From Gemmatimonadota bacterium (GTDB lineage Bacteria; Latescibacterota; UBA2968; UBA8231): a stretch of 64,000 bases of DNA. Both the position numbers and the translations under genes were made by a program. The stretch lies in contig VXOR01000063.1 in assembly GCA_009840005.1 (NCBI GenBank), positions 3,452-67,451 on the forward strand, in the 5' to 3' direction. The notes below the pieces were generated by a model. The model was not told where the DNA came from. It saw only the letters and a program-made list of their open reading frames with translations, and searched no databases. Positions 1 to 64,000 of this stretch are shown one piece after another (the stretch's first letter is position 1; each line of letters begins with the position of its first letter).

Positions 1-287
1 AGGCGATTACCCCTAACGACGATGGGGTCAACGACGAACTGACGTTGGAGATCGCGCTGGTCAATGTGCTAGCGCCACGTCCCCTGCGACTGCGCCTGTA
101 CGACCTTGCCGGCCGCCCGGTGTACGACCGCGGCGAAGACAGCCTCGCCGGCCATCGCAAGCTCATTTGGGACGGCCGCGACAGCCACGGAGATCGCGTG
201 GCCCCAGGCCTGTACGTACTCGAAGTGCTCGTCGAGGGCGACGCTGGCGACGAGAAAACTCAAGCGCTTATTTCCGTAGCCTACTAG
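1..287 (+). CDS. C-terminal end of a secreted F5/8-FlgD family protein (5'-partial)
   Basis: The reading frame is open from base 3 and runs off the left edge. The visible 94 residues are a FlgD-like Ig module. It opens with TPNDDGVND, continues with the strand YDLAGRPVYD and the WDGRD turn, then the APGLYVLEV strand, and ends in SVAY at the C-terminus. The same module closes six other proteins in the window, and its sequence is closest to the end of the two-discoidin protein at 3365-5740. In related families this module is a C-terminal domain of exported surface proteins. The cargo part lies outside the window, so its role cannot be stated. Confidence 0.85.
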   Translation, partial: AITPNDDGVNDELTLEIALVNVLAPRPLRLRLYDLAGRPVYDRGEDSLAGHRKLIWDGRDSHGDRVAPGLYVLEVLVEGDAGDEKTQALISVAY

Positions 288-505
288 ATTCGCGGGTATA
301 AAAAATCTTGACAGATAATCACATATTTATTTGCTTACCTAACTATTATGGGAAAAAATTACCGAAAAATCGCCGAGGAAAGGAGGTACGAAGTACCAAT
401 TGATGCACTTTTAAGCAGCTTCGTAATCCCGCCCGCTGAAACCCTGTGGCGGGCCTATTCTCTTCCCTTTTCACATACAGAATCACTATTGAGGAGGATT
501 CAACA
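288..505 (+). promoter_or_regulatory. Leader and probable promoter region of the CBM9-like gene
   Basis: This 218-base gap holds an A/T-rich stretch with a perfect TTGACA at 308-313. No convincing -10 lies 16-18 bases downstream (TTGCTT is the best at 17). It is followed by a possible ~150-base leader with two small hairpins: GGTAC-GAA-GTACC near 385-397 and GCCCGCC/GGCGGGC near 430-454. A strong ribosome binding site (GAGGAGGA) precedes the ATG at 506. No known riboswitch consensus was recognised. Confidence 0.35.
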
Positions 506-1417
506 ATGCGCAAAGTCCTAGCTTTAACCCTAGGGGTGTTGCTCGTCGCTGGTGCTGCCTTCGCGCAGGAGCCGGCTGAAGTACCGCTCTTTTTTGCCGT
601 GGGTATCCCCAGCAACGCCCTGCCCACTATCGATGGCGACAATTCCGACTGGGCTTGGGTTGATCGCAGCTTTGAGGTCACTATTGAAGACATGAACCCG
701 CTGACCGGCGGTGCCGACGATGCCGATGACCTGTTCATCGACCTGATCATTGGCTGGAGCGATGCCAACAACCGCGTTCACGCCATGGTTCACGTCCACG
801 ACGATTTCCTGATCGTCGATAAGAACCCCACTTGCACTTTCCGCGATGATAACTGCGAAGTGCATTTCGATCCCGACAACCAAGGCGGCGGCCCGTACTC
901 GGCACCCAACGACCAAGACTTGCAGCCGGCCTACCAGATGTGCCTGAGCTTTTCCGAGCAGTTCTCGCGCGTTCAGATGTATAACGGCGCACTGGGTAAC
1001 TTCGAGCAGGACGCCCTGAACTTCTGGTGGACCCACACCGACTTCGTCGATGCCGGTCACGTCAATCAAGGCCAAGAGTACTACTACGAGTTCAGCGCCG
1101 AGTTGATGGACCCGATCTCGATCAGCGGCGGCCCGGACGCCAGCACGGTGTGGACGCTCGCAGCCGAGCAGACCATCGGCATGTCGATCTCGGTTGACGA
1201 CGCCGACGAAGGTCTCAACGCCAACGGCAACGATCCGCTCACTGAGGAGTGCTGCGAGAACGGTTTCTTCTGGCAAGCTCAGTACAGCATGGCCGAGCAG
1301 TTTATGAACAGCGGCGGCATGCCCGATATCTTCCTGACGCCGATTGAAGCTGTAGACACGGCGGTTGAGGAAAGCTCTTGGGGCCAAATCAAGTCGCTGG
1401 TAGGCGAAGAGCTATAA
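506..1417 (+). CDS. Secreted CBM9/DOMON-like beta-sandwich protein
   Basis: 303 residues. The ATG at 506 is chosen because GAGGAGGA lies just upstream and a Sec signal peptide follows (RKVLALTLGVLLVAGAAFAQ). The mature part starts with PTIDGDNSDWAW, the typical opening of CBM9-like or DOMON-like domains, and contains CEVHFDPDNQGG, matching the acidic strand of that fold. The C-terminus reads TAVEESSWGQIKSLVGEEL. Its paralogue at 42742-43668 keeps the same start motif, the FDPD strand and the SWG..KS tail, so the tail may be a localisation signal (inference). A strong terminator follows immediately, so it is probably transcribed alone or at a higher level than the genes downstream. Ligand unknown; carbohydrate is the family expectation. 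Confidence 0.8.
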   Translation: MRKVLALTLGVLLVAGAAFAQEPAEVPLFFAVGIPSNALPTIDGDNSDWAWVDRSFEVTIEDMNPLTGGADDADDLFIDLIIGWSDANNRVHAMVHVHDDFLIVDKNPTCTFRDDNCEVHFDPDNQGGGPYSAPNDQDLQPAYQMCLSFSEQFSRVQMYNGALGNFEQDALNFWWTHTDFVDAGHVNQGQEYYYEFSAELMDPISISGGPDASTVWTLAAEQTIGMSISVDDADEGLNANGNDPLTEECCENGFFWQAQYSMAEQFMNSGGMPDIFLTPIEAVDTAVEESSWGQIKSLVGEEL

Positions 1418-1455
1418 ACAGACTTTAGTAGCAGTCTTCGTCTTAAGTAAGTTCA

Positions 1456-1495
1456 CAAGGGGAGGGGAATGGATTCCCCTCCCCTTGTTTTTGTC
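1456..1495 (+). terminator. Rho-independent terminator after CBM9-like gene
   Basis: A perfect 15-bp stem (1456-1470 with 1473-1487) closes on a 2-base GG loop and is followed by TTTTTGTCT. It separates the CBM9-like gene from the next secreted-protein gene, and a matching terminator follows the paralogue at 43711-43745. Confidence 0.93.
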
Positions 1496-1521
1496 TATGG
1501 GAACGAGAGGCGACACGCGCT

Positions 1522-3321
1522 ATGTTCAAGTGGCAATTTAGGCTGTTGATCTGCATTCTGTTGGGTGCTAGGACGGCTGGTGCCGTGGAAGTGTGGACCG
1601 CGGGAGGCTCTGGCTTTGCATGGAGCGATGTCGGCGAACTGACCGGACTCACCACCGACGCATCGGTTCTGCTCCCTGCCGTGGTGGACTCGACTACCAA
1701 TGCCGTCGAAATTCTCACCCTGAAGCGGCGGGGGGGCAACATTTCCTCACCGCAGTCGCGCGAAGATTTGACCGGCCTGCTCACCGATGGCAACACTGAG
1801 ACCTTCTGGCGCGTCACGCGCGAGCGACGTCCTGACGGCACCTCCATGCTCATTGACTTAGGCGCGATCTTGCCGATCAACCGCATCCGCTTTCAGGGCA
1901 ACCCCGACATCTTCCTCCGCGCCTATGAGCTTTTTGTTCACGATGGCAACCCCGCGCAACTGAGAGAAGATCTGCCGATTGCCTTTATCAACCAAGTCGG
2001 CGCAAATCTCGAACAAAGCGAATCGGATATTGACGTTCGCATCCCTCTCCAATTCGTGCGCTTCCTCCGCCTAATTAGCCGCTCGGGCCAAGAATTTATC
2101 ATCGAGGAAGTCGAGGTCTTTGGCGATGGCTTCGCGCCCACCGGCAGTTATATCTCCGAAGTCATCGACCTCGGCGAGGCGGCGAACTTTGGCCAAATTC
2201 GCCTCCAGACCCGCTCCGACCCTTTGACTAACGTGGTATTGCAGACGCGCACGGGCACGGTGCCCGATCCCAAAATTTACTATCGCAAAACCGAGGTCTT
2301 TGAGGGCGAGGATCGGCAGGAAGAACCCATCTTGCCAATAGGCTCACCCGGGGCGGCCGACGAGTATGACGATCTGACCTCGTCCGACAAGGGTGCGATC
2401 ATCGACAATATCGACGAGTGGAGTCCTTGGTCGGCACCATACGAGGACTTCTTTGGCGATCTACTCTCGCCGGGCAACCGCCGCTACGTCCAGTTCCGCC
2501 TGTCGTTTTCGTCCGAGGATGCGCGCCAGTCGGCCTTTGTCGATTCGTTCTCCTTTGACTATTCGATCCCGACACTGGCCGAAGAACTGACGGCCGAAAT
2601 CACTCCAGCGACGGTTACTCTCGGCGAGAGTAATACCTTCTCCTACTACATTCGCTCGACTTTCGGCGCAGCCAACGATGGGTTCGACCGCGTGGAAATC
2701 CGCACGCCTTTCAAGGCGACGGTCAACAGCGTCGAGCTAGACGGGGTCCCCGTATCCTTTACAGAGGAGGACGCACAGGACGAGAGCAAGCTGGCCATCC
2801 AACTAGCCGATGACCGAGTGACCGAATCGGGCCAGCTTTTGCGCATCCGCTTCGAGGCCATGGTGACCGTCTATGGCACCACTTTTTTCGCCAAGGTTTT
2901 CGATAGCCAGACTGGCGAACTCGGTCAAGACGTGGTGGCCGGAGACGCCACCCCCGAAGCCCAAGCCGATCGCCTCTCCATCCAAGGCGCGTTGCGCCAA
3001 GAACTCGTCCTCGAATTGCAGGCTGATCCGCCGATATTTAGCCCCAACGGCGATGGGGTCAACGACCAGTTACAGGTGTCCTACATCTTGCTGCGTGCGC
3101 TATCGCAAGTGCCCGCCGACCTAATTGTGTACGATCTCGCGGGCCGCCCAGTGCGGCACTTGCAAAAAAGCGGCGCACTCAACGGGCCACAGCACGTAAC
3201 TTGGGACGGCTTGGATGAGAGCGGTACCATTGTGCCACCTGGACTCTACATCTTGCGGCTTTCCATTGATACGGATACTGGCTCTGAAGATCGGTCCCTA
3301 CTAGTGGGGCTAGCGTACTGA
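1522..3321 (+). CDS. Secreted protein with one F5/8-like domain and a FlgD-like C-terminus
   Basis: 599 residues with a signal peptide (residues 1-21, ending GARTAGA). An F5/8 type C (discoidin-like) region lies at about 70-200, recognisable from LLTDGNTETFWRV, LIDLGAILPINRIRF and the FLRLISRSGQEFIIEEVEVFG end strand. A middle beta-rich part contains SPWSAPYEDF and PGNRRYVQFRL. The FlgD-like module starts at FSPNGDGVND near residue 505 and ends VGLAY. The protein aligns throughout with 5781-7562. F5/8 domains usually bind glycans or lipids, so surface attachment or matrix binding is plausible, but no catalytic motif is seen. It is first in a row of three tandem paralogues ahead of the barrel gene. 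Confidence 0.82.
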   Translation: MFKWQFRLLICILLGARTAGAVEVWTAGGSGFAWSDVGELTGLTTDASVLLPAVVDSTTNAVEILTLKRRGGNISSPQSREDLTGLLTDGNTETFWRVTRERRPDGTSMLIDLGAILPINRIRFQGNPDIFLRAYELFVHDGNPAQLREDLPIAFINQVGANLEQSESDIDVRIPLQFVRFLRLISRSGQEFIIEEVEVFGDGFAPTGSYISEVIDLGEAANFGQIRLQTRSDPLTNVVLQTRTGTVPDPKIYYRKTEVFEGEDRQEEPILPIGSPGAADEYDDLTSSDKGAIIDNIDEWSPWSAPYEDFFGDLLSPGNRRYVQFRLSFSSEDARQSAFVDSFSFDYSIPTLAEELTAEITPATVTLGESNTFSYYIRSTFGAANDGFDRVEIRTPFKATVNSVELDGVPVSFTEEDAQDESKLAIQLADDRVTESGQLLRIRFEAMVTVYGTTFFAKVFDSQTGELGQDVVAGDATPEAQADRLSIQGALRQELVLELQADPPIFSPNGDGVNDQLQVSYILLRALSQVPADLIVYDLAGRPVRHLQKSGALNGPQHVTWDGLDESGTIVPPGLYILRLSIDTDTGSEDRSLLVGLAY

Positions 3322-3364
3322 GCGCACGGCCTATGTCCATCCCACTATAGCACACTAAGGGAGC

Positions 3365-5740
3365 ATGGCTATGACAATCACTCGCGCCTTAGGTCTCGTT
3401 GTAGCATTGAGCAGTTTCGCCTTTGGCGAGCGCGTTTCGTTTGACACCCGCTCCGCTTGGCAACAATGGACGCACCCAGTCGATGCCGTGGAACTACAAG
3501 CGACCGGCCGCATCCAACCCGTGCCCGTGCGCAAAAACATCGACGCCGTGCGCAATGCCGAGCACTTTGGCGGCGGCGTCCGCAGCGTCGGTAGCAACGC
3601 CCGCGACGCTGGCCTCATCATGGATGGCAATCCGACGACTAGCTGGTCGCCCGACCCGGCCGACGGCATTGAAAACGCCTATATCGAGCTCGACTTGGGC
3701 CGCTTGGTGACCTCCTCCGAAATCGTCATCACTTTCGACCAGTCTGCGCCGCCCTTTGAGTTTTTCACCATCCTGCTGTCGAGCGGCGAAAAGTTCTTTA
3801 CCAACGCGCTAGTGCCCGTAGAAGGCACCTTGGGCTATGGTCTTTCCAAGGCCATTGGCTTCAACGAGAGCCACGAGCTTGTCCTCGATCCCCGCCAGCG
3901 CACCTTGGGCTTAGACGCATCCGGCTCGGACGACATTGGCAGCGGCTTGGCTGATGGCCCCGTCGGCGAGTTCAAGGAATCCTCGGGCCTAATCCGCATC
4001 ATTCGCATCGAACTGTCCAAGTTTGCCGAGGATGCTGGCTTGGCCGAGATTTCGGTTTCCACCATCGGCGACAACGTCTCCCTCGGAATTATTGAGCGCG
4101 GCGGTAACATCGAACTCATCACCGACTTGCAAGCCGTGCTCTCCGGCGGCGAGAACATGGTCGATGGCGATATTGTCACCAACTGGGGCATGCAGACTTA
4201 CCACCAGACCCAGACCGGCTTCGACATCTTCAATCGCATCATCTTCGATTTAGGAGCCCATTACTGGATTGACCAGATTCGCATCATCGGCGAGCCAGCC
4301 GGTGCCCCATCGCGGCTGCGCAGCCGCTACGCCAACTTCTTTTGGTATCAGCTCCTCGCTTCCGACGGCTCGATCGCCCCGGACGGCACCCTGAATTTCC
4401 ACGAGATCGCCTTTGTTGACGATAGCCCGCTGAACGAGACGACGATCCGCAACTTCGACCACCAATTCGACTTGCAGAAAATTCGCTACATCAAGCAGTA
4501 TTTCCCCTCTTCCCGCCACGGCGGCCAGCGCACAGGCACTCATGGCTCCTACCGCCTCTTCGCTCTGATTAGCGAGTTTCAGATCTACGGCGAAGGCTTT
4601 CCCGCCGAGTTGCAACTAACCTCGCCGATCCTCGACCTCGGCCAAGCCAAGGCCCTGACCTCGGTCGAGTGGGACGCCGACGTGCCGCCTAACACGCGCA
4701 TCGAGGTTCGCAGCCGCACCGGCAATGAAGTCGTCGAGAACATTCACTACTTCGACAAGAAGGGCAAAGAAATCACCGAGCGGAAGTGGAACAAGACACC
4801 CAAGAGTTTGCGCGGGCCGACCGAAACCACGATCTCCGTCGGCTCGGACTGGAGCGTCTGGAGCGATCCGTACGTGACTTCGGGCGCGCTCTTTAACTCG
4901 CCCTCACCACGCCGCTATGCCCAACTCGACCTGCGCCTGATTTCCGCCGACCCCAACGCGGCACCGTCGATCAATGCCCTGCATTTGAATATGGAAAATC
5001 CCATTGCGCTCGAAACCCGCGCCGAGGTATTTCCCAGCCAAGTTGAACCGGGTGTCAAAAAGGACTTTACATACTTTGTCCTGCCGATTTTTGGCGGGCG
5101 CTCGCAGGGCTTTGATCGCCTGACCATGACCGCGTCTGTGCCCGTTGACTTCACCAGTCTAACGTTGGGAGACGAGCCGGTAGAGGTCGCAGTCACTCCA
5201 ATCGCCGAGGGGTTTGTCGTTGATCTACCGACCACGGTTCGTCGCTCGGAGCTGATTGAGCTTTCGTTCAGCAGCACCATTTACCAAAACCAGACGCGCT
5301 TCGACCTTTTCCTCGGCAACAGTAACCTCGATACTGAGGTGCGCCAGCTCGTTGACCAAGGAGACGCTAAAGCCGATGTGCCGAGCGAATCTGTCTCCGT
5401 GCAACTGCCGATCAACGATCTCCTGCTGGCCAACCTCGCCCTTTCGACGCCCGTATTGACGCCCAATGGCGATGGGGTCGGCGACGAGCTGGCCATTGAA
5501 TTTGACGCGCTCAAGCTAGTGACGCCACGGCCGATCAGGGTCCACATCTACGACTTGGCTGGCCGCAAAGTGCGCGCCCTCGACAGCGGCGATGGGCTGG
5601 CTCGGCGCTACCGCTTCACTTGGGATGGCCGCGACGGCACCGGTGCGCTCGTGAGTCCAGGTACCTATCTAGTGCAAATCGAGATTGCCGGCGACTCCCA
5701 GACTGAGACGGTACAGCGGATCGTGCCGGTGGCCTACTGA
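3365..5740 (+). CDS. Secreted protein with two F5/8-like domains and a FlgD-like C-terminus
   Basis: 791 residues (789 if the ATG at 3371 is used, which is better placed behind AAGGGAG). A short signal peptide (ALGLVVALSSFAFG) is followed by SFDTRSAWQQW, a start shared with the paralogue at 37651-39939. Two discoidin-like regions are visible: one with IMDGNPTTSWSPD and IELDLGRLV (about 80-120), one with MVDGDIVTNW and IIFDLGAHYWIDQIRI (about 260-320). The FlgD-like module starts at LTPNGDGVGDE near residue 697 and ends VPVAY. This two-domain form occurs once complete in each cassette, and the partial protein at the left edge probably belongs to it. Function unknown; exported surface or matrix protein inferred. 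Confidence 0.82.
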   Translation: MAMTITRALGLVVALSSFAFGERVSFDTRSAWQQWTHPVDAVELQATGRIQPVPVRKNIDAVRNAEHFGGGVRSVGSNARDAGLIMDGNPTTSWSPDPADGIENAYIELDLGRLVTSSEIVITFDQSAPPFEFFTILLSSGEKFFTNALVPVEGTLGYGLSKAIGFNESHELVLDPRQRTLGLDASGSDDIGSGLADGPVGEFKESSGLIRIIRIELSKFAEDAGLAEISVSTIGDNVSLGIIERGGNIELITDLQAVLSGGENMVDGDIVTNWGMQTYHQTQTGFDIFNRIIFDLGAHYWIDQIRIIGEPAGAPSRLRSRYANFFWYQLLASDGSIAPDGTLNFHEIAFVDDSPLNETTIRNFDHQFDLQKIRYIKQYFPSSRHGGQRTGTHGSYRLFALISEFQIYGEGFPAELQLTSPILDLGQAKALTSVEWDADVPPNTRIEVRSRTGNEVVENIHYFDKKGKEITERKWNKTPKSLRGPTETTISVGSDWSVWSDPYVTSGALFNSPSPRRYAQLDLRLISADPNAAPSINALHLNMENPIALETRAEVFPSQVEPGVKKDFTYFVLPIFGGRSQGFDRLTMTASVPVDFTSLTLGDEPVEVAVTPIAEGFVVDLPTTVRRSELIELSFSSTIYQNQTRFDLFLGNSNLDTEVRQLVDQGDAKADVPSESVSVQLPINDLLLANLALSTPVLTPNGDGVGDELAIEFDALKLVTPRPIRVHIYDLAGRKVRALDSGDGLARRYRFTWDGRDGTGALVSPGTYLVQIEIAGDSQTETVQRIVPVAY

Positions 5741-5780
5741 GGGGACTGCTTTTGCCACCTTACAGCAAAAAGGAACAGCG

Positions 5781-7562
5781 ATGACCCGTGCTGCACTCGC
5801 ATTAGCCTGCCTAGCGATGGGATACAGCACTCCGGCCGCGGCCGCGGAACGGCTCAAAATAGGCGGCAATGGACTGGAGTGGGAAAGCAACTCGCTCATC
5901 TTTAACGCACTCGAAGTCACCGACGATGGGGGCCTCTCGCCGCTGGAGGCCGACCCCGAAGAAAACATCCTGCCGCGCATCAAGGAACTCGGCGGCAGCG
6001 CGACCACCTCAGTGACCACGGCGGCGGCGCGTTCCAATCAGATAATCAACGAACTCATCGACGGCTCCCACACCACGGGTTGGCGCGTGTACACCAACCC
6101 CAACGGCGCTGAACTCGAAGTCGATATGGGTGCCATCTTCGTCCTTCACCGCCTCTATTTTCGCCGCGGCGTCCTCAACGACGCCGAGCGCTCACTGCGC
6201 GGCTACGAGTTCTACGTCAACGATGGCGATTCGCTCAACTTCATCGGCGGCAACCCCGTGTACGCGCTCATAGCACAAGACCGCTCGCACGGCCTGCCCG
6301 AGTTGGATTTGAGTTTCCCTCCAACCAAGGTGCGCTTTTTTAGACTGCGCAGCACGGGCGAACGCGGCTTTCAGATGGGCGACCTCGAAGTGTTTGGCGT
6401 TGGCGTCACGCCCTTTGCCCAGTACATATCGCAAGTGATTGACCTCGGCGAGGCAGCCAACTTCGGGCCGGTCGATGTGTACAGCCGCATCGACGGTGCC
6501 GCGCAAGCTCAGTTCAGTACCAAAACCGGCTTCGTGGCCACGGACTCACTCTACTTCCGCCAGACGGGCATTCCCGGGGAATTGGAGGAAGTGGCCCTAG
6601 CGGATTTCGACCGCACGCTCGATCCGTCGTACGCCGGCGTCGTCCTCGAAAACGACCGCGACTGGAGTGCGTGGTCCCCACCCTACGCCGAGTTGCTCAA
6701 AACCTCGATCAATTCGCCAGACAACCGACGCTACCTCCAGTTCCAATTCAAGCTCCTGTCGAACAGCTTGCTCGACAAAGCCGTCATCGACTCGGTGGTC
6801 TTTAACTACACGGTGCCGTCCCTCGCCGATTCGGTCATCGCCGAAATCAACCCGGCCACGGCGACCCTCGGGCAGGAGAATGAATTTACCTATCACCTGC
6901 GTTCGGTCGTCTCAAGCGGCAACCGAGGCTTTGACACCGTGATCATCCACACTCCGTTTGCGGCCCACGCCACGGGCGTGCGCGTCGATGGCGTCGAGAT
7001 TGACAACTTCACCACGAAGTCCGATTTGGGTCGCTTGCAGGTGAGCTTTCCCGACCAACGCATCACCCGCAGCGGCCAAGAAGTCGCCGTGCGCTTCGCC
7101 AGTTTGGTGACCGTTTCTGGCACGGAATTTCGCGGCGAGGTCGCCGACAGCCAATCCGACGCGTTTCCGCAGCGAGTCGCTTTCGGCGATGCGGCCGAGG
7201 AAGCCGCCGACAACACGCTCGTCGTCAGTGCCCGCATCGACGATGAGCTTTTTACCGGCGTTGTGTTCTCGTCTGCGGTAATCACGCCCAATGGCGATGG
7301 CATCAACGACCAGATTACCCTCGACTACATTCTGCTCAAGGCGACCCACGAGGTCGAAGTCGAGGTCGTCGTGTACGACTTGAGCGGCCGACCGGTGCAT
7401 CGCCTCTACCAAGCCCGCGATCGCTCCGGCCCCAACCAAGTTAGTTGGGATGGCCGCGATGCCGGCGGCGTGGTGCCGCCGGGGATGTACTTGCTCCGCC
7501 TCAAAGCCGCTACCGACGCTGGCATCGCCACGCAAATGCGGAGCATTGCCGTAGTGTATTAA
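5781..7562 (+). CDS. Secreted protein with one F5/8-like domain and a FlgD-like C-terminus
   Basis: 593 residues. The ATG at 5781 is preferred over upstream in-frame starts because AAAAGGAA sits ahead of it and a signal peptide follows (LALACLAMGYSTPAAAA). The upstream starts would overlap the preceding gene. The discoidin-like region spans about 60-200 (LIDGSHTTGWRV, LEVDMGAIFVLHRLYF, FFRLRSTGERGFQMGDLEVFG). The module ITPNGDGIND begins near residue 500 and the protein ends IAVVY. It is close to 1522-3321 over its whole length, which points to local tandem duplication. It directly precedes the barrel gene. Confidence 0.82.
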   Translation: MTRAALALACLAMGYSTPAAAAERLKIGGNGLEWESNSLIFNALEVTDDGGLSPLEADPEENILPRIKELGGSATTSVTTAAARSNQIINELIDGSHTTGWRVYTNPNGAELEVDMGAIFVLHRLYFRRGVLNDAERSLRGYEFYVNDGDSLNFIGGNPVYALIAQDRSHGLPELDLSFPPTKVRFFRLRSTGERGFQMGDLEVFGVGVTPFAQYISQVIDLGEAANFGPVDVYSRIDGAAQAQFSTKTGFVATDSLYFRQTGIPGELEEVALADFDRTLDPSYAGVVLENDRDWSAWSPPYAELLKTSINSPDNRRYLQFQFKLLSNSLLDKAVIDSVVFNYTVPSLADSVIAEINPATATLGQENEFTYHLRSVVSSGNRGFDTVIIHTPFAAHATGVRVDGVEIDNFTTKSDLGRLQVSFPDQRITRSGQEVAVRFASLVTVSGTEFRGEVADSQSDAFPQRVAFGDAAEEAADNTLVVSARIDDELFTGVVFSSAVITPNGDGINDQITLDYILLKATHEVEVEVVVYDLSGRPVHRLYQARDRSGPNQVSWDGRDAGGVVPPGMYLLRLKAATDAGIATQMRSIAVVY

Positions 7563-7648
7563 CGGGCCGGGCCATCTCGGCCACCGATCTTTTCACCGCG
7601 CGGCTAGCCGCGCGCCAAGCACAAGTGAACGCCTAAGGGAGGGTTGTT

Positions 7649-10264
7649 ATGCACAAAGTTATGTTCTGGGGGATTGCCCTGCTGGTCCTAGCCGTTGCCG
7701 CGTCTAGCGTCCAAGCGGCGACCCCGGGGCGCGAGCGCGGCGCCACCTCGCAAGTTAGGATCGAGGGCTTCGACCCACTGATCCCGACCCTGCGCAAGTG
7801 GTACGTGCCCCAAGACCTCTACTACATCTATCATTGGGGAGGCTACAAGTACACCAACTACTCCAAAGAACCATATCAGCGCTACGTCCGCACCTCGCTG
7901 GAGGGCACGGGCCAGTACGACATTTTCGGCAACTGGATCACCCGCGGCTGGCGCATCTACGAGTGGCGCCAGCAGCAGCCGCTGGCCTTCGGCAGCACGG
8001 TTTTCAAAGACGCTCGCTTCAGTTCTTGGTTCCAGAACCTTATCGTGGCCGCCGACTCCAAGGGCCAGTACTACTCCGCTCTGACTATCGGCGATCAAAT
8101 CCGCACGACCCTGACCCCGCTGACCTTCAGCCGCTCGCGTTTCAATGGCGTCCAATGGGACTTTGCGTCCGACAAGTACGAGGCCACCGTGCTGCTGTCG
8201 CGCGTCAATGAACCGGTGCGGTTGGCACAGGGGGGGAACCGAGTGCAAGATACGGACTTCACCAACTTTATCGGCCTGCGCGGCACGGCCCAAGTCGGCG
8301 ACTTCATGGGTCTAGGGGTCACGTACGTCAATACGAACTTCAGTTCGGCGAGCAGCAATTTCGCGGAAAACTCGCGCGCTGGCTTGCTGACCAGCAGTCA
8401 GAACTCGGGCAACGTCACTGAAATCGTCATCCGCATCTCTGACGATTCGCCCGGCGATGACTCCGGCGCTTTGTTCTTTTCGTCGCAGATGATCGTCGAT
8501 GGCCAAGAGACCTCCGTCAATCCCACTATTGAAGGCGGCCGCCAGCGCGAGGGCTTCCTCGAAGCCCTTGAAGAAGCGCCGATCCTCCTCCGCTACCGCG
8601 TGCCCGACCCGCTAGTGGTGCAAAAGGTCAGCTTTGCCATGGTGCTCTCCAACGACTATCGAGTAGAGATAACCTCCAACTTGCAGACGAACATCAACGG
8701 CCAGCCCATCTTCTTGCCGGTCACTCGCTCCGAAGGCAATGTGCGCGACAATACCAACCAGCGCGTCGTCCGCTTTGACTACGGGCTCCCCTCGGCCAAC
8801 CAAATCGCCAGCGTCGATTTGACCGTCGAAGATATATGGGGCCTAGAGGTGCGCGGCGAATTCGCGCGCAACACCCAGTTTCAGCGCTATCCCAACATCA
8901 ACATCCAAAAGCTGAGCAACCTCAAAAAGAGCGATCGCACAGCCGACGCTTGGTTCGTCAACGCCACGCGCCGCACCGGCCGCTACTTTGGCTACGGCGA
9001 GGTATTCAGCATGGATTATGGGTACACCACGCGCGGGTACATCACCGACCAAAACGATGTCGTGGATTACGAAAACCAGCGGCAGAACTGGTTCGAGTAC
9101 ATCGACGACAACGACGATCAAGACCAGCTCGTCGATTGGCCGCGCTTTGGCGGTGGCGGCGGCGACAACGCCGTCTTCCCCGGCCTCGACGAAAACAACG
9201 ATCTACTCTCGGACTTCAACGAAAACTCCAACCTCACCCCGGACTACGAAGAGCCGTTCTTGCGGCACTACATCGACCCGCCCGACTTCCTCTTCGGCGT
9301 CGATATGAACCACAATACCGTAGTAGATCGCTTTGAAAACGACGACGAGGCCGACTATCCCTACCGCAAGGGGCATCGCGGCTGGAACGCGTACGGGGGG
9401 GCCGAGGTTTACCCGGGAGTCAATATCACCGTAGGCCGCAATCGCGAGTGGCTGATCGCCGGCGAAGAGCGGTCAACAGCCGTGTACGCGTTGCTCAGCG
9501 CGGTGCGCGATATCTCCAGAACGGGCAAGTTCGAGTTCTTTCACATGCTCAAGTCCGTCGAAGACAACATCGCCGACAATCTGCTGCAATGGGTGCAGCG
9601 CCCTGGCTCTATTGGCGGCTTGCAACCTTTTGACGACCCTCTAATCACCGAAAACACCATCGTCAACCAGAGCTTCGTCGGCTACAAGTACACCCGCGGC
9701 AACCTGACCTTTGTCAACAAGTTCCGCCTCGATCACTTCAAGCAGCGCGACGAAGCAGCCGAACGCCTCCGCGACAGCGCGTTCTACGGCGTGATCAACA
9801 AGGCGGACTATCCGTTTTCCATTGGGCGCAACATCACCTTGATCCCGCGCTGGAAAAACATGTGGCGCAAGCGCACCCAACCGCGCACCGTCCAGCTTGA
9901 GATCAACGAATTAAGCGAAATTTTCTCTCTGTCCGCGGTGTTTCCGGTGCTGACCAAAAGCCGCGTCGAGGTCGGAGTGGAGGCCATAATTTTTCGCAAT
10001 GCCGAGGCGATCCCAGATCCGCTACCACCCGAGTACATCGACGACTTCATCGGCAAAGTATTCACCGTACAGTACACCAATCGGGTGCAGTATCTAGGGT
10101 ACAGCATCACATCCAACGTTGGCTTTCAGGTCAACGATATCAACTTCGTCAACCTCGCCGACCAAGACGTGAACAATACTATTGCCTTCATCGAGGTCTA
10201 TGCTGGGCAAGAAGAGGAACGTTTGGGCGGGCGGCCAGCCGAAAGAAGGGGATGGAGCTTCTAA
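7649..10264 (+). CDS. Putative outer-membrane beta-barrel/surface protein, cassette A
   Basis: 871 residues, ATG behind AAGGGAGGG, signal peptide ending SSVQA. Conserved with the protein at 39998-42631 from the start (KWYVPQDLYYIYHWGGYKYTNYS) to the C-terminal strand. Tyr/Trp-rich alternating strands near the start (YFGYG, QYYSALTIGDQIRTTLTPL) and near the end (VFTVQYTNRVQYLGYSIT) fit a membrane beta-barrel. A central acidic loop around residues 485-580 is rich in Asp/Asn (DDNDDQDQ, DENNDLLSDFNENSN, DMNHNTVVDRFE) and resembles calcium-binding or dockerin-like segments. No family name was recognised. It overlaps the next gene by 13 bases, so it is translationally coupled to a PpiC/SurA-like lipoprotein, as expected for a barrel needing a folding factor. 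Role as transporter, translocon or surface-layer anchor is inference. Confidence 0.7.
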   Translation: MHKVMFWGIALLVLAVAASSVQAATPGRERGATSQVRIEGFDPLIPTLRKWYVPQDLYYIYHWGGYKYTNYSKEPYQRYVRTSLEGTGQYDIFGNWITRGWRIYEWRQQQPLAFGSTVFKDARFSSWFQNLIVAADSKGQYYSALTIGDQIRTTLTPLTFSRSRFNGVQWDFASDKYEATVLLSRVNEPVRLAQGGNRVQDTDFTNFIGLRGTAQVGDFMGLGVTYVNTNFSSASSNFAENSRAGLLTSSQNSGNVTEIVIRISDDSPGDDSGALFFSSQMIVDGQETSVNPTIEGGRQREGFLEALEEAPILLRYRVPDPLVVQKVSFAMVLSNDYRVEITSNLQTNINGQPIFLPVTRSEGNVRDNTNQRVVRFDYGLPSANQIASVDLTVEDIWGLEVRGEFARNTQFQRYPNINIQKLSNLKKSDRTADAWFVNATRRTGRYFGYGEVFSMDYGYTTRGYITDQNDVVDYENQRQNWFEYIDDNDDQDQLVDWPRFGGGGGDNAVFPGLDENNDLLSDFNENSNLTPDYEEPFLRHYIDPPDFLFGVDMNHNTVVDRFENDDEADYPYRKGHRGWNAYGGAEVYPGVNITVGRNREWLIAGEERSTAVYALLSAVRDISRTGKFEFFHMLKSVEDNIADNLLQWVQRPGSIGGLQPFDDPLITENTIVNQSFVGYKYTRGNLTFVNKFRLDHFKQRDEAAERLRDSAFYGVINKADYPFSIGRNITLIPRWKNMWRKRTQPRTVQLEINELSEIFSLSAVFPVLTKSRVEVGVEAIIFRNAEAIPDPLPPEYIDDFIGKVFTVQYTNRVQYLGYSITSNVGFQVNDINFVNLADQDVNNTIAFIEVYAGQEEERLGGRPAERRGWSF

Positions 10265-11559
10265 AGCCGCAGGTGGCTCTCCTAGCCTTGGGATTATGGG
10301 CCTGCGCCGACGCGCCGCCAGAAAGTGCGTCGGTGATCTTGGCCCGGGTGGGCGAGGCCGAGATTAGCGAGCGGGATTTTGCCGCTGCCCTAGAAAAGCT
10401 ACCTGCTGGCAGCGAAGTCCAGCCCCTCGCAGACTGGCGTCGCCAATTTCAGGCTCTCATCGACAAGGAGCTCCTGCTGCTCGAAGCCCGCGCCCAAGGG
10501 CTAGATGAAGCGGTCGCCGGTGCAATGGCGGCTTGGGAGCGCAAGGAGCTAGTCGAGGGATTGCTCGTGCGCGAGATGGGCGAGCAGTTGGCCTATGCGG
10601 AAATCGAGCTGGCGGAATTCTTCGCCGAATCGGGCGCGGCCCGCGAAATTCGCCTGCGTCGCTTGCCAGTATCCAATCGGGCTGCAGCTATGGAGGCTCT
10701 TAGAAAGGCTCAAGAGGGGGTGGAGTTGGCCGGGGAGTGGAGCGAAAGCGGATGGCTCAACGCGCTCAACGCGGGCGATGCGCGCGTGGCCGCCCTGTTC
10801 CTACAGGAAGTGGGGACCGTTGAGTTGGTAGAAACCAACGGGCACTATTTGGTGATAACCATTGTTGCCGAACGCGAAGTCTCGTTAGCAGACTGCCGCT
10901 CGCTCGTGGAAGCGGCCCTAACTCGGCATAAGAAGCAACAGGCGAACTTGGCCTATCTAGAGAGATTGACCAGTCAGTACGCGGTGCAGTTAGACACGGC
11001 CGCGTTGCGGCAGATCGCCACAGGCGCGGCGCGACCAGAAGTGCGGTTAGTCAGCAGTAGCGCGGGCGACTGGAGCATAGCTGACTACCAGCAGGCTCTC
11101 GCTCGACTCGGCGCAGACGCCGGCTCGCAGCCAACCGATGTCAGTGCCCTCGGGTTCAAGGTGACGCGGGTCTTTGTCGCCGACCAGATTCTGCCGCAGG
11201 AGGCGCGCAAGCACGGCCTGGACGCCGAGTTGGAACCGCGCCGTGCCAAGGTGGGCGCAAAGAAGCTGATCCAAGCCCTGTGGGAGCGAGAAATTTACGC
11301 GCATATCCAGCTCGACCCCGCGCAGGTGCGCGCCTTTTACGAGGCCAACGCACAGCGCTACGCCCGTTCGGGCGCACTCGGGCGAGAACTGCAAGCGCAA
11401 GTCGCACGCGATTGGCGCGACGCCCAAGCCGCGCCCCTGTTCGACCGCTACATCGAGCAATTGCGCGAGAAATACGCCGCGGTCGTCGCGGTGGATGAAG
11501 GGCAATTTGGGGAGTTTGTCTCCCGACGCAGACAAGCTGCAAACCCAGTCGAGCTATAA
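10252..11559 (+). CDS. SurA/PpiC-like periplasmic chaperone lipoprotein lacking its C-terminal isomerase domain
   Basis: 435 residues, starting inside the end of the barrel gene behind AGAAGGGG. The lipobox is LGLWAC. The sequence ILARVGEAEISERDFAAAL followed by a helical segment with FQALIDKELLLLEARAQGLD is characteristic of the SurA N-terminal chaperone domain. Compared with the cassette B paralogue (44528-46198) the order of elements is the same, but roughly 100 residues are missing between YEANAQRYA and the last helix (RYIEQLREKYAA). The missing part is where the paralogue has its clearest parvulin-like domain. It therefore probably acts as a chaperone for the barrel or secreted proteins rather than as an isomerase (inference). 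Confidence 0.75.
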   Translation: MELLKPQVALLALGLWACADAPPESASVILARVGEAEISERDFAAALEKLPAGSEVQPLADWRRQFQALIDKELLLLEARAQGLDEAVAGAMAAWERKELVEGLLVREMGEQLAYAEIELAEFFAESGAAREIRLRRLPVSNRAAAMEALRKAQEGVELAGEWSESGWLNALNAGDARVAALFLQEVGTVELVETNGHYLVITIVAEREVSLADCRSLVEAALTRHKKQQANLAYLERLTSQYAVQLDTAALRQIATGAARPEVRLVSSSAGDWSIADYQQALARLGADAGSQPTDVSALGFKVTRVFVADQILPQEARKHGLDAELEPRRAKVGAKKLIQALWEREIYAHIQLDPAQVRAFYEANAQRYARSGALGRELQAQVARDWRDAQAAPLFDRYIEQLREKYAAVVAVDEGQFGEFVSRRRQAANPVEL

Positions 11560-11581
11560 GTCCGTCAGAGAGGAGTGTTCT

Positions 11582-12346
11582 ATGTACGCTTACAAAAAAA
11601 TTTCCATCCTCGCCGCGGTAGCCCTCTTGTTGGGCTGCGGCCACTACCTAATCCCCGGACGCTTCCAGCCCTTAGAGGCGGCCCAGCAGCAGACCGGCAT
11701 TCAAGGGTCGAGCATGAAAATCCTCGACGACGGCACAGTAACCTTCGTGCAAAACCGCCTCGAAGTGTCCGTGCGGCCCATGACCGACGAGGAACTCAAT
11801 CGCCAGTACCCGGCCCAATCGACCAACGCCAGCGGTCCGGCCGACGAGCTGCCATCCAATCCGTTCACCTATGGCAACTGGATTGATCCGCGCACCGGCA
11901 AGTCGCCGCAGCGCTTGTCCGTCTTCAGGATCACGGTCAAAAACTACGAATACCCCAAAGTCAAGTTCGACCCGCTGACAGTGACTGTGGAGTCTGCAAA
12001 CGGGCGGCACTACTATCCTTGGGGTGGTTACGACGTGGAAGAGTACTTCCGGCGCTTCCCGATCGCGTACAACGGCTTGGGCAAATTGCGCTCCGACGAG
12101 CGCGGCGACATCTACACCGCAGCTAAGTACCCAGACGACGAGTTTTGCTTCTCCGGGCAAGAGGTCGAAGGCTATGTGGTCTTCTCCAAGATCCACGATG
12201 ATGTCGCCGAAATCGCCTTCCACATTCCCGAGTTCGGGTTGCGCTACAACTTCCGCAACGAACCCATAGAGACCATCGATCTCAGCTTCCGCTTCAAGCG
12301 CGACATTAAGAAGGTCAAAAACATCGACAAGTTGGCGGCCAATTAA
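11582..12346 (+). CDS. Conserved lipoprotein of unknown function, cassette A
   Basis: 254 residues. The ATG at 11582 is preferred because GAGAGGAG precedes it and it gives a clean lipoprotein signal with lipobox LLLGC. It is paralogous to 43771-44526: both have ..VTFVQNRLEVSVRPM / ITFVKDRLEVAMLPM, then NPFTYGNW / NPYTYGDW, then an Ig-like stretch (VFRITVKNYEYPKVKFDP) and ESANGRHYYPW / IAPNGRRYEAL. The middle resembles a small beta-sandwich. It is last in cassette A and always adjacent to the PpiC-like lipoprotein, suggesting a shared assembly role. No known family name was recognised. Confidence 0.72.
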   Translation: MYAYKKISILAAVALLLGCGHYLIPGRFQPLEAAQQQTGIQGSSMKILDDGTVTFVQNRLEVSVRPMTDEELNRQYPAQSTNASGPADELPSNPFTYGNWIDPRTGKSPQRLSVFRITVKNYEYPKVKFDPLTVTVESANGRHYYPWGGYDVEEYFRRFPIAYNGLGKLRSDERGDIYTAAKYPDDEFCFSGQEVEGYVVFSKIHDDVAEIAFHIPEFGLRYNFRNEPIETIDLSFRFKRDIKKVKNIDKLAAN

Positions 12347-12371
12347 CCGGGCCGATCAAGCTGTATAGCCT

Positions 12372-12403
12372 AGGGGCAGGCTCCTCGGCCTGCCTCTTTT
12401 TCT
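12372..12403 (+). terminator. Rho-independent terminator at end of cassette A
   Basis: The stem GGCAGGC (12375-12381), extendable by three pairs, pairs with GCCTGCC (12388-12394) across a 6-base loop and is followed by a T-rich run. It separates cassette A from the M28/FtsX gene. Confidence 0.9.
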
Positions 12404-12429
12404 GTCTGGTGTCCGGCACACTTTCATCA

Positions 12430-15400
12430 ATGCTGACCAAATCCCTCCTATTCGCCACCGCGGCCTTCTTTCTGCTATCGGTTACGGCCTTTGATCCAGC
12501 CACCATTTCGCGCTGGATTGAACGGGCCATTGGCTGGGAGCCACTGCGCGAAGCACCACCGACCGACGAAGCGCCCTCGCTGCGCGAAGCCGTCGCGCAA
12601 ATAAACGCCGCCGACCTAGCGCACCACCTCCGCATCCTCACCGCAGACTCATCCCGCGTCACCGGCTATGCCGGAGCCACCAACGCAGCCCGCTATATCG
12701 AGGGAGAATTCCGCCGCCTCGGCCTCCAAGTCACTAGCGAATTTTTCCCCCTTTCCGTCCCCCTAGATCGCGGCGGCCGACTGCGCTTGGCCGGCTCGGA
12801 CGAAGCCATCCCCATCTACGGGCTGTGGCCCAACCACGTGCGCTCGCCATCCCTGCCGCCGGGCGGCGTCTCTGGGCACCTCATAGACTTGGGGCGGGGC
12901 AGCTTAGCCGAGATGGATGGAAAACGACTAGCGGGTAGTGTCGCGCTGATGGGATTTGGCTCGGGCAACGCCCACGTCGAAGCGCGAGCCTTGGGCGCGC
13001 AAGCTATCTTGCTGTACGACGATGGCCGCGTCACGCGCAGCGAGGCCGCGGAAAAATTCCTCCAAGTGCCTGTGGACATCCCGCGCTTTTGGGTGGAAGC
13101 GGCAGACGCGGAAATCCTGCGGCAGCAAGCGCGCAGCGGCGACGCCCAAGTGCACCTCGAAGCGCGCATGGACTGGGAGCAGGTCCAAGTGCGCAATATA
13201 TTCGCCGTCCTTCCCGGCCTGGCCGAGGACATGCCACGCGGTCAGCGCCGCGAAATTCAGCAGTGGGACGAGCAAATCATCGTCCTGCAAGCGCACTACG
13301 ACGCGATCTCGGTCGTCCCCGCGCTGGCCCCAGGGGCTGAGAACGCAACCGGCATGGCCGCGCTGCTCGAAATCGCGCGCTTACTCGTCGCCGAAGGCAC
13401 TCGTTACACCGTACTCTTTTTGGCCACTCCCGGGCACTTTCAGGGCTTGGCCGGCGTCAACGATTTCCTCTACCGCCACGCGCGCAAAAGCGAGCATTTC
13501 CGCGACCAGATCCCGCCGGCCGAGCGCATCGACTTCCGCCTCTTCGTCGGCCTCGATTTGGCCAGCCACAGCCCCCGGGTCGGCAGCTTCACCATGGGCA
13601 CGTTCTACAACTCGGCTTGGCGCAACGACGACTATCAGAAGAACCTGATGGCGCACTACGCTTCGCGCTTTGCCCGCTATAACCGCGAGATTTTCGCCGA
13701 CTCGACCCGCTACCAAGACGCCATTGCCCCGCAGAAGCGGGTGTGGAAAAACTTCATGCCCGTGCGGCTGGCCCTCGACAGCGAGGCCGCAGCCTTCGTG
13801 GGCAAGGAGGCGCTTTCTTTAGTCACGCCCAACCAGTTGCGCCAGCGCGTCGATACGCCCCTCGACCGGCTCGAATTCGTCGCGCTCGACAACCTCGCCG
13901 AACAGACCCGTACCATAGCCGGGCTGCTGCTCAAGGCTGCCTCCGACCCAGACTTTTTCAACGACACCAAGCTAACCTTGCGCGATTGGGGGCACAGCCT
14001 AGAGGGCAACATCTACTGGTTCGACCGCGACGTGAATTTTGCCGTGCCCAAGGCCCCAGTGCCCAACGCCCTCGTCACCTATCTCCAGCCCGGCCCCAAC
14101 TCCGTGGCCGGCGTGCGCACCCTTATGGCCACGCACGGAGACGAGAGCGGCTACTTCAAGTTCGACATCGTGCGCAACCGCTTTGCCAACCGGATCCAAG
14201 CCTTTGAACTCGACGCATACGGGCGCATCGTCTCCGCGCCTGATCTCGGCGAGGAGGGCGACAAAACCTATCCAGGCACCCAGCCGTATGGCTGGTGGGA
14301 AAACCGCATGTTGCAGGTCCTGTTTCGCTGCCGCGCCCTGAGCTTCTTGGAAGTGGTTGATCCGCGCTATCTATCGGCCATGGACCGCGTCAACGTCCTC
14401 GGCACCAACGATGCTCCGCCGCGCTCTTTTTCCCTCAACTACATCGAAAACCAGAGCGCAGCGCAGGACCGGGTGGTGCAGGCTGGCGTGGTGTTTGCCG
14501 AGCCGGGCACCCGCGTCAAAATTCTCGCGGGCGAGGGAGCGTTTGGCGGCGAGAGCGCACTCGCCGGCGTGCGCTACATGCTCACCAATGCGGACTCCGC
14601 TCTGTTCGCCGACCTCGATCCAGCCCACGTCGATCTGGCGACCATTGAGCGGGCACAGGGCGAGGGCTTCCCAGTCGAACAAGGCCTCATTCCCTACCCG
14701 GCATTGCAGGCAGCCCGCGACATCTGGATCATCGACGAGGCGCGGATCAAACAAATGGTGCGCCACGGCATCGTCCTCGAACAGCTACAGGCCATGCACG
14801 AGCAAGCGCGGGAGGCTCTGCTCGAAGCCGGCGACAAACTCGCGGCCTTCGATTACACCGGCTACCAGCGCGCCGTGCGCCGCGCCCTCGGGCTGGAGGC
14901 CCGCATCTACCCGGAAATCAAGGCCACTGCCAACGACGCGGTCCGCGCGGTGATTTTCTACTTCGCGCTCCTGTTGCCCTTTGCCTTCTTCTGCGAGCGC
15001 TTCTTCTTTGGCTTCCCGGACGTGCGGCGGCAAATTGCTGGCTTTGTCGGCATCTTCGTCCTCGTATTTCTGATTCTGCGCTTCGTCCATCCGGCCTTCA
15101 AGCTGAGCACCTCGCCGTACATCATCTTCCTCGCGTTTGTCATCCTCGCCTTGGGCGTCCTCGTCGTCTTCATCGTCGTCACTCGCTTTAAGGCACTTCT
15201 GCAACGCCGCAAGGGCGCAGCCGCGGGCGTACACGAGACCGACGTGGGCCGGATCGCCGCGGGTTTTGCGGCCGTGCTGTTGGGCATCTCCAACTTGAGC
15301 AAGCGCCGCCTGCGCACCGCGCTGACAGCCGCGACCCTGACCTTTTTGACCTTTACCGTCAATTCCTTTACCTCGGTCAAGTCCAGCTTCGACTTCTATC

Positions 15401-17025
15401 GCCTGCCGCGCGATACCTCGCCTCTGTACGAGGGCGGCCTCATCCGCGACCGCGCTTGGCGCGGCCTACAGGATTCCATCTTGGAATACGTACAGAGCGC
15501 GTTCGGCGACCGCGCCTTGGTCGTGCCACGCGCCTGGTACTTGTCGCCGGTCGAATCCGAGCGGGCCTTTATCGACTTTACCGCCACCGCGACCGGCGCG
15601 GCCAGCTTCGCGCACGGCTTGGTGGGCCTACAGCCGACCGAAGCCGAGGTCACCGGCCTCGACGCGCACGTCTCGGCTGGCCGCTTCTTTGCGGCGGGCG
15701 ACGACAAGGCCGTCATCTTGCCCGACAGCCTAGCCGCGCTCGTCGGCATTGGCCCCGAGGACGTAGGCACAGCTTCCATTGCACTCTACGGCGAGGAGTA
15801 CCAAGTCATCGGCCTGTTCGACAGCGCGGCCCTGAAAGAAGTCGTCGATCTCGATGGCGAGCGCCTAACGCCTGTGGATACGGTCAAAGACGCTGGCCTC
15901 ATCACCCGCGAGAGTACCGAAGATCCGCGTGCCTTAGCCGCCACCGCAGTCGAAACCTTTAACCACCTCGAAGTAATCAACACCCTCTTCTTGCCCTATC
16001 AGCGCGTCCGCGCCATGGATGGCCGCTTGCGCTCCATCGCCATTGCCGCGGACGCAGACGACCCGGAGTTCGTCCAGCGCGTGGAGTCGTTTATGTCGCG
16101 GGTGGCCCTGACCCTATTCGTCGGCCAAGGCGACCGCGTCGTGGCCTACAGTTCGATCGGCTCCACTGAAATAAGCGGGGCCGGCCAGCTTTTGGTCCCG
16201 ATAATCATCGCCGCCTTGATCGTGCTCAATACCATGATGGGGGCCGTGTATGAGCGCGTGCGCGAAATCGGCATCTACAGCGTCGTCGGCTTGGCCCCCA
16301 GCCACATCGGCCTGCTGTTTTTGGCTGAATCCACGGTCTTTGCCACCTTTGGCGCGGTGGTCGGCTACGCCTTGGGCCAAATCGCCCATCTGTTCATGCT
16401 GCAATACGAGCTGCTCGCCGGCCTGACGCTCAACTACTCGTCGCTCTCTGCGGTGTGGGCTACGGTAGTAGTCATCGGCACGGTCTATTTATCGACCTTG
16501 TATCCAGCGCGCATGGCGGCCAACATGGCCGTCCCTGACGTGACGCGGCAATGGCAATTCCCCCCACCCGCTGGCGACCACTGGCGCTTTGACTTCCCCT
16601 TTACGGTCGGCGGGGCCGAGGTGCCGAGCATGTACGTGTATCTCAAGTCGGTCTTCGCCGCGTATGGCGAAGGCTCAATCGGCGACTTCATCGCCCGCGA
16701 CGTCGAGCTATCCGTCACCACCGACGGGCCGGAGCCGTCCTACGCCATTGCCATGCGCACTTGGCTGGCACCCTACGACTTAGGGATCAGCCAGCAGGTG
16801 CGCTTGCAGGCGACTCCCACCGGCGAGCACCACATCTACAAGATCGAGACCCACATCGAGCGCCTCAGCGGCGACGTGGCCTCTTGGCAGCGCATGAATC
16901 GCAAGTTCCTCAACGTACTGCGCAAGCGATTCCTCGTCTGGCGCACCCTAGCGCCGGGGATCCGCCAAGGTTATCAGGCCGAGGTGGAAAAGGCGTTTGC
17001 CGGGGCTGGGCAGCAGGTGGTGTAG
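12430..17025 (+). CDS. M28-like (degenerate) peptidase fused to an FtsX-type ABC permease
   Basis: 1531 residues from the ATG at 12430 (a GTG at 12409 is also in frame; neither has a good ribosome binding site). An N-terminal signal/TM segment (LLFATAAFFLLSVTAF) is followed by a PA-like insert and an M28 zinc-peptidase fold. The first metal His is present (HYDA, residue 289), but the usual Asp of GADDNA is replaced (GAENATG) and the catalytic Glu-Glu pair is His-Phe (ATPGHFQGL, residue 336), so catalysis is doubtful. The second half has three TM helices, a MacB-like periplasmic domain and a final FtsX block (VPIIIAALIVLNTMMGAVYERVREIGIYSVVG). FtsX permeases work with an ATPase; none is adjacent. 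A substrate-binding rather than cleaving ectodomain is the likely reading. Confidence 0.82.
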   Translation: MLTKSLLFATAAFFLLSVTAFDPATISRWIERAIGWEPLREAPPTDEAPSLREAVAQINAADLAHHLRILTADSSRVTGYAGATNAARYIEGEFRRLGLQVTSEFFPLSVPLDRGGRLRLAGSDEAIPIYGLWPNHVRSPSLPPGGVSGHLIDLGRGSLAEMDGKRLAGSVALMGFGSGNAHVEARALGAQAILLYDDGRVTRSEAAEKFLQVPVDIPRFWVEAADAEILRQQARSGDAQVHLEARMDWEQVQVRNIFAVLPGLAEDMPRGQRREIQQWDEQIIVLQAHYDAISVVPALAPGAENATGMAALLEIARLLVAEGTRYTVLFLATPGHFQGLAGVNDFLYRHARKSEHFRDQIPPAERIDFRLFVGLDLASHSPRVGSFTMGTFYNSAWRNDDYQKNLMAHYASRFARYNREIFADSTRYQDAIAPQKRVWKNFMPVRLALDSEAAAFVGKEALSLVTPNQLRQRVDTPLDRLEFVALDNLAEQTRTIAGLLLKAASDPDFFNDTKLTLRDWGHSLEGNIYWFDRDVNFAVPKAPVPNALVTYLQPGPNSVAGVRTLMATHGDESGYFKFDIVRNRFANRIQAFELDAYGRIVSAPDLGEEGDKTYPGTQPYGWWENRMLQVLFRCRALSFLEVVDPRYLSAMDRVNVLGTNDAPPRSFSLNYIENQSAAQDRVVQAGVVFAEPGTRVKILAGEGAFGGESALAGVRYMLTNADSALFADLDPAHVDLATIERAQGEGFPVEQGLIPYPALQAARDIWIIDEARIKQMVRHGIVLEQLQAMHEQAREALLEAGDKLAAFDYTGYQRAVRRALGLEARIYPEIKATANDAVRAVIFYFALLLPFAFFCERFFFGFPDVRRQIAGFVGIFVLVFLILRFVHPAFKLSTSPYIIFLAFVILALGVLVVFIVVTRFKALLQRRKGAAAGVHETDVGRIAAGFAAVLLGISNLSKRRLRTALTAATLTFLTFTVNSFTSVKSSFDFYRLPRDTSPLYEGGLIRDRAWRGLQDSILEYVQSAFGDRALVVPRAWYLSPVESERAFIDFTATATGAASFAHGLVGLQPTEAEVTGLDAHVSAGRFFAAGDDKAVILPDSLAALVGIGPEDVGTASIALYGEEYQVIGLFDSAALKEVVDLDGERLTPVDTVKDAGLITRESTEDPRALAATAVETFNHLEVINTLFLPYQRVRAMDGRLRSIAIAADADDPEFVQRVESFMSRVALTLFVGQGDRVVAYSSIGSTEISGAGQLLVPIIIAALIVLNTMMGAVYERVREIGIYSVVGLAPSHIGLLFLAESTVFATFGAVVGYALGQIAHLFMLQYELLAGLTLNYSSLSAVWATVVVIGTVYLSTLYPARMAANMAVPDVTRQWQFPPPAGDHWRFDFPFTVGGAEVPSMYVYLKSVFAAYGEGSIGDFIARDVELSVTTDGPEPSYAIAMRTWLAPYDLGISQQVRLQATPTGEHHIYKIETHIERLSGDVASWQRMNRKFLNVLRKRFLVWRTLAPGIRQGYQAEVEKAFAGAGQQVV

Positions 17026-17109
17026 TGCCAAAGTCCGCGCACTAGGTCGCTTGACACAGCCCCGCCACAAAAATAGACTTAGCTTAACTTAGCTATCGGA
17101 GGAACTATA

Positions 17110-17364
17110 ATGCTGAAGGTGAACATGCACGAGGCCAAATCGCAACTTTCGCGCCTAGGCAAATTGGCTTGGGAGGGGGAAGAAGTTGTGATCGCCAAGG
17201 CCGGCGAGCCGTATTTGCGGCTGGAACCGTATCGGGATCGCCTAGAGGAACGTCAGCTTGGTGGGCTAGAGGGAAAGATCTGGATGTCTCCAGACTTTGA
17301 CGATCCTGATGAAGAACTCATGGACTTGATTGAGAACGCGAAAATTTTTCCAGATAAGCGCTAG
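17110..17364 (+). CDS. Phd/YefM-family antitoxin
   Basis: 84 residues, behind a perfect GGAGG. The start LKVNMHEAKSQLSRLGKLAWEGEEVVIAKAGEPYLRLEPY is the DNA-binding fold of the Phd/YefM family, followed by an acidic C-terminal tail that would wrap the toxin. The next gene, two bases downstream, is the PIN toxin. The pair is probably autoregulated by the antitoxin (family knowledge). Confidence 0.9.
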   Translation: MLKVNMHEAKSQLSRLGKLAWEGEEVVIAKAGEPYLRLEPYRDRLEERQLGGLEGKIWMSPDFDDPDEELMDLIENAKIFPDKR

Positions 17365-17366
17365 CA

Positions 17367-17747
17367 ATGTCGCGGCTACTATTGGATACCCACACCCTCT
17401 TGTGGTGCCTATCCGATGTTGAGCAACTGGCTGAAGATACCCGTGCCACAATCGCCGATCCGCACAACGACGTCTTCGTCAGTGCCATCACCGGGTGGGA
17501 AATCGCGGTCAAGCGGGCAAAGGGTCGCTTGGTCGCTCCAGACAATCTGTCGGTGTTGGTTGAGGAAAGGCGCTTCACCCACCTTCCGCTGACGTTCCAT
17601 CACGCTGAGCAGGCCGGCAGCCTCCCGATGCACCACCGGGATCCATTTGATCGGTTCCTGATTGCCCAAGCTCAAACCGAAGGGCTGATTCTCGTGACCC
17701 GGGACGGCCACATTCGGCGATACGACGTGGCCACCATGGAGGTTTGA
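17367..17747 (+). CDS. PIN-domain toxin (VapC-like ribonuclease)
   Basis: 126 residues forming a compact PIN domain: the first acidic residue is in LLLDTHTLLW, the middle in SAITGWEIAVK and the later ones in HRDPFDRFLIAQA and LVTRDGHI. Members of this family cleave RNA with Mg2+. The start lies two bases after the antitoxin stop. The stop lies just before the ATG of the membrane-protein gene at 17762, so read-through transcription is possible. The length is normal for the family and all acidic positions are kept, so it looks functional. Confidence 0.9.
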   Translation: MSRLLLDTHTLLWCLSDVEQLAEDTRATIADPHNDVFVSAITGWEIAVKRAKGRLVAPDNLSVLVEERRFTHLPLTFHHAEQAGSLPMHHRDPFDRFLIAQAQTEGLILVTRDGHIRRYDVATMEV

Positions 17748-17761
17748 AGCCCCGGGCAGCC

Positions 17762-19696
17762 ATGACCGCACGCGCCTTCCTCATCGGCTTGGGTCTCGTG
17801 GTCCTGATCAACATCGGGGCCCCGTACAGCATGTTCATCCTCAAGTCCTCACAGTGGGCGATCAGCTATCTGCCCTTGAGCGTGGTCTTTCTCTTCACCG
17901 GCTTGGTCTTTCTCAACGCCACGGCCAAGTCGCTGCTAAAAGTGCGCGGACTGGGCACCAGCGAACTCGGTCTCATTTTTATGATGTCACTAGTGGGGGC
18001 CTCAATCCCCACCTGGGGCACCTCCACGTACATGATCGCGGTCGTCGCCGCCCCCCAGTACTTTGCCTCGCCCGAGAATCAATGGCAGAGCAAGGTAGTG
18101 CAGTACATCGAAGAGTGGCTGGTGCCCAACGACGCGATTGCCCTCAAGTGGTTCTACAACGGCCTACCCGCGGGCGAATCCATTCCTTGGGGCGCTTGGA
18201 TCGGGCCGCTTTTTTGGTGGACCAGTTTGGTGATGGCCATCTTCTTTTTATGCCAGTGCATGGTCGCAGCGCTGCGCAAACAGTGGGTCGAGTACGAGCG
18301 CCTGCCCTTCGCCCTGATGGAATTGCCCCAACAGCTCATCGCCCCACCCCAAGGCTCTAACTGGCCCAGCTTCGTGCGGCAAAAGGCGTTCTGGTTCGGC
18401 TTTGCCCTGCCCTTCTGCATGGTTATGTGGAACGTGGTCACGTACTTTACCCCGGCCTTTCCACCCATCCCGCGCGATCTGTCCGACCCTATCCGCATTG
18501 GCCGCGAATTTCCCGCCATCAACACCAACATCAACTGGGCCATCGTCGGCTTCACGTACTTCGTCAATCTCGATGTGTCGTTCAGCATGTGGTTTTTCAC
18601 CGTGCTGACCATGCTGCAACAGGGCCTGTTCAACCGCTTTGGCTACACCATCGCCGGCCGCGACGTGTACACCCTCGGGCATCCCGGCATCGGCTGGCAG
18701 TCGTTCGGTGCCCTGATCGCCCTCGTCGTCGGCCTGCTGTGGATGGCGCGTGGACATCTCGGCGCAATCTGGCGCAAGGCCGTGCACAACGATGCGGACA
18801 TCGACGACACCGACGAGCTAATGTCCTACCGGATGATCGTCTTTGGCGGCGGGCTAGCCCTGCTCTACATCGCCTTCTGGATGTGGCGGGCCGGCATGAA
18901 TCCGCCCACGGTCGCGCTCTTCATCTTGGCCACCTTGGTCCTCTACGTCGGCATTACGCGCATTATCATGGAGGGCGGCTTGCTCTTCAGCCGCGCCCCG
19001 CTAGTCGGCCAGACCTTTGTCGGCTACGCGCTCGGACCGCACGCTACCGCGCAGAGCAACATCGCCATGGGGCTGTCCTACGGCTGGCACCACGAGCTCA
19101 AGGGTTTCTTCATGGTCGCCGCGGCCAACAGCGCCAAAGTGTCCGGCTACATTCGCGGCAACCTTCGGCTGAGCTCAGGTCGAAGCCGCCGCTATCTGAG
19201 CTTTTTCATCCTCCTCTCGGCTCTGGTGGCTCTCGTCGTCTCCATGGCCTTTGCACTCTACATGGGCTACTCTTTTGGTGCGTACAACTACGGCGGTTGG
19301 ATCTTCGGCACGGGTTCGCAAGTGCCCTATGTGGAAAGCCTGCGCAAAATCGACCTCAAGGCCCCGGATTGGACGCGGTTGGGCCACCTCGTCAGCGGCG
19401 CGGGCGCGATGGGACTGCTGACCTTTATGCGCTATCGCTTCTCGTGGTGGCCCCTGCACCCGATCGGCATGCCGGTCGGCATCTGTTCCTATCCCATGAC
19501 CATTATCGTCTTTTCGATCTTCGTCTCCTGGCTGGCCAAATGGGCCATCATGCGCTCGGGCGGCATCGGCCTCTACCACCGCGCCCAGCCCTTTTTCATC
19601 GGCCTCATCCTTGGATACTTCACTGCGATTGGCCTGTCCTTTTGCATCGATATGATCTGGTTCCCCGGGCAAGGGCACCCGCTGTACGGAAACTAG
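17762..19696 (+). CDS. Large polytopic membrane protein, DUF6785-type
   Basis: 644 residues from the ATG at 17762 (an in-frame TTG at 17744 would overlap the toxin gene). About 12-14 hydrophobic segments, beginning ARAFLIGLGLVVLINIGAPYSMFIL. It aligns with the protein at 31581-33545 around the cytoplasmic loop (HLGAIWRKAVHNDADIDDTDELMSYR) and in the C-terminal GLILGYFTAIG. These proteins resemble the distant OPT-type transporter group found in Planctomycetes, Verrucomicrobia and related phyla. Transport of a small peptide or organic solute is inferred. It lies four bases before the next membrane protein, so the two probably form one unit. Confidence 0.7.
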   Translation: MTARAFLIGLGLVVLINIGAPYSMFILKSSQWAISYLPLSVVFLFTGLVFLNATAKSLLKVRGLGTSELGLIFMMSLVGASIPTWGTSTYMIAVVAAPQYFASPENQWQSKVVQYIEEWLVPNDAIALKWFYNGLPAGESIPWGAWIGPLFWWTSLVMAIFFLCQCMVAALRKQWVEYERLPFALMELPQQLIAPPQGSNWPSFVRQKAFWFGFALPFCMVMWNVVTYFTPAFPPIPRDLSDPIRIGREFPAINTNINWAIVGFTYFVNLDVSFSMWFFTVLTMLQQGLFNRFGYTIAGRDVYTLGHPGIGWQSFGALIALVVGLLWMARGHLGAIWRKAVHNDADIDDTDELMSYRMIVFGGGLALLYIAFWMWRAGMNPPTVALFILATLVLYVGITRIIMEGGLLFSRAPLVGQTFVGYALGPHATAQSNIAMGLSYGWHHELKGFFMVAAANSAKVSGYIRGNLRLSSGRSRRYLSFFILLSALVALVVSMAFALYMGYSFGAYNYGGWIFGTGSQVPYVESLRKIDLKAPDWTRLGHLVSGAGAMGLLTFMRYRFSWWPLHPIGMPVGICSYPMTIIVFSIFVSWLAKWAIMRSGGIGLYHRAQPFFIGLILGYFTAIGLSFCIDMIWFPGQGHPLYGN

Positions 19697-19699
19697 CGC

Positions 19700-21682
19700 A
19701 TGGCTCAAGACGACAAAAAATCACCCGAGCTGATTCCCTCGGACCTCCAATTTGAACCGGGCTTCAACCTCAAGACTCTGTGGGCCGCGCTCTTCGTCGG
19801 CTTCATCATGCTGCCCGGAGCCATCTACTTGGGGTTGGTGACCGGCCAGAGCATGGCCGGCGGTGCCGAGTGGGTGACGCTCATCCTCTTCATCGAGATC
19901 GCCAAGCGCTCCTTTGCCCGCCTGCGCACCCAAGAGGTGATCATTCTCTACTGGGTGGCTGGCGGCCTAGTCATGATGGGCGGCAAGTTGGGCACGGGAG
20001 CCGAACTGTTCGGCGGGCCTTTTGGCGGGCTGATCTGGGACCAGTACTTGATCCAATCGCCCCAAGCCGACGGCTTGCATCAGCACATCCCCGATTGGGT
20101 GGTGCCGCCGCGCGGCTCGCCGGCCCTAGAGGGGCGCTCCTTTTTGCATCCCGCTTGGTTCAAGCCCATCGCCCTGCTGCTGACCGTCATTATAATGCAG
20201 AAGGTCAACAGCCTGTCCTTGGGCTACGTGCTCTTCCGCATCACCAACGACATCGAGCGCCTGCCGTACCCACTGGCCGCAGTGCAGGCCGGCGGCGCGA
20301 CCGCCCTCGCCGAGAGTTCGGGGCCGAGCCAAGGCTGGCGCTGGGAGGTCTTTAGCGTCGGGGCCTTTATCGGCATTATCTGGGGACTATTCTACGTGGT
20401 CATCCCCACAATCTCGGGCATTTTCTTCACCGAAACCGTGACGATCCTGCCGATTCCGTTCATCGACCTGACCGTCTCCCTCAAGGAAATGCTACCGGCC
20501 AGCATCATGGGCATTGGCACGGACCTCGGGCACGTCATGGTCGGCTTTGTCCTGCCCTTTTGGATCGTGGTCGGCTCCTTTGCCGCGGCCTTTCTCGTCA
20601 ACATCCTCGTCAACCCAGTGCTCTACGCATACGATGTGCTGCACACCTGGGAGCCGGGCATGTCGGCGATCCCAACGCAGATCGCCAATTCCTTCGACTT
20701 CTGGCTCAGCTTCTCCATTGGCGGCGCAGTCCTCGTGGCCGTGATGGGTTTTGCCATGGTGGGCAAGACCCTGTGGACTTTGCGCGGGGTTAAGCGCGAG
20801 GGCGACGACGGCGGGCTACCCAAAGGACGCGGCGACATCCCCATCCCCCTCGCCTTGGGCATCTGGGCAATCAGCACGCTCGGCTTTGTGGTCTTGGTGT
20901 GGTATTTGGTGCCGGAATTTCCCTGGTGGATCAGCGCGTTTTTCGGCTTTGTGTGGACGCCGATTTACTCGTACATCGGCGCGCGCATGATCGGCCTGAC
21001 CGGCTCGCCACAAGGGGCGTCCTTCCCCTATCTACGCGAAGGCTCCTTTTACCTGTCGGGCTATCAGGGCGCGGCCGTGTGGTTCGCGCCAATCCCGCTC
21101 TTCCAGTGGGGCTACGAAGCCGCGGCCTTCAAGCAACTAGAACTGACCCGCACTCACTTCGGCAGCATTGTCAAGCTGGCCGGCGTGACTTTGCTAATCA
21201 TGTTCGTCTGCTCGTTTATATTCTGGTCTTTCATCTGGAAACTCGGGCCGATTCCCTCATCGGCCTATCCCTACGTGCAGAAGTTTTGGCCCTTCCACGC
21301 CACCATGCAGGCGTTCTGGGCCAAGTCAACGCTTGCCGAGGGAGGCAACGAACTGATTAGGACCATCATTCGCTGGGAATACGTGCTCACGGGTGCGTTG
21401 GGCAGCGCGGGGATTTTGGGCGGGCTAGCGCTCTTGCGCTGGCCGGTCGCCTTGTTCTACGGATTCATCGGCGGCGTGGGCGCGTGGCCGCACTTTCTGC
21501 TGCCCAACTTCATCGGCGCTCTGCTGGGCCGCTATCACTTGCAGAAGCGCTTTGGCGAAGCGCACTGGCGAGCGTACGCGCCGATTCTCTTGGCGGGCTA
21601 TTCGTGCGGAATGGGATTGGTCGGCATGTCTTCCATCGCGCTGGCGCTGATTTCGAAAGCGGTGTCGAGTATTGTGTTTTGA
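19700..21682 (+). CDS. OPT-like polytopic membrane protein
   Basis: 660 residues. A soluble 25-residue N-terminus is followed by about 14 hydrophobic segments. GFNLKTLWAALFVGFIMLPGAIYLGLVTGQS is a typical first OPT-like repeat, and the loop YVLFRITNDIERLPYPLAAVQAGGATAL carries the conserved N-D-I-E-R-L-P-Y-P-L motif of this group. It starts four bases after the DUF6785-type gene, so the two are likely co-translated and may act together as an uptake system for peptides or related solutes (inference). Substrate unknown. Confidence 0.7.
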   Translation: MAQDDKKSPELIPSDLQFEPGFNLKTLWAALFVGFIMLPGAIYLGLVTGQSMAGGAEWVTLILFIEIAKRSFARLRTQEVIILYWVAGGLVMMGGKLGTGAELFGGPFGGLIWDQYLIQSPQADGLHQHIPDWVVPPRGSPALEGRSFLHPAWFKPIALLLTVIIMQKVNSLSLGYVLFRITNDIERLPYPLAAVQAGGATALAESSGPSQGWRWEVFSVGAFIGIIWGLFYVVIPTISGIFFTETVTILPIPFIDLTVSLKEMLPASIMGIGTDLGHVMVGFVLPFWIVVGSFAAAFLVNILVNPVLYAYDVLHTWEPGMSAIPTQIANSFDFWLSFSIGGAVLVAVMGFAMVGKTLWTLRGVKREGDDGGLPKGRGDIPIPLALGIWAISTLGFVVLVWYLVPEFPWWISAFFGFVWTPIYSYIGARMIGLTGSPQGASFPYLREGSFYLSGYQGAAVWFAPIPLFQWGYEAAAFKQLELTRTHFGSIVKLAGVTLLIMFVCSFIFWSFIWKLGPIPSSAYPYVQKFWPFHATMQAFWAKSTLAEGGNELIRTIIRWEYVLTGALGSAGILGGLALLRWPVALFYGFIGGVGAWPHFLLPNFIGALLGRYHLQKRFGEAHWRAYAPILLAGYSCGMGLVGMSSIALALISKAVSSIVF

Positions 21683-21728
21683 GGGTCGACGACGAGCTAG
21701 CTCGCGCTGCTAGAAATTTGCTGGTTGG

Positions 21729-21748
21729 ATTCCCGCTTTGGCGGGAAT
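21729..21748. repeat. Short hairpin repeat (REP-like)
   Basis: An 8-bp perfect stem ATTCCCGC / GCGGGAAT with loop TTTG, lacking a T-run. This hairpin type recurs intergenically in many bacterial genomes. The rest of the 246-base gap between 21683 and 21928 shows nothing recognisable. Confidence 0.55.
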
Positions 21749-21928
21749 GACTAGTGGGAGCGTATAGCTGGTACGTCGGCACACATGCCCGCCCAACTCG
21801 CCAATCTTAAGAAACTGTTAAGTTATTCAGGTACATTTACTTGAAACCGACAGGTATGAATAGAAAAAGCACCGGAGTTGCTCTATATTGCTGTAAAGCC
21901 CTAGAGTTATTGGACACTGTTTTGGTTT

Positions 21929-22837
21929 TCATCCGGCCTCCTCCTCGTATTGGGCGCGGCGTTTTTCGTGTCGTACTTGGGCTGGGGTTTTATAGTTGTG
22001 GCGTTGCAGGAGCCACTGCTGATTGTAGCGCTGCTTGAATTCAATCAGGGCGCGGCGCAGCTCTTCAACGGTGGCAAAGGTATGCACCCATAAAAGATTC
22101 TCCTTGAGCAGACCGATAAAGCGTTCGACGCATCCATTGCCTTGGGGCTGTCGCACGAAGGAGGGCGACGATTCGATGCCGAGAAAATCCAATTCTTTTT
22201 GGAAATCATCCGAAAGATAAACCGAGCCATGATCGTGCCGTCCGGTCAGCCCCGCCGCCTGCTTGGCCGCATAGCCGCCCATGTGTTGGCGGACGCCTTG
22301 CCGGATCGGTTCTAAGGCTTCGAAGCGATGGCCGTGCGCTGCCGCATGCAGCCCGATGCATTCAAAGGTGCAGTGATCGACACTGACGAAGACATAGGCG
22401 GGGCCTTCCTGCCGGGTCATCGTCGTCGTGGCATCGGTGCCCCACATCCGGTCGGGCTGCTCGGTGATAATCGTCCCGTCGTGCCCCCCCCGGTCGGGGG
22501 GAGGCTCCCGCCGCTGCGGGGCCTGCAACCCGTGTTGGCGCATCAGCCGCCGCACCCGCTCTTTGGATGTGCGGAGGCCTTGCAAGCGCAGGCGAGCCCC
22601 CACCTTGCGGTCGCCTTAGCCATGAAAAGGCGAAGCCGCCAGCACCCGGCGGATATGATCGACCAACACCGGATCCGAACATGGCCCCATCGGCCCCGGT
22701 TTCGTCGGACAGCCAACCGCCCGAGTCGCTGCCGTTTGGCGCTGGGCGTACAGGCTCGAACGGGGTACGCGCCACATCCGACAGACCCGTTGGAACCCAT
22801 AGCGCTTGTGGGTGGCGATCAAGCAGGCTCCACTCAT
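21929..22837 (-). pseudogene. IS3-family transposase OrfB, interrupted by a stop codon
   Basis: The minus-strand frame starts at 22837 with RYGFQRVCRMWRVPRSSLYA (N-terminal OrfB), reaches SPFHG and then a TAA at 22618-22616. It continues in the same frame with GDRKVGARLRLQGLRTSKERVRRL and an rve-type integrase core: WGTDATTTM and FVSVDHCTFECIG (first two Asp) and QPQGNGCVERFIGLLKENL (catalytic Glu). The stop sits where HGEGDRKV would be expected, so GAA probably mutated to TAA. The start overlaps the end of the OrfA remnant (ATGA), as in intact IS3 elements. Terminal inverted repeats were not identified. Confidence 0.85.
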
Positions 22838-22960
22838 GGCTTCGACCGCCTCGCTGGTAAAGACCGCCCACGCTCTAGGTGCTCAATTTTGTGCTCCAGC
22901 AAATCGTTGGCCATGGTCAATTCACCCACTTTGGCCTGCAACTTTTCAATTCTAAGCCCG
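22834..22960 (-). pseudogene. Truncated IS3-family OrfA (C-terminal part only)
   Basis: Encodes IEKLQAKVGELTMANDLLEHKIEHLERG, the leucine-zipper end of IS3-family OrfA, ending in the ATGA overlap with OrfB. The helix-turn-helix part that should precede it is absent; upstream sequence belongs to a different transposase relic. Confidence 0.75.
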
Positions 22961-22976
22961 TATCTACTGACCGATC

Positions 22977-23067
22977 TCCCACCTCGTAGGCTATAATCAG
23001 CTTGGTTGTTGATGGAGACATCCACGACGCGGATGATAGCTCGCATCGACGAGCATTCCACCAGCAT
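22977..23067 (-). pseudogene. Relic of an IS1-like transposase N-terminus
   Basis: One frame reads MLVECSSMRAIIRVVDVSIN (23067-23008). The next frame continues TTKLIIAYEVG (23009-22977). Joined across a frameshift this resembles the N-terminal SSIRATSR..GVSINTVTKLL region of IS1-type transposases. It directly abuts the truncated IS3 OrfA, so the site looks like one element having inserted into or recombined with another. The identification rests on a short stretch. Confidence 0.5.
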
Positions 23068-23177
23068 GTTGGGTACGGTAGGTGCTTGTTTAGAGGCAGT
23101 TGATTCATGAATCATAATATAACTAAAAACAATGACTTATATAATAAAATTTCACTTTGAAATAGGGGTTTTACAGG

Positions 23178-23206
23178 TTGACTTGGCAGGGCTGAACCTA
23201 TACGTT
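23178..23206 (+). promoter_or_regulatory. Possible promoter upstream of the small basic ORF and 2-TM gene
   Basis: TTGACT (23178-23183), a 17-base spacer and TACGTT (23201-23206). The -35 is good and the -10 weak. It is the best candidate in the gap between the IS relics and the accessory genes. Confidence 0.35.
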
Positions 23207-23237
23207 CTAGCCGTCTGATTGAGGGAGGTCGCCACTC

Positions 23238-23288
23238 ATGCGAAAAAAGAACAACCCGAATAAGGCGAAACGTGGAAAACGATATTGA
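23238..23288 (+). CDS. Possible 16-residue basic leader peptide
   Basis: ATG at 23238 follows GGAGG at a normal distance and opens 16 codons, MRKKNNPNKAKRGKRY, before TGA. Half of the residues are Lys or Arg. It is followed at once by a hairpin (23291-23324) and then by the 2-TM protein gene, so it could be a leader peptide. It could also be a chance ORF: only the ribosome binding site and the codon string support it. Confidence 0.35.
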   Translation: MRKKNNPNKAKRGKRY

Positions 23289-23290
23289 GA

Positions 23291-23324
23291 CGAGGCTTCT
23301 GAGGGTGCAGATACCCTCTCCTCG
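23291..23324 (+). promoter_or_regulatory. Two-part hairpin in the leader of the 2-TM gene
   Basis: CGAGG (23291-23295) pairs with CCTCG (23320-23324) and, inside, GAGGGT (23301-23306) pairs with ACCCTC (23313-23318) around a 6-base loop. No T-run follows, so it is not a standard terminator; an RNA regulatory structure is possible. Confidence 0.4.
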
Positions 23325-23405
23325 GCTTATTGTGCTGGTAGGGTTTTAGCATGAAATAGATCGTCGCACTTCCCAACCCTAATCTCATATTCAGGAGGAT
23401 ACGAT

Positions 23406-23930
23406 ATGGACATTCTTAGGCTAAGAAATGCGGTCTGGGACGAGTTGATGGATGCCGAACGGGTTGTCTCATACTTTAGTGCTCTTTCTAAAAGATATAT
23501 CGCGATGTCTTACTCATTAAAAGGCTTTATCCTCTTGTTTGGCCTAGGGAATGTAGTCTCGCTTCTAGCCTTTATAACCTCATTCCCGCCATGGGCATGT
23601 GCCACTGCGGGTGCTTTGCTCGCTATTGTAGTAGTCCTCGATGCCATCTTAGGCTTTGAAAAGAAGATTGCAGCTATGAGTATTTGTATAGCTCAATTCA
23701 GTTCGTTTCGTAGCCAGTGGAAAAAGTTGTGGCGGGAGATCGAAAGTCAATATAACCTCCCAACTTCAGACGCTTTGGATGAAATGAACGAAAAGTACCT
23801 CGCGCTCGTAGCAGAAAGGCAGGCCCTTGAAAAGTGGTTCTCCACATACGATATACCTGAAAACAAGCGCATTAATGAAAAGGCCGCTCAAATGAGGGAT
23901 ATTATGAAAAAGGGGTACGAGCATGTTTGA
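23406..23930 (+). CDS. Two-TM, coiled-coil membrane protein (SLATT-like architecture)
   Basis: 174 residues behind AGGAGGA. A short N-terminal helix is followed by two TM helices (about 40-60 and 65-84: FILLFGLGNVVSLLAFITSF and CATAGALLAIVVVLDAILGF) and then a ~90-residue helical, charged cytoplasmic tail (RSQWKKLWREIESQYNL, DEMNEKYLALVAERQALEKWF). This layout matches the SLATT type of 2-TM proteins, predicted membrane effectors in some conflict systems. That match is by architecture only. It overlaps the next gene by 8 bases. Base composition is lower in GC than the neighbouring genes and the locus sits next to IS relics, which suggests acquisition. Confidence 0.6.
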   Translation: MDILRLRNAVWDELMDAERVVSYFSALSKRYIAMSYSLKGFILLFGLGNVVSLLAFITSFPPWACATAGALLAIVVVLDAILGFEKKIAAMSICIAQFSSFRSQWKKLWREIESQYNLPTSDALDEMNEKYLALVAERQALEKWFSTYDIPENKRINEKAAQMRDIMKKGYEHV

Positions 23931-24150
23931 AGAACCCCGAAGGAGTATTGTTCCCTCGCCACCCTCGCCGCCGCCTGGGCCACCGCCGCCGCCGCCGCCG
24001 TCGCCACAGCCATCACCCTCGCCGCCGCCTGGGCCACCGCCATCGCCATCACCCTCGCCGCCCTCGCCGCCGTCTGGGCCACCGCCATCGCCATCACCCT
24101 CGCCGCCCTCGCCGCCGTCTGGGCCGTCGCCGTCTGGGCCGTCGCCGTAG
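23923..24150 (+). CDS. Proline/serine-rich repeat protein coupled to the 2-TM protein
   Basis: 75 residues: MFEEPRRSIV followed by about 65 residues made only of Pro, Ser, Gly and one Gln (units like SPSPPSPPSGPPPSP). The ATG lies inside the last codons of the 2-TM gene, an 8-base overlap typical of translational coupling. A polyproline II rod or a wall/surface spacer is the natural reading. Coding status is supported by the overlap and by the absence of a stop across a 45-bp periodic repeat, although a GCC-rich repeat would be open in most frames anyway. Confidence 0.6.
   Translation: MFEEPRRSIVPSPPSPPPGPPPPPPPSPQPSPSPPPGPPPSPSPSPPSPPSGPPPSPSPSPPSPPSGPSPSGPSP
23977..24148 (+). repeat. Tandem repeat (54/45/45-bp units) inside the proline-rich gene
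   Basis: The start GGGCC recurs at 23977, 24031, 24076 and 24121, giving spacings of 54, 45 and 45 bases. All are multiples of three, so length change would keep the frame. The last unit is a shortened one. Confidence 0.8.
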
Positions 24151-24159
24151 CCGTATAGT

Positions 24160-24190
24160 CCCCTTGGCAATTATCGTGCCAAGGGGGTCT
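24160..24190 (+). terminator. Terminator-like hairpin after the proline-rich gene
   Basis: A perfect 10-bp stem CCCCTTGGCA (24160-24169) / TGCCAAGGGG (24177-24186) with a 7-base loop. The following GGTCTTAAT has only a short T-run. Confidence 0.7.
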
Positions 24191-24258
24191 TAATCGGGCC
24201 TGACGCCAAAGGGACCGCTATCGCATATAAGCGATTCCAACTGCCGGGGTAGTATTGT

Positions 24259-24307
24259 AAAATGCCCCCTTTTTTGTACATTATACGTACGAAAAAGGGG
24301 GCATTTT
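24259..24307. repeat. 21-bp near-perfect inverted repeat upstream of the ATPase gene
   Basis: The left arm 24259-24279 and right arm 24287-24307 pair with one G-T mismatch around a 7-base loop. The arms contain a C5T6 block and its complement. The T-runs on both strands allow a bidirectional terminator; it could also be an operator or a palindromic mini-element. It ends 9 bases before the ATG of the ATPase and may sequester its ribosome binding region. Confidence 0.85.
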
Positions 24308-24315
24308 TATTCATC

Positions 24316-25689
24316 ATGTACAGATCGGCTGAACGCGCTCTGGCCCAATGGTTTGCCGCTCCACAGCGAAAACCGTTGGTCATCCGCGGCGCTCGCCAAG
24401 TGGGCAAATCCACCCTAGTGCGGCAATTCGCCCAGTCCCATCGCCTGCACCTCAACGAAATCAACCTCGAGCGCCATCCAGACTTGGAACCCATCTTCCA
24501 GACCTTGGACCTGACGCGCATCCGCCGGGAACTCGAAGGGCTGCTGGGCCAACCGCTGTTAGCACCAAGCAGCATACTCTTCCTCGACGAAATCCAAGCT
24601 ACTCCTCACGCCCTGCCCGCCCTGCGCTATTTCTTCGAAGACCACCCCGAGCTGCCGGTTATCGCCGCTGGCTCCCTGCTCGAATTCGTCCTCTCGCAAC
24701 ACGCCTTTACCATGCCGGTAGGGCGCATTCAATACTTCCATCTAGGCCCGATGAGCTTTGAAGAATTTCTCGCCGAACTGGACCCGCCCCTCTTGGCCTA
24801 TCTGCAAGACTACACCCCTGAGCAACCCCTGCCCCATACCGTCCACACCCGCTTGTCGGCTTATCAGCGGGAATACTTGCTGGTGGGCGGTATGCCCGAA
24901 GCCGTAGCCGCGTATAGCGCCACCCGCCACTTTGCCGACGTGACACCCGTGCATCAGTCCATTGTCGATACCTACCAAGACGATTTTGCCAAGTACGCCT
25001 CCGCCCGAGTCCGGCTGCGCTTGCAGCGCGTCTTCAACTACGTTCCCCGCGCCGTGGGTCGCAAAATCAAATACACCCAGATCGACCGCGAGGAGACCGC
25101 CCGCGAACTGCGGGTCGCCATTGACTTGCTGGCCAAGGCCCGAGTCATTTCACCCGTCTTCCACAGTGCCTGTTCCGGGGTGCCCCTCCACGCCGAGGTC
25201 GATTGGAAGACCTACAAACTCCTCTTTTTGGACATCGGCCTGATGAATCGTCTGTGCGGCCTAGACTGGCTGGCTCTGAAGGACTTGGACGACCGCCGAC
25301 TGGTCAATGAAGGAGCCTTGGCTGAACAGTTCGTCGGGCAACACCTACTCTACTTGGCAGAGGGTCGGGAAACGCCCCGTCTGAACTATTGGCTGCGGGA
25401 AGGGAAAAGCGCCAACGCCGAAGTTGACTATGCGATTGCCCGGGGGGCCTGGATCGTGCCGGTCGAAGTCAAAGCCGGCACCAGCGGTACCCTGCGCTCG
25501 CTGCATCAGTTCGCCTTGGCCAAAGGGACGAGCCTCGCGGTGCGCTTCGACCTCAATCCGCCCACCGTCCAGCCCATCCGGCACCAAGTGAGCGGAACGC
25601 AGCAGAGCGTGGAAATGACCTTGCTCTCGCTGCCGCTTTACTTGGTGGGACAACTGGGCCGCTTGCTGGACCAGCTCAGGCAGGAGTGA
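24316..25689 (+). CDS. AAA-type ATPase with DUF4143-like C-terminus
   Basis: 457 residues. ATG 24316 is chosen because the upstream in-frame ATG at 24262 would translate through the long inverted repeat. The N-terminus has Walker A GARQVGKST (about residues 22-30) and Walker B ILFLDEIQATP. The C-terminal half shows the DUF4143 nuclease-like pattern (NEGALAEQFVGQHLLY, NYWLREGKSANAEVDYAI, VPVEVKAGTSGTLRSL), with E..D..EVK residues reminiscent of a PD-(D/E)XK core. These ATPases are common in mobile or accessory regions with poorly known roles. No partner gene is linked, and it converges with the next gene. Confidence 0.88.
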   Translation: MYRSAERALAQWFAAPQRKPLVIRGARQVGKSTLVRQFAQSHRLHLNEINLERHPDLEPIFQTLDLTRIRRELEGLLGQPLLAPSSILFLDEIQATPHALPALRYFFEDHPELPVIAAGSLLEFVLSQHAFTMPVGRIQYFHLGPMSFEEFLAELDPPLLAYLQDYTPEQPLPHTVHTRLSAYQREYLLVGGMPEAVAAYSATRHFADVTPVHQSIVDTYQDDFAKYASARVRLRLQRVFNYVPRAVGRKIKYTQIDREETARELRVAIDLLAKARVISPVFHSACSGVPLHAEVDWKTYKLLFLDIGLMNRLCGLDWLALKDLDDRRLVNEGALAEQFVGQHLLYLAEGRETPRLNYWLREGKSANAEVDYAIARGAWIVPVEVKAGTSGTLRSLHQFALAKGTSLAVRFDLNPPTVQPIRHQVSGTQQSVEMTLLSLPLYLVGQLGRLLDQLRQE

Positions 25690-25704
25690 TAATATGATTC
25701 CTCC

Positions 25705-26754
25705 TCACCCCTCATCACGCACCTCAACCCCCACCTGCGCCACACTCGCCACAATCTGCGCCCACGTCTCGTCCTCTATAAAGATCCCCTCCACCTTCCG
25801 CTTCTCCGCCATCGCCCGCTCGCTGTCCCCGGGCATCAAGATCGCCTCGACGCCCGGTGCCGTAGCCGCAGATTTGACAAAATCGATGTACGTGTCGGCC
25901 TCGGCGAAATAGGCGTCTAATCCCACCAGCTTTTCTATGTCGAGCACCAACAGCAATGCCCCGTTGCGGAAGCGCCGATCTTGGCCGATGCAGCCAGCTC
26001 CGGCCAACGCACCGGCCAACAGATCAACCGCCACGTTGAGGCCGTAGCCCTTGTGCCCAAGGCTACCGCCCAAGGGCAAGATGGTGCCGGGCGGATCAGC
26101 GTACAGAGTGTTGGGATCGTTAGTCGGCTGGCCCTCGGCGTCGAGCAGCCAGCCGTCGGGCACCTCGGCCCCGCGATTGCGCTGCACCCGAACCTTGCCC
26201 TCGGCCACCGCCGACGTAGTCATGTCGAGGACGACCGGCGGACCGCTACGCGACGGGAATGCCATGGCGATTGGATTGGTGCCGTGCCGGGCTTCGCGCC
26301 CGCCCCACGGGGCCATGCGGCAGACCGGCGCGCCGTTGACAAACATCAGAGCAATAGCCGTATCCTCGGCAATGCGCTCCACGTAGCTGCCGAGGCGGCC
26401 AATGTGATTGGCTTGGCGGACGGAGATAGCGGCCATACCCGTGGCCTGTGCCTTCTCCAAACCCATATCCACGCCGAGACTCATCGCCACCTGCCCAAAG
26501 CCCCAATGTGCATCGAGCACGGCGAGCGTCGGAGCCTCGTGGACGATTTCGACGGTGGCGTCTGGCACAATGCCACCGGCTTCGACTTGGCCCAAGTACT
26601 GGGGGATGCGGATGACGCCGTGCGAGTCGTGGCCGACGAGATTGGCTTCGACGAGCAATTCAGCGACCACGCGCGCCTCGTCAGCGCGCATGCCAGCCGC
26701 GGCAAAAATGGAGGCGGTAGTCTCGGTCAAAGACGATGGAGAAAAGACCGGCAT
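25705..26754 (-). CDS. Ldh-family (malate/L-lactate dehydrogenase type) NAD(P)-dependent oxidoreductase
   Basis: 349 residues from ATG 26754, which overlaps the stop of the upstream gene (TAATG). It contains EARVVAELLVEANLVGHDSHGVIRIPQY (with the conserved Asp-His of the family), VRQANHIGRLGSYVERIAE, GTNPIAMAFP, LDMTTSAVAEGKVRV and LGHKGYGLNVAVDLLAGAL. The family reduces or oxidises alpha-keto/hydroxy acids with NAD(P). The length is normal and the motifs intact. The substrate cannot be told from sequence. Confidence 0.92.
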   Translation of the reverse strand: MPVFSPSSLTETTASIFAAAGMRADEARVVAELLVEANLVGHDSHGVIRIPQYLGQVEAGGIVPDATVEIVHEAPTLAVLDAHWGFGQVAMSLGVDMGLEKAQATGMAAISVRQANHIGRLGSYVERIAEDTAIALMFVNGAPVCRMAPWGGREARHGTNPIAMAFPSRSGPPVVLDMTTSAVAEGKVRVQRNRGAEVPDGWLLDAEGQPTNDPNTLYADPPGTILPLGGSLGHKGYGLNVAVDLLAGALAGAGCIGQDRRFRNGALLLVLDIEKLVGLDAYFAEADTYIDFVKSAATAPGVEAILMPGDSERAMAEKRKVEGIFIEDETWAQIVASVAQVGVEVRDEG

Positions 26755-27191
26755 TACTCTTTTGCTCCGCTGGCGATCCACGCACGGATTATCTCCACCT
26801 GCTCGGCGGGCAACGGATTGCCCGGCGGCATTCGCTGGCTGATGATTTCGTCGTCGCCGCGCACCTTCAGCAGCAGGTACGACTTATTGGGATTGCCCGG
26901 GTCGACGAGCAGGAAACCGGACCTCTGCTCACTGGCGACGCCGACGATGCGAGCGGCAAAATCGCCCTCCAGCGACAAACCGGCCGCGGGATCCCCACCG
27001 CTGTGGCAACCCGAAAAGGCGCAACTAACCGCAAAGACCTCGCTGACCTGTGCCAAGGTAGCCTCGGTAAGTTGGCCTGCGCCGTCCGACCCGTCCGGTC
27101 CCACCGTCGAGTCATCGCCCCCGCAACTGGCCCACAACAAAACTGCGCTCAACAGCAGGGACAGACGCCTAAGTCGTAGCAACATATTCAT
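26754..27191 (-). CDS. Cytochrome-c-like lipoprotein with a C-x4-CH motif
   Basis: 145 residues. Lipoprotein signal (LLLSAVLLWASC, lipobox WASC), a Gly/Asp-rich linker, then VFAVSCAFSGCHSGGDPAAGLSL and, near the end, SYLLLKVRGDDEIISQRMPPGNPLPAEQVEIIRAWI. The C..CH plus the distal RMPPG Met is the layout of a small planctomycete-type cytochrome c domain, with four residues instead of two between the cysteines. Heme attachment is therefore plausible but atypical. It lies upstream of, and overlaps, the Ldh gene, so it could accept electrons from it (inference). Confidence 0.75.
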   Translation of the reverse strand: MNMLLRLRRLSLLLSAVLLWASCGGDDSTVGPDGSDGAGQLTEATLAQVSEVFAVSCAFSGCHSGGDPAAGLSLEGDFAARIVGVASEQRSGFLLVDPGNPNKSYLLLKVRGDDEIISQRMPPGNPLPAEQVEIIRAWIASGAKE

Positions 27192-27245
27192 ACCCCTCGT
27201 AGTAGTTTGATATTCACGCCCAACGACGCGGTGAAACGCGGCGCA

Positions 27246-27274
27246 AGTATATAAACCGACCCTTGGGGGGTCAA
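27246..27274 (-). promoter_or_regulatory. Sigma70-type promoter for the cytochrome-like/Ldh operon
   Basis: On the minus strand TTGACC (27274-27269), a 17-base spacer and TATACT (27251-27246). Transcription would start near 27239, about 50 bases before the ATG at 27191, which has a GAGGGG ribosome binding site. Confidence 0.75.
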
Positions 27275-27362
27275 TCGCCCGCGAGGTGACATGCCCTCGC
27301 TAAAATGTTAGATTGGCAGGCTGTTCGGCTTTTTCATTACTGAAAACACCACAGGAGAACAC

Positions 27363-28904
27363 ATGCACCTGAGTTGGATCGACTACGCCATCGTCTTCGT
27401 CTATGTCGGCGGCACCATCGTCGCTGGGACGTTGGCGCGAGGTGCCATCAAGGGCATCTCCGACTTCCTCGTCGCTGGCCGCGGCCTCAAAACCCACATG
27501 GCCGTCGCCACTATGGTCTCAACCGGCCTCGGGCTAGTAACGGTCATGTACATGGCCGAGGAGGGCTTTAAATACGGCTTCGTGCCCTTCGTCTTTGGCC
27601 TCATGGCCCTAATCACCACCCTGATCATCGGCCGCACGGGCTTCATCGTCAGCCGTCTGCGCCATTTGCAGGTAATGACCGTGCCCGAGTTCTACGAACT
27701 CAAGTACACGCGCGGCGTGCGCCTACTCGGTGGCATCATCCTCACCCTCGCCGGCACCCTCAACATGGGACTGTTTCCCATCCTCGGCAGCAAGTTCGTC
27801 GTCGGTTTCACTGGCCTCGACAAGGAATACGTCAACTACGTCATGATCGGCATGTTGCTCATCGTCGTCTTCTACACGCTGATGGGCGGCATGGTCTCCG
27901 TAGTGCTGACCGACTTCGCCCAGTTCGTGCTGCTGTCACTGGGATTTTTCTTCGGCACGTACATCATTCTCAATCACCCGCAACTCGGCTGGGACAACCT
28001 CGTCCAAGCCGTGCAAGTCCACAAAGGCGACGTCGGCTTTGACCCCATAGCCAACCCTGGCTACGGTATCTCAATGATCTTATTTCTATTCTGCGTCGGC
28101 TTGGTCGGCGTGGTCTGGCAGCCCGAAATGATGCGGCCGCTGAGTGCCGAAAACCCCAAAGTAGCCCGCCGCGTGTTCTGGATCGCCGCGGGCACGGTCA
28201 TGGGCCGGGCGATGGTGCCGATGTTTTGGGGCATCGCGGCACTGGCCTATTTTGGCAACCCCGAGCTCGACCCCCACTACGCCATGCCCGAGATGCTCGG
28301 CAAAATCCTGCCCATCGGCATCGCCGGTCTGCTCATGGCCGGGATGTTCGCGGCCTTCATGTCCACCCACGACAGCTACCTGCTGGCCTGGAGCGGCGTC
28401 ATCGTCCGCGACGTGGTCTCGCCGATCAAGGCCATGCTCGCCAAGTCGGGCGGCGAGCGCGAAGCCGACGGCACTTGGGGCGGGCTGTCGAGCGAGCGCG
28501 AAATCTACTGGACCCGAGCCATCGTCGTCATCCTCGCCGCCTTCTTGGCCATGTTCGGCGCACTCTACCAGCTTCCCGAGACGGCCTTCCGCTTTATGTA
28601 CGTCACCGGCACCATCTACTTCGCTGGCTGCGTCGGCACCGTGGCCTTGGGGCTGTACTGGAAAAAGGCCAATACCCCGGGCGCGTACTGCGCCCTGATA
28701 CTGGGCGCGCTGGTACCGCTCAACTTCCTAATTATGAACGAAAACCAGCACTTGGTGCCCGAGTTTTTGTTGCCACTGGTCGAAAACTCCAACCTCGTCG
28801 GAATTACCAGCCTAGCCTTGGGCGGCCTTGCCATGCTGGTCGTCGCCTCGCTCACCCAGCGCTCGCACCCGCCGCGCCCCTTAGACTTTAGCAACATGGA
28901 GTAG
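27363..28904 (+). CDS. Sodium:solute symporter (SSS family)
   Basis: 513 residues behind AGGAG, with about 13 TM helices starting WIDYAIVFVYVGGTIVAGTLA. Family features are visible: SDFLVAGRGLKTHMAVATMVSTGLG, TVPEFYELKYTRGVRLLGGI, GLLMAGMFAAFMSTHDSYLLAWSG. Cation-coupled uptake of a sugar, organic acid or similar solute is the family role. Four bases after the stop begins a 58-residue membrane protein, then a CRTAC1-like protein, so the three form an operon. The gene is divergent from the cytochrome-like gene. Confidence 0.92.
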   Translation: MHLSWIDYAIVFVYVGGTIVAGTLARGAIKGISDFLVAGRGLKTHMAVATMVSTGLGLVTVMYMAEEGFKYGFVPFVFGLMALITTLIIGRTGFIVSRLRHLQVMTVPEFYELKYTRGVRLLGGIILTLAGTLNMGLFPILGSKFVVGFTGLDKEYVNYVMIGMLLIVVFYTLMGGMVSVVLTDFAQFVLLSLGFFFGTYIILNHPQLGWDNLVQAVQVHKGDVGFDPIANPGYGISMILFLFCVGLVGVVWQPEMMRPLSAENPKVARRVFWIAAGTVMGRAMVPMFWGIAALAYFGNPELDPHYAMPEMLGKILPIGIAGLLMAGMFAAFMSTHDSYLLAWSGVIVRDVVSPIKAMLAKSGGEREADGTWGGLSSEREIYWTRAIVVILAAFLAMFGALYQLPETAFRFMYVTGTIYFAGCVGTVALGLYWKKANTPGAYCALILGALVPLNFLIMNENQHLVPEFLLPLVENSNLVGITSLALGGLAMLVVASLTQRSHPPRPLDFSNME

Positions 28905-28908
28905 CACA

Positions 28909-29085
28909 ATGGACGTCGAAACTTGGAAAGCCTTATGGCAAATCGTCTTTATCGCCGCCAGTGTCCTCTTCTACGGCATTGTCATCGCCGTCGCCTACAA
29001 GGCCTTTGGCGACGTGGTTAGGATGATCCGCAACATGGCCGCCGGCCGCGGGGCCAGCGAAGCCGCTGACGCCGACCGCGCGTGA
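28909..29085 (+). CDS. 58-residue single-TM protein paired with the symporter
   Basis: ATG 28909 to TGA 29085. The protein MDVETWKALWQIVFIAASVLFY... has one TM helix (about 9-31) and a charged tail VVRMIRNMAAGRGASEAADADRA. It starts four bases after the symporter stop, and its own stop overlaps the GTG of the next gene (GTGA). This position suggests a small accessory subunit of the transporter, as known for several SSS systems (inference). No ribosome binding site stands out, so coupling may drive translation. Confidence 0.75.
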   Translation: MDVETWKALWQIVFIAASVLFYGIVIAVAYKAFGDVVRMIRNMAAGRGASEAADADRA

Positions 29086-30677
29086 CGCAGCGCGTTTTCT
29101 TAGGAGCCGCTTTAGCGTGCCTGTGGGTCGCGCTGTGCCGCGCCGAGGTGCAGTTTGTGGAGGTGGCAGCCGAGGCTGGGATCGCCTTTCGCCATCAGAA
29201 CGGAGCCAAAGGACAAAAGTATCCAATGGAGACCATGGGCTCGGGCACGGCCTTTTTTGACTACGATGGCGACGGGTGGCTCGACCTGTACTTCGTCAAC
29301 AGCGTCGGGCCGGGCGCGCTCTACCGCAACGCGAGCGCCGGTCAGTTCGTCAATGCAACCGACCAAGCTGGCGTAGCCAATTCGGGCTATGGGCTGGGCT
29401 GTGCCGCGGCCGACTACGATTCAGATGGCGATTTGGACTTGTACATCACGGCGTACGGCCCCAATATCCTCTACCGCAACGAGGGCACTAGCCGGTTTGC
29501 CGATGTAACCGACGCGGCTGGCGTGGCCGGGCCTGTCCTAGTCAATCCGGCGATGAGTACGGGCGCGGCTTTTGCCGACTACGATTTAGACGGCGACTTG
29601 GACTTCTTTGTGGCCAATTACGCCAAGTTCCGTCCCGAGATACACGAGCCCTGCCTCCGCTCCGGGATTGCAGTGTACTGTGGGCCGGAGGCTTTCGAGC
29701 CACAGCGCGACGTCTTTTATCGCAACGAAGGCGACGCCACCTTTGCCGATGTCACCGAGGAAGCCGGAATGCTACCGGATGCCGCCAAGGAATTAGGAGC
29801 CTTTTTCATCGACTACGACGCAGACGGTGATCTCGACCTGTACGCGGCCGGCGACCGCACCCCCAACTTGCTCTACCGCAACGACGGCGGCCGCTTTGCC
29901 GAGATCGGAGCTTTGGCCGGGGTCGCTTACAACGACGCCGGCAAGCCGCTGGCTGGCATGGGGGTTGACGTGGGCGACTACGACGGCGATGGCCGATTCG
30001 ACTTCTTCGTCACCAACTACCAGTGGGAGACCAACAGCCTATACCGCAACCTCGGCAACGGGTTTTTCGCCGACGTGACCTTTCAGTCCGGGCTGGGGGT
30101 TCCCAGCTTGCAGTTCCTCGCCTGGGGCACCCTCTTCATCGACTACGACAACGACGGCAACCGCGATCTGTTTGTCGCCAACGGCCACCTCGACGACAAC
30201 ATCCACCTATTCGACGCGGTGACATACGCGCAGCAAAACCAACTCTTCCGCAATCAGGAGGGACGCTTTGCCGACGTGAGCAATCAGGCAGGACCGGGCT
30301 TGCTGTTGCAGCAAGTGAGCCGCGGTGCGGCTATGGGCGATTACGACAACGACGGCGATCTCGACATCTCAGTGGCCAACAACAATCAACCAGCCGCGCT
30401 CTTGCGCAACGATGGCGGCAATGTCCAGCACTATTTGAGCTTGCGGTTGGTCGGTAACTCCGTCGGAGCCGCGGTGCGCGTCACCGCCGGCGACTGGGTG
30501 CGGTGGGATGTGGTGCGTACCGGATCGAGCTATATGTGCCAAAGCGCGCTACGCCCCTTTTTCGGGTTGGGAGACCGCACCCGCGTCGATGAGGTGGAAA
30601 TCCACTGGCCCAGCGGCGCTGTGCAGCACTTACAAGACATCGCCGCCGACCAGATCCTGATCGTGTACGAGCCTTGA
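29082..30677 (+). CDS. CRTAC1-like FG-GAP/ASPIC-UnbV secreted protein
   Basis: 531 residues, GTG start overlapping the preceding stop. A signal peptide (VFLGAALACLWVALCRA) is followed by FG-GAP/VCBS-type repeats with calcium-loop motifs: FFDYDGDGWLDLYFVN, DYDSDGDLDLYITAYG, DYDLDGDLDFFVANY, DYDADGDLDLYAAG, DYDGDGRFDFFVTNYQ, DYDNDGDLDISVANN. The C-terminus is an ASPIC/UnbV domain (RTRVDEVEIHWPSGAVQHLQDIAADQILIVYEP). A 7-bladed beta-propeller outside the cytoplasm is expected. Role unknown; its operon position suggests a link to the transported solute. Confidence 0.9.
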   Translation: MTQRVFLGAALACLWVALCRAEVQFVEVAAEAGIAFRHQNGAKGQKYPMETMGSGTAFFDYDGDGWLDLYFVNSVGPGALYRNASAGQFVNATDQAGVANSGYGLGCAAADYDSDGDLDLYITAYGPNILYRNEGTSRFADVTDAAGVAGPVLVNPAMSTGAAFADYDLDGDLDFFVANYAKFRPEIHEPCLRSGIAVYCGPEAFEPQRDVFYRNEGDATFADVTEEAGMLPDAAKELGAFFIDYDADGDLDLYAAGDRTPNLLYRNDGGRFAEIGALAGVAYNDAGKPLAGMGVDVGDYDGDGRFDFFVTNYQWETNSLYRNLGNGFFADVTFQSGLGVPSLQFLAWGTLFIDYDNDGNRDLFVANGHLDDNIHLFDAVTYAQQNQLFRNQEGRFADVSNQAGPGLLLQQVSRGAAMGDYDNDGDLDISVANNNQPAALLRNDGGNVQHYLSLRLVGNSVGAAVRVTAGDWVRWDVVRTGSSYMCQSALRPFFGLGDRTRVDEVEIHWPSGAVQHLQDIAADQILIVYEP

Positions 30678-30688
30678 TCGCAGCGGCG

Positions 30689-30719
30689 TTGCACGAGTGC
30701 ACTCTAGGTATTGTATTAT
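30689..30719 (+). promoter_or_regulatory. Promoter candidate with overlapping inverted repeat for the PhyH gene
   Basis: TTGCAC (30689-30694) and TATTAT (30714-30719) with a 19-base spacer (TGTATT at 17). A TGCAC-GA-GTGCA palindrome overlaps the -35 and could be an operator. Confidence 0.4.
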
Positions 30720-30747
30720 ACCCGTCGCAAAAAAAGGAGACCGCATC

Positions 30748-31563
30748 ATGCAAGCCCTCTCCACCTTTGAGGATGCACATCACGAGCTGTTCTTGGATCA
30801 AGGCTACGTGAGACTGGGCAATGTCCTGTCCCCGGACGAATTGGCCGCCTTGCAGCAGCGCATCGACGACATCATGCTGGGCCGCGTCCGCTACGAGCAC
30901 ATGCGCTTGCAAGTCGTCGAAGAGGACGGCGAAGTGCGCCGCACCATGGGCAATGAGGTGCAGACCCTCGCTTACCGGCGCATCGACGACCTAGAGCAAG
31001 ACCCCCTCTTCCTCGCCTATATCCAGAACCCCCTCTTTCACCAGATTGCCCGTCGCTACATCGGCGCGGAAGTCTCGGTCTTTCGCTCGATGTTTATGAA
31101 CAAACCGCCCGAACTCCACCGCGGGTTGCCTTGGCATCAGGACGTGGGGGTCGGCTGGGGCATCGACACCAATCCCATCGTCACCGTCTGGACGGCGCTC
31201 GACGACGCGACCACAGCCACTGGCTGCATGCAGATCGTGCCGGGCAGCAACCAGCACGGCATCATCAACGAGCGGCACTTTCTCCCCGCCGAGCAAGAGC
31301 CCCAATACACGCCCCCAGAGGCGGTGATCGACTTGGAAGCCGAGGCCGGGGAGGCCATTCTACTGCACAATTTCCTGCTGCATCGTTCGGGGACTAATTC
31401 CACCACGTCGGCCCGCCGCGCTTTCAGCGTAACCTATATGGATTCCAAAACCCGCTCCCGGCACACCGGCCAAACCTTTCCCGTGGTCTTCGGCACGCAG
31501 GCGCTGGACCCGGCGACGGTAGATGGCAAACCAGCCGAATTGGTCGCCAGGTTTCACGGCTGA
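30748..31563 (+). CDS. Phytanoyl-CoA dioxygenase (PhyH) family enzyme
   Basis: 271 residues. ATG 30748 follows AAAAAGGAGA; an earlier in-frame ATG at 30697 lies within the promoter candidate. The Fe(II)/2-oxoglutarate fold is shown by the HxD of LPWHQDVGVGW, the distal His of LLHNFLLHRSGTN and the Arg in the next strand (ARRAFSVTYMD). TALDDATTATGCMQIVPGSNQHG is the typical mid-domain segment. The family hydroxylates diverse small molecules. It precedes a DUF6785-type membrane protein by 17 bases. Substrate unknown. Confidence 0.92.
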   Translation: MQALSTFEDAHHELFLDQGYVRLGNVLSPDELAALQQRIDDIMLGRVRYEHMRLQVVEEDGEVRRTMGNEVQTLAYRRIDDLEQDPLFLAYIQNPLFHQIARRYIGAEVSVFRSMFMNKPPELHRGLPWHQDVGVGWGIDTNPIVTVWTALDDATTATGCMQIVPGSNQHGIINERHFLPAEQEPQYTPPEAVIDLEAEAGEAILLHNFLLHRSGTNSTTSARRAFSVTYMDSKTRSRHTGQTFPVVFGTQALDPATVDGKPAELVARFHG

Positions 31564-31580
31564 TTCTCTCGCGCTAGCTA

Positions 31581-33545
31581 ATGTCGACAACACCCGAGCA
31601 GACCGCGCCCAAGGAGGCAGACGCAGTACCGGCTTTTACGGCCAAATCCGTGCTAGTCGGATGCGCCGGGGCCTTCAGCGTGTCGGCCGGAGCCGCCTAC
31701 GGCACTCTCTATTTACACGGTTCCTTTATGGCTCTGGGTACCAGTATGCCCGGGGCGGTGTTCCTCCTCTTCCTACTGACCCTTTTTATCAATCCCCTGC
31801 TCAAACTTATACACCCGAGTTGGGGACTCAATCGGCGTGAACTGCTAGTCGTCTATGTTATGATGGTGATGGCCTCGCCGATTCCAACCCTCTTCGTAGC
31901 CAAGTTCCTCAGTGCCATTAGCTATCCCTTCTACTACGCCACGGCCGAAAACGAATGGCGGGAACTGATCCATCCCTATATCCCCGACTGGCTGATGGTC
32001 CACGATCTGGAAACCGCACGCAAATTTTACGAGGGCAGTAGAAGGGACGAACCGATTCCTTGGGAAGTATGGCGTAGCGTCATCGGGGTGTGGACGCCCT
32101 TTATCTGCGCCCTCTTCCTGATGATGATTTCCTTCATGGCGATTCTGCGCAAACAGTGGATCGAGCACGAGCGGCTGATCTATCCGCTGATGCAGGTGCC
32201 ACTGGCCATGACCGAGGAGGGCGAAGACGACCAAAAACTAAGCCCTTTTTTCAAAAATCCCGTCATGTGGGCTGGTTTTGCCATCCCCGCGCTGTGGGGT
32301 ACGCTGCACGGGCTGTACAACTACTTTCCCGAAACCATCCCCATCGCCCAAAACGTCGATCCCGTCCGCATGGAGGTGCAGGTTTTCCGCCGCACGGCCG
32401 ACCTGTACGTCGCGCTGCGCTTCAACATCATCGGCTTTTTCTACTTTCTCAAGACCGATATCGCCTTCAGCCTGTGGTTTTTCAACCTGCTCTCTTTTGC
32501 GGTGCGCGGCATTTTTGGCATTCTCGGCGTGGTCAGCAGCGAGACCGGAGGAGCCGGCCACGCAGTGCGCGATCCCTTTTTGGCCTACCAGTCGATGGGC
32601 GCGATCCTCGTGCTCTTTTTGGGCGGTATCTGGACGGCGCGCAAGCATCTAAAAGGCGTGTGGCGCAAGGCGTTCAAAGGCGACGATAGCATTGACGACA
32701 GCGACGAAATCCTCTCCTACCGCGCTGCCCTGATTGTGCTGACGATCTCTTGTCTGGTGATCGTAGGTTGGCTGTGGCTGGCCGGACTGCCGCTGATTTT
32801 CGGGCTGGCCATTCTCTTCTTGGGCGTCGTCATCATCTTTGGCTATTCGCGAGTAGTGGCCGAGGGCGGGCTTTCGGACGGCTCGCCGCCGGTAGTACCA
32901 GCGGGGATTTTGGTGTCTGCGGTGGGTTCGTCGTTCATCGGTGCCCAGGGTCTAGTCGTTCTGGCGACGACCTTCTTGTGGACCACCGGGCGCAATTTCG
33001 TCATGGTCTCCTGTGCCAACAGTCTGCGGCTGGGCGAGGAGTTGGGACGCAACCGCCGACCGCTCTTTTGGATCATCGTCCTAGCGCTGGTCGTGGCCGT
33101 AGCCGCGGCCGTGTGGATGGTGATGCTGCTCAGCCATAAGTACGGAGCGATCAACCTGTGGATCTGGAGCGGTGGCAACTACAATTATATGGAGAAAGTC
33201 ATCCGCACGCCGACCGATTTCTACGGCTGGGGCTGGGTCAATATGGGGATTGGCGCGGCGATTATGAGCGGATTGATGGTCGCACGCTGGCTCTACGTGT
33301 GGTGGCCGCTGCATCCGCTGGGCTACGTAATCGGGCCGATCTGGATCATGGACCACTTGTGGTTCAATATGTTCATCGCTTGGGGAATCAAAGTCCTCGT
33401 ACTCAAATACGGGGGCGTGCGGCTCTATCTGAAGACGCGGCCCTTTTTCATGGGAATGATTCTCGGCTATTTCACGCCCGGTGGTTTTTATCTGATCGTT
33501 GATCATTTTACCGGCATGACTTGGAACGTGATATTCTGGGGTTGA
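31581..33545 (+). CDS. Large polytopic membrane protein, DUF6785-type
   Basis: 654 residues, about 12-14 TM helices. It shares the cytoplasmic signature HLKGVWRKAFKGDDSIDDSDEILSYR with 17762-19696, the AILRKQWIEHERLIYPLMQVPLAM segment and the terminal GMILGYFTPGGFY. It starts 17 bases after the PhyH gene, so probably the same transcript; GCGCTAGCTA gives no clear ribosome binding site. It is the third member of this OPT-related class in the window. An uptake or efflux role for the substrate of PhyH is inference. Confidence 0.7.
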   Translation: MSTTPEQTAPKEADAVPAFTAKSVLVGCAGAFSVSAGAAYGTLYLHGSFMALGTSMPGAVFLLFLLTLFINPLLKLIHPSWGLNRRELLVVYVMMVMASPIPTLFVAKFLSAISYPFYYATAENEWRELIHPYIPDWLMVHDLETARKFYEGSRRDEPIPWEVWRSVIGVWTPFICALFLMMISFMAILRKQWIEHERLIYPLMQVPLAMTEEGEDDQKLSPFFKNPVMWAGFAIPALWGTLHGLYNYFPETIPIAQNVDPVRMEVQVFRRTADLYVALRFNIIGFFYFLKTDIAFSLWFFNLLSFAVRGIFGILGVVSSETGGAGHAVRDPFLAYQSMGAILVLFLGGIWTARKHLKGVWRKAFKGDDSIDDSDEILSYRAALIVLTISCLVIVGWLWLAGLPLIFGLAILFLGVVIIFGYSRVVAEGGLSDGSPPVVPAGILVSAVGSSFIGAQGLVVLATTFLWTTGRNFVMVSCANSLRLGEELGRNRRPLFWIIVLALVVAVAAAVWMVMLLSHKYGAINLWIWSGGNYNYMEKVIRTPTDFYGWGWVNMGIGAAIMSGLMVARWLYVWWPLHPLGYVIGPIWIMDHLWFNMFIAWGIKVLVLKYGGVRLYLKTRPFFMGMILGYFTPGGFYLIVDHFTGMTWNVIFWG

Positions 33546-33554
33546 TTTTAGTGT

Positions 33555-33584
33555 TTGACAGGCACCTGCTATTTTGCATTATAT
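33555..33584 (+). promoter_or_regulatory. Promoter of cassette B
   Basis: TTGACA (33555-33560), 18-base spacer, TTATAT (33579-33584; TATATT one base later). It lies 38 bases ahead of the ATG at 33622 and is the first strong promoter before the run of cassette B genes. Confidence 0.7.
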
Positions 33585-33621
33585 TCGCCGTAAGATTTCC
33601 TGCTTTCAGGAGATGGCCGGT

Positions 33622-35673
33622 ATGAAATCCAAGCTCTGTTTGGCAGCGGCGTACATGGCTATAGTCCAAGTCTGCACGGCTGGAGCACAAGTGTCGCAAT
33701 TCCACCTCGGCGGCACAGATGGCCTCGATTGGGAAGAGCAGACCCTGACCAATCTGATGGTCGATAACACCACGACCCCGGGCGCGATCCAACCGCTGGA
33801 ACTCAAACCCGACGTCAATGTGGTGACCCAGCTACGCCACTGGACGCGCTATCGGCAGCCGATCGACATCAACTATCAAGAGGGGATGCCCCGCGTCTGG
33901 CGGGCAATCGGCGATGTCTCTCGGCCCGGGCACGTCTCTAACCCTATGGAATTCATCGACGGGGATCTCAACACTTTTTACGAAGGTCGCGATTTTCAGG
34001 GCAGTGGCGGACTAGGGGGTATCTGGGGCGAGTTTTACACGCTCGATATGGGCATGCAGATTCCCGCCGATCACTTCAAATTGGTGCCGCCGGAGGGCAA
34101 CGACCCCTTCTTCCAAGAGCCGTACCGACCCAACTACAAATTCGAAGCCTACGAGCTGACGGCCAGCAACGACAAGGTCGCTGTCGAAAGCCAACTACCT
34201 CCGCAATTTCGCACGGGTGTCGCCGGCACGCAGGAAACGCAATACTACCTGCCGCTGGATAAACTGTTGGCCAAGGTGGACCAGAACTTCGACGCCGTTA
34301 TCGAGATCGACTTTCCGCTCCAGTATCTGCGCTTTTTCCGCATGCGAGTGCTCCCAGATGCCCCGCCGAAATTCACGCGCTACGCGCTGGCCGAGCTAGA
34401 GGTCTATGGACGCGGTTTTGTCCCCCGGGCGCGCTGGCTATCGCAGGTGATCGACATGGGCGATATAGTCAATATAGGTGAGGTGAACTTCGGCTTGAGT
34501 ACCTGGCGACGCGACGGGGATCAATTGGCCGAAGCTCCCGACGCCAAGGCCGGAGTCAACATTGAAATCAAGACTGGGCTAGACGACGGTCCCATCGCCT
34601 ATCATTCGTACAACGACTTGGCCCAGCCCGTGGAAGTAGCAAAGGACGTCTATGCCAAGCTCAAGCCGCGCGTGTGGCCGTGGGATCCACCGGCCGTAGG
34701 TTGGCAGGGCGTCATCGCCGACGACATCAATAACTGGAGCTTCTGGTCGCCGCCGATCCGAGTTTCAGGACAGCGGCCCCGCGTGCCTAAGGGTCGCTAT
34801 ATTCAGCTACAAATCCAGTTAGAGACCGAAACCTTGTGGGAGTTCGCCCGCCTCGATTGGATCACCATCGAAACTTCCTCGCTTTTGGCCGACCGGATCG
34901 TAGGCGAGGTCGCTGCGGTTGACCACTTGCGCCCCGACGGCAAAGTACCGCAAGTACCCGCGGGCACACTGACCGAATTCATTCTCGACTTGCGCGCCGA
35001 GTTTTCCGACGCCGGTCAGCAGGGATTTGACGCGGTGCGGCTGGGCCTGCCTTCTACGGGCCGGGTGTTAGGGCTGAAAATGGGCGATCCGCTGGCGACT
35101 GTGGAGCCAGACAGCATCGTCGTCGAAGGGAGCGAATTGGCGGTTTATTTGCCGCAGATGATCGGGCCGGACACCAACGACGAGCTTCGCTTGCGCCTAG
35201 AAACGACCGTGTACGGTGCGTCTGACCAGTTGCGCGCCGAGGTCTTTGCGCGGCAGGGCGACTCGCTGCCCCAAAGCGTGGAAGGTGGCGACGCCAGCGA
35301 CGAATTGGGCACCGACCAGTTGCGGGTATTGGTCAGTTCCGGTTCTCTCGAGTCCGTGCTGTCCGACGTCGAGATCACACCCCCAGTCTTCACTCCCCAA
35401 GGCGACGCCATCAACGACCAAGTGGCCATTGAATACACCTTATTCAGCGTGCTAGATGTGGTCGAAGTGGACGTCGAGTTGCTGACTTTGGCCGGCCAGC
35501 GGGTGCGGAGCCTATCGGGTGGAGTGCAGGGTGCCGGGCATCACTCGCTGCAATGGGACGGCCGCGACGAGGCCAATCAACTCGTAGCGCCAGGCGTGTA
35601 TCTGGCGCGCATTGGGGCCAACACCGACCGAGGCCGGGTAGTGCGCTTCGGGGCAGTGGCCGTAGCCTACTAA
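33622..35673 (+). CDS. Secreted protein with one F5/8-like domain and a FlgD-like C-terminus, cassette B
   Basis: 683 residues. ATG 33622 has AGGAG nine bases upstream; the ATGs at 33574 and 33613 lack this spacing. Signal peptide LCLAAAYMAIVQVCTAGA. The discoidin-like region spans about 95-270 (FIDGDLNTFYEG, LQYLRFFRMRVL, ALAELEVYGRGFV). The C-terminal module begins FTPQGDAINDQ, a variant of the usual PNGDGxND in which Asn is Gln and Gly is Ala, and ends AVAVAY. First gene after a strong promoter; the next gene starts three bases downstream of its stop. Confidence 0.8.
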   Translation: MKSKLCLAAAYMAIVQVCTAGAQVSQFHLGGTDGLDWEEQTLTNLMVDNTTTPGAIQPLELKPDVNVVTQLRHWTRYRQPIDINYQEGMPRVWRAIGDVSRPGHVSNPMEFIDGDLNTFYEGRDFQGSGGLGGIWGEFYTLDMGMQIPADHFKLVPPEGNDPFFQEPYRPNYKFEAYELTASNDKVAVESQLPPQFRTGVAGTQETQYYLPLDKLLAKVDQNFDAVIEIDFPLQYLRFFRMRVLPDAPPKFTRYALAELEVYGRGFVPRARWLSQVIDMGDIVNIGEVNFGLSTWRRDGDQLAEAPDAKAGVNIEIKTGLDDGPIAYHSYNDLAQPVEVAKDVYAKLKPRVWPWDPPAVGWQGVIADDINNWSFWSPPIRVSGQRPRVPKGRYIQLQIQLETETLWEFARLDWITIETSSLLADRIVGEVAAVDHLRPDGKVPQVPAGTLTEFILDLRAEFSDAGQQGFDAVRLGLPSTGRVLGLKMGDPLATVEPDSIVVEGSELAVYLPQMIGPDTNDELRLRLETTVYGASDQLRAEVFARQGDSLPQSVEGGDASDELGTDQLRVLVSSGSLESVLSDVEITPPVFTPQGDAINDQVAIEYTLFSVLDVVEVDVELLTLAGQRVRSLSGGVQGAGHHSLQWDGRDEANQLVAPGVYLARIGANTDRGRVVRFGAVAVAY

Positions 35674-35675
35674 GC

Positions 35676-37634
35676 ATGGGATTCCAACCTATGGGCTTGC
35701 ACACGACAATTGCTCGCTTGGCGACCCTGTGCATAGCTGCTGTGGTCCTCGCTCCACAACCATCAGTTGCGGAAGTCCGCCAGTGGGTGGTGGGCAGGGA
35801 CGAAGGAGCCGCTTGGCGGGAACACGAGTTGCTCTCCACCGCGATGAGTTTCGACATGCCGGGCACTATCCAACTCGTGGCCTTTACCTCTAAGGACAAT
35901 GTCATTCCGAGTCTGACTTGGGTCGATGGGTTCCCCAGTGGCTACGTAGAGGAACGCGCCCAAGCACTGATCTGGGACAACGTAGCAGTCGTACGCCCCC
36001 TGTTGGAGATCGTCGATGGCATCGACACGACCTCCACCCACCTCGCGTTTAAGCGCTTTGGCATCGCCCAAGACGGCACCAAGTTTTTCTTTGATTTGGG
36101 GACCCGCTTTCCCGCCAATCGAATTGCGTTTTTTCCGCGCTTAGAGGGCATCAGTTCAGAGGGACGGCCTTTCAGTGAAGACTACATCCGCGGCTACGTG
36201 CTCAAAGTTAACGACGGCGCGAGCTTCAACGAGCGGGATGAGCCGATCTACGCCCCCATCAAGCGCGTTGACTTTACTCGCGAGAACACGACGCAGATCG
36301 ACTTTCCTCTGCAATTTGTCCGTTACATTGAACTAGAAGTCACCTCGGCCAACCCGTTTGAACTGGCCGAATTCCAACTCTTCGGTACGGGATTCGCGCC
36401 GGCCGGCTCTTATCGGTCAAAGATCATCGACCTCGGGGAGCCGGCTAATTTCAGCCGTATGGAATGGACGCTAGAAAAGCTGCGTCAAAGCGGAGATGAG
36501 CTAGTCGTCGAGCCAGCCGCCGATGCCAATTTGACGGTGGTGATGCGCACCGGCCTAGACGACAGCCCCCGGGTCTATTACGAGTACACCGACCTCTTTA
36601 CCCGCGAGCGACAGGTCGTCACCGAAGACGAGTACAAGGCCCTCGACGAAAGTGTGCGCGGCCCGATTGACGACGACCAAGTCAACTGGAGCCTGTGGTC
36701 ACCCCCCTTCACTGAGTCCGGCCAGCCCATCCAGCTACCCAGCCCAAGGCGCTACTTCCAGTTTGAGGTGCGAATCGAAAGCGGCGCAATCCTCGACGGC
36801 CTACGGCTCACATCGCTGAGCGTCGAACACACGATCCCGCCTGTGGCCCAAGTGTTGGTAGCCGAGATTTCTCAATTAGACATCCCCCGTCCCCCCGGTG
36901 ATGTGCCCATTGTAACCGCCGGGGACTTTACGACGTTTGCCTATGATGTCGTAGCCCAAATCGAGGAAACAGACACCGGCTTTGACGCCCTGCGCATCCT
37001 CACGCCCCAATCGACGCCAGTGTTTCGGCAGTTCTTCACTGGAGAAGATGGGGTCGAGGTCACACCCGACAGCGTGCAAGCGAAACTAGGCAGTCTGACC
37101 ATCTTCTTTTCCTCGCAGCGGCCGGAGATCGGCATTCACCGCATGCGCGCCGTATTCGACGCGCAGATTTTCATCCAAGGCACCTCGGTCGAAGCTGAGG
37201 TCTTTGACTCGCAGGCCGAGGACGGCGTACCGCAGCGGGTGCAACCCGGCGACGCCAACCCAGAAGTGCTGACCAATGCTCTGCGGATACTGACGACGGC
37301 CGCTTCGGCCAGCCGATTGGTGTCCTCCCTAGCGGTGAGCAGCCCGGTCTTTACCCCCAACGGAGACGGAATCAACGACCAAGTAGAACTGATCTACAGC
37401 CTGTTGCAGCTAGTAAAGCCGGTTGAAGTAACAGTCGAAATTTTCGATTTGGCCGGTCGCCCAGTACATACCGTCCTCGAAGCCGAAAGCACCAGTGGTG
37501 CCTATGCAGTGGCTTGGGACGGGCGCGACGATCAAGGGCAGGTAGTTCCGCCGGGACTGTACCTCGCCGTGATCCAAGTCCACACTGAACGCGAGACACT
37601 CGTGCGTTCTAGCAGCATGGGTGTGGCGTATTGA
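35676..37634 (+). CDS. Secreted protein with one F5/8-like domain and a FlgD-like C-terminus, cassette B
   Basis: 652 residues from ATG 35676; a second ATG at 35691 is also possible. No ribosome binding site is obvious, so translation may be coupled to the preceding gene, three bases away. Signal peptide TIARLATLCIAAVVLAPQPSVA. The discoidin-like region is near 60-225 (IDFPLQFVRYIELEVTSANPFELAEFQLFGTGF). The C-terminal module starts FTPNGDGIND near residue 560 and ends MGVAY. It matches 33622-35673 in domain order (tandem paralogue). Confidence 0.8.
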   Translation: MGFQPMGLHTTIARLATLCIAAVVLAPQPSVAEVRQWVVGRDEGAAWREHELLSTAMSFDMPGTIQLVAFTSKDNVIPSLTWVDGFPSGYVEERAQALIWDNVAVVRPLLEIVDGIDTTSTHLAFKRFGIAQDGTKFFFDLGTRFPANRIAFFPRLEGISSEGRPFSEDYIRGYVLKVNDGASFNERDEPIYAPIKRVDFTRENTTQIDFPLQFVRYIELEVTSANPFELAEFQLFGTGFAPAGSYRSKIIDLGEPANFSRMEWTLEKLRQSGDELVVEPAADANLTVVMRTGLDDSPRVYYEYTDLFTRERQVVTEDEYKALDESVRGPIDDDQVNWSLWSPPFTESGQPIQLPSPRRYFQFEVRIESGAILDGLRLTSLSVEHTIPPVAQVLVAEISQLDIPRPPGDVPIVTAGDFTTFAYDVVAQIEETDTGFDALRILTPQSTPVFRQFFTGEDGVEVTPDSVQAKLGSLTIFFSSQRPEIGIHRMRAVFDAQIFIQGTSVEAEVFDSQAEDGVPQRVQPGDANPEVLTNALRILTTAASASRLVSSLAVSSPVFTPNGDGINDQVELIYSLLQLVKPVEVTVEIFDLAGRPVHTVLEAESTSGAYAVAWDGRDDQGQVVPPGLYLAVIQVHTERETLVRSSSMGVAY

Positions 37635-37650
37635 GAAAGGAGCAGTAGCT

Positions 37651-39939
37651 ATGAACCGACTATGGCGTTGTTTGCTGACGCTGGTTTTGCCAGCGAGTTT
37701 TGCCCATTCTCAAGAGGTTTTTGAAATAAACACCAAGGCGCAGTGGGAGACGTGGATCTACCCAATCGGGGCTGTTGACTTGCGAGCGGATGGATCAATC
37801 CGGCCGGTCAAGTTCGAGCAGCCCTTCAACGCCGCACCGAGTTCCCCTCTGTTCACGCACGAGCTAAAGAAGGTCAAAGAGCAGCGCGGCGGGGTGTGGA
37901 AGACCGGGTCCAACGCGGCCGATGCCCACTTGATCATCGACGACGACACCACGACTTATTGGAAACCCAACCAAGACGACCCACTCGACACTTGGTGGCT
38001 CGAAATCGATTTGGGCAGGATGGTGGCCGTCAAGGAAGTTCGCCTGCACTTCCCCGACGAGGAAGGTGCGCGCCCGCTGCGGGCACTCCGAGTCTTTGGT
38101 TCCGACGGCAAGTTCCAATCAATCACCGACGACGTATTTCTTTTTAACCTCATCGGTGGCACGACCAAGCGCAACGAAGAGACCCTCTTGACGTATCCAG
38201 TGACCTTTGGCGAGGCGACCAAACGGGTGCTGAGCTTTGGCCAACCTGCCGAGGACGCCTCCACAGCCTTCGCGCCGACCCAATACATCCGCATCATAGC
38301 CGATGTCAAGAGCGAGGACGCGGCCCTCGCAGAGGTCGAGGTCATCGCGTTTGGACAGAACATCTCCCAAGGGACCGTGGCGCGAGGTGGGATCATCGAC
38401 GATCAGGGCAAGGAGCGCGCACCCGCGATGATCGACGGCAATGTCAATACCTTCTGGGAGGAACTCAACTGGAGTGAGACCGGCCAGTTTATCGCCCAAT
38501 GGCGCTGGGATTTGGGCGCTGTCTTTTGGATCAACCGCGTCATCTTCGTAGCGTTTCAGGAGACCACCACTTGGGGCCGGCCGCGCATTTTGCGCCACCG
38601 GCTGCTGGGGTCGGCCGGCGAGCTCAAGCCCTCGGGTGACGTCGACTTCGACGTCCTCTTCGATTTCCCTGCGCCAGGCGATTGGAACAATCCCGAGCCA
38701 ATCACCTATCTCATGCATCCGTACCGGCCCCTGCGCTATCTCGAAATGATCTTCGGCGGCAGCAGCAGCGGTGCAATGGCCGAAGCCGTCGTCGTACCTA
38801 CTGGCTATGTCGCTGAAGTGGAATTGCGCTCGGACTTCCTCAAGATAGACGACAGCCCCAAGGTTTTCCGCACCCTAGAATGGGATGCCGACTTACCCCC
38901 GGGAACGCAAATTTTGGCGCAGACGCGCTCGGGTAGCGGCCTCGACGAGGGCAATACGTATTACCACCGCAAAGGCCACGAAGTGACCGAGGACGAATAC
39001 AACGCCTTGAAGAAACGGTGGAAGGGCGACATCGTGCCCTACATCCGACCCACCCAAGATTGGAGCGGCTGGAGCAATACCTACCTGTTTTCCGGCCAAG
39101 ATTTTCTTTCGCCCAGCCCGAGGCGCTATGTGCAGTTCAGGGTGCTGCTCAAATCGGACAGCCCAGACGTGGCCCCCACCCTAAAGGGACTGCGGCTCAA
39201 CTACACGGACTCATTCCTCAACGGGGCACTCGGCCAAGTCACCCCCAACGAGGCCCAAGTGGGCCAGCCGGAAAACTTTACGTACGTATTGCAGCCGGAC
39301 TTCAAATCTGGAGACAAGGGCTTTAACCGCCTGCTGCTAAACACGCCATCGCAAGCGGCCGCCGAGAGCGTAGTTATCCGCGTCGCCAGTGCCGAAGTCG
39401 AGCCGGTCTCCCTAGAGCTGTTGCCCGACTCACTGGTAGTGGAACTGCCGCAAGTCGTCCGGCGGCAAGAGGTCGAAATTGACCTACAGGTCAACGTATT
39501 TGCCAATCCCTATCTCTTTTCTGCCTTCGTCGGCCACACCGACGAAATGGAGTTCTGGCAGCAGGTCGATCCGGCTGGGCGGGCGGCCACCACGGTATTT
39601 CTGCCCGAAGTACCCGCGTCCGAGAGCCTGCTCGACAAAGTCGCTATTTCGCCCAAGGTCCTCACGCCCAATGGCGACGGAATCGGCGACCACGCCGAGA
39701 TTCGCTTTGCAGTATTAAAAACAGACGCCCCGATAGCGGTCGATATCTATGCGCTCGACGGGCGGGAGGTCGGCTCGTTGGCCGGCGGCCGCAGTAGCGA
39801 CGGCTACCTCGTCTATACGTGGAATGGCACAAACGACGAGGGCCAGCGCGTGCCCCCAGGGATTTACGTGTGTCGAATCCAAATCGACGCCCAAGCCGCA
39901 GTCCAAAACTTGGCGCAAATTATCAACGTAGCTTACTAG
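37651..39939 (+). CDS. Secreted protein with two F5/8-like domains and a FlgD-like C-terminus, cassette B
   Basis: 762 residues; ATG 37651 follows GAAAGGAG. A signal peptide (LTLVLPASFAHS) leads into EINTKAQWETWIYP, matching the mature start of 3365-5740. Discoidin-like regions: IIDDDTTTYWKP with WLEIDLGRMVAVKEVRL (about 95-140) and MIDGNVNTFWEE with RWDLGAVFWINRVIF (about 270-310). The module LTPNGDGIGDHAEI opens near residue 672; the end is INVAY. It is the last secreted protein before the barrel gene, whereas in cassette A the two-domain form sits in the middle. Confidence 0.82.
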   Translation: MNRLWRCLLTLVLPASFAHSQEVFEINTKAQWETWIYPIGAVDLRADGSIRPVKFEQPFNAAPSSPLFTHELKKVKEQRGGVWKTGSNAADAHLIIDDDTTTYWKPNQDDPLDTWWLEIDLGRMVAVKEVRLHFPDEEGARPLRALRVFGSDGKFQSITDDVFLFNLIGGTTKRNEETLLTYPVTFGEATKRVLSFGQPAEDASTAFAPTQYIRIIADVKSEDAALAEVEVIAFGQNISQGTVARGGIIDDQGKERAPAMIDGNVNTFWEELNWSETGQFIAQWRWDLGAVFWINRVIFVAFQETTTWGRPRILRHRLLGSAGELKPSGDVDFDVLFDFPAPGDWNNPEPITYLMHPYRPLRYLEMIFGGSSSGAMAEAVVVPTGYVAEVELRSDFLKIDDSPKVFRTLEWDADLPPGTQILAQTRSGSGLDEGNTYYHRKGHEVTEDEYNALKKRWKGDIVPYIRPTQDWSGWSNTYLFSGQDFLSPSPRRYVQFRVLLKSDSPDVAPTLKGLRLNYTDSFLNGALGQVTPNEAQVGQPENFTYVLQPDFKSGDKGFNRLLLNTPSQAAAESVVIRVASAEVEPVSLELLPDSLVVELPQVVRRQEVEIDLQVNVFANPYLFSAFVGHTDEMEFWQQVDPAGRAATTVFLPEVPASESLLDKVAISPKVLTPNGDGIGDHAEIRFAVLKTDAPIAVDIYALDGREVGSLAGGRSSDGYLVYTWNGTNDEGQRVPPGIYVCRIQIDAQAAVQNLAQIINVAY

Positions 39940-39997
39940 CTAAATTGCAGCTGGCTCCTAGCCCATTCGGCAAAGCCTCTTGAGGGAGGGGTATCTC

Positions 39998-42631
39998 ATG
40001 TATTTGTCTCGCATCCGATCGGTATTGTGTGCAGCACTTGCGTTGCTGGCGCTAGACTGGAGTAGCGCTCTAGCTCAGCTAACTACGGGCTATCGACCCA
40101 TAGCCGAGCCAGGGATTTACGGAGTGCGAATCCATCCCGGTGCCCTAGCGCCCAACCGCCGCAAGTTCTACCTGCCGCAAAACCTCTTCTACGAATACGG
40201 CTGGCGGGGCTGGGAGTACAGCAACTACGCCCGCGACGAGTACGAGCGCTATGTCGATATACAGCTAGAGGGAAACCGCCACTACGATGCCTTCGGCAAC
40301 TACATCGCCCGAGGCTGGACGATCTACGACTGGACCGAGAACAACCCCCTGCGCCAAGGCAGCGGCATCTTCAAAAGCCCGCGCTACAGCAGTTGGTTCG
40401 ACCGCGTGGTGATCTCGTCTGCCCACAAAGGCCAGTTCCACACCGCACTGACAGTAGGCGACGCCATTCGCACCACCCTGACCCCACTGACTTTCTCCAA
40501 ACCGACCTTTAACGGCATCCAGTGGGATTTCCTCTCCGACAAGTACGCATTCACGTTCCTCGGCTCGCGCATCAGTTCGCCGGCCAACCCGGCCGGAACC
40601 CAGTCTGAGGCCGCTGCCCTCGTGGAAAACTCCACCCGCCTACTCGGTGGCCGGGGTGTGGCTCAAGTAGGCGACTTTGCCAAGGTGGGGGCAACGTGGG
40701 TCAGCGCCCACAACGCGCGTAGCACCCTCGACATGGGGGACAATTCGCTCAAGGGCGTCTTGACCACGCCGCAGAACACGGGCAGCGTCGAGACCGTGAC
40801 GATCCTCATCTCAGACGATTCGCCCGAGTCGAGCGACAACGGTGCGCTGCTATTTTTCGACCGCGTGCTGATCGACGGCGAGATTCACCCGGAAATTACC
40901 CCAATCGTTCGCGGCGGGATCCGCACCGGCGGCAGCTTAGAGGCCAGAGGTGTGGACAACATCGAACTGATCTACGACATCCGCAACAGCTTCCGGCCCA
41001 CCGAAAAAGTGCCGACCTATCAGGAGGCGAGCAAAATCGAGTTCGAGTTGATTCTGGCCAACGACTACCGAGTGGCCGTCACGTCCAACGTGCAGACCGA
41101 TCGCCTGGGCGACCCCGTCTTTTTGCCCGTGGCCCAAGCCGAAGGCGAAATATCCGACGGGTCGAACCAACAGTTTTTGCGCTTTGAATACGGGTTGCCC
41201 ACTGGCAGCGACGTAATCGGGGTAGATTTCGAGATTCTGAGCCTCGGCGGCCTAGACTTGCGCGCCGAGTTCGTGCGCAATCGGCGCTTCCGGCGCTTCC
41301 CCAACCAAAACCTAGAGCAGCATACCCTCGCCGAAGACAAGGGAGAAGCCGGTTATATCACCGCGTCTTACACCTCCTATCCGTGGTTTGCCTACGGCGA
41401 GATGTTCACCATGGATCCCGATTACAGCACGACCGCGTTTATGGCCAACTCGCTGGGCGGCATCGATTACAGCAGCGAAATTTTCCACCTCTTCGAGTTC
41501 GTCGATGACAACGACGACCAAGACCGCTTTGCCGACTGGCAACGGGCTGGTCAATTCGGCACCGGGGTGGGTGCTTCGGGTGGCTCGGTGGGTGCCGACT
41601 TAGCGGTGTTCCCCGGACTAGACGAGAACAACGACTTCGTCTCTGACTTCAACCAGAACCGCAACTCGCGGCCCGACTACGACGAGCCTTTCTTGCGCTA
41701 TGAGGTTGATCCTCCGGCCTTCCTCTTCGGCATGGATATGAACAACAACACCCTGATCGACCGCTTTGAAGACGACCGTCAGCCCGACTATCCCTACGAC
41801 CGCGATCACCGTGGCTACAACGCCTACGGCGGCATGATGCTCAGCGAGGACGCGCAACTAACCCTTGGCCGCTTGAGCGAGCGTCAGCTAAGCTCGGCGC
41901 GCAAGAGCAAGGCCAACTACGGCTTGTTCACCGTGCGCTGGAATTTCCCGGGCCTGCGGGTCGCGCTCTTTGAACACGCGAAACTCGTGTCGGACAATAT
42001 CCCGGAAGACCGCCTGCGCTGGATAGACCCGACGGGCCGGACGGACTTTACCGATCCACTCGACAACCAAGACACTTTCGTCAACAGCATCTACTTGCAG
42101 GCAAACTACAACCGCATCCGCAACTTCAGAGCGACCGCCAAGGTCAAACACGAGATTTTCAACCAGCGCGGTGAGCAGGCCGACAAGCGCGACCGTTCGT
42201 TTTTCGGGCTGATAACCAAAGCCGACTACACCATCCCCATTGGAGCAGACCTGACCATCTGGCCCAAGTGGAAGAGTACCTTCAGGCGCGAGACTCCCAC
42301 CGATCCGTCGCAGGCCAATATCCGCGAGCTAGAGGAAACCCTGTTCTTGATTTCGCGCTATGCGATCCTCGAACAGACTTGGATCGCGCTCGGTCTAGAG
42401 TTCAGTTGGTTTGAAAACTTGCAAGACCGGCCGGCCGAGCTACAAGTCGGTTATGTCGAGGACTTTACCAGCCGCGTCTATTCGATTTTGTTCTCAAATA
42501 CTTCGGCCTATTTGGGCTACCAACTGACCTTAAATGCGGGCCTTCAGCTAGAGGAACAAAACTTCGAGGCCGAGCAGCGCAACACCTCGCTTGGGTTCAT
42601 TCGCGTTTTCGCCAGCACTGGGCAGGAGTAA
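39998..42631 (+). CDS. Putative outer-membrane beta-barrel/surface protein, cassette B
   Basis: 877 residues. ATG 39998 follows GAGGGAGGGG; signal peptide LCAALALLALDWSSALA. Paralogous to 7649-10264 over its full length: KFYLPQNLFYEYGWRGWEYSNYARDEYERY, FHTALTVGDAIRTTLTPLTFS, GALLFFDRVLIDGE and the Asp/Asn-rich loop DDNDDQDRFADW ... PGLDENNDFVSDFNQN ... FGMDMNNNTLIDRFEDD. Alternating aromatic strands near both ends support a membrane beta-barrel. Cassette B has an insert GTGVGASGGSVGAD before the calcium-like loop. Function unknown; the pairing with secreted FlgD-tailed proteins and SurA-like lipoproteins suggests export or anchoring (inference). Confidence 0.7.
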   Translation: MYLSRIRSVLCAALALLALDWSSALAQLTTGYRPIAEPGIYGVRIHPGALAPNRRKFYLPQNLFYEYGWRGWEYSNYARDEYERYVDIQLEGNRHYDAFGNYIARGWTIYDWTENNPLRQGSGIFKSPRYSSWFDRVVISSAHKGQFHTALTVGDAIRTTLTPLTFSKPTFNGIQWDFLSDKYAFTFLGSRISSPANPAGTQSEAAALVENSTRLLGGRGVAQVGDFAKVGATWVSAHNARSTLDMGDNSLKGVLTTPQNTGSVETVTILISDDSPESSDNGALLFFDRVLIDGEIHPEITPIVRGGIRTGGSLEARGVDNIELIYDIRNSFRPTEKVPTYQEASKIEFELILANDYRVAVTSNVQTDRLGDPVFLPVAQAEGEISDGSNQQFLRFEYGLPTGSDVIGVDFEILSLGGLDLRAEFVRNRRFRRFPNQNLEQHTLAEDKGEAGYITASYTSYPWFAYGEMFTMDPDYSTTAFMANSLGGIDYSSEIFHLFEFVDDNDDQDRFADWQRAGQFGTGVGASGGSVGADLAVFPGLDENNDFVSDFNQNRNSRPDYDEPFLRYEVDPPAFLFGMDMNNNTLIDRFEDDRQPDYPYDRDHRGYNAYGGMMLSEDAQLTLGRLSERQLSSARKSKANYGLFTVRWNFPGLRVALFEHAKLVSDNIPEDRLRWIDPTGRTDFTDPLDNQDTFVNSIYLQANYNRIRNFRATAKVKHEIFNQRGEQADKRDRSFFGLITKADYTIPIGADLTIWPKWKSTFRRETPTDPSQANIRELEETLFLISRYAILEQTWIALGLEFSWFENLQDRPAELQVGYVEDFTSRVYSILFSNTSAYLGYQLTLNAGLQLEEQNFEAEQRNTSLGFIRVFASTGQE

Positions 42632-42741
42632 GCGAAAACGGCGAAAATTGAACTTGCTAAGCATCTTCAAAAGACGTAATATAGGGCGTCTCAAAAGATG
42701 AATCGTCGACAGCTACACCACTAATCCCACGGAGGGAACGC

Positions 42742-43668
42742 ATGAAAAAAATTCTTTTCCTTTTTGTCGTTTGCGCTGCAGCGTTCGCCTTAGTCAGTCC
42801 GGCTAACGCGCACGTCGGTGCTGAGTACTTCATCCCCGGCGTGCCCAATCCCAGCGCCATGACCATCGACGGCCTCGAAGATGATTGGGGCTGGCTGGAC
42901 GAGGAGTTCATCCTCACGACCGAGGGCATGTTCACTGCCGGGGGCGAGACCATCGCCAAGGAAGACTACGACGTCAGCATTCTGATGGCTTGGAGCACGC
43001 CGCCGGACAACCGTTTCTACTTCTTCATCCGCGTTCAAGACGACACCCTGCGTCTGATCGAAGAAGACCAGAAGCGCTGGTGGAACGACGACTGCATCCA
43101 GATCACCTTCGATCCAGATCACTCGGGTGGCGACTTCCTAGGTGAAAACGTCGATCAGGTACTCAACGCTCAGCGCTATCACCTGCGCATCAAGCCGCTG
43201 CCGGGCCAGCCTGTGGCGTACAACAGCTTGCTCGAATACATCGACTTGCCGCCGATCGGCTGGAGTTCGGATATGTTTGAGGGACAGCCGACTGGCGACA
43301 TCTTCGAGATCGCCTGGACCGTCAATCCACCGGATGCCGAGCATTTCTCGACCAACGTCTCTTACACCTTCGAGTTCCGCAATGCCTTTTGGGACATCCA
43401 CGGTGTAACTCAAGACGAGGCGATTCGGCACATATTCGAAAATGACCAAGTGACCCACATCGGCGTGCGTCCGCTCGATGGCGACGGCGGTGCGACGGGT
43501 GCCAAGCACCAGCTTTATCCGCTGGGCGGCTCCACAGGTCAAGATCAGAAAGGCGACCAGATGCTCGACTACATCTTGCTGGAAGCCGACGAACCCGAGG
43601 AAGACACGGCGGTCGAAGCCACGAGTTGGGGTCGAGTCAAGAGCCATTTGGACAGCCAGCTCGACTAA
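42742..43668 (+). CDS. Secreted CBM9/DOMON-like beta-sandwich protein, cassette B
   Basis: 308 residues behind GGAGGGAA. Signal peptide ILFLFVVCAAAFALVSPANA. The mature part reads MTIDGLEDDWGWLDEEF and later WWNDDCIQITFDPDHSGGDF, the two hallmark parts of a CBM9-like domain. C-terminus TAVEATSWGRVKSHLDSQLD, corresponding to TAVEESSWGQIKSLVGEEL in 506-1417. Like its paralogue it is followed directly by a strong terminator, so it is probably made in larger amounts than the genes downstream. Ligand unknown. Confidence 0.8.
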   Translation: MKKILFLFVVCAAAFALVSPANAHVGAEYFIPGVPNPSAMTIDGLEDDWGWLDEEFILTTEGMFTAGGETIAKEDYDVSILMAWSTPPDNRFYFFIRVQDDTLRLIEEDQKRWWNDDCIQITFDPDHSGGDFLGENVDQVLNAQRYHLRIKPLPGQPVAYNSLLEYIDLPPIGWSSDMFEGQPTGDIFEIAWTVNPPDAEHFSTNVSYTFEFRNAFWDIHGVTQDEAIRHIFENDQVTHIGVRPLDGDGGATGAKHQLYPLGGSTGQDQKGDQMLDYILLEADEPEEDTAVEATSWGRVKSHLDSQLD

Positions 43669-43710
43669 GCAAAGGCTGTAAAGGCTGTATTGATCAGCCG
43701 TCTAGCAAAG

Positions 43711-43745
43711 CGAGGAGGGGCAGTCGCCCCTCCTCGTCTTGTATT
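43711..43745 (+). terminator. Rho-independent terminator after the cassette B CBM9-like gene
   Basis: A perfect 11-bp stem CGAGGAGGGGC (43711-43721) / GCCCCTCCTCG (43726-43736) with a 4-base loop, followed by TCTTGTATT. The short T-run may allow partial read-through into the lipoprotein gene. Confidence 0.85.
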
Positions 43746-43770
43746 AGTCAACAAAGAAGCGAGGATCGCC

Positions 43771-44526
43771 ATGAAGACATTGGGTAGCTTGCTCCTATTG
43801 CTAATCGCGCTCGCCGGATGCGGCTTAAAGTTCGGGTATCGGCACTTTACCGGCCCAGTGATGCCCGTAGCAATCACGGATGACAACTACTTGGTCGGCG
43901 ACGACCGCAGCATCACTTTCGTCAAAGATCGCCTAGAAGTAGCGATGTTGCCCATGTCGTCCGAGGCGCTGAACCGTCAATTCGTTGGCGTCTCAGAAGC
44001 TCCAGAGGGCTTTACCCTGCCCAACCCCTACGCCGTAGCGACCAATCCCTACACTTACGGCGATTGGACGCCGCCCGGCGAAGAGCAGGCCCCAACGCGG
44101 TTTACTGTATTTTTGGTCAAAGTCAAAAACTACGCCTATCCTAAGGTTCGCCTAAATCCAGCCAACATCGAATTGATCGCCCCTAACGGGCGTCGCTACG
44201 AGGCGCTCAGTCTCCTCGCCCTGACCGAGTATTATTGGCCCTACGCCCAAGCCTACGGTGGCAATGCGCGCAAGGGCTTTAAGGCGCGGCGCGATCTCTT
44301 ACAGCGCACGCTGTTTACCGACGACATGATCTTCAGCGGCCAAGAGAAAGAAGGGTATTTGGTCTTTCCCCCGCTCGACCGCGACGTCGAGGAATTCACG
44401 CTATGGGTGCGCGAAATGGTGCTGAGATTCGACTTCCGCGACGCTCCTGTAGAGACCGTCGATATCCCCTATGATTTTCAGCGCGAAGTGTACTACGCCC
44501 GGACTCGACGTGCAGACAAAAGTTGA
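43771..44526 (+). CDS. Conserved lipoprotein of unknown function, cassette B
   Basis: 251 residues from ATG 43771 (GAGGA upstream; an in-frame ATG at 43690 lies before the terminator). Lipobox ALAGC after a hydrophobic LLLLLIALAG. Paralogue of 11582-12346, sharing ITFVKDRLEVAMLPM, NPYTYGDW, TRFTVFLVKVKNYAYPKVRLNP and IAPNGRRYEAL. Its stop is one base before the PpiC-like gene. Probably a beta-sandwich lipoprotein that assists the barrel or its partners; no named family was recognised. Confidence 0.72.
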   Translation: MKTLGSLLLLLIALAGCGLKFGYRHFTGPVMPVAITDDNYLVGDDRSITFVKDRLEVAMLPMSSEALNRQFVGVSEAPEGFTLPNPYAVATNPYTYGDWTPPGEEQAPTRFTVFLVKVKNYAYPKVRLNPANIELIAPNGRRYEALSLLALTEYYWPYAQAYGGNARKGFKARRDLLQRTLFTDDMIFSGQEKEGYLVFPPLDRDVEEFTLWVREMVLRFDFRDAPVETVDIPYDFQREVYYARTRRADKS

Positions 44527-44527
44527 A

Positions 44528-46198
44528 ATGGCGGCGCGGGCGATCGGTTGTTTGTCTCTGGTCATTATCGCTGCCTGTAGCTCCCCCCAAAGCGACAAAA
44601 ACGTCGTAGCCCGCGTGGGCGAAGTCGCTATTAACTTCAAAAATTTACAGCACTTCAAAAGCGACATGCCCCCCCTCCTACTTTCCGAGCGGGAGGGCGT
44701 CGCTGCATTGGAAGAATATCTCCAAGCAATGATCGACATGGAGCTTCTGTTGCTAGAGGCGCGGAAGAGGCAGATCGATAGCGACCCAGATTTTATAGAG
44801 CAATGGGAACAGGCACGTCGAGAAAAGCTCTTCCAAGAATTCGTCAAGCTGGAAATCCAAGACAAAATCGACCTGCCGCAAGAAGAAATAAAGCGGCAAT
44901 GGGGTGAGAGTAAGTGGAATCGGCTCCTAAAACTCGCCCGCATCCGCTCGAGTACTGCCGACGAGGCCGCCCAAATTCTGCGTACCCTAGAGAGTGGAAC
45001 CCCGTTTGAGGAGCTGTCCGACCAACCCCTGACCCACCAGCAGCAAGGGAATCTCCAAGGGGCGTTGAACTCCTACGTTGGACGAAACAGTATCGAAGAG
45101 TTCGGGGTTTCTCTCGATGTGGCGGAGGTCCTCTTCGAGCTCGCCAAAGGCGAGATTAGCGAGCCGCTGAAGGTCGAAGCCGGCTACGACATCTATAAGG
45201 TATTGGACGAACGTCCCGCGCCAGCCAGCTATTACTTGATCTTTTCCCAAGGGGTGCTAATGGCCTCCTTCGGCGAACGTCGGCGGGTGCTCATTGCCGA
45301 GTTGATGCGGGAATACAACGTCGAACTGGATCCCCATAGTATCTCCGAGTTAGCCACCATCGTCGCCCAAGACAATGTAGAGGCTATTGACGCGGAGGGC
45401 ATTGTGGGACGCTACGACGGCGGCCAGATAACGCTAGCTGACTTCCTAGCGCTCTACCCGAAAGTGCGTCGGGTCGCCTCAGTGGGCACTGACAGTAGCG
45501 GTATTGATGAGTTCGTTCGGCTCTATCTGGTGCCCGAGGTGCTCTTTCCCGTGGCAATCGAACGCCGCGGCTTAGCGCAGGAGCCAGCGATAGCCGACTG
45601 GCTACGGATCAAAAAACGCGCGATGCTCATCGAAGAGTTGCGCCGCCGCGACGTGGAAGAGCACGTCGATCTGAGCGAAGATGTGCTTCGACGCTACTAC
45701 GAGGCCAACCTGCATCGTTTCATGGAAGATCGAGAAGTGACCGTGCGGGAGATCCTAGTTGCCACCCAAGAAGAGGCGGCGGCGCTAGCCGCACGCATTC
45801 GAGCGGGTGAAGACATGGCGACGTTAGCTACAAGTCACAGCATCCGCCAAGGCAACGACGAGGGCCGCTTCCACATCCACTCCTTCGAGCGGGTGGTTTT
45901 CGGCGAGTTGTTGACAGAGGCCCTAGCCGCAGAGGTTGGCGTGCTCACTGGTCCAGTGCCCATCACTGCGACTCCACACCGCCAAGGTGGCTTCTCGCTG
46001 TTTGAGGTGCTGGAAAAGACCCCCGAAAAGCCTAAGCCATACGACGCAGTGGTCAAACAAGTTCGCTACTGGTGGACCAAGGGGGAAGAAAATCGCCTCT
46101 ACAACGAACTGATTGACCGCCTGCGGGAAAAACATGCCGCACAAATCTCCATCCACGAGGATCACTTGGCGGCCATGTATGACGCGGCTCAGCTATAG
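44528..46198 (+). CDS. SurA/PpiC-like peptidyl-prolyl isomerase lipoprotein
   Basis: 556 residues from ATG 44528 (an upstream in-frame ATG at 44471 lies inside the previous gene). Lipoprotein signal with lipobox IIAAC. The N-terminal chaperone part is like SurA (VVARVGEVAINFKNLQHF; AMIDMELLLLEARKRQID). A parvulin-like segment appears after RRYYEANLHRF: VTVREILVATQEEAAALAARIRAGEDMATLATSHSIRQGNDEGRFHIHSF, which includes the usual histidines and glycine turn. The cassette A paralogue lacks this segment. Expected to work in the periplasm on barrel or secreted proteins. Overlaps the next gene by 20 bases. Confidence 0.82.
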   Translation: MAARAIGCLSLVIIAACSSPQSDKNVVARVGEVAINFKNLQHFKSDMPPLLLSEREGVAALEEYLQAMIDMELLLLEARKRQIDSDPDFIEQWEQARREKLFQEFVKLEIQDKIDLPQEEIKRQWGESKWNRLLKLARIRSSTADEAAQILRTLESGTPFEELSDQPLTHQQQGNLQGALNSYVGRNSIEEFGVSLDVAEVLFELAKGEISEPLKVEAGYDIYKVLDERPAPASYYLIFSQGVLMASFGERRRVLIAELMREYNVELDPHSISELATIVAQDNVEAIDAEGIVGRYDGGQITLADFLALYPKVRRVASVGTDSSGIDEFVRLYLVPEVLFPVAIERRGLAQEPAIADWLRIKKRAMLIEELRRRDVEEHVDLSEDVLRRYYEANLHRFMEDREVTVREILVATQEEAAALAARIRAGEDMATLATSHSIRQGNDEGRFHIHSFERVVFGELLTEALAAEVGVLTGPVPITATPHRQGGFSLFEVLEKTPEKPKPYDAVVKQVRYWWTKGEENRLYNELIDRLREKHAAQISIHEDHLAAMYDAAQL

Positions 46199-47537
46199 AG
46201 TACTGGTTTTTTTCGCGTGTGCATTGCTTTGCGCTTGCGACGGTGTCGACGACCACTTAGCAGCAGCCAAGCGTCTAGCGACAGAGGGCAAATACACCGA
46301 TGCCGTCGCCGCGTGCAACCAAATACTCGCAGCCAATAGCCAGCACCTTGAAGCCCTCTTGCTCTTGGCCCGCCTCAACCTAATTCAAGGTCATCTAGCG
46401 CAGGCGGCGCAACTGGCCGAACAGTCCGTACAATTAGCCCCCGACCACGCCGATGCCTATCTCCTTTTGGGCGACATCTACATCCGGCAGCGGCGCAACG
46501 CCGATGCTGCAATCATCTATCAAGAGGGTCTGCACGCTACCGCCGAGCGGGGCGACTTCTATCGCAAACTCGCCATAGCCTACGCCGATGACGGACACTA
46601 TAGCGAAGCCATAGAGGCCCTCCAACAAGCCCTCCAACACTCCGACGACGCGGCTATCCACTACAATTTGGGCGTGGTTTATGAGCGGCAGGCGCACTAC
46701 GACGAGGCCAGCCGCGCATTTGCCCGCACCACTGAGATAGACACCACCTATGGCGACGCTTATTTCCGGCTGGGGCAAATCCAAGGCAAGCAAGGTCTAT
46801 TCGAGGAAGCTGCGGCTAACTTCGCGCGCATGATCAGCCTAGACCCAAACTACGCCCCGCCCTATACTGGACTTGGCCAAGTCCGCATGCAGCAAGGTCG
46901 CTTAGACGAAGCCGAGCGCCTCTTTAAACAAGCCATTGCCCTTGATCCATTTGAAGGAGAAGCCTACCACCGACTCGGCACGCTCTTTTTGCGGCGAGGA
47001 GACCAAGACCGGGGCGAGAAGCTCTTGGCCATGTTCAAACGCCTCCAACCCGTCAGCGCCGATATCGAGCGTTTCCGCTATATCCTCAACCTCTACCCCG
47101 ACGACGCCAACGCACACTACAACCTAGGCGTGCTCTACGGAGGGCTTGGTCGCTACGCCGAGGCCGGCGGCGAGTACGCTGCGGCATTGCGCATCAACGA
47201 CCAAGACCTCAGTGCCCGCAACAACTTGGCCAATGTTCTCCTGCGGCAGGGACGCATCGACGAAGCGATCCACCACTACGAGATCGCGCTAGCGCTCAAT
47301 CCGCGCTATGCCCAGGGCTTTAACAATCTGGGCTCGGCTTATCTGATGAACGGCGATCTGCAGCAAGCCGTCCAAGCTTTTGCCAAGGCACTCAAGCTAG
47401 CACCGGACAACGCCGATACTCGCTTCAATCTTGCCCGTCTTTACAAAAGCCAAGGGCTGGATGCACGGGCCGCCGCTGAGATGAAAATCTACAATCAGCT
47501 TGTACAGGCCACTCAGAAAAAAGAACCCAGTGAGTGA
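46179..47537 (+). CDS. TPR-repeat lipoprotein
   Basis: 452 residues, ATG 46179 inside the end of the PpiC gene. Lipoprotein signal (VLVFFACALLCAC, lipobox LLCAC). About eleven tetratricopeptide repeats, for example AIHYNLGVVYERQAHYDEASRAF, AYFRLGQIQGKQGLFEEAAANF, AHYNLGVLYGGLGRYAEAGGEY and RNNLANVLLRQGRIDEAIHHY. TPR lipoproteins scaffold outer-membrane assembly or secretion machinery, which fits this operon. No cassette A counterpart is present in the window. The stop overlaps the start of the next gene. Confidence 0.9.
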   Translation: MTRLSYRVLVFFACALLCACDGVDDHLAAAKRLATEGKYTDAVAACNQILAANSQHLEALLLLARLNLIQGHLAQAAQLAEQSVQLAPDHADAYLLLGDIYIRQRRNADAAIIYQEGLHATAERGDFYRKLAIAYADDGHYSEAIEALQQALQHSDDAAIHYNLGVVYERQAHYDEASRAFARTTEIDTTYGDAYFRLGQIQGKQGLFEEAAANFARMISLDPNYAPPYTGLGQVRMQQGRLDEAERLFKQAIALDPFEGEAYHRLGTLFLRRGDQDRGEKLLAMFKRLQPVSADIERFRYILNLYPDDANAHYNLGVLYGGLGRYAEAGGEYAAALRINDQDLSARNNLANVLLRQGRIDEAIHHYEIALALNPRYAQGFNNLGSAYLMNGDLQQAVQAFAKALKLAPDNADTRFNLARLYKSQGLDARAAAEMKIYNQLVQATQKKEPSE

Positions 47538-49050
47538 AGAACAGCTAAACCACCAAAACCGCTTGCTGCTCTACGGCACCGTAACCATCTCCGGGGCGGC
47601 AGTGATGATGCTAGAGCTGTTGGGCACGCGCATCATCGGCCCCTTTTACGGGGTCAGTCTCTATGTGTGGTCTTCGCTCATATCGGTCGCTTTGATCGCC
47701 TTGGCGCTGGGCTATTACCTCGGCGGCTTGGTCGCCGACAAACAGACGCGCTTTCGGCTTTCCTACGCCATCGCACTCGCCGGGCTGACGACGGCCGCGA
47801 TTCCGCTTGTTAGCCGCCCGATCTTACTGTGGACCAACGATCTAGGGCTGCGCGCCGGGGCCTTTACCAGCGCCCTGTTGCTTTTTGCCTTGCCGCTGAC
47901 CTGCCTCGGGATGGTGGGGCCGCAGGTGATTGAACTGGCGGCGCGGCGGCGAGCCGGCGTGGGCATGGCAGCCGGCTCGGTCTTTGCAGTCAGCACGGTC
48001 GGCAGCGTGGTGGGCACCTTGCTGCTGGGCTTTTTCCTACTGCCGGCCCTTGGCTCTCGGGTGATTCTCTACGCAGTCAGCGCGACTTTGATCCTGTTGG
48101 CACTCATCGTGGCCCTGTACGAGCGACGGTGGGGGCACGCGAGGCTAGGACCGGTCGCAGCCGCGGCGATCGCGGCCGGCGCAGGGCTATGGCTCCAGAC
48201 CGACCCAGAGCCGACCGAATACGGGGATTATCGCCTAGTCCACCAAGCCGAAAGCCACTACGGCTGGGTGCGGGTCGTCGATGACCGCGCCCGCCGAGTG
48301 CGGTGGATGCTGTCGGATGCTTCGGTCATTAGTGCGCTGCGGCTCGACACGCGCGGGCCAGTGCTCAGCTATCAAAAAATCATCGCCGCCCTGCCCCACT
48401 TGCACCCGGAGGGGCGCAACGCGCTGCTGATCGGCCTCGGCGGGGGCTACATTGCCATGGCCTTTGCAGCCCAAGGCATTGACACCGACGCCCTAGAACT
48501 GGACCCAGAGGTAGCCAAGGCCGCGCAGCAACACTTTCTCTACGAGCCATCGGGCGCGCTGCTGGTCGGCGACGCCCGCTACGAAATCCGCCGCCTCAAC
48601 CAGCAATACGACTTCATCGTCCACGACTGCTTTACCGGCGGGTCCGTGCCCAGCCACCTGCTGAGCGTCGAAATGCTCCGCGACCTCGATCGGCTCCTCA
48701 AAGACGATGGCCTCTTGGCTATAAACTTTGTCGGCTTTACCGAAGGACCAGAAGCCGACGCTGCTGCGGCCGTGTACCGGACGCTGGGCGAGATTTATCC
48801 ACACCGGCTGGCCTTTGTCTCACTGCCGGGTGAAACCTTCAACGACTTTGTCTTCTTGGCTTCGCGGCAACCGATTCCCCTAGCGTCTGAGGCCGCGGCG
48901 TGGCTGGCGGCGCACGAATATTCCATGCCCGCCGGAGGAGACCTCATCACCGACGACTACAACCCACTCGAACGGCTACAAGTGGCCAAAGCCGAGCGCT
49001 ATCGCGCCCTCTTGCTGGAGCGCATGGGACCGATGCTACTGGCCTTCTGA
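47530..49050 (+). CDS. Membrane-bound spermidine-synthase-like protein
   Basis: 506 residues from GTG 47530, which overlaps the TPR stop; no ribosome binding site is seen. The N-terminal ~210 residues carry about seven TM helices (AAVMMLELLGTRIIGPFYG, SLISVALIALALGYYLGGL, etc.). The C-terminal part is a SpeE-like Rossmann domain: ALLIGLGGGYIAMAFAAQGI, then DALELDPEV, VGDARYEIRRLNQQYDFIVHDCF. The fused MFS-like + SpeE form is widespread in bacteria with undefined substrates. Polyamine synthesis cannot be assumed. Confidence 0.85.
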   Translation: MSEEQLNHQNRLLLYGTVTISGAAVMMLELLGTRIIGPFYGVSLYVWSSLISVALIALALGYYLGGLVADKQTRFRLSYAIALAGLTTAAIPLVSRPILLWTNDLGLRAGAFTSALLLFALPLTCLGMVGPQVIELAARRRAGVGMAAGSVFAVSTVGSVVGTLLLGFFLLPALGSRVILYAVSATLILLALIVALYERRWGHARLGPVAAAAIAAGAGLWLQTDPEPTEYGDYRLVHQAESHYGWVRVVDDRARRVRWMLSDASVISALRLDTRGPVLSYQKIIAALPHLHPEGRNALLIGLGGGYIAMAFAAQGIDTDALELDPEVAKAAQQHFLYEPSGALLVGDARYEIRRLNQQYDFIVHDCFTGGSVPSHLLSVEMLRDLDRLLKDDGLLAINFVGFTEGPEADAAAAVYRTLGEIYPHRLAFVSLPGETFNDFVFLASRQPIPLASEAAAWLAAHEYSMPAGGDLITDDYNPLERLQVAKAERYRALLLERMGPMLLAF

Positions 49051-49066
49051 CACAAGGAGCGTTGCC

Positions 49067-49585
49067 GTGCTAAAAATTCTCAAGGTTCCCGTAGAGCCAT
49101 TGACCTCCTCGGCTTTTGCCCCTTTCGGACAAGTCATCTCCACCTTTGACGAGGCCAAACCCGAAGTCGTGGTAGGCGAGCTGGTCGAGCATGAGTACAC
49201 CGTGCAGGCCGAGGTCAAAGACCCCACATCCGACCAACTCGACCTGTCCGAAGGCCGGCTGCGAGCGCACTTTGCCTTTCACGACGACGCCGGGCAGTCC
49301 TTCTATCCGAGTCGACACTGCCAGACCGTCTTTTTCGTGGCCCCGATTCAGCCGATGATCGAGCCGGAGGATTTGCACGCCTTTTACTCCGACGGCAGCA
49401 CTGGCATCTGCATGCACCTAAAGGTGTGGCACACCATGCCCGTGTGCCTGCGCGGCGAGGAGGTGTACCTAACCGCGCGCGGCAACCAGAACTATCACGA
49501 CCACTCGGTCGATGTTCACTTCGACCAAGACCGCGGCTTGGCCCTGCTGCCCGACATGAGCAGCGTCCCCAACTGGCAGGAGTAG
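49067..49585 (+). CDS. AllA-like (ureidoglycolate lyase family) protein
   Basis: 172 residues behind AAGGAG. The family start VPVEPLTSSAFAPFGQVI is present, and the cupin-like core carries FHDDAGQSFYPS, IEPEDLHAFYSDGSTGICMHLKVWHTMPVCL. The KVWHTMP strand corresponds to the GxWHxP motif of AllA. Family members cleave ureidoglycolate to glyoxylate, but no other purine-degradation gene is nearby and a second copy exists at 50858-51400. Activity on another ureide or acid is possible. Confidence 0.75.
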   Translation: MLKILKVPVEPLTSSAFAPFGQVISTFDEAKPEVVVGELVEHEYTVQAEVKDPTSDQLDLSEGRLRAHFAFHDDAGQSFYPSRHCQTVFFVAPIQPMIEPEDLHAFYSDGSTGICMHLKVWHTMPVCLRGEEVYLTARGNQNYHDHSVDVHFDQDRGLALLPDMSSVPNWQE

Positions 49586-49588
49586 CCA

Positions 49589-50833
49589 ATGGACAAGGTG
49601 CGCTTGGCCCTCGTCGGCTGCGGCGGCATGGGCACCCGCCATCTGCACGGCCTCAAGCAACTAGCCGACTCCCCCTTCGACGCAGTCGAACTGAGCGCGG
49701 TCTGCGACATCAGCGCCGAAAACGCCGCGATGGCCGCCGCCGAAGCCAAGAAACTCCTCGGTGTCCGCCCCAAGGTCTGCACCAATATGGAGGCGATGGT
49801 CCAGCAAGTACCGGACTTGGAAGCCGTGGACGTGGTGACCGATCCTTCGGTACATCACACCGTCGTCTGCGAAGCCCTCGACTTGGGCTTGCACGTGCTA
49901 GTGGAAAAGCCGCTGGCCATCACCGTGCGAGCCTGCCAGCGGATCCTCGACGCAGCCGCGCGCAACGAGCGCATTGTCTCGGTAGCTGAAAATTTCCGCC
50001 GCGACCCCTCGGCCCGCATCGTGCGCCACCTACTCGACACCGGTGCCATTGGCACGCCCTATATGGGGATGTACCACTCGCTCGGCGCGGGCAATTCCAT
50101 TTTTATCACCCCCTGGCGGCCCCGCCGGGAGCTGGGCGGCTTTATTCTCGATATGGCCGTGCATTTTACCCACATGATTCGCTACCAGTTGGGTGATTTT
50201 GCCGAAGTCTATGCTGATGCGCGGATGATAGAGCCGGAGCGGCAAAAATCGGCAGTCATGTCCATGGACTACGAGTTCTACAAAAAGCGCTTCGCGGCCA
50301 TGCCCGAGCGCATCCCCGCCGCGGCCGAAGACACAACCCAAGCGATCTTCAAAATGGAGAGCGGCGCGACCCTAAACTGGATCGTCGGGATCGCCGGCCA
50401 CGCGGGCGCACACCGCGAGCTAATCATGGGCACCGACGGCAGCATCGATGGCTTTGGCGTGCGCGGAGGGCGCATAACGCTGGCACGGCGCGACGCCGAG
50501 GCCCTGAGCCAAGAGCAAATCCTCGCCTCAGCGGCCGGAGAGGGACTGACATTCGACCCGCTAACTCGCTACCTCTTTCCGAGCGGCGTCTCGGCCGGCG
50601 ACCCGCTCGTCGATCTGAAGCTAATCGCGTATGAGCTGCACGAAATGGCGGAGGCCGTACGCGGCCAGCGCACCGTCGAAGTGGATGGCCGCTGCGGCCT
50701 AAAGGACGTGGCCGCGCTCTACGCGGTCTTCGAGTCGTGGCGCACCAACGGCCCGGTGGCGCTCAGCGCAGTCGAATCCTGCCAATCATACGCCTATCAA
50801 GCGGAGATAGACGCCGCCTTGGGCATCGACTAA
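49589..50833 (+). CDS. Gfo/Idh/MocA-family NAD(P)-dependent oxidoreductase
   Basis: 414 residues, ATG behind GGCAGGAG. Rossmann start VRLALVGCGGMGTRHLHGLKQL, then VDVVTDPSVHHTVVCEALDLGLHVLVEKPLAITVRACQRIL with the conserved EKP. The C-terminal alpha/beta domain has GGFILDMAVHFTHMIRYQLG (catalytic His region). Such enzymes oxidise sugars, inositols or amino-sugar derivatives. The gene lies three bases after an AllA-like gene and 24 bases before another, so the three form one unit. Confidence 0.93.
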   Translation: MDKVRLALVGCGGMGTRHLHGLKQLADSPFDAVELSAVCDISAENAAMAAAEAKKLLGVRPKVCTNMEAMVQQVPDLEAVDVVTDPSVHHTVVCEALDLGLHVLVEKPLAITVRACQRILDAAARNERIVSVAENFRRDPSARIVRHLLDTGAIGTPYMGMYHSLGAGNSIFITPWRPRRELGGFILDMAVHFTHMIRYQLGDFAEVYADARMIEPERQKSAVMSMDYEFYKKRFAAMPERIPAAAEDTTQAIFKMESGATLNWIVGIAGHAGAHRELIMGTDGSIDGFGVRGGRITLARRDAEALSQEQILASAAGEGLTFDPLTRYLFPSGVSAGDPLVDLKLIAYELHEMAEAVRGQRTVEVDGRCGLKDVAALYAVFESWRTNGPVALSAVESCQSYAYQAEIDAALGID

Positions 50834-50857
50834 CCACGCGAATAAAAGGAGATTGTC

Positions 50858-51400
50858 ATGTGGAACCTCGTCAGAATCCCGGTCGAACCGCTCGTACCCA
50901 AGACGTTTGCCCCCTTCGGCCATGTGATTCGCACCTTTGAGGAGCGCAAGCCGGACAAGGTCAAAGGCGGTTATGCCACCAACGCGTATCCGGTCCTTGC
51001 CACGCCGGGCCCCGAGCCCAAAGATGGCCCCGGCTGGTACGCGCCCCATCCGCAACGCGTGCCCATCTCCGAGGGGCTAGAGCGCGCCCATTTTGCCTTT
51101 CACACAGACGCTGGCCAGTCGTTTTACCCCAGCTTGCGCTCGCCGAGCGTGTTTCTCGTCGGAGCGATCCAAGACGACATCCAGGCCGAGGAACTCCGCG
51201 CTTTTTACTCGGCGGGCGATGTGGGCGTCTGCTTGCACCTCGGGGTGTGGCACACCATGCCCATCTGCGTCGAGGGCCACGACGTGTATCAGACAACCCG
51301 CGGCGACCAAGATTACCAAGCGCACTCCGTGGAAATCGACTTCGACCTAGAGCGCGGACAGTCCATTGTGCCGGATATGGACAATTTCAAAGGGGGTTGA
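50858..51400 (+). CDS. AllA-like (ureidoglycolate lyase family) protein, second copy
   Basis: 180 residues behind AAAAGGAG. Opens VRIPVEPLVPKTFAPFGHVI and keeps FHTDAGQSFYPSL, IQAEELRAFYSAGDVGVCLHLGVWHTMPICV. Homologous to 49067-49585 across its length, but has an insert (TPGPEPKDGPGWYAPHP). It is followed five bases later by the mutarotase. The pair may form a hetero-oligomer or act on two related substrates (inference). Confidence 0.75.
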   Translation: MWNLVRIPVEPLVPKTFAPFGHVIRTFEERKPDKVKGGYATNAYPVLATPGPEPKDGPGWYAPHPQRVPISEGLERAHFAFHTDAGQSFYPSLRSPSVFLVGAIQDDIQAEELRAFYSAGDVGVCLHLGVWHTMPICVEGHDVYQTTRGDQDYQAHSVEIDFDLERGQSIVPDMDNFKGG

Positions 51401-51404
51401 GCAA

Positions 51405-51725
51405 ATGCGACGAGTTGGTTTTCAAATGCAGGTTAAAAAAGATCGAATCGCTGAGTACAAGGAAGCGCACCGCCAAATATGGCCCGAAGTCTGCGCGGCC
51501 ATCACGCGCCACGGCTGGCATCGCTACTCGCTTTTTATGAACGAAGACGGCCTCGTCTTCGGCTACTTTGAAACCGAGACGGATCTTGCCACGGTCCTCG
51601 ACGGCTTTCTCTCGGAAGAGGTTGTGCAGCGTTGGAGCAAGGCAAACGAGGGGTTGGTCGAAATACCAGAGGGCGGCCCCAAAGACACACTAATCGAACT
51701 AGAAGAGGTCTTCCACCTCGATTAG
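51405..51725 (+). CDS. rhaM: L-rhamnose mutarotase family protein
   Basis: 106 residues from ATG 51405 behind AGGGGG. RRVGFQMQVKKDRIAEYKEAHRQIWPEVCAAITRHGWHRYSLFMNE contains the ligand-binding Tyr, His and Trp of the RhaM family. FGYFETETDLATVLDGF and EEVFHLD complete the ferredoxin-like fold. The length is normal. It interconverts anomers of a deoxy-sugar, probably L-rhamnose. The last codons are the beginning of a 40-bp direct repeat. Confidence 0.85.
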   Translation: MRRVGFQMQVKKDRIAEYKEAHRQIWPEVCAAITRHGWHRYSLFMNEDGLVFGYFETETDLATVLDGFLSEEVVQRWSKANEGLVEIPEGGPKDTLIELEEVFHLD

Positions 51726-51755
51726 CGCCATGAGTCCCTTGCGCCGCAACCAAGT
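51716..51755 (+). repeat. Left copy of a 40-bp direct repeat
   Basis: Starts inside the last codons of the mutarotase gene and runs into a short reading frame MSPLRRNQV. It matches 56925-56964 with a single C/T difference. The two copies bracket about 5.2 kb. Confidence 0.9.
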
Positions 51756-51909
51756 CGGCGTGGTCGCGGCCATGCTGGTGGCGCTAGAAATCGTCTGGAC
51801 GCGGAGAACGTGCGCCGCATCGGCCGGATGCGATCCGATTCATATCCGCATAGACGAAGCGCGAAGGCTCGGAATCGACTACTACGAGCTCGGCGAGTCG
51901 ACGAACTGA
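51730..51909 (+). pseudogene. 5' fragment of a small membrane-protein gene
   Basis: The frame opens MSPLRRNQVGVVAAMLVALEIVW, then reads TRRTCAASAGCDPIHI and on to a TGA at 51909, running antisense into the end of the glycosidase-like gene. Only the first ~23 residues look like a genuine N-terminus (basic start plus hydrophobic helix). The same start is found again at 56939, so this is a fragment left at the left boundary of a 5.2-kb block. Confidence 0.55.
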
Positions 51910-53435
51910 AACGCGTATAGCTTGCAGTCGCGCATGACAAAACGGATCCGGATCGGTTGCCCGGATAATGCGCTGACATCCCAGCGCTTCCCCCAGCGCA
52001 CCGGCATGCGCACCGAATTGCCACAGATGTAGGACGCATCGTCCTCCGTGTAGCCGCTGACCGGTCGTCCATCCGCATCCTGAAGCTCCACGCACACCGC
52101 ACCGCCGCCCCCAGTGTCGAGGTTCAGCTCCAAACGCTCGCCTTCAAAGCGGACAATCGGCGTGACGATTTCGCCGCCGCCGTAGCCCGCATCTGCCGAT
52201 ACGAACCCGTCCAACCGAAGAATCGCGCGACCAATGCCGGAAAGGTGGCCCTTGCCCGCCGGGTCGAGGAGCCCGTCGTGGTCCCTGTTGGTGCCGCTGT
52301 AGTAGATCCAGATTTCGTCACTCATCCGCACCGGATGCGGCATGGCCCAGACCATGCGCGAGGAGAAACTGCCTTCGGGCCCCGGACGCAGGAAGGGCCG
52401 GCGTCCGCCGCCGCGCTGGAAGTTCACTCCATCGCGGCTCACCGACAGGCGCACGTCGAAGCGGCTAGGCCCGTAGATCTGCTGCGTCTCGGTGCGCACC
52501 ACATCCATGTCGTCGCGGACCGTAGTCACCACCGGCTCGCGGTTGAACCAGTACCAGTTGGCGTTGGCGAGCATGACGTACACACCGTGCGGATCCGGAT
52601 ACTTGAACACCGTTGCACCGTAGTAGTCCATCGGCGTCCTGCCGTAGGGTTTTTCCGGCGCGGTTGGATCCAGCGGCGCACCGGTCTCGTAGGTCACCAA
52701 GTCTTCCTCGTCCGGCCACATGACCGTCTTCTGGTTGTCCCAGTTGACGAGATCGTCGGACTCGAGCCGTCTGACCGTCCGGTAGTTCTCATTTCCCTCG
52801 GCGGTGGTGTGGCGTTTGGCGACCCAGCGGCGGGTGTAGAGGACGTAGCGCCCGATTGTCGGGTCCCAGAAAATGATGCTCTGCGTATCCCAGCCGCCCC
52901 GGTGCGGGAGCTGCAAGCGACGAAGGAATTTCCAGTGAATGCCGTCCGGCGAACCGTGCATGTGGAACTGCATCGCCACTTCGGGATTATAGACCTTCGA
53001 CTGGTTCTTGTAGCGCTCCTCGGGCGGGGCATGCGGGTCGATCCAGACCGAGCTGCCACCGAGCTTGCTCGGGATGACGACGTTGTTGGCGCTCGACCCA
53101 CCCTCGTCGATCAGGTTCAGTTCCGGCTTGTCGAAGTGGATGCCGTCCGTCGATTCGGCATAGCCGACGTAGGCTTGGTCGAGGCTGAGCTCGGATTCCT
53201 CCTTCGCCCTGCGCACGTGATACCACAGCCGGATGCGGCCGTCATCTTCCCCCAACACGCTGCTGTAGATGCCGAAGCTCGTGTCGGACGGATCTTCCCA
53301 CGGGGCACCGACGGTCACCACCGGCTCCGCGGCCTGGTAGGGTGGATTCATCACAAGCTCCACTCCGTTGCCAGTGACGATGAAGCGATCGTCGACGAAA
53401 AGCTGCTTGCTCGATCCAATATCTATCGGCTGCAT
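51882..53435 (-). CDS. Secondary-metabolic or glycan beta-propeller (GH32/43-like) protein
   Basis: 517 residues from ATG 53435 (the open frame extends to 53486, but IDIGSSKQLFVDDRFI is the conserved beginning of such proteins). Five-bladed propeller-like signatures: RLWYHVRRAKEESE, YAESTDGIHFDKPELNL, FHMHGSPDGIHWKFLRRL, RYVLYTRRWV, DVRLSVSRDGVNFQRG, IWIYYSGTNRDHDG. The C-terminus forms a jelly-roll-like domain (VCVELQDADGRPVSGY). Close to uncharacterised glycosidase-like proteins in soil and marine bacteria. It lies back to back with the sialidase-like gene. Confidence 0.72.
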   Translation of the reverse strand: MQPIDIGSSKQLFVDDRFIVTGNGVELVMNPPYQAAEPVVTVGAPWEDPSDTSFGIYSSVLGEDDGRIRLWYHVRRAKEESELSLDQAYVGYAESTDGIHFDKPELNLIDEGGSSANNVVIPSKLGGSSVWIDPHAPPEERYKNQSKVYNPEVAMQFHMHGSPDGIHWKFLRRLQLPHRGGWDTQSIIFWDPTIGRYVLYTRRWVAKRHTTAEGNENYRTVRRLESDDLVNWDNQKTVMWPDEEDLVTYETGAPLDPTAPEKPYGRTPMDYYGATVFKYPDPHGVYVMLANANWYWFNREPVVTTVRDDMDVVRTETQQIYGPSRFDVRLSVSRDGVNFQRGGGRRPFLRPGPEGSFSSRMVWAMPHPVRMSDEIWIYYSGTNRDHDGLLDPAGKGHLSGIGRAILRLDGFVSADAGYGGGEIVTPIVRFEGERLELNLDTGGGGAVCVELQDADGRPVSGYTEDDASYICGNSVRMPVRWGKRWDVSALSGQPIRIRFVMRDCKLYAFQFVDSPSS

Positions 53436-53592
53436 GATGTCCTCGTTGCAGACCCGCGTTTCGCACGTCCGCGGTTTGTCTATCATTGGACAGTTTGCAA
53501 TTTTGGCAGAGAAGGCATTGATTTTTGGTCATGTCCAAGCTACCAAGGAGCCTGTCCTTTTTCAACTGCGCCGACCAAAAAAACGACAATTC

Positions 53593-54750
53593 ATGCAACA
53601 AAACCATTCCGTGTTGTACTGGGACGACGCTCGGTATTCCAGCTTCCCGACCGTGGTAAAGGGAGACCGCGACGAGCTCTGGGTCGGCTTCAACTGGAAC
53701 TCCCACACGCCGCTGGCGCACGGCGTCGAAGGTGCAGCGCACTCTCATTCAGGTGGACTGGCGGGAGGCGCAACCGGTCACGTGGAGCTGTTCTCGCCAG
53801 ATGGCGGAGGCAGTTGGTTCGAGGAGGGGAAGGACGACCAGTACCGCGAGTGCCCAGAGACGCTGAGAAGCGCCGTGCTGAGCGACGGCACCCAGATCAG
53901 GATCTCCAGGCCCGCTAACGTGTACCCGCCCGAACGCAAGGAGGAGTTCGCGCGACGCGGTTTTGCAGTGGAGGAGTTCCCCGAACGCATCCACGTGGAG
54001 CACAGCCTGCAGATCTCGCGCAAGCGACCGGGAGCAAGCGACTGGGAGCGTCGTCTGCTCAGTAGCGGCCAAGAGCTGCCGTTCTTCGCCCTGATCCGCA
54101 ACGGGACCGACCTGAAGAGTTGCGTTCTCGCCGACGATACCATCGTGAGTCAGGTGTACGGCAGCGCCTCAGCAGGCGATCCGTTCCGGGCCTGGGTGCT
54201 GCGCTCGGAAGATGGCGGCGACACCTGGGAGATGGTGACGATGGCGTACGACGGCGGCGAGCATCCGTTCAACGAGAGCTCCCTCCTGGCGCTGCCGAGC
54301 GGACGCATCGTGGCGATGGTACGCACGTCCAGCGGCAGCAAAGCCATTCCACCGGAAAAAAAGTACCTGTTTCAGACGCACTCGGACGACGGCGGGAAAA
54401 CCTGGAGTAAGGTCAGCAAGACCGAGATGTGGGGATACCCTCCGCACCTGTTGCTGCTAAGCAGCGGCGATGTCCTCTGCAGCTACGGATATCGGCGGGC
54501 TCCATACGGGGTGCGGGCCTGCCGGTCTCGCGACGGCTGCGCAACGTGGGAAATCACAGACGAGATCGTACTGCGCGACGACGGTCTCACCACCGATGGG
54601 ACCGTGACCGGGAAAGGCACGCCCGCCGACCTGGGTTATCCGCGGACAGTCGAGCTTTCGGACGGCTCGCTGTTCACCGTGTACTACATGACCCTCGGCG
54701 ACAGCGTAACTCACGTGGCGGCGACCCGGTGGGCGCTGGATCAAGCGTAG
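53593..54750 (+). CDS. Exo-alpha-sialidase-like BNR-repeat protein
   Basis: 385 residues from ATG 53593, the first start with a well-conserved N-terminus (VLYWDDARYSSFPTVVKGDRDELWVGFNWNSH). Asp-box motifs are visible: SPDGGGSWFEE, SEDGGDTWEM, SDDGGKTWSK, SRDGCATWEI. A six-bladed propeller is expected. No signal peptide, so cytoplasmic, or exported by another route. Sialidase activity is not certain; many family members act on other sugars or are binding proteins. It pairs with the divergent glycosidase-like gene. Confidence 0.85.
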   Translation: MQQNHSVLYWDDARYSSFPTVVKGDRDELWVGFNWNSHTPLAHGVEGAAHSHSGGLAGGATGHVELFSPDGGGSWFEEGKDDQYRECPETLRSAVLSDGTQIRISRPANVYPPERKEEFARRGFAVEEFPERIHVEHSLQISRKRPGASDWERRLLSSGQELPFFALIRNGTDLKSCVLADDTIVSQVYGSASAGDPFRAWVLRSEDGGDTWEMVTMAYDGGEHPFNESSLLALPSGRIVAMVRTSSGSKAIPPEKKYLFQTHSDDGGKTWSKVSKTEMWGYPPHLLLLSSGDVLCSYGYRRAPYGVRACRSRDGCATWEITDEIVLRDDGLTTDGTVTGKGTPADLGYPRTVELSDGSLFTVYYMTLGDSVTHVAATRWALDQA

Positions 54751-54786
54751 GGCACGGCGGCGACCGTAGAAAGATTACAATTACAA

Positions 54787-56175
54787 ATGGCAGATTGTGT
54801 TCTCCAAACCTTGATACCAGACATCGAACGCTTGGCAGCAACAACGGTTGCCAAGTATAAACTTCCCGGCATGGCACTCGGCATTATCCGCGATCGAGAA
54901 CTCGCTTGGTTCGGCGGGTTCGGCGCAGCGGATCTCGATGCGGGCAAAAAACCTACTGCAAGCACGATTGCCCGTATCGCCTCCGTGACCAAGACGTTCA
55001 CGACAACTGCGATTATGCAGTTGCGGGATGCGGGCCAACTCAAGTTGGATGATCCACTAGCACAGCACATCCCCGAATTTGCTTCAGTTCGTGCTATCCG
55101 CGGCGATGTCAATGATGTGACGCTCCGACGATTATTAACGCACCGCTCCGGCTTGGTCACCGAGTCGCCGACGCACGGTTGGAATGATCTCGACTTCCCA
55201 AACCGCGAGGAGATGCTTGGCAAACTGCCGGAGACGGGGATTGTCATCCCGCAGGACTCCGCTTTCAAATACTCAAACCTTGCATTTGGGTTACTCGGCG
55301 AGGTGGTGTATAGGCTCACCGGCACGCCATACACCGAATACGTCCACGCCAATATTATTGAGCCGCTCGGTCTAACATCCACGGTCTTCGACCTCACGGA
55401 CCAATTGCGTCCTCACTTCTTTGTCGGTTATAACCCGACGCCCTACCAAGACCGCCCTGAACGCGCACCTTACGCCCACCTGAACGGGATTGCAGCGGCG
55501 GGGCAACTACATTCCACCGTTGGCGACTTGGCAAAGTGGGTATCGTTCCAATTCCAAACCGACGGCGGAGATCGCCGCGGGGCACAGGTACTCAAGGGAT
55601 CAACACTGGTGGAGATTCAACAACCACAATACATCGAGCCGGATTGGTTGGCGGGGCAATGTCTAGGCTGGCGCACAACCCGCATCGGCGACCATGTCTA
55701 TCACAATCACGGTGGCGGGATTCACGGTTTTGGCACACAGGTGTGGTTTAACGTTCCGCGGAAAACCGGCGCGGTTGTTCTCATCAACATGTGGCCCCCA
55801 CACGGAGGCCTTGAGATTGCACAGGAAGTACTTGAAATGATACTGAATGCCGACGAAGCAGTGCCGCTTGTACCAGAGCAGCCAGCGCTTGAACCAACGC
55901 CAGAGGCATTGCAGCGTTTTGTCGGGTATTATCGTGCCGAGCCGGGCATTGATGTGGACATTGAGGTGCGCGACGGCAACCTACGGCTTGCGGCTCACGG
56001 TGGGTCTGCGTATTCCCTACATGCCCCAGCAGTCCTCGAACCGACAGACAAAGAGGAGGAATGGCTTGTTCGCGAAGGTCGCGCAGCCGGAGAAATCGCC
56101 CTCTTTACGTTTGACGACGATGATCGCGTAATAAGCTACGAGTTAGGAGCTTTTGTGTTCAAAAAGTTGGTGTGA
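54787..56175 (+). CDS. Serine hydrolase of the class C beta-lactamase family
   Basis: 462 residues. The nucleophile SxxK is in IARIASVTKTFTTTAIMQL, the second motif YxN in KYSNLAFGLLG, and the third HxG in YHNHGGGIHGFGTQVW. An N-terminal PGMALGIIRDRELAW and a C-terminal beta-domain (LQRFVGYYRAEPGIDVDIEV) are typical of the Pab87/beta-lactamase-like group. No signal peptide. Probably an esterase or D-aminopeptidase rather than an antibiotic-resistance enzyme. Converges with the GDPD gene. Confidence 0.92.
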   Translation: MADCVLQTLIPDIERLAATTVAKYKLPGMALGIIRDRELAWFGGFGAADLDAGKKPTASTIARIASVTKTFTTTAIMQLRDAGQLKLDDPLAQHIPEFASVRAIRGDVNDVTLRRLLTHRSGLVTESPTHGWNDLDFPNREEMLGKLPETGIVIPQDSAFKYSNLAFGLLGEVVYRLTGTPYTEYVHANIIEPLGLTSTVFDLTDQLRPHFFVGYNPTPYQDRPERAPYAHLNGIAAAGQLHSTVGDLAKWVSFQFQTDGGDRRGAQVLKGSTLVEIQQPQYIEPDWLAGQCLGWRTTRIGDHVYHNHGGGIHGFGTQVWFNVPRKTGAVVLINMWPPHGGLEIAQEVLEMILNADEAVPLVPEQPALEPTPEALQRFVGYYRAEPGIDVDIEVRDGNLRLAAHGGSAYSLHAPAVLEPTDKEEEWLVREGRAAGEIALFTFDDDDRVISYELGAFVFKKLV

Positions 56176-56187
56176 CGATGTACCCCT

Positions 56188-56913
56188 TTACTCAATTTCT
56201 GTGAGAATCGCCTTCAGTCGTTCCGGATAGTTTGTCAAAATCCCATCGACGCCGATCTCGATGTAAGCTCGCATATCTTCAGGGGTATCCGCATAAAAGA
56301 CGTGCACAGCTCGTCCTGCCGCATGGGCCTTTTGCACAAACTCCCGAGTCGTGATGTCCCGTCCCGGCTGCATCGTCCGCAACCCCATCTCTACCGATTT
56401 TCGGATATATTCCTCTGGTGTGCGATTCGCGCGAAAGAGCCGACACTCAATCCGCGAGTCGATCTCGGCAAAAATTCCAACGCTTTCATCGCTGCATGCC
56501 AAAATAGAAGCCTCTACCATCTGAAACTCGCGCAATGCCTGTGCAACTTTACGTTCATAGCGACCGTCTGGATTACCCCCTTCTTTGAGGTGGACATTGA
56601 GCCTAACCTTCCCTTGTACGAGGTCTAATGCTTCCTCCCATGTTGGCACGCGCTCACCCCGAAACTGTTCACCAAACGCTCTTCCGGCGTCGAGGGCTTT
56701 GATTTCAGCTAGTGTGCGTTCGGCAATCGCGCCCGTGCCATCTGTCGTTCGGTCCACGGTTGAGTCGTGCATGACAATTAGATGGCAGTCCTTTGTCAGG
56801 TGGAGATCTAGTTCAATCTCATCAACGCCAATTTCCAACGCCTTCTGAAAGGCGATCAACGTATTCTCGGGATAGTTTCCCGACGCACCCCGATGAGCAA
56901 CATTAACAATCAT
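56188..56913 (-). CDS. Glycerophosphodiester phosphodiesterase
   Basis: 241 residues, ATG 56913 behind AGGAGG (which overlaps the direct repeat). VAHRGASGNYPENTLIAFQKALEIGVDEIELDLHLTKDCHLIVMHD has the two catalytic histidines and the Glu-Asp metal ligands. The end AGRAVHVFYADTPEDMRAYIEIGVDGILTNYPERL is the usual last strand. Length is standard. Hydrolyses glycerophosphodiesters to an alcohol and sn-glycerol-3-phosphate. Confidence 0.94.
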   Translation of the reverse strand: MIVNVAHRGASGNYPENTLIAFQKALEIGVDEIELDLHLTKDCHLIVMHDSTVDRTTDGTGAIAERTLAEIKALDAGRAFGEQFRGERVPTWEEALDLVQGKVRLNVHLKEGGNPDGRYERKVAQALREFQMVEASILACSDESVGIFAEIDSRIECRLFRANRTPEEYIRKSVEMGLRTMQPGRDITTREFVQKAHAAGRAVHVFYADTPEDMRAYIEIGVDGILTNYPERLKAILTEIE

Positions 56914-56924
56914 TTTTTATGCCT

Positions 56925-56964
56925 CCTCGATTAGTGCCATGAGTCCCTTGCGCCGCAACCAAGT
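56925..56964 (+). repeat. Right copy of the 40-bp direct repeat
   Basis: Matches 51716-51755 with one difference. It begins in the ribosome binding site of the divergent GDPD gene and enters the second copy of the MSPLRRNQV reading frame. Confidence 0.9.
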
Positions 56965-57084
56965 GGCCATGCTAGTATCGTCCTGCATTGGGGATTTGCC
57001 GGCGCGCTGGGAACCGCGGTCGGCTGCTATCTGGGTGTCCTGCTGACGATGCGTAGTATGGCGCGGTTACAAATGCGCCGATAG
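56939..57084 (+). pseudogene. Degraded small membrane-protein gene
   Basis: Begins with MSPLRRNQVAMLV, lacking 12 bases relative to the left copy. Then, in another frame, it reads HWGFAGALGTAVGCYLGVLLTMRSMARLQMRR to the TAG at 57082-57084. Joined across the shift this would be a ~55-residue, two-helix membrane protein following the mutarotase gene in the ancestral order. The 51730 copy holds only its N-terminus. No family recognised. Confidence 0.55.
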
Positions 57085-57087
57085 TGA

Positions 57088-57327
57088 TCAATCTGTCATC
57101 GTCATATTACGAGCGTGGGTAATATCCTTATCGGTTACTAGGCGGGCCTGCGATGGCAGCACCGTTGCAATGGCAGCCGTATTCCCGTCGAGTGTCATGA
57201 ACTCCACCACAAAGGCTTCTCCTCCTGGATGGATATGCACAATCGTGCCGACGTCACCAGCCACCAACCCCTCCTCCAGAATATCGCTTATAAGTACGAT
57301 ACGTTCATGTTCCTTGAACATCTTCAT
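57088..57327 (-). CDS. DUF4926 family protein
   Basis: 79 residues: FKEHERIVLISDILEEGLVAGDVGTIVHIHPGGEAFVVEFMTLDGNTAAIATVLPSQARLV, an SH3-like barrel typical of DUF4926. Its start overlaps the stop of the DUF6883-like gene (ATGA), so the two are co-translated. The pair is commonly found together, and a toxin/antidote or accessory role is suspected but unproved. Confidence 0.85.
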   Translation of the reverse strand: MKMFKEHERIVLISDILEEGLVAGDVGTIVHIHPGGEAFVVEFMTLDGNTAAIATVLPSQARLVTDKDITHARNMTMTD

Positions 57328-57662
57328 CCTCCAAGTGGGTGTGCTGTGATGAGTCTGGGGCTATTACTTCCTATGTCCACCTGCCAAACCGTTTTTATTT
57401 TTGGGTTGCGTCCATCAGGCGTCTCAATAATCCCATCTACATGGTAGCGCGGACCGAAAGCGGTTTCTACAATCTCGACAACTTTATGGCTTGTTCCCTG
57501 AACCCGTAATGCGTCCGCTAAGTTCTGCCACTGATCCACTCGAAAGCCGAATCTGAAAAAGAATTTAGCCTTGCCTCGACCATCGGGACTCGTTGTCGAG
57601 AGCAGGTAGCCAGTAATTTTTTCTTTTTCAACTCGGGCATATCGTGCGTTGGGCAGATTCAA
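57324..57662 (-). CDS. DUF6883-like small protein
   Basis: 112 residues: MNLPNARYARVEKEKITGYLLS, then GRGKAKFFFRFGFRVDQWQNLADALRVQ, VVEIVETAFGPRYHVDGIIETPDGRNPKIKTVWQVD. The pattern matches the DUF6883 family, often a C-terminal toxin-like domain of polymorphic proteins or a free-standing gene next to DUF4926. It precedes and overlaps the DUF4926 gene. Confidence 0.75.
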   Translation of the reverse strand: MNLPNARYARVEKEKITGYLLSTTSPDGRGKAKFFFRFGFRVDQWQNLADALRVQGTSHKVVEIVETAFGPRYHVDGIIETPDGRNPKIKTVWQVDIGSNSPRLITAHPLGG

Positions 57663-57744
57663 TTATAATCCTCTTCATATAGCATCCTGTTCACTCTGTT
57701 AATATCCTACCGCTGTGCTCGACCCGCAATGGCCCCTCTCTCCC

Positions 57745-60405
57745 TTACGGCGTACCGCGGTACGGCACCACGACAAACGCCCCACCCGTAGGCGAGTGCC
57801 GAGGGTTTTCGTACACAGTCAACAGCGAACCAGCCGCTACATCAGTTGCGCTCTGGGTGCGTCCCGAAGGCCAGCGCACGCGCACGGCGTCCACTCGTTG
57901 ATGTGCGCCTAAGCCGACGAGCAAGGTCGCGCTGTTTTGGGCCGAAAAGCCCTCGCCGGCTCGATGCTCGCGCAGCAGCGTCCTCCCGCCGACATCCACT
58001 TCCACCTGCACGCCATACCCATCGCGCACGCTCCACTCGCGCGAGACCTCGTCGCGGTCGTTCCCCCCCACAAACCGCAATGCGAGGATATGCCCCACCT
58101 TGCTGCGGTTGGCAAATAGCTCGCAGAGCGGCTCATTGGCATTGACAACAGCCAAATCGATGCGCCCATCGCGGTCAAAGTCCAAGGTAGCAAAGGCGCG
58201 GCCATCCGCAGGCGAATCCGCCGCCGACAGACCCGATACATCGATGAAGTCGCTACCTTCTACATTGAGAAAGAAGCGGTTGCGCTGGTATCCGCTGAGC
58301 GAGGCCCCGGCGTCGAGCCGCGCACCCACGTTGTACGCCCCATCCGTCCGGCCATGACGCACGACCGTGCGCCAAAACAGACTTCAGGTATCCTCGGGAA
58401 GCGCGACTTCTCGCGGTGGAGTGTAGTAGCCGCTCAGGGCGTAGATATCGAGGTCGCCGTCGTTGTCAAAGTCCAAAAACTGGCCGCCCCAACCCCAGCC
58501 GCCGTCCTCCACCGGCGAATCTGCAACGAGAGTGAAACCCTCACTGCCGTTCCGCAGGAGGGAGTTGCCCCGGGCCAAAGGAGCAAACGCCGCACCCGCC
58601 AGTCCGGCAGCTTCCGTGATGCGGCGACCGGCGCTGCTGTGCATGTTGGTCACGTACAGGTCTTGGCGGCCATCCCCGTCGTAATCGGCCCAACTTGCGC
58701 CCATGCCAAAGCCCGGATCCGCAGCCCCGCTCTCCGCGGTGACATCGACGAGAGTGCCGCCGTCATTGCGGAGCAAGTTGTTGGTAGCAAAGTCATTGGC
58801 AAGGTAAAGATCCGGGTCGCCATCGCGGTCGTAGTCGGCCCAACTCGCCTGTAAGGTATTGCGCCACACAGCGGCGGTGGCAGTAAAGCGTCCGTTGCCG
58901 AGGTTGCGCAGCAGGACATTGGGCGGTCCGGGTGCGTCGTAGATGAGGTGGCCGATGCGGTCGCGGCTCAGGCCGTAGAGTGTGCGAGCGTGGTCCGTAG
59001 GCAAGAAGTCGGCCAGCAGCGCGCCTCCCCAAGAATCAGTTCGGGACGCAGAGGGGGCCGCGGCGAGCAACATCCGCGCGGCATACGTGGAGAAGTACAC
59101 GTCGAGCAGACCGTCGCCGTCGTAATCGGCCGCTGAGATCGAGGCCACGAGGAACGGCAAGACGCCATCGCCCAAGTCGCGGGAGACGAAGTGCCCGTCC
59201 TCGTTGACCATGTAAAGGCTCGGCGCAAGCGTGCGGCCGAGGAAGACATCCGGGTCGCCATCGTTGTCAAAGTCAGCGAAGAGCGCGGCAGCCGTGTGGT
59301 CCTCCACATCGAGGCCGTATTGGGCCGCGCACTCAGTAAACGTGCCATTGCTGCCATTGTGCAACAGCATGTTTCGACCCCGGCGCACGGCAATGTACAG
59401 GTCGTCGTACCCATCGGCGTCGATATCCACGACGCTGATGCCGGGATGGCGATCAAAAGCCTGGCGAGTGAAATAGCGGTGCGGCGCGACGAACGCAGAG
59501 TCGCTAAACGACTGGCGCACCAGTTCGGCGTGGCGCGAAAACCTAGCCCGAGCGCGGTCTTCGTCGCGCGGGAGCGCCTCGTCGAGGACTTCGGCAAACA
59601 GCGCCTGCTCCCGCGTCAGCATCTCCAGCGATTCGGTCTCCCAGCGTCGAATCCGCCAATTAGCATCTTCTTGCTGCTGCCATTCGAGCACCAGCCAAGC
59701 CCGAATCTGCGCACGCTCCCCGTCTTGTGTCTGCGCTGAGGCGTCGAAGCGCACACGGGCTTGGTAAATCGACTCTTCCGCGTCGAGAAAATGCCCAGTC
59801 TCAATGTGGAAGGCTGCATAGTCGAAGAAATGAACTACAGCCAAGAGCGAATTCCACAGTTGTATGTCTGCGCCGTGGACCTGCTCGGCGGGTGCAATCC
59901 TCCATCGCTGACGCTTGATGCCTAGTGCCGGGACGATCTCGGTCGCCTCCGCCATCTGCCCCACGTCCGCAACATCAACCGTAGCGCCAAAAAGCGGACG
60001 AGCCGGTGCAGCGGGCAGTTGGCCTTGGTACATCCCCAAGGCGAAAAGCGGCAGAGCCTCGCCGCTCAGATGCTGCTGCACCGCTTCGCTGCGGTCAATA
60101 GTCGCCAAGAGCCGGTTGCGTTCCTGCACCTTTTGCAGTGAGCGGGCCGTGCCGTATCCCCCGAGGATGGCAAGCGCGCCAAAGATGAAAGCGACGAGCG
60201 CAATGGGAATCAGCGGCAGCTGAGGACAGCGCCAAACGAGCCAACCACCGCTAAAGAGCAAGGCGATCTGAAGGACGATGATACCCTCAGTGCCAAGCAG
60301 ATGCCCCGGAAAAAAATGCGCGAGCCCCAGCGGATTGAAAGCCAAACCACTGAGCAGCAGAGCCACACCGGCGAGGCGCACGGCGGCGCGCGGGCGACTG
60401 GTCAC
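57745..60405 (-). CDS. ASPIC/UnbV FG-GAP membrane-anchored protein with an in-frame UGA (candidate selenoprotein)
   Basis: GTG start at 60405. The frame runs 673 codons to a TGA at 58386-58384 and continues in the same frame for 212 codons to 57745, so read-through gives 886 residues with Sec at 674. N-terminus: three hydrophobic helices (about 10-85), then a helical/SnoaL-like part, then FG-GAP repeats (DIDADGYDDLYIAVRRG, DFDNDGDPDVFLGRT, DYDGDGLLDVYFST, DYDRDGDPDLYLAND, DYDGDGRQDLYVTNM, DFDNDGDLDIYALSG). After the TGA: SLFWRTVVRHGRTDGAYNVGARLDAG, one more FG-GAP repeat (TLDFDRDGRIDLAVVN) and a complete ASPIC/UnbV end (QRVDAVRVRWPSGRTQSATDVAAGSLLTVYE). The domain continues across the TGA without loss, and a SECIS-like hairpin follows it. 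A simple nonsense mutation is the alternative. Confidence 0.75.
58355..58386 (-). promoter_or_regulatory. Candidate bacterial SECIS element behind the UGA
   Basis: On the minus strand, nine bases after the TGA, UGGCGCAC (58374-58367) pairs with GUGCGUCA (58362-58355), eight pairs including one G-U, closing on the tetraloop GGUC. The apical G lies 18 bases after the UGA. In E. coli fdhF the loop also carries GGUC, 19 bases after the UGA. Confidence 0.65.
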
Positions 60406-60483
60406 CGGTCGTACCCTCCGCCTAGCAAATCAGAGTTCAACCCTATCCAGTACAAGACTGATTCACCCCATTGAATGCAGTTT

Positions 60484-60511
60484 TTGTCCCGGCAAGACAG
60501 CATAGTATATT
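60484..60511 (+). promoter_or_regulatory. Promoter of the deacetylase-like gene
   Basis: TTGTCC (60484-60489), 16-base spacer, TATATT (60506-60511), about 54 bases before the likely start. Confidence 0.55.
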
Positions 60512-60564
60512 AGACGCCAAACAGCCGCTCAGTCTCGGCGGATTCTAATAAAAGGAGGACGCTC

Positions 60565-61806
60565 CTGTTCGCTGAAATCGCCCGCCACGCCCTTGATCGG
60601 GTACCCTTGTCCATCATCTTCGACGATTCCACGGTGCTGGTCAACCTCAACTATTTCTTCCTCCGCGACCGCACCATCGCCGAGGGACGCCCCCAGCGTT
60701 GGGAGGATGTGCCGGTGGCCCATCCTACGTCCTTTACCCGCGAATTTGCCGAATGGTGTCTAACAAGCGGTGTCCGGGGCAAATTCTCAGTAGTCCCCTG
60801 CCCAGCAGCCCTAGGACGCATCGACGAGGGCCTGCCCCTTTTCAGCAAAGCCCAGCAAGACGAATGGCTGGCCATGTGCCGCGAGGTCATCGTCCCCGCC
60901 TTCGACATCACGCCCGAGATGCTCACCCACACGTTCGTGCTAGATCCCAAAACCTTGCAGCCGCTCCCCTCTAGAATATGGGAGCAATACGATTGGGCCG
61001 CGCTGCCCGAGGATCAAGAGGAGTTGGTCACCGAGTACATCGCCCAAGCGTGCCGCATTCTAGTCGCTGTGGGCCTAACGCCCCAAGGGGTAACCTCACC
61101 GGGCGGTTTCGGCGGCCGCACCCTGCCCTTTTACGCCCGCTGTGCTGGCGAGGCCGTGCGCCAAGTCACGGGCAACCCCCTGCCCTACTTTTTTCAGCGG
61201 ATCTCTAGGGACGACACGGTAGAAACCCCCGTGTGGTACCCCGATCGCCAAACCGGACAAGCCACCGGCGAAATCATCGCTTCTACCGGCGACTGGACCG
61301 GCAGTTGGACCGGCTATGGCGAGGTCGATCCCGACAAGTACATCACTCCCGACTTGGAGGGTGGCCGCCTACCAGCCCTCATCGACGCGGGCGAACCGGC
61401 TGTGCTCATCAGCCATTGGCAGGGATTCTATGGGTTACACGATGAGGACCGGCGTGGCTTTAAGGCATTCAAGAAGGTGGTGAGTCGTCTCGCCGAGCGC
61501 GATCCGAGGGGAGAGCGCACCCAATGGCGCACCTGTAGCCAAATCACCACCTATGCCTGCGCCCGCGCAATGGCCGAGATCGCAGTCGAAGGCAACACCA
61601 TCCGCCTCGACCTGCCGGTGCAGACTCCTGACTTGACCCTGCGCCTGACAAATGGAGAAGTGCGCTCAGTGCGGGTAGATGGCCGCCCATTGACGCGAGC
61701 TGCGAACCGCGCCGCTTTCAAAAGCGACACGTTCCTGCTAGAAGACGGAGCTACTTTAGTCGCCTTTGACCCAGCCCAAAGACGAGTGCAAGTGGAAGTG
61801 GAGTAA
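60565..61806 (+). CDS. Polysaccharide-deacetylase-like protein of uncertain function
   Basis: About 413 residues if translation starts at the CTG 60565, six bases behind a perfect AGGAGG (60553-60558). The first TTG at 60607 has no ribosome binding site and would cut into FAEIARHALDRVPLSIIFDDST. IIFDDSTVLVNLNYFFL and VRGKFSVVPCPAALGRID resemble the beginning of a NodB-type (polysaccharide deacetylase) barrel. The C-terminus is a small beta-domain (NTIRLDLPVQTPDLTLRLTNGEVRSVRVDG). Similar proteins occur in the same bacterial groups as the rest of the window. Catalytic residues beyond the Asp pair cannot be assigned by eye. Confidence 0.65.
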   Translation: MFAEIARHALDRVPLSIIFDDSTVLVNLNYFFLRDRTIAEGRPQRWEDVPVAHPTSFTREFAEWCLTSGVRGKFSVVPCPAALGRIDEGLPLFSKAQQDEWLAMCREVIVPAFDITPEMLTHTFVLDPKTLQPLPSRIWEQYDWAALPEDQEELVTEYIAQACRILVAVGLTPQGVTSPGGFGGRTLPFYARCAGEAVRQVTGNPLPYFFQRISRDDTVETPVWYPDRQTGQATGEIIASTGDWTGSWTGYGEVDPDKYITPDLEGGRLPALIDAGEPAVLISHWQGFYGLHDEDRRGFKAFKKVVSRLAERDPRGERTQWRTCSQITTYACARAMAEIAVEGNTIRLDLPVQTPDLTLRLTNGEVRSVRVDGRPLTRAANRAAFKSDTFLLEDGATLVAFDPAQRRVQVEVE

Positions 61807-61867
61807 CTATATTAGGAAGCCCCACCGCTAGGGGGTTTGAGATAGCTTCTCACAGGAGGTTCAAACA

Positions 61868-62083
61868 GTGAGCAATACCTACACGGCAATTTTTGAACGA
61901 GACGATGAATGGCACATCGCATATTGCCCAGAGGTGCCGGGAGCTAACGGCCAAGGACGCACAAAGCAAGAGGCTCGGGAAAGTCTGGCGAGCGCGATTG
62001 AGCTTATCTTGCGGGATCGTCTGGAAGATGCGTTGCGAGGTCTTCCTGATGACGCCGAACGAGATATTGTGGTTGTCCAGTGA
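61868..62083 (+). CDS. hicB: HicB-family antitoxin
   Basis: 71 residues, GTG start eight bases after AGGAGG. YTAIFERDDEWHIAYCPEVPGANGQGRTKQEARESLASAIELILRDR is the partial-RNaseH fold of HicB-type antitoxins. The stop overlaps the GTG of the hicA remnant. Because the toxin is broken the antitoxin may be an orphan. Confidence 0.9.
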   Translation: MSNTYTAIFERDDEWHIAYCPEVPGANGQGRTKQEARESLASAIELILRDRLEDALRGLPDDAERDIVVVQ

Positions 62084-62260
62084 AAAGAAGAGCTCTTCTA
62101 CGGCATCTTAGACGTAACGGCTGCTACCTCATCCGCGCACTCGCTATGGTGCAATCCTGCTACCGGTGCCGTTGAAGCAGTGTCCCGTCACGTAGAGATC
62201 CCCAATCGTCTCGCCAAGAAAATTTGTAAAGCACTCTCCATACCGGAAATCGGCGGATAA
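62080..62260 (+). pseudogene. hicA: HicA-like toxin, frameshifted
   Basis: From the GTG at 62080 the frame reads MKRRALLRHLRRNGCYLIR and then goes out of frame at 62137, stopping at 62175. In the +1 frame from 62138 it continues HSLWCNPATGAVEAVSRHVEIPNRLAKKICKALSIPEIGG to the TAA at 62260. The conserved Gly-x-x-His region (normally REGGNHSLY) has lost the residues between Arg and His, equal to about 11 bases. The rest matches HicA. Either a real inactivation or an assembly error. Confidence 0.8.
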
Positions 62261-62295
62261 CTTCGCTGAATCATGTTAACAACGGAGACTGTAAC

Positions 62296-63369
62296 ATGGA
62301 CTCACGCCCCCAAATACTCATCGCCTGCAACAAGCACGTGCGCGAGCAGTACCTCGCCGCGGCCGATTTCGCACGCCTCGAAACCTTCGCCGACTGGGAC
62401 TGGTTCGAATGCGAAGGCGGCGGCATTTACGACACCAACGCAGATTCCGAGACCGCCCGTGCGCTAGGCGCACGGCTACGTAGTTACGACGGCTTGGTCG
62501 TCTGCCACGGCTGCCCCACGATCGATGCCGCAATCTTGGATCAAGCCCCCGGCCTGAAAATCATCGGCGAGTTGGAAGGCGACCGCTTTGCCAGCCGCAT
62601 CGACGTCGAGGCCGCCTGGGAGCGGAGCGTCTGCACGGTTGATACGACCAACGGCTCGTCGTATCCAGTGTCCGAGTGGGCCTTGGCGCTCATCATCATT
62701 GCCCTGCGCAACGCCGGAGCCCAATTCCGCCGCCTCATCGCCGGCGACGTGAGCCCTCGTCCGCACACCGACTTTGGCTTCATCCACGGCGATCTGACCG
62801 GCAAGCGCGTCGGCCTGATCGGCTGCGGGCACATTGGCCGACGACTAATCCAATTTTTGCGCCCCTTCCAGACCGAAGTGTGGGTGTTCGATCCCTATCT
62901 GGCGCGCGAGATGGCCGACGCTGTCGGCTTCCTCAAAACCTCGTTGGACAACGTGATGTCGCAGTGCGACGCCATCGTCTGCCTAGCCCCGCACACCCCG
63001 CGCACCGAGCGCATGATCGGGCAACGAGAGCTAGACCTGATCCAGCCGGGCGCGGTGTTCGTCAATGTGTCGCGCGGCAAAGTGGTGGATTCGGATGCGC
63101 TGGTAAAGCGGCTCAAGCGGGGCGACATCGTCGCCGGTCTGGACGTGTTCGACCCGGATGTGGGCGAGGACAACGCCTATGGCGACAAGGAGATTCTCCA
63201 CTTGGAAAACGTCTTCGTCACCCCCCACATCGCCGGCGTGACCGTACAGAGCTATCCGCGCTTTTTCGAGCTGATGGTCGACGAACTCAACCGCTTCTTC
63301 CACGGGCACGAGACCCTCTTCGACCTAACGCCGCGCTCCATCGCCAACCGCCGGGGTAGTGAGAGTTGA
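62296..63369 (+). CDS. D-isomer-specific 2-hydroxyacid dehydrogenase
   Basis: 357 residues, ATG behind CGGAGAC. Catalytic domain start VCHGCPTIDAAILDQAPGLKIIGELEGDRFASRIDVEAA; NAD-binding motif GKRVGLIGCGHIGRRLIQFLRPF, then VWVFDPY. The active-site Arg is in VFVNVSRGKVVD, the Glu is replaced by Asp in AGLDVFDPD, and the His is in VFVTPHIAGVT. The family reduces 2-keto acids. Probably linked to the sugar or hydroxyacid catabolism of the neighbouring genes. Length is normal. Confidence 0.92.
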   Translation: MDSRPQILIACNKHVREQYLAAADFARLETFADWDWFECEGGGIYDTNADSETARALGARLRSYDGLVVCHGCPTIDAAILDQAPGLKIIGELEGDRFASRIDVEAAWERSVCTVDTTNGSSYPVSEWALALIIIALRNAGAQFRRLIAGDVSPRPHTDFGFIHGDLTGKRVGLIGCGHIGRRLIQFLRPFQTEVWVFDPYLAREMADAVGFLKTSLDNVMSQCDAIVCLAPHTPRTERMIGQRELDLIQPGAVFVNVSRGKVVDSDALVKRLKRGDIVAGLDVFDPDVGEDNAYGDKEILHLENVFVTPHIAGVTVQSYPRFFELMVDELNRFFHGHETLFDLTPRSIANRRGSES

Positions 63370-63406
63370 CCAGGCTGACCCCACTCCAAGTCGGCCAATT
63401 CCGCTT

Positions 63407-63882
63407 CTAGGCGAGCAATCCCCGCAGGTAGTCAACGGCCAGGCCAATGGCCTCGAGGTCGCTCACCGCATTGCCCTGACCCTCGAAGACGATGGACATA
63501 TTGCCGTTGAAGTCGACTTGGCGGAGAATTTCGACAATGCGCTCGTAGTCGAGCCACTCCTCCCGGCCGCGGTCAATTTTGTATATTTTGGCCCGCACAT
63601 AGGTGGCGTGGGGCGCGGTCTGCTCCATGAAGTCATAGAAGTCGACCGCGGGATTCTCGGCCCCGGAGGGGGCCGCGCCCGGCGAGCCTTGCCACCAGCC
63701 CGTGTCGAGGATGAAGGTGAAGTTTTCGCGGTTGACATCGCGCAGTATTTTGAGAATATCGTCCCCAGTGGGCGCGATGACCGGGGCGTGGTTGTGGAGG
63801 CCAACGAACACGCCTTTGCCGACGGCGTAGTCGCAGACCTCTTGGAAGCTGCCAATGGCGTCCTGCCACAGGACGCGGCGGT
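63407..63882 (-). CDS. Sugar phosphate isomerase/epimerase (TIM barrel), 5'-partial
   Basis: The minus-strand frame is open from the poly-G boundary at about 63883 to the stop at 63407 (about 158 residues). RRVLWQDAIGSFQEVCDYAVGKGVFVGLHNHAPVIAP is followed by FTFILDTGWW and IVFEGQGNAVSDLEAIGLAVDYLRGLLA, the C-terminal half of a xylose-isomerase-like barrel with the His of LHNH and the metal Glu of FEGQG. The start of the protein is lost in the low-complexity sequence. Confidence 0.85.
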
Positions 63883-64000
63883 GGGGGGGGGGGGGGGGGG
63901 GGCGCCCGCGGCGGGCGGGCCCGCGGGGCGCCCCCCGGCGGGGCGGGCGCGCGCCCGCCGAGGGTGTCTAGAGGTGTGGCGGGGGGGGGGGGGGGGGGGG
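63883..64000. other. Low-complexity contig end with two poly-G runs
   Basis: Twenty G at 63883-63902, then ~78 bases almost entirely G and C, then 20 G at 63981-64000. It cuts the epimerase gene mid-frame. Such runs are typical of dark-signal base calls in two-colour sequencing and are unlikely to be genomic. Confidence 0.85.

Follow-up and report, generated by a model that had tools for sequence, protein, structure and literature searches.

A conserved in-frame UGA in bacterial FG-GAP/ASPIC proteins: a probable new selenoprotein family

Within the 64,000-nucleotide stretch of bacterial DNA analysed here (the window), a gene for an FG-GAP protein is interrupted by a single in-frame TGA, which raises the question of whether this codon ends the protein, marks a damaged gene, or is read as selenocysteine (Sec). 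A sequence-only reading had described an open frame of 673 codons, the TGA, and a further 212 codons with no frame change, an arrangement that was reproduced by ORF analysis (Table 1). It had also held that the ASPIC/UnbV domain is complete only by read-through. In the read-through protein, the Pfam match covers model positions 1-68 of 68, and its location (Table 1) places the domain wholly past the TGA, in agreement with that statement. The three Pfam families assigned to the read-through protein all score above their cut-offs, and the hydrophobic N-terminal segment is probably a membrane anchor, its insertion being judged from the sequence. Across seven congeneric pairs, dN/dS amounts to 0.07-0.15 before the UGA (codons 300-673) and 0.08-0.17 after it; by this measure, purifying selection past the UGA is like that before it.

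Table 1. Features of the read-through gene, in window coordinates
Feature	Coordinates	Strand	Description
Whole read-through gene	57745..60405	(-)	886 residues with proposed Sec at 674; GTG start, TAA stop
First ORF	58384-60405	(-)	673 aa from GTG, ended by TGA; coding 60405-58387
In-frame UGA, proposed Sec codon 674	58384..58386	(-)	homologous TGA in relatives
SECIS-like hairpin	58355..58374	(-)	8 bp stem; loop GGUC at 58363-58366
TAA stop of read-through frame	57747-57745	(-)	212 codons past the TGA
N-terminal hydrophobic helices	60232..60393	(-)	residues 5-58; helices in predicted model
FG-GAP propeller repeats	58426..59445	(-)	about residues 321-660 (limits read from the predicted model); PF13517, PF01839 and predicted propeller fold
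UnbV_ASPIC domain	57817..58020	(-)	residues 796-863; PF07593, E 1.3e-16

Conservation of the UGA and the residues that replace it

An orthologue with one in-frame TGA is present in nine of the 11 genomes of the nearest genus (nearest genome G001), and the TGA stands at the homologous site in all nine congeneric orthologues; the congeneric locus L015 was also flagged with a TAA, which lies outside the aligned stretch. Among 80 named genome loci, 41 have TGA at this site, and they represent at least six phyla: 12 are labelled Planctomycetota, 11 Verrucomicrobiota, 10 Acidobacteriota, and three Myxococcota, with one each from Latescibacterota, Gemmatimonadota, and Pseudomonadota and two unplaced. 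The other 39 loci include three with Glu and five with Asn in the same motif and two that end short (L100 and L101 stop before the site); most of the remainder are ASPIC proteins in which the motif was not seen, and four non-TGA loci carry an in-frame TAG outside the Sec motif. A search of 297 Acidobacteriota genomes returned 72 matches, 38 of them with one TGA and none with TAA or TAG, and TGA was found in 29 of the 30 fetched Acidobacteriota loci in which the site was read. Replacement of the UGA by TAA or TAG was observed in none of the named loci, congeners, or Acidobacteriota. In a protein search, 74 of 120 among the matches listed (4950 in all) stop exactly at the UGA position, a figure that reflects protein ends only, stop codons not being visible in a protein database; the identity of these proteins goes down to 67% over the matched stretch. 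One database relative, P0060, has a frame change just before the UGA, which represents a sequencing error or a damaged copy. Plasmids yielded no match at E 1e-30, and viral contigs one weak match.

The consensus around the site is D-x-U-S-x-aromatic-W-R-x-V; 76 of 76 sequences have Asp at -2, 67 have Ser at +1, and 71 have Trp at +4. Counts given below for 77 UGA sequences exclude L077, L162, and L167, which come from the same genomes as L011, L111, and L118, respectively. It had been suggested that homologues with Cys or UGA at this position would support Sec. The UGA part stood, the same-site UGA occurring in several phyla together with closely similar hairpins. The Cys part stood only at a distance: in the nearest full-length set of 26 aligned homologues, none has Cys, and Glu prevails (21 Glu, two Ser, one Val, one Asp, and one gap; for P0094, a motif search selects another residue than the alignment), whereas Cys occupies the site in 117 of 120 among the matches listed for a distant sister ASPIC family, found via L002. 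The locus L002 (L002:445-2685), a G001 paralogue, carries Cys where the window protein has the proposed Sec, and its family motif is D-Y-C-T-x-F-W; several displayed examples of the Cys family also have W-C-H-D, with a Cys two residues past the Trp.

The relationships among these forms were considered on a tree of 117 rows, built by a quick method with SH-aLRT support only and including 32 picked from 240 proteins, seven non-UGA loci, and L002. The Glu clade is nested among the Sec lineages of Verrucomicrobiota, six changes are needed between Sec and other states, and the Cys sister family lies a long branch away. The Sec/Cys pair on which selenoprotein discovery relies therefore exists, but at a distance, which may explain why the family was passed over. 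Among the Glu-type relatives are L084, L096, and L099, of which L084 has a near-perfect palindrome at the place of the hairpin, possibly the remnant of a former Sec site.

The hairpin past the UGA and the selenocysteine machinery

The sequence-only reading had reported an 8-bp stem with the loop GGUC nine bases past the TGA, and folding recovered the same hairpin; the spacing from TGA to loop, put at 18 nt in that reading, was counted as 17 nt. That reading also proposed a likeness to the SECIS element of E. coli fdhF in loop bases and spacing. As a 30-nt fold, the segment reaches -12.4 kcal/mol (z -2.10; eight of 200 shuffles equally stable), and as a 64-nt fold it has z -1.30, with 20 of 200 shuffles equally stable. 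By itself, the window hairpin is only moderately unusual, and the case rests on its conservation. An Rfam scan of the window gave nothing at gathering thresholds.

A 2026 selenoprotein catalogue (PMC13188914) gives limits for bacterial SECIS elements: a loop of 3-9 nt with G within its first two positions, a stem of 4-16 bp, a spacing of 16-37 nt, and an energy of -7.5 kcal/mol or lower. The window hairpin lies within them (8 bp, GGUC, 17 nt, -11.6 kcal/mol), as do 58 of 77 UGA sites against 373 of 4620 control codons from the same genes. With a stricter test (stem of at least 6 bp, spacing 16-18 nt), the figures are 53 of 77 and 50 of 4620. The 19 UGA sites that fall outside the energy limit of the simple hairpin test mostly have a recognisable yet weaker hairpin.

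Codon usage within the hairpin is also constrained. When the codons of residues shared by all ten congeneric sequences are compared, 679-682 prove frozen in four of four cases against a background of 17%, or of 8/19 and 13/36 when Val and Arg alone are considered. Across phyla, GTG encodes the second (last) Val in 41 of 41 UGA loci, against a share of 38% for GTG among the Val codons of these genes; the first Val is encoded by GTC in 36 of 41. Five Asn relatives share the identical peptide W-R-Q-V-V with mixed Val codons, which indicates that the codon freeze goes with the UGA. In subgroup B (loop GGUCG, 31 sequences), 91.9% of alignment cells are paired, a value reached by none of 500 shuffles, and 12 cells are compensatory (0/500 shuffles), all twelve in one base pair. 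In subgroup A (25 sequences), 95.3% of cells are paired with one compensatory cell, and covariation does not exceed that of shuffles, the helix being nearly invariant. In a third subgroup (L114, L115, L117, L119, L127), the Sec is followed by other residues, the motif being D-L-U and then mostly L-P; in four of five members, the best hairpin carries GGUC as its loop on a stem of 4-5 bp.

The presence of selA, selB, selC, and selD had been proposed as a check, and it was carried out on the 11 genomes of the nearest genus, the window's own assembly lying outside this set. In these congeners, selA was found in all 11 (10 above cut-off), selD in all 11 (10 with an in-frame TGA of its own), and tRNA-Sec in all 11 at 65-72 bits, with ARAGORN calling tRNA-SeC at seven of seven congeneric loci tried; selB is above cut-off in 10, and G045 has a partial match only. 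The loop of the selD hairpin in these congeners differs from that of the ASPIC gene hairpin, so that no consensus is shared between the two. In 37 other UGA-bearing genomes, selB was found in 35, and 32 have a tRNA-Sec scoring at least 52.9 bits; ARAGORN confirmed five of the low scorers, and one just below is a tRNA-Ser. At least one of selB and tRNA-Sec occurs in 36 of the 37, the exception being the genome of L118, where neither selB nor a convincing tRNA-Sec was found. Among 29 genomes picked for UGA-less ASPIC relatives, which may hold UGA members elsewhere, 17 have selB (Fisher p 0.0006 against the UGA genomes, kinship ignored). Most genomes with Glu or Asn forms possess the machinery too, so its presence alone is no predictor of UGA.

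The conserved UGA, the hairpin, the downstream frame, and the Sec machinery of the congeners thus support the earlier proposal that the UGA at 58386-58384 encodes Sec. We put the probability that UGA 674 is read as Sec, and that the gene is a selenoprotein gene, at roughly 0.93. The ribosome would reach UGA 674, SelB carrying Sec-tRNA would bind the hairpin just downstream, and Sec would be inserted, giving an 886-residue product with an FG-GAP propeller, probably membrane-anchored, in which the ASPIC/UnbV domain follows the Sec.

Possible role of the selenocysteine

A C-terminal CxxC is present in 55 of 77 UGA proteins, about 260-290 residues past the Sec, and seven of the proteins without it have Cys at U+2. 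The 15 proteins with neither are those of the window's genus (10) and of the third subgroup (five); the C-terminal CxxC thioredoxin-like domain is absent from the window protein and its nine congeneric orthologues. Where this domain was tested, it matched AhpC-TSA/Redoxin families, in some cases below the Pfam cut-off, and its Foldseek matches include ResA and DsbE structures. Among long-tailed rows, CxxC is found in 53 of 53 Sec proteins against four of 25 non-Sec proteins (Fisher p 2e-15, kinship ignored). Three phylogenetically independent pairs bear on this link, of which one or two agree and none oppose; once phylogeny is allowed for, the link is weakly suggestive. In a wider list of proteins obtained by pattern search, three of 26 Glu proteins have CxxC, one of them L084, which diverges close to the base of the larger Glu group.

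From the CxxC in 55 of 77 UGA proteins, the Cys at U+2 in seven more, and the CxxC in four of 25 non-Sec proteins, it follows that the Sec is probably redox-active, and a redox mechanism is the option towards which we lean. In both predicted models (pLDDT 89.4 for the window protein and 87.5 for L079), the Sec is placed at the N-terminus of a short helix or close to it, a common location for redox Cys and Sec residues; in this position it would be the redox-active residue. In most members, the fused TlpA/ResA-like thioredoxin domain would resolve or recycle the Sec, and the Cys two residues on would play this role in others; for the window's genus, which has neither, an external reductant must be assumed. 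The best reading is that of an oxidoreductase whose attacking group is the Sec, and the likely activity would be that of an extracytoplasmic thiol/selenol oxidoreductase or peroxidase. In a broader form, which we hold somewhat more likely than not, these proteins would be a widespread, so far undescribed class of extracytoplasmic selenoenzymes with a CRTAC1-type propeller, a catalytic Sec located between this propeller and ASPIC, and recycling by a fused thioredoxin domain or U-x-C; in the Verrucomicrobiota, Sec would have been lost to Glu, with decay of the CxxC afterwards. If this is true, the ASPIC/UnbV family, its Cys branch included, would gain a redox active site.

Sec might also be inserted without being catalytic, serving as a metal ligand or structural residue at the propeller/ASPIC junction. 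Such a role would suit the Glu and Asn replacements, which retain a ligand-like side chain, and the 15 of 77 members without an obvious resolving Cys, but it leaves unaccounted for the CxxC domain or U-x-C in the other 62 and the rarity of CxxC in long-tailed non-Sec rows (just 4/25); we regard it as unlikely, about a one-in-five matter in informal terms.

The immediate neighbours, which encode DUF6883, GDPD, a beta-lactamase-family hydrolase, a BNR-repeat protein, and a 2-hydroxyacid dehydrogenase, give no functional clue. The DUF6883 gene (112 aa; window 57324-57662, minus strand) lies directly 3' of the Sec gene and is unmatched in the four congeneric stretches with which it was compared. 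No convincing thioredoxin gene was found beside the Sec gene among ORFs of at least 90 aa in window 52000-64000 and four congeneric stretches, searched with the W[CA]xxC pattern only. About 3 kb after the Sec gene, L158:10578-13472 and the matching parts of L159-L161 contain conserved ORFs of about 180, 414, and 138 aa or more, a set kept also in the distant congener L160. NCBIfam has no family for the window protein; eight relatives have sub-threshold matches to generic thioredoxin or TPR models, and among NCBIfam selenoprotein models they match none except a TlpA-type model (WAxxUGC), again below cut-off.

Alternative decodings and relation to known families

The UGA could be a true stop, with the second half of the gene restarting at the GTG eight codons on through translational coupling to yield two partner proteins. 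An in-frame start-type codon does occur at +8 in 69 of 77 UGA genes, where it is the GTG of the hairpin 3' arm, and ORF finding reports a 205-aa ORF from this GTG in the window. However, six of the 77 genes have no in-frame ATG, GTG, or TTG within 15 codons, relatives with Glu, Asn, Ser, or Cys are single polypeptides through the site, different phyla share a conserved peptide between UGA and GTG, and the UGA is not seen replaced by TAA or TAG in the loci examined; a restart would, we infer, split a domain and deprive the second half of the N-terminal anchor. A split gene is thus very improbable.

Reading of the UGA as another amino acid by a near-cognate or suppressor tRNA appears just as improbable. 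Although Glu, Asn, Ser, Val, and other residues are tolerated at the site in relatives, the SECIS-like hairpin and the Sec machinery co-occur with the UGA, and Cys stands there in the sister family. UGA also terminates other ORFs of the window, so it has not been reassigned wholesale. A nonsense mutation, pseudogene, or sequencing error, to which an in-frame stop under the standard code would ordinarily point, is refuted by the same TGA in 50 other loci (duplicates still included) and by purifying selection on both sides of it.

Selenocysteine insertion therefore remains the preferred reading, and the locus most likely belongs to a new selenoprotein family present in several bacterial phyla and decoded in the known SelB/SECIS way. 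It resembles other bacterial selenoproteins of this kind in its in-frame UGA, adjacent hairpin, apical-loop G at 16-37 nt, and, in its congeners, Sec machinery, and it differs from the catalogued ones in that its nearest relatives carry Glu, not Cys. The order of FG-GAP repeats followed by UnbV_ASPIC (PF07593) is that of CRTAC1/ASPIC-UnbV proteins, with a fold match to murine CRTAC1 (9etn); unlike the latter, the window protein has an extra N-terminal region and an in-frame Sec, and most UGA relatives have a fused thioredoxin-like domain. The CxxC domain of these relatives is of the TlpA/ResA/DsbE type, but it is absent from the window protein, and the Sec precedes the CxxC by about 260-290 residues and does not lie inside the domain.

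The earlier statement that no selenoprotein of the ASPIC/UnbV kind had been described is borne out by PMC13188914: its Table 1, which also lists entries from two Haft papers, has no ASPIC/FG-GAP entry among 119 selenoprotein families and subfamilies, and the terms FG-GAP, ASPIC, UnbV, CRTAC, and VCBS do not appear in that paper. Term searches in the text of PMC12013277, PMC2398784, PMC1088965, and PMC1794560, and in the main text of PMC4807772, did not find the family either. This coverage of mostly openly available literature points to a family uncatalogued as a selenoprotein. In PMC12013277, the deep-Sep authors note that all known selenoproteins seem to have Cys homologues and that selenoproteins without them may be filtered out; the Glu-bearing nearest relatives may thus mark a blind spot of current selenoprotein searches. 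As database entries of this group stop at the UGA, annotation misses the last 200-odd residues or more, and with them ASPIC and any thioredoxin domain. The multi-phylum family provides a first testable handle on the role of ASPIC/UnbV propellers. The sister family of L002 has Cys at the position homologous to the proposed Sec of the window family; in L002 itself, a C-terminal CxxC domain is not apparent. The genome G001 contains 187 matches to the window protein (E <=0.001), many of them partial and overlapping, which represent a large expansion of FG-GAP/ASPIC proteins.
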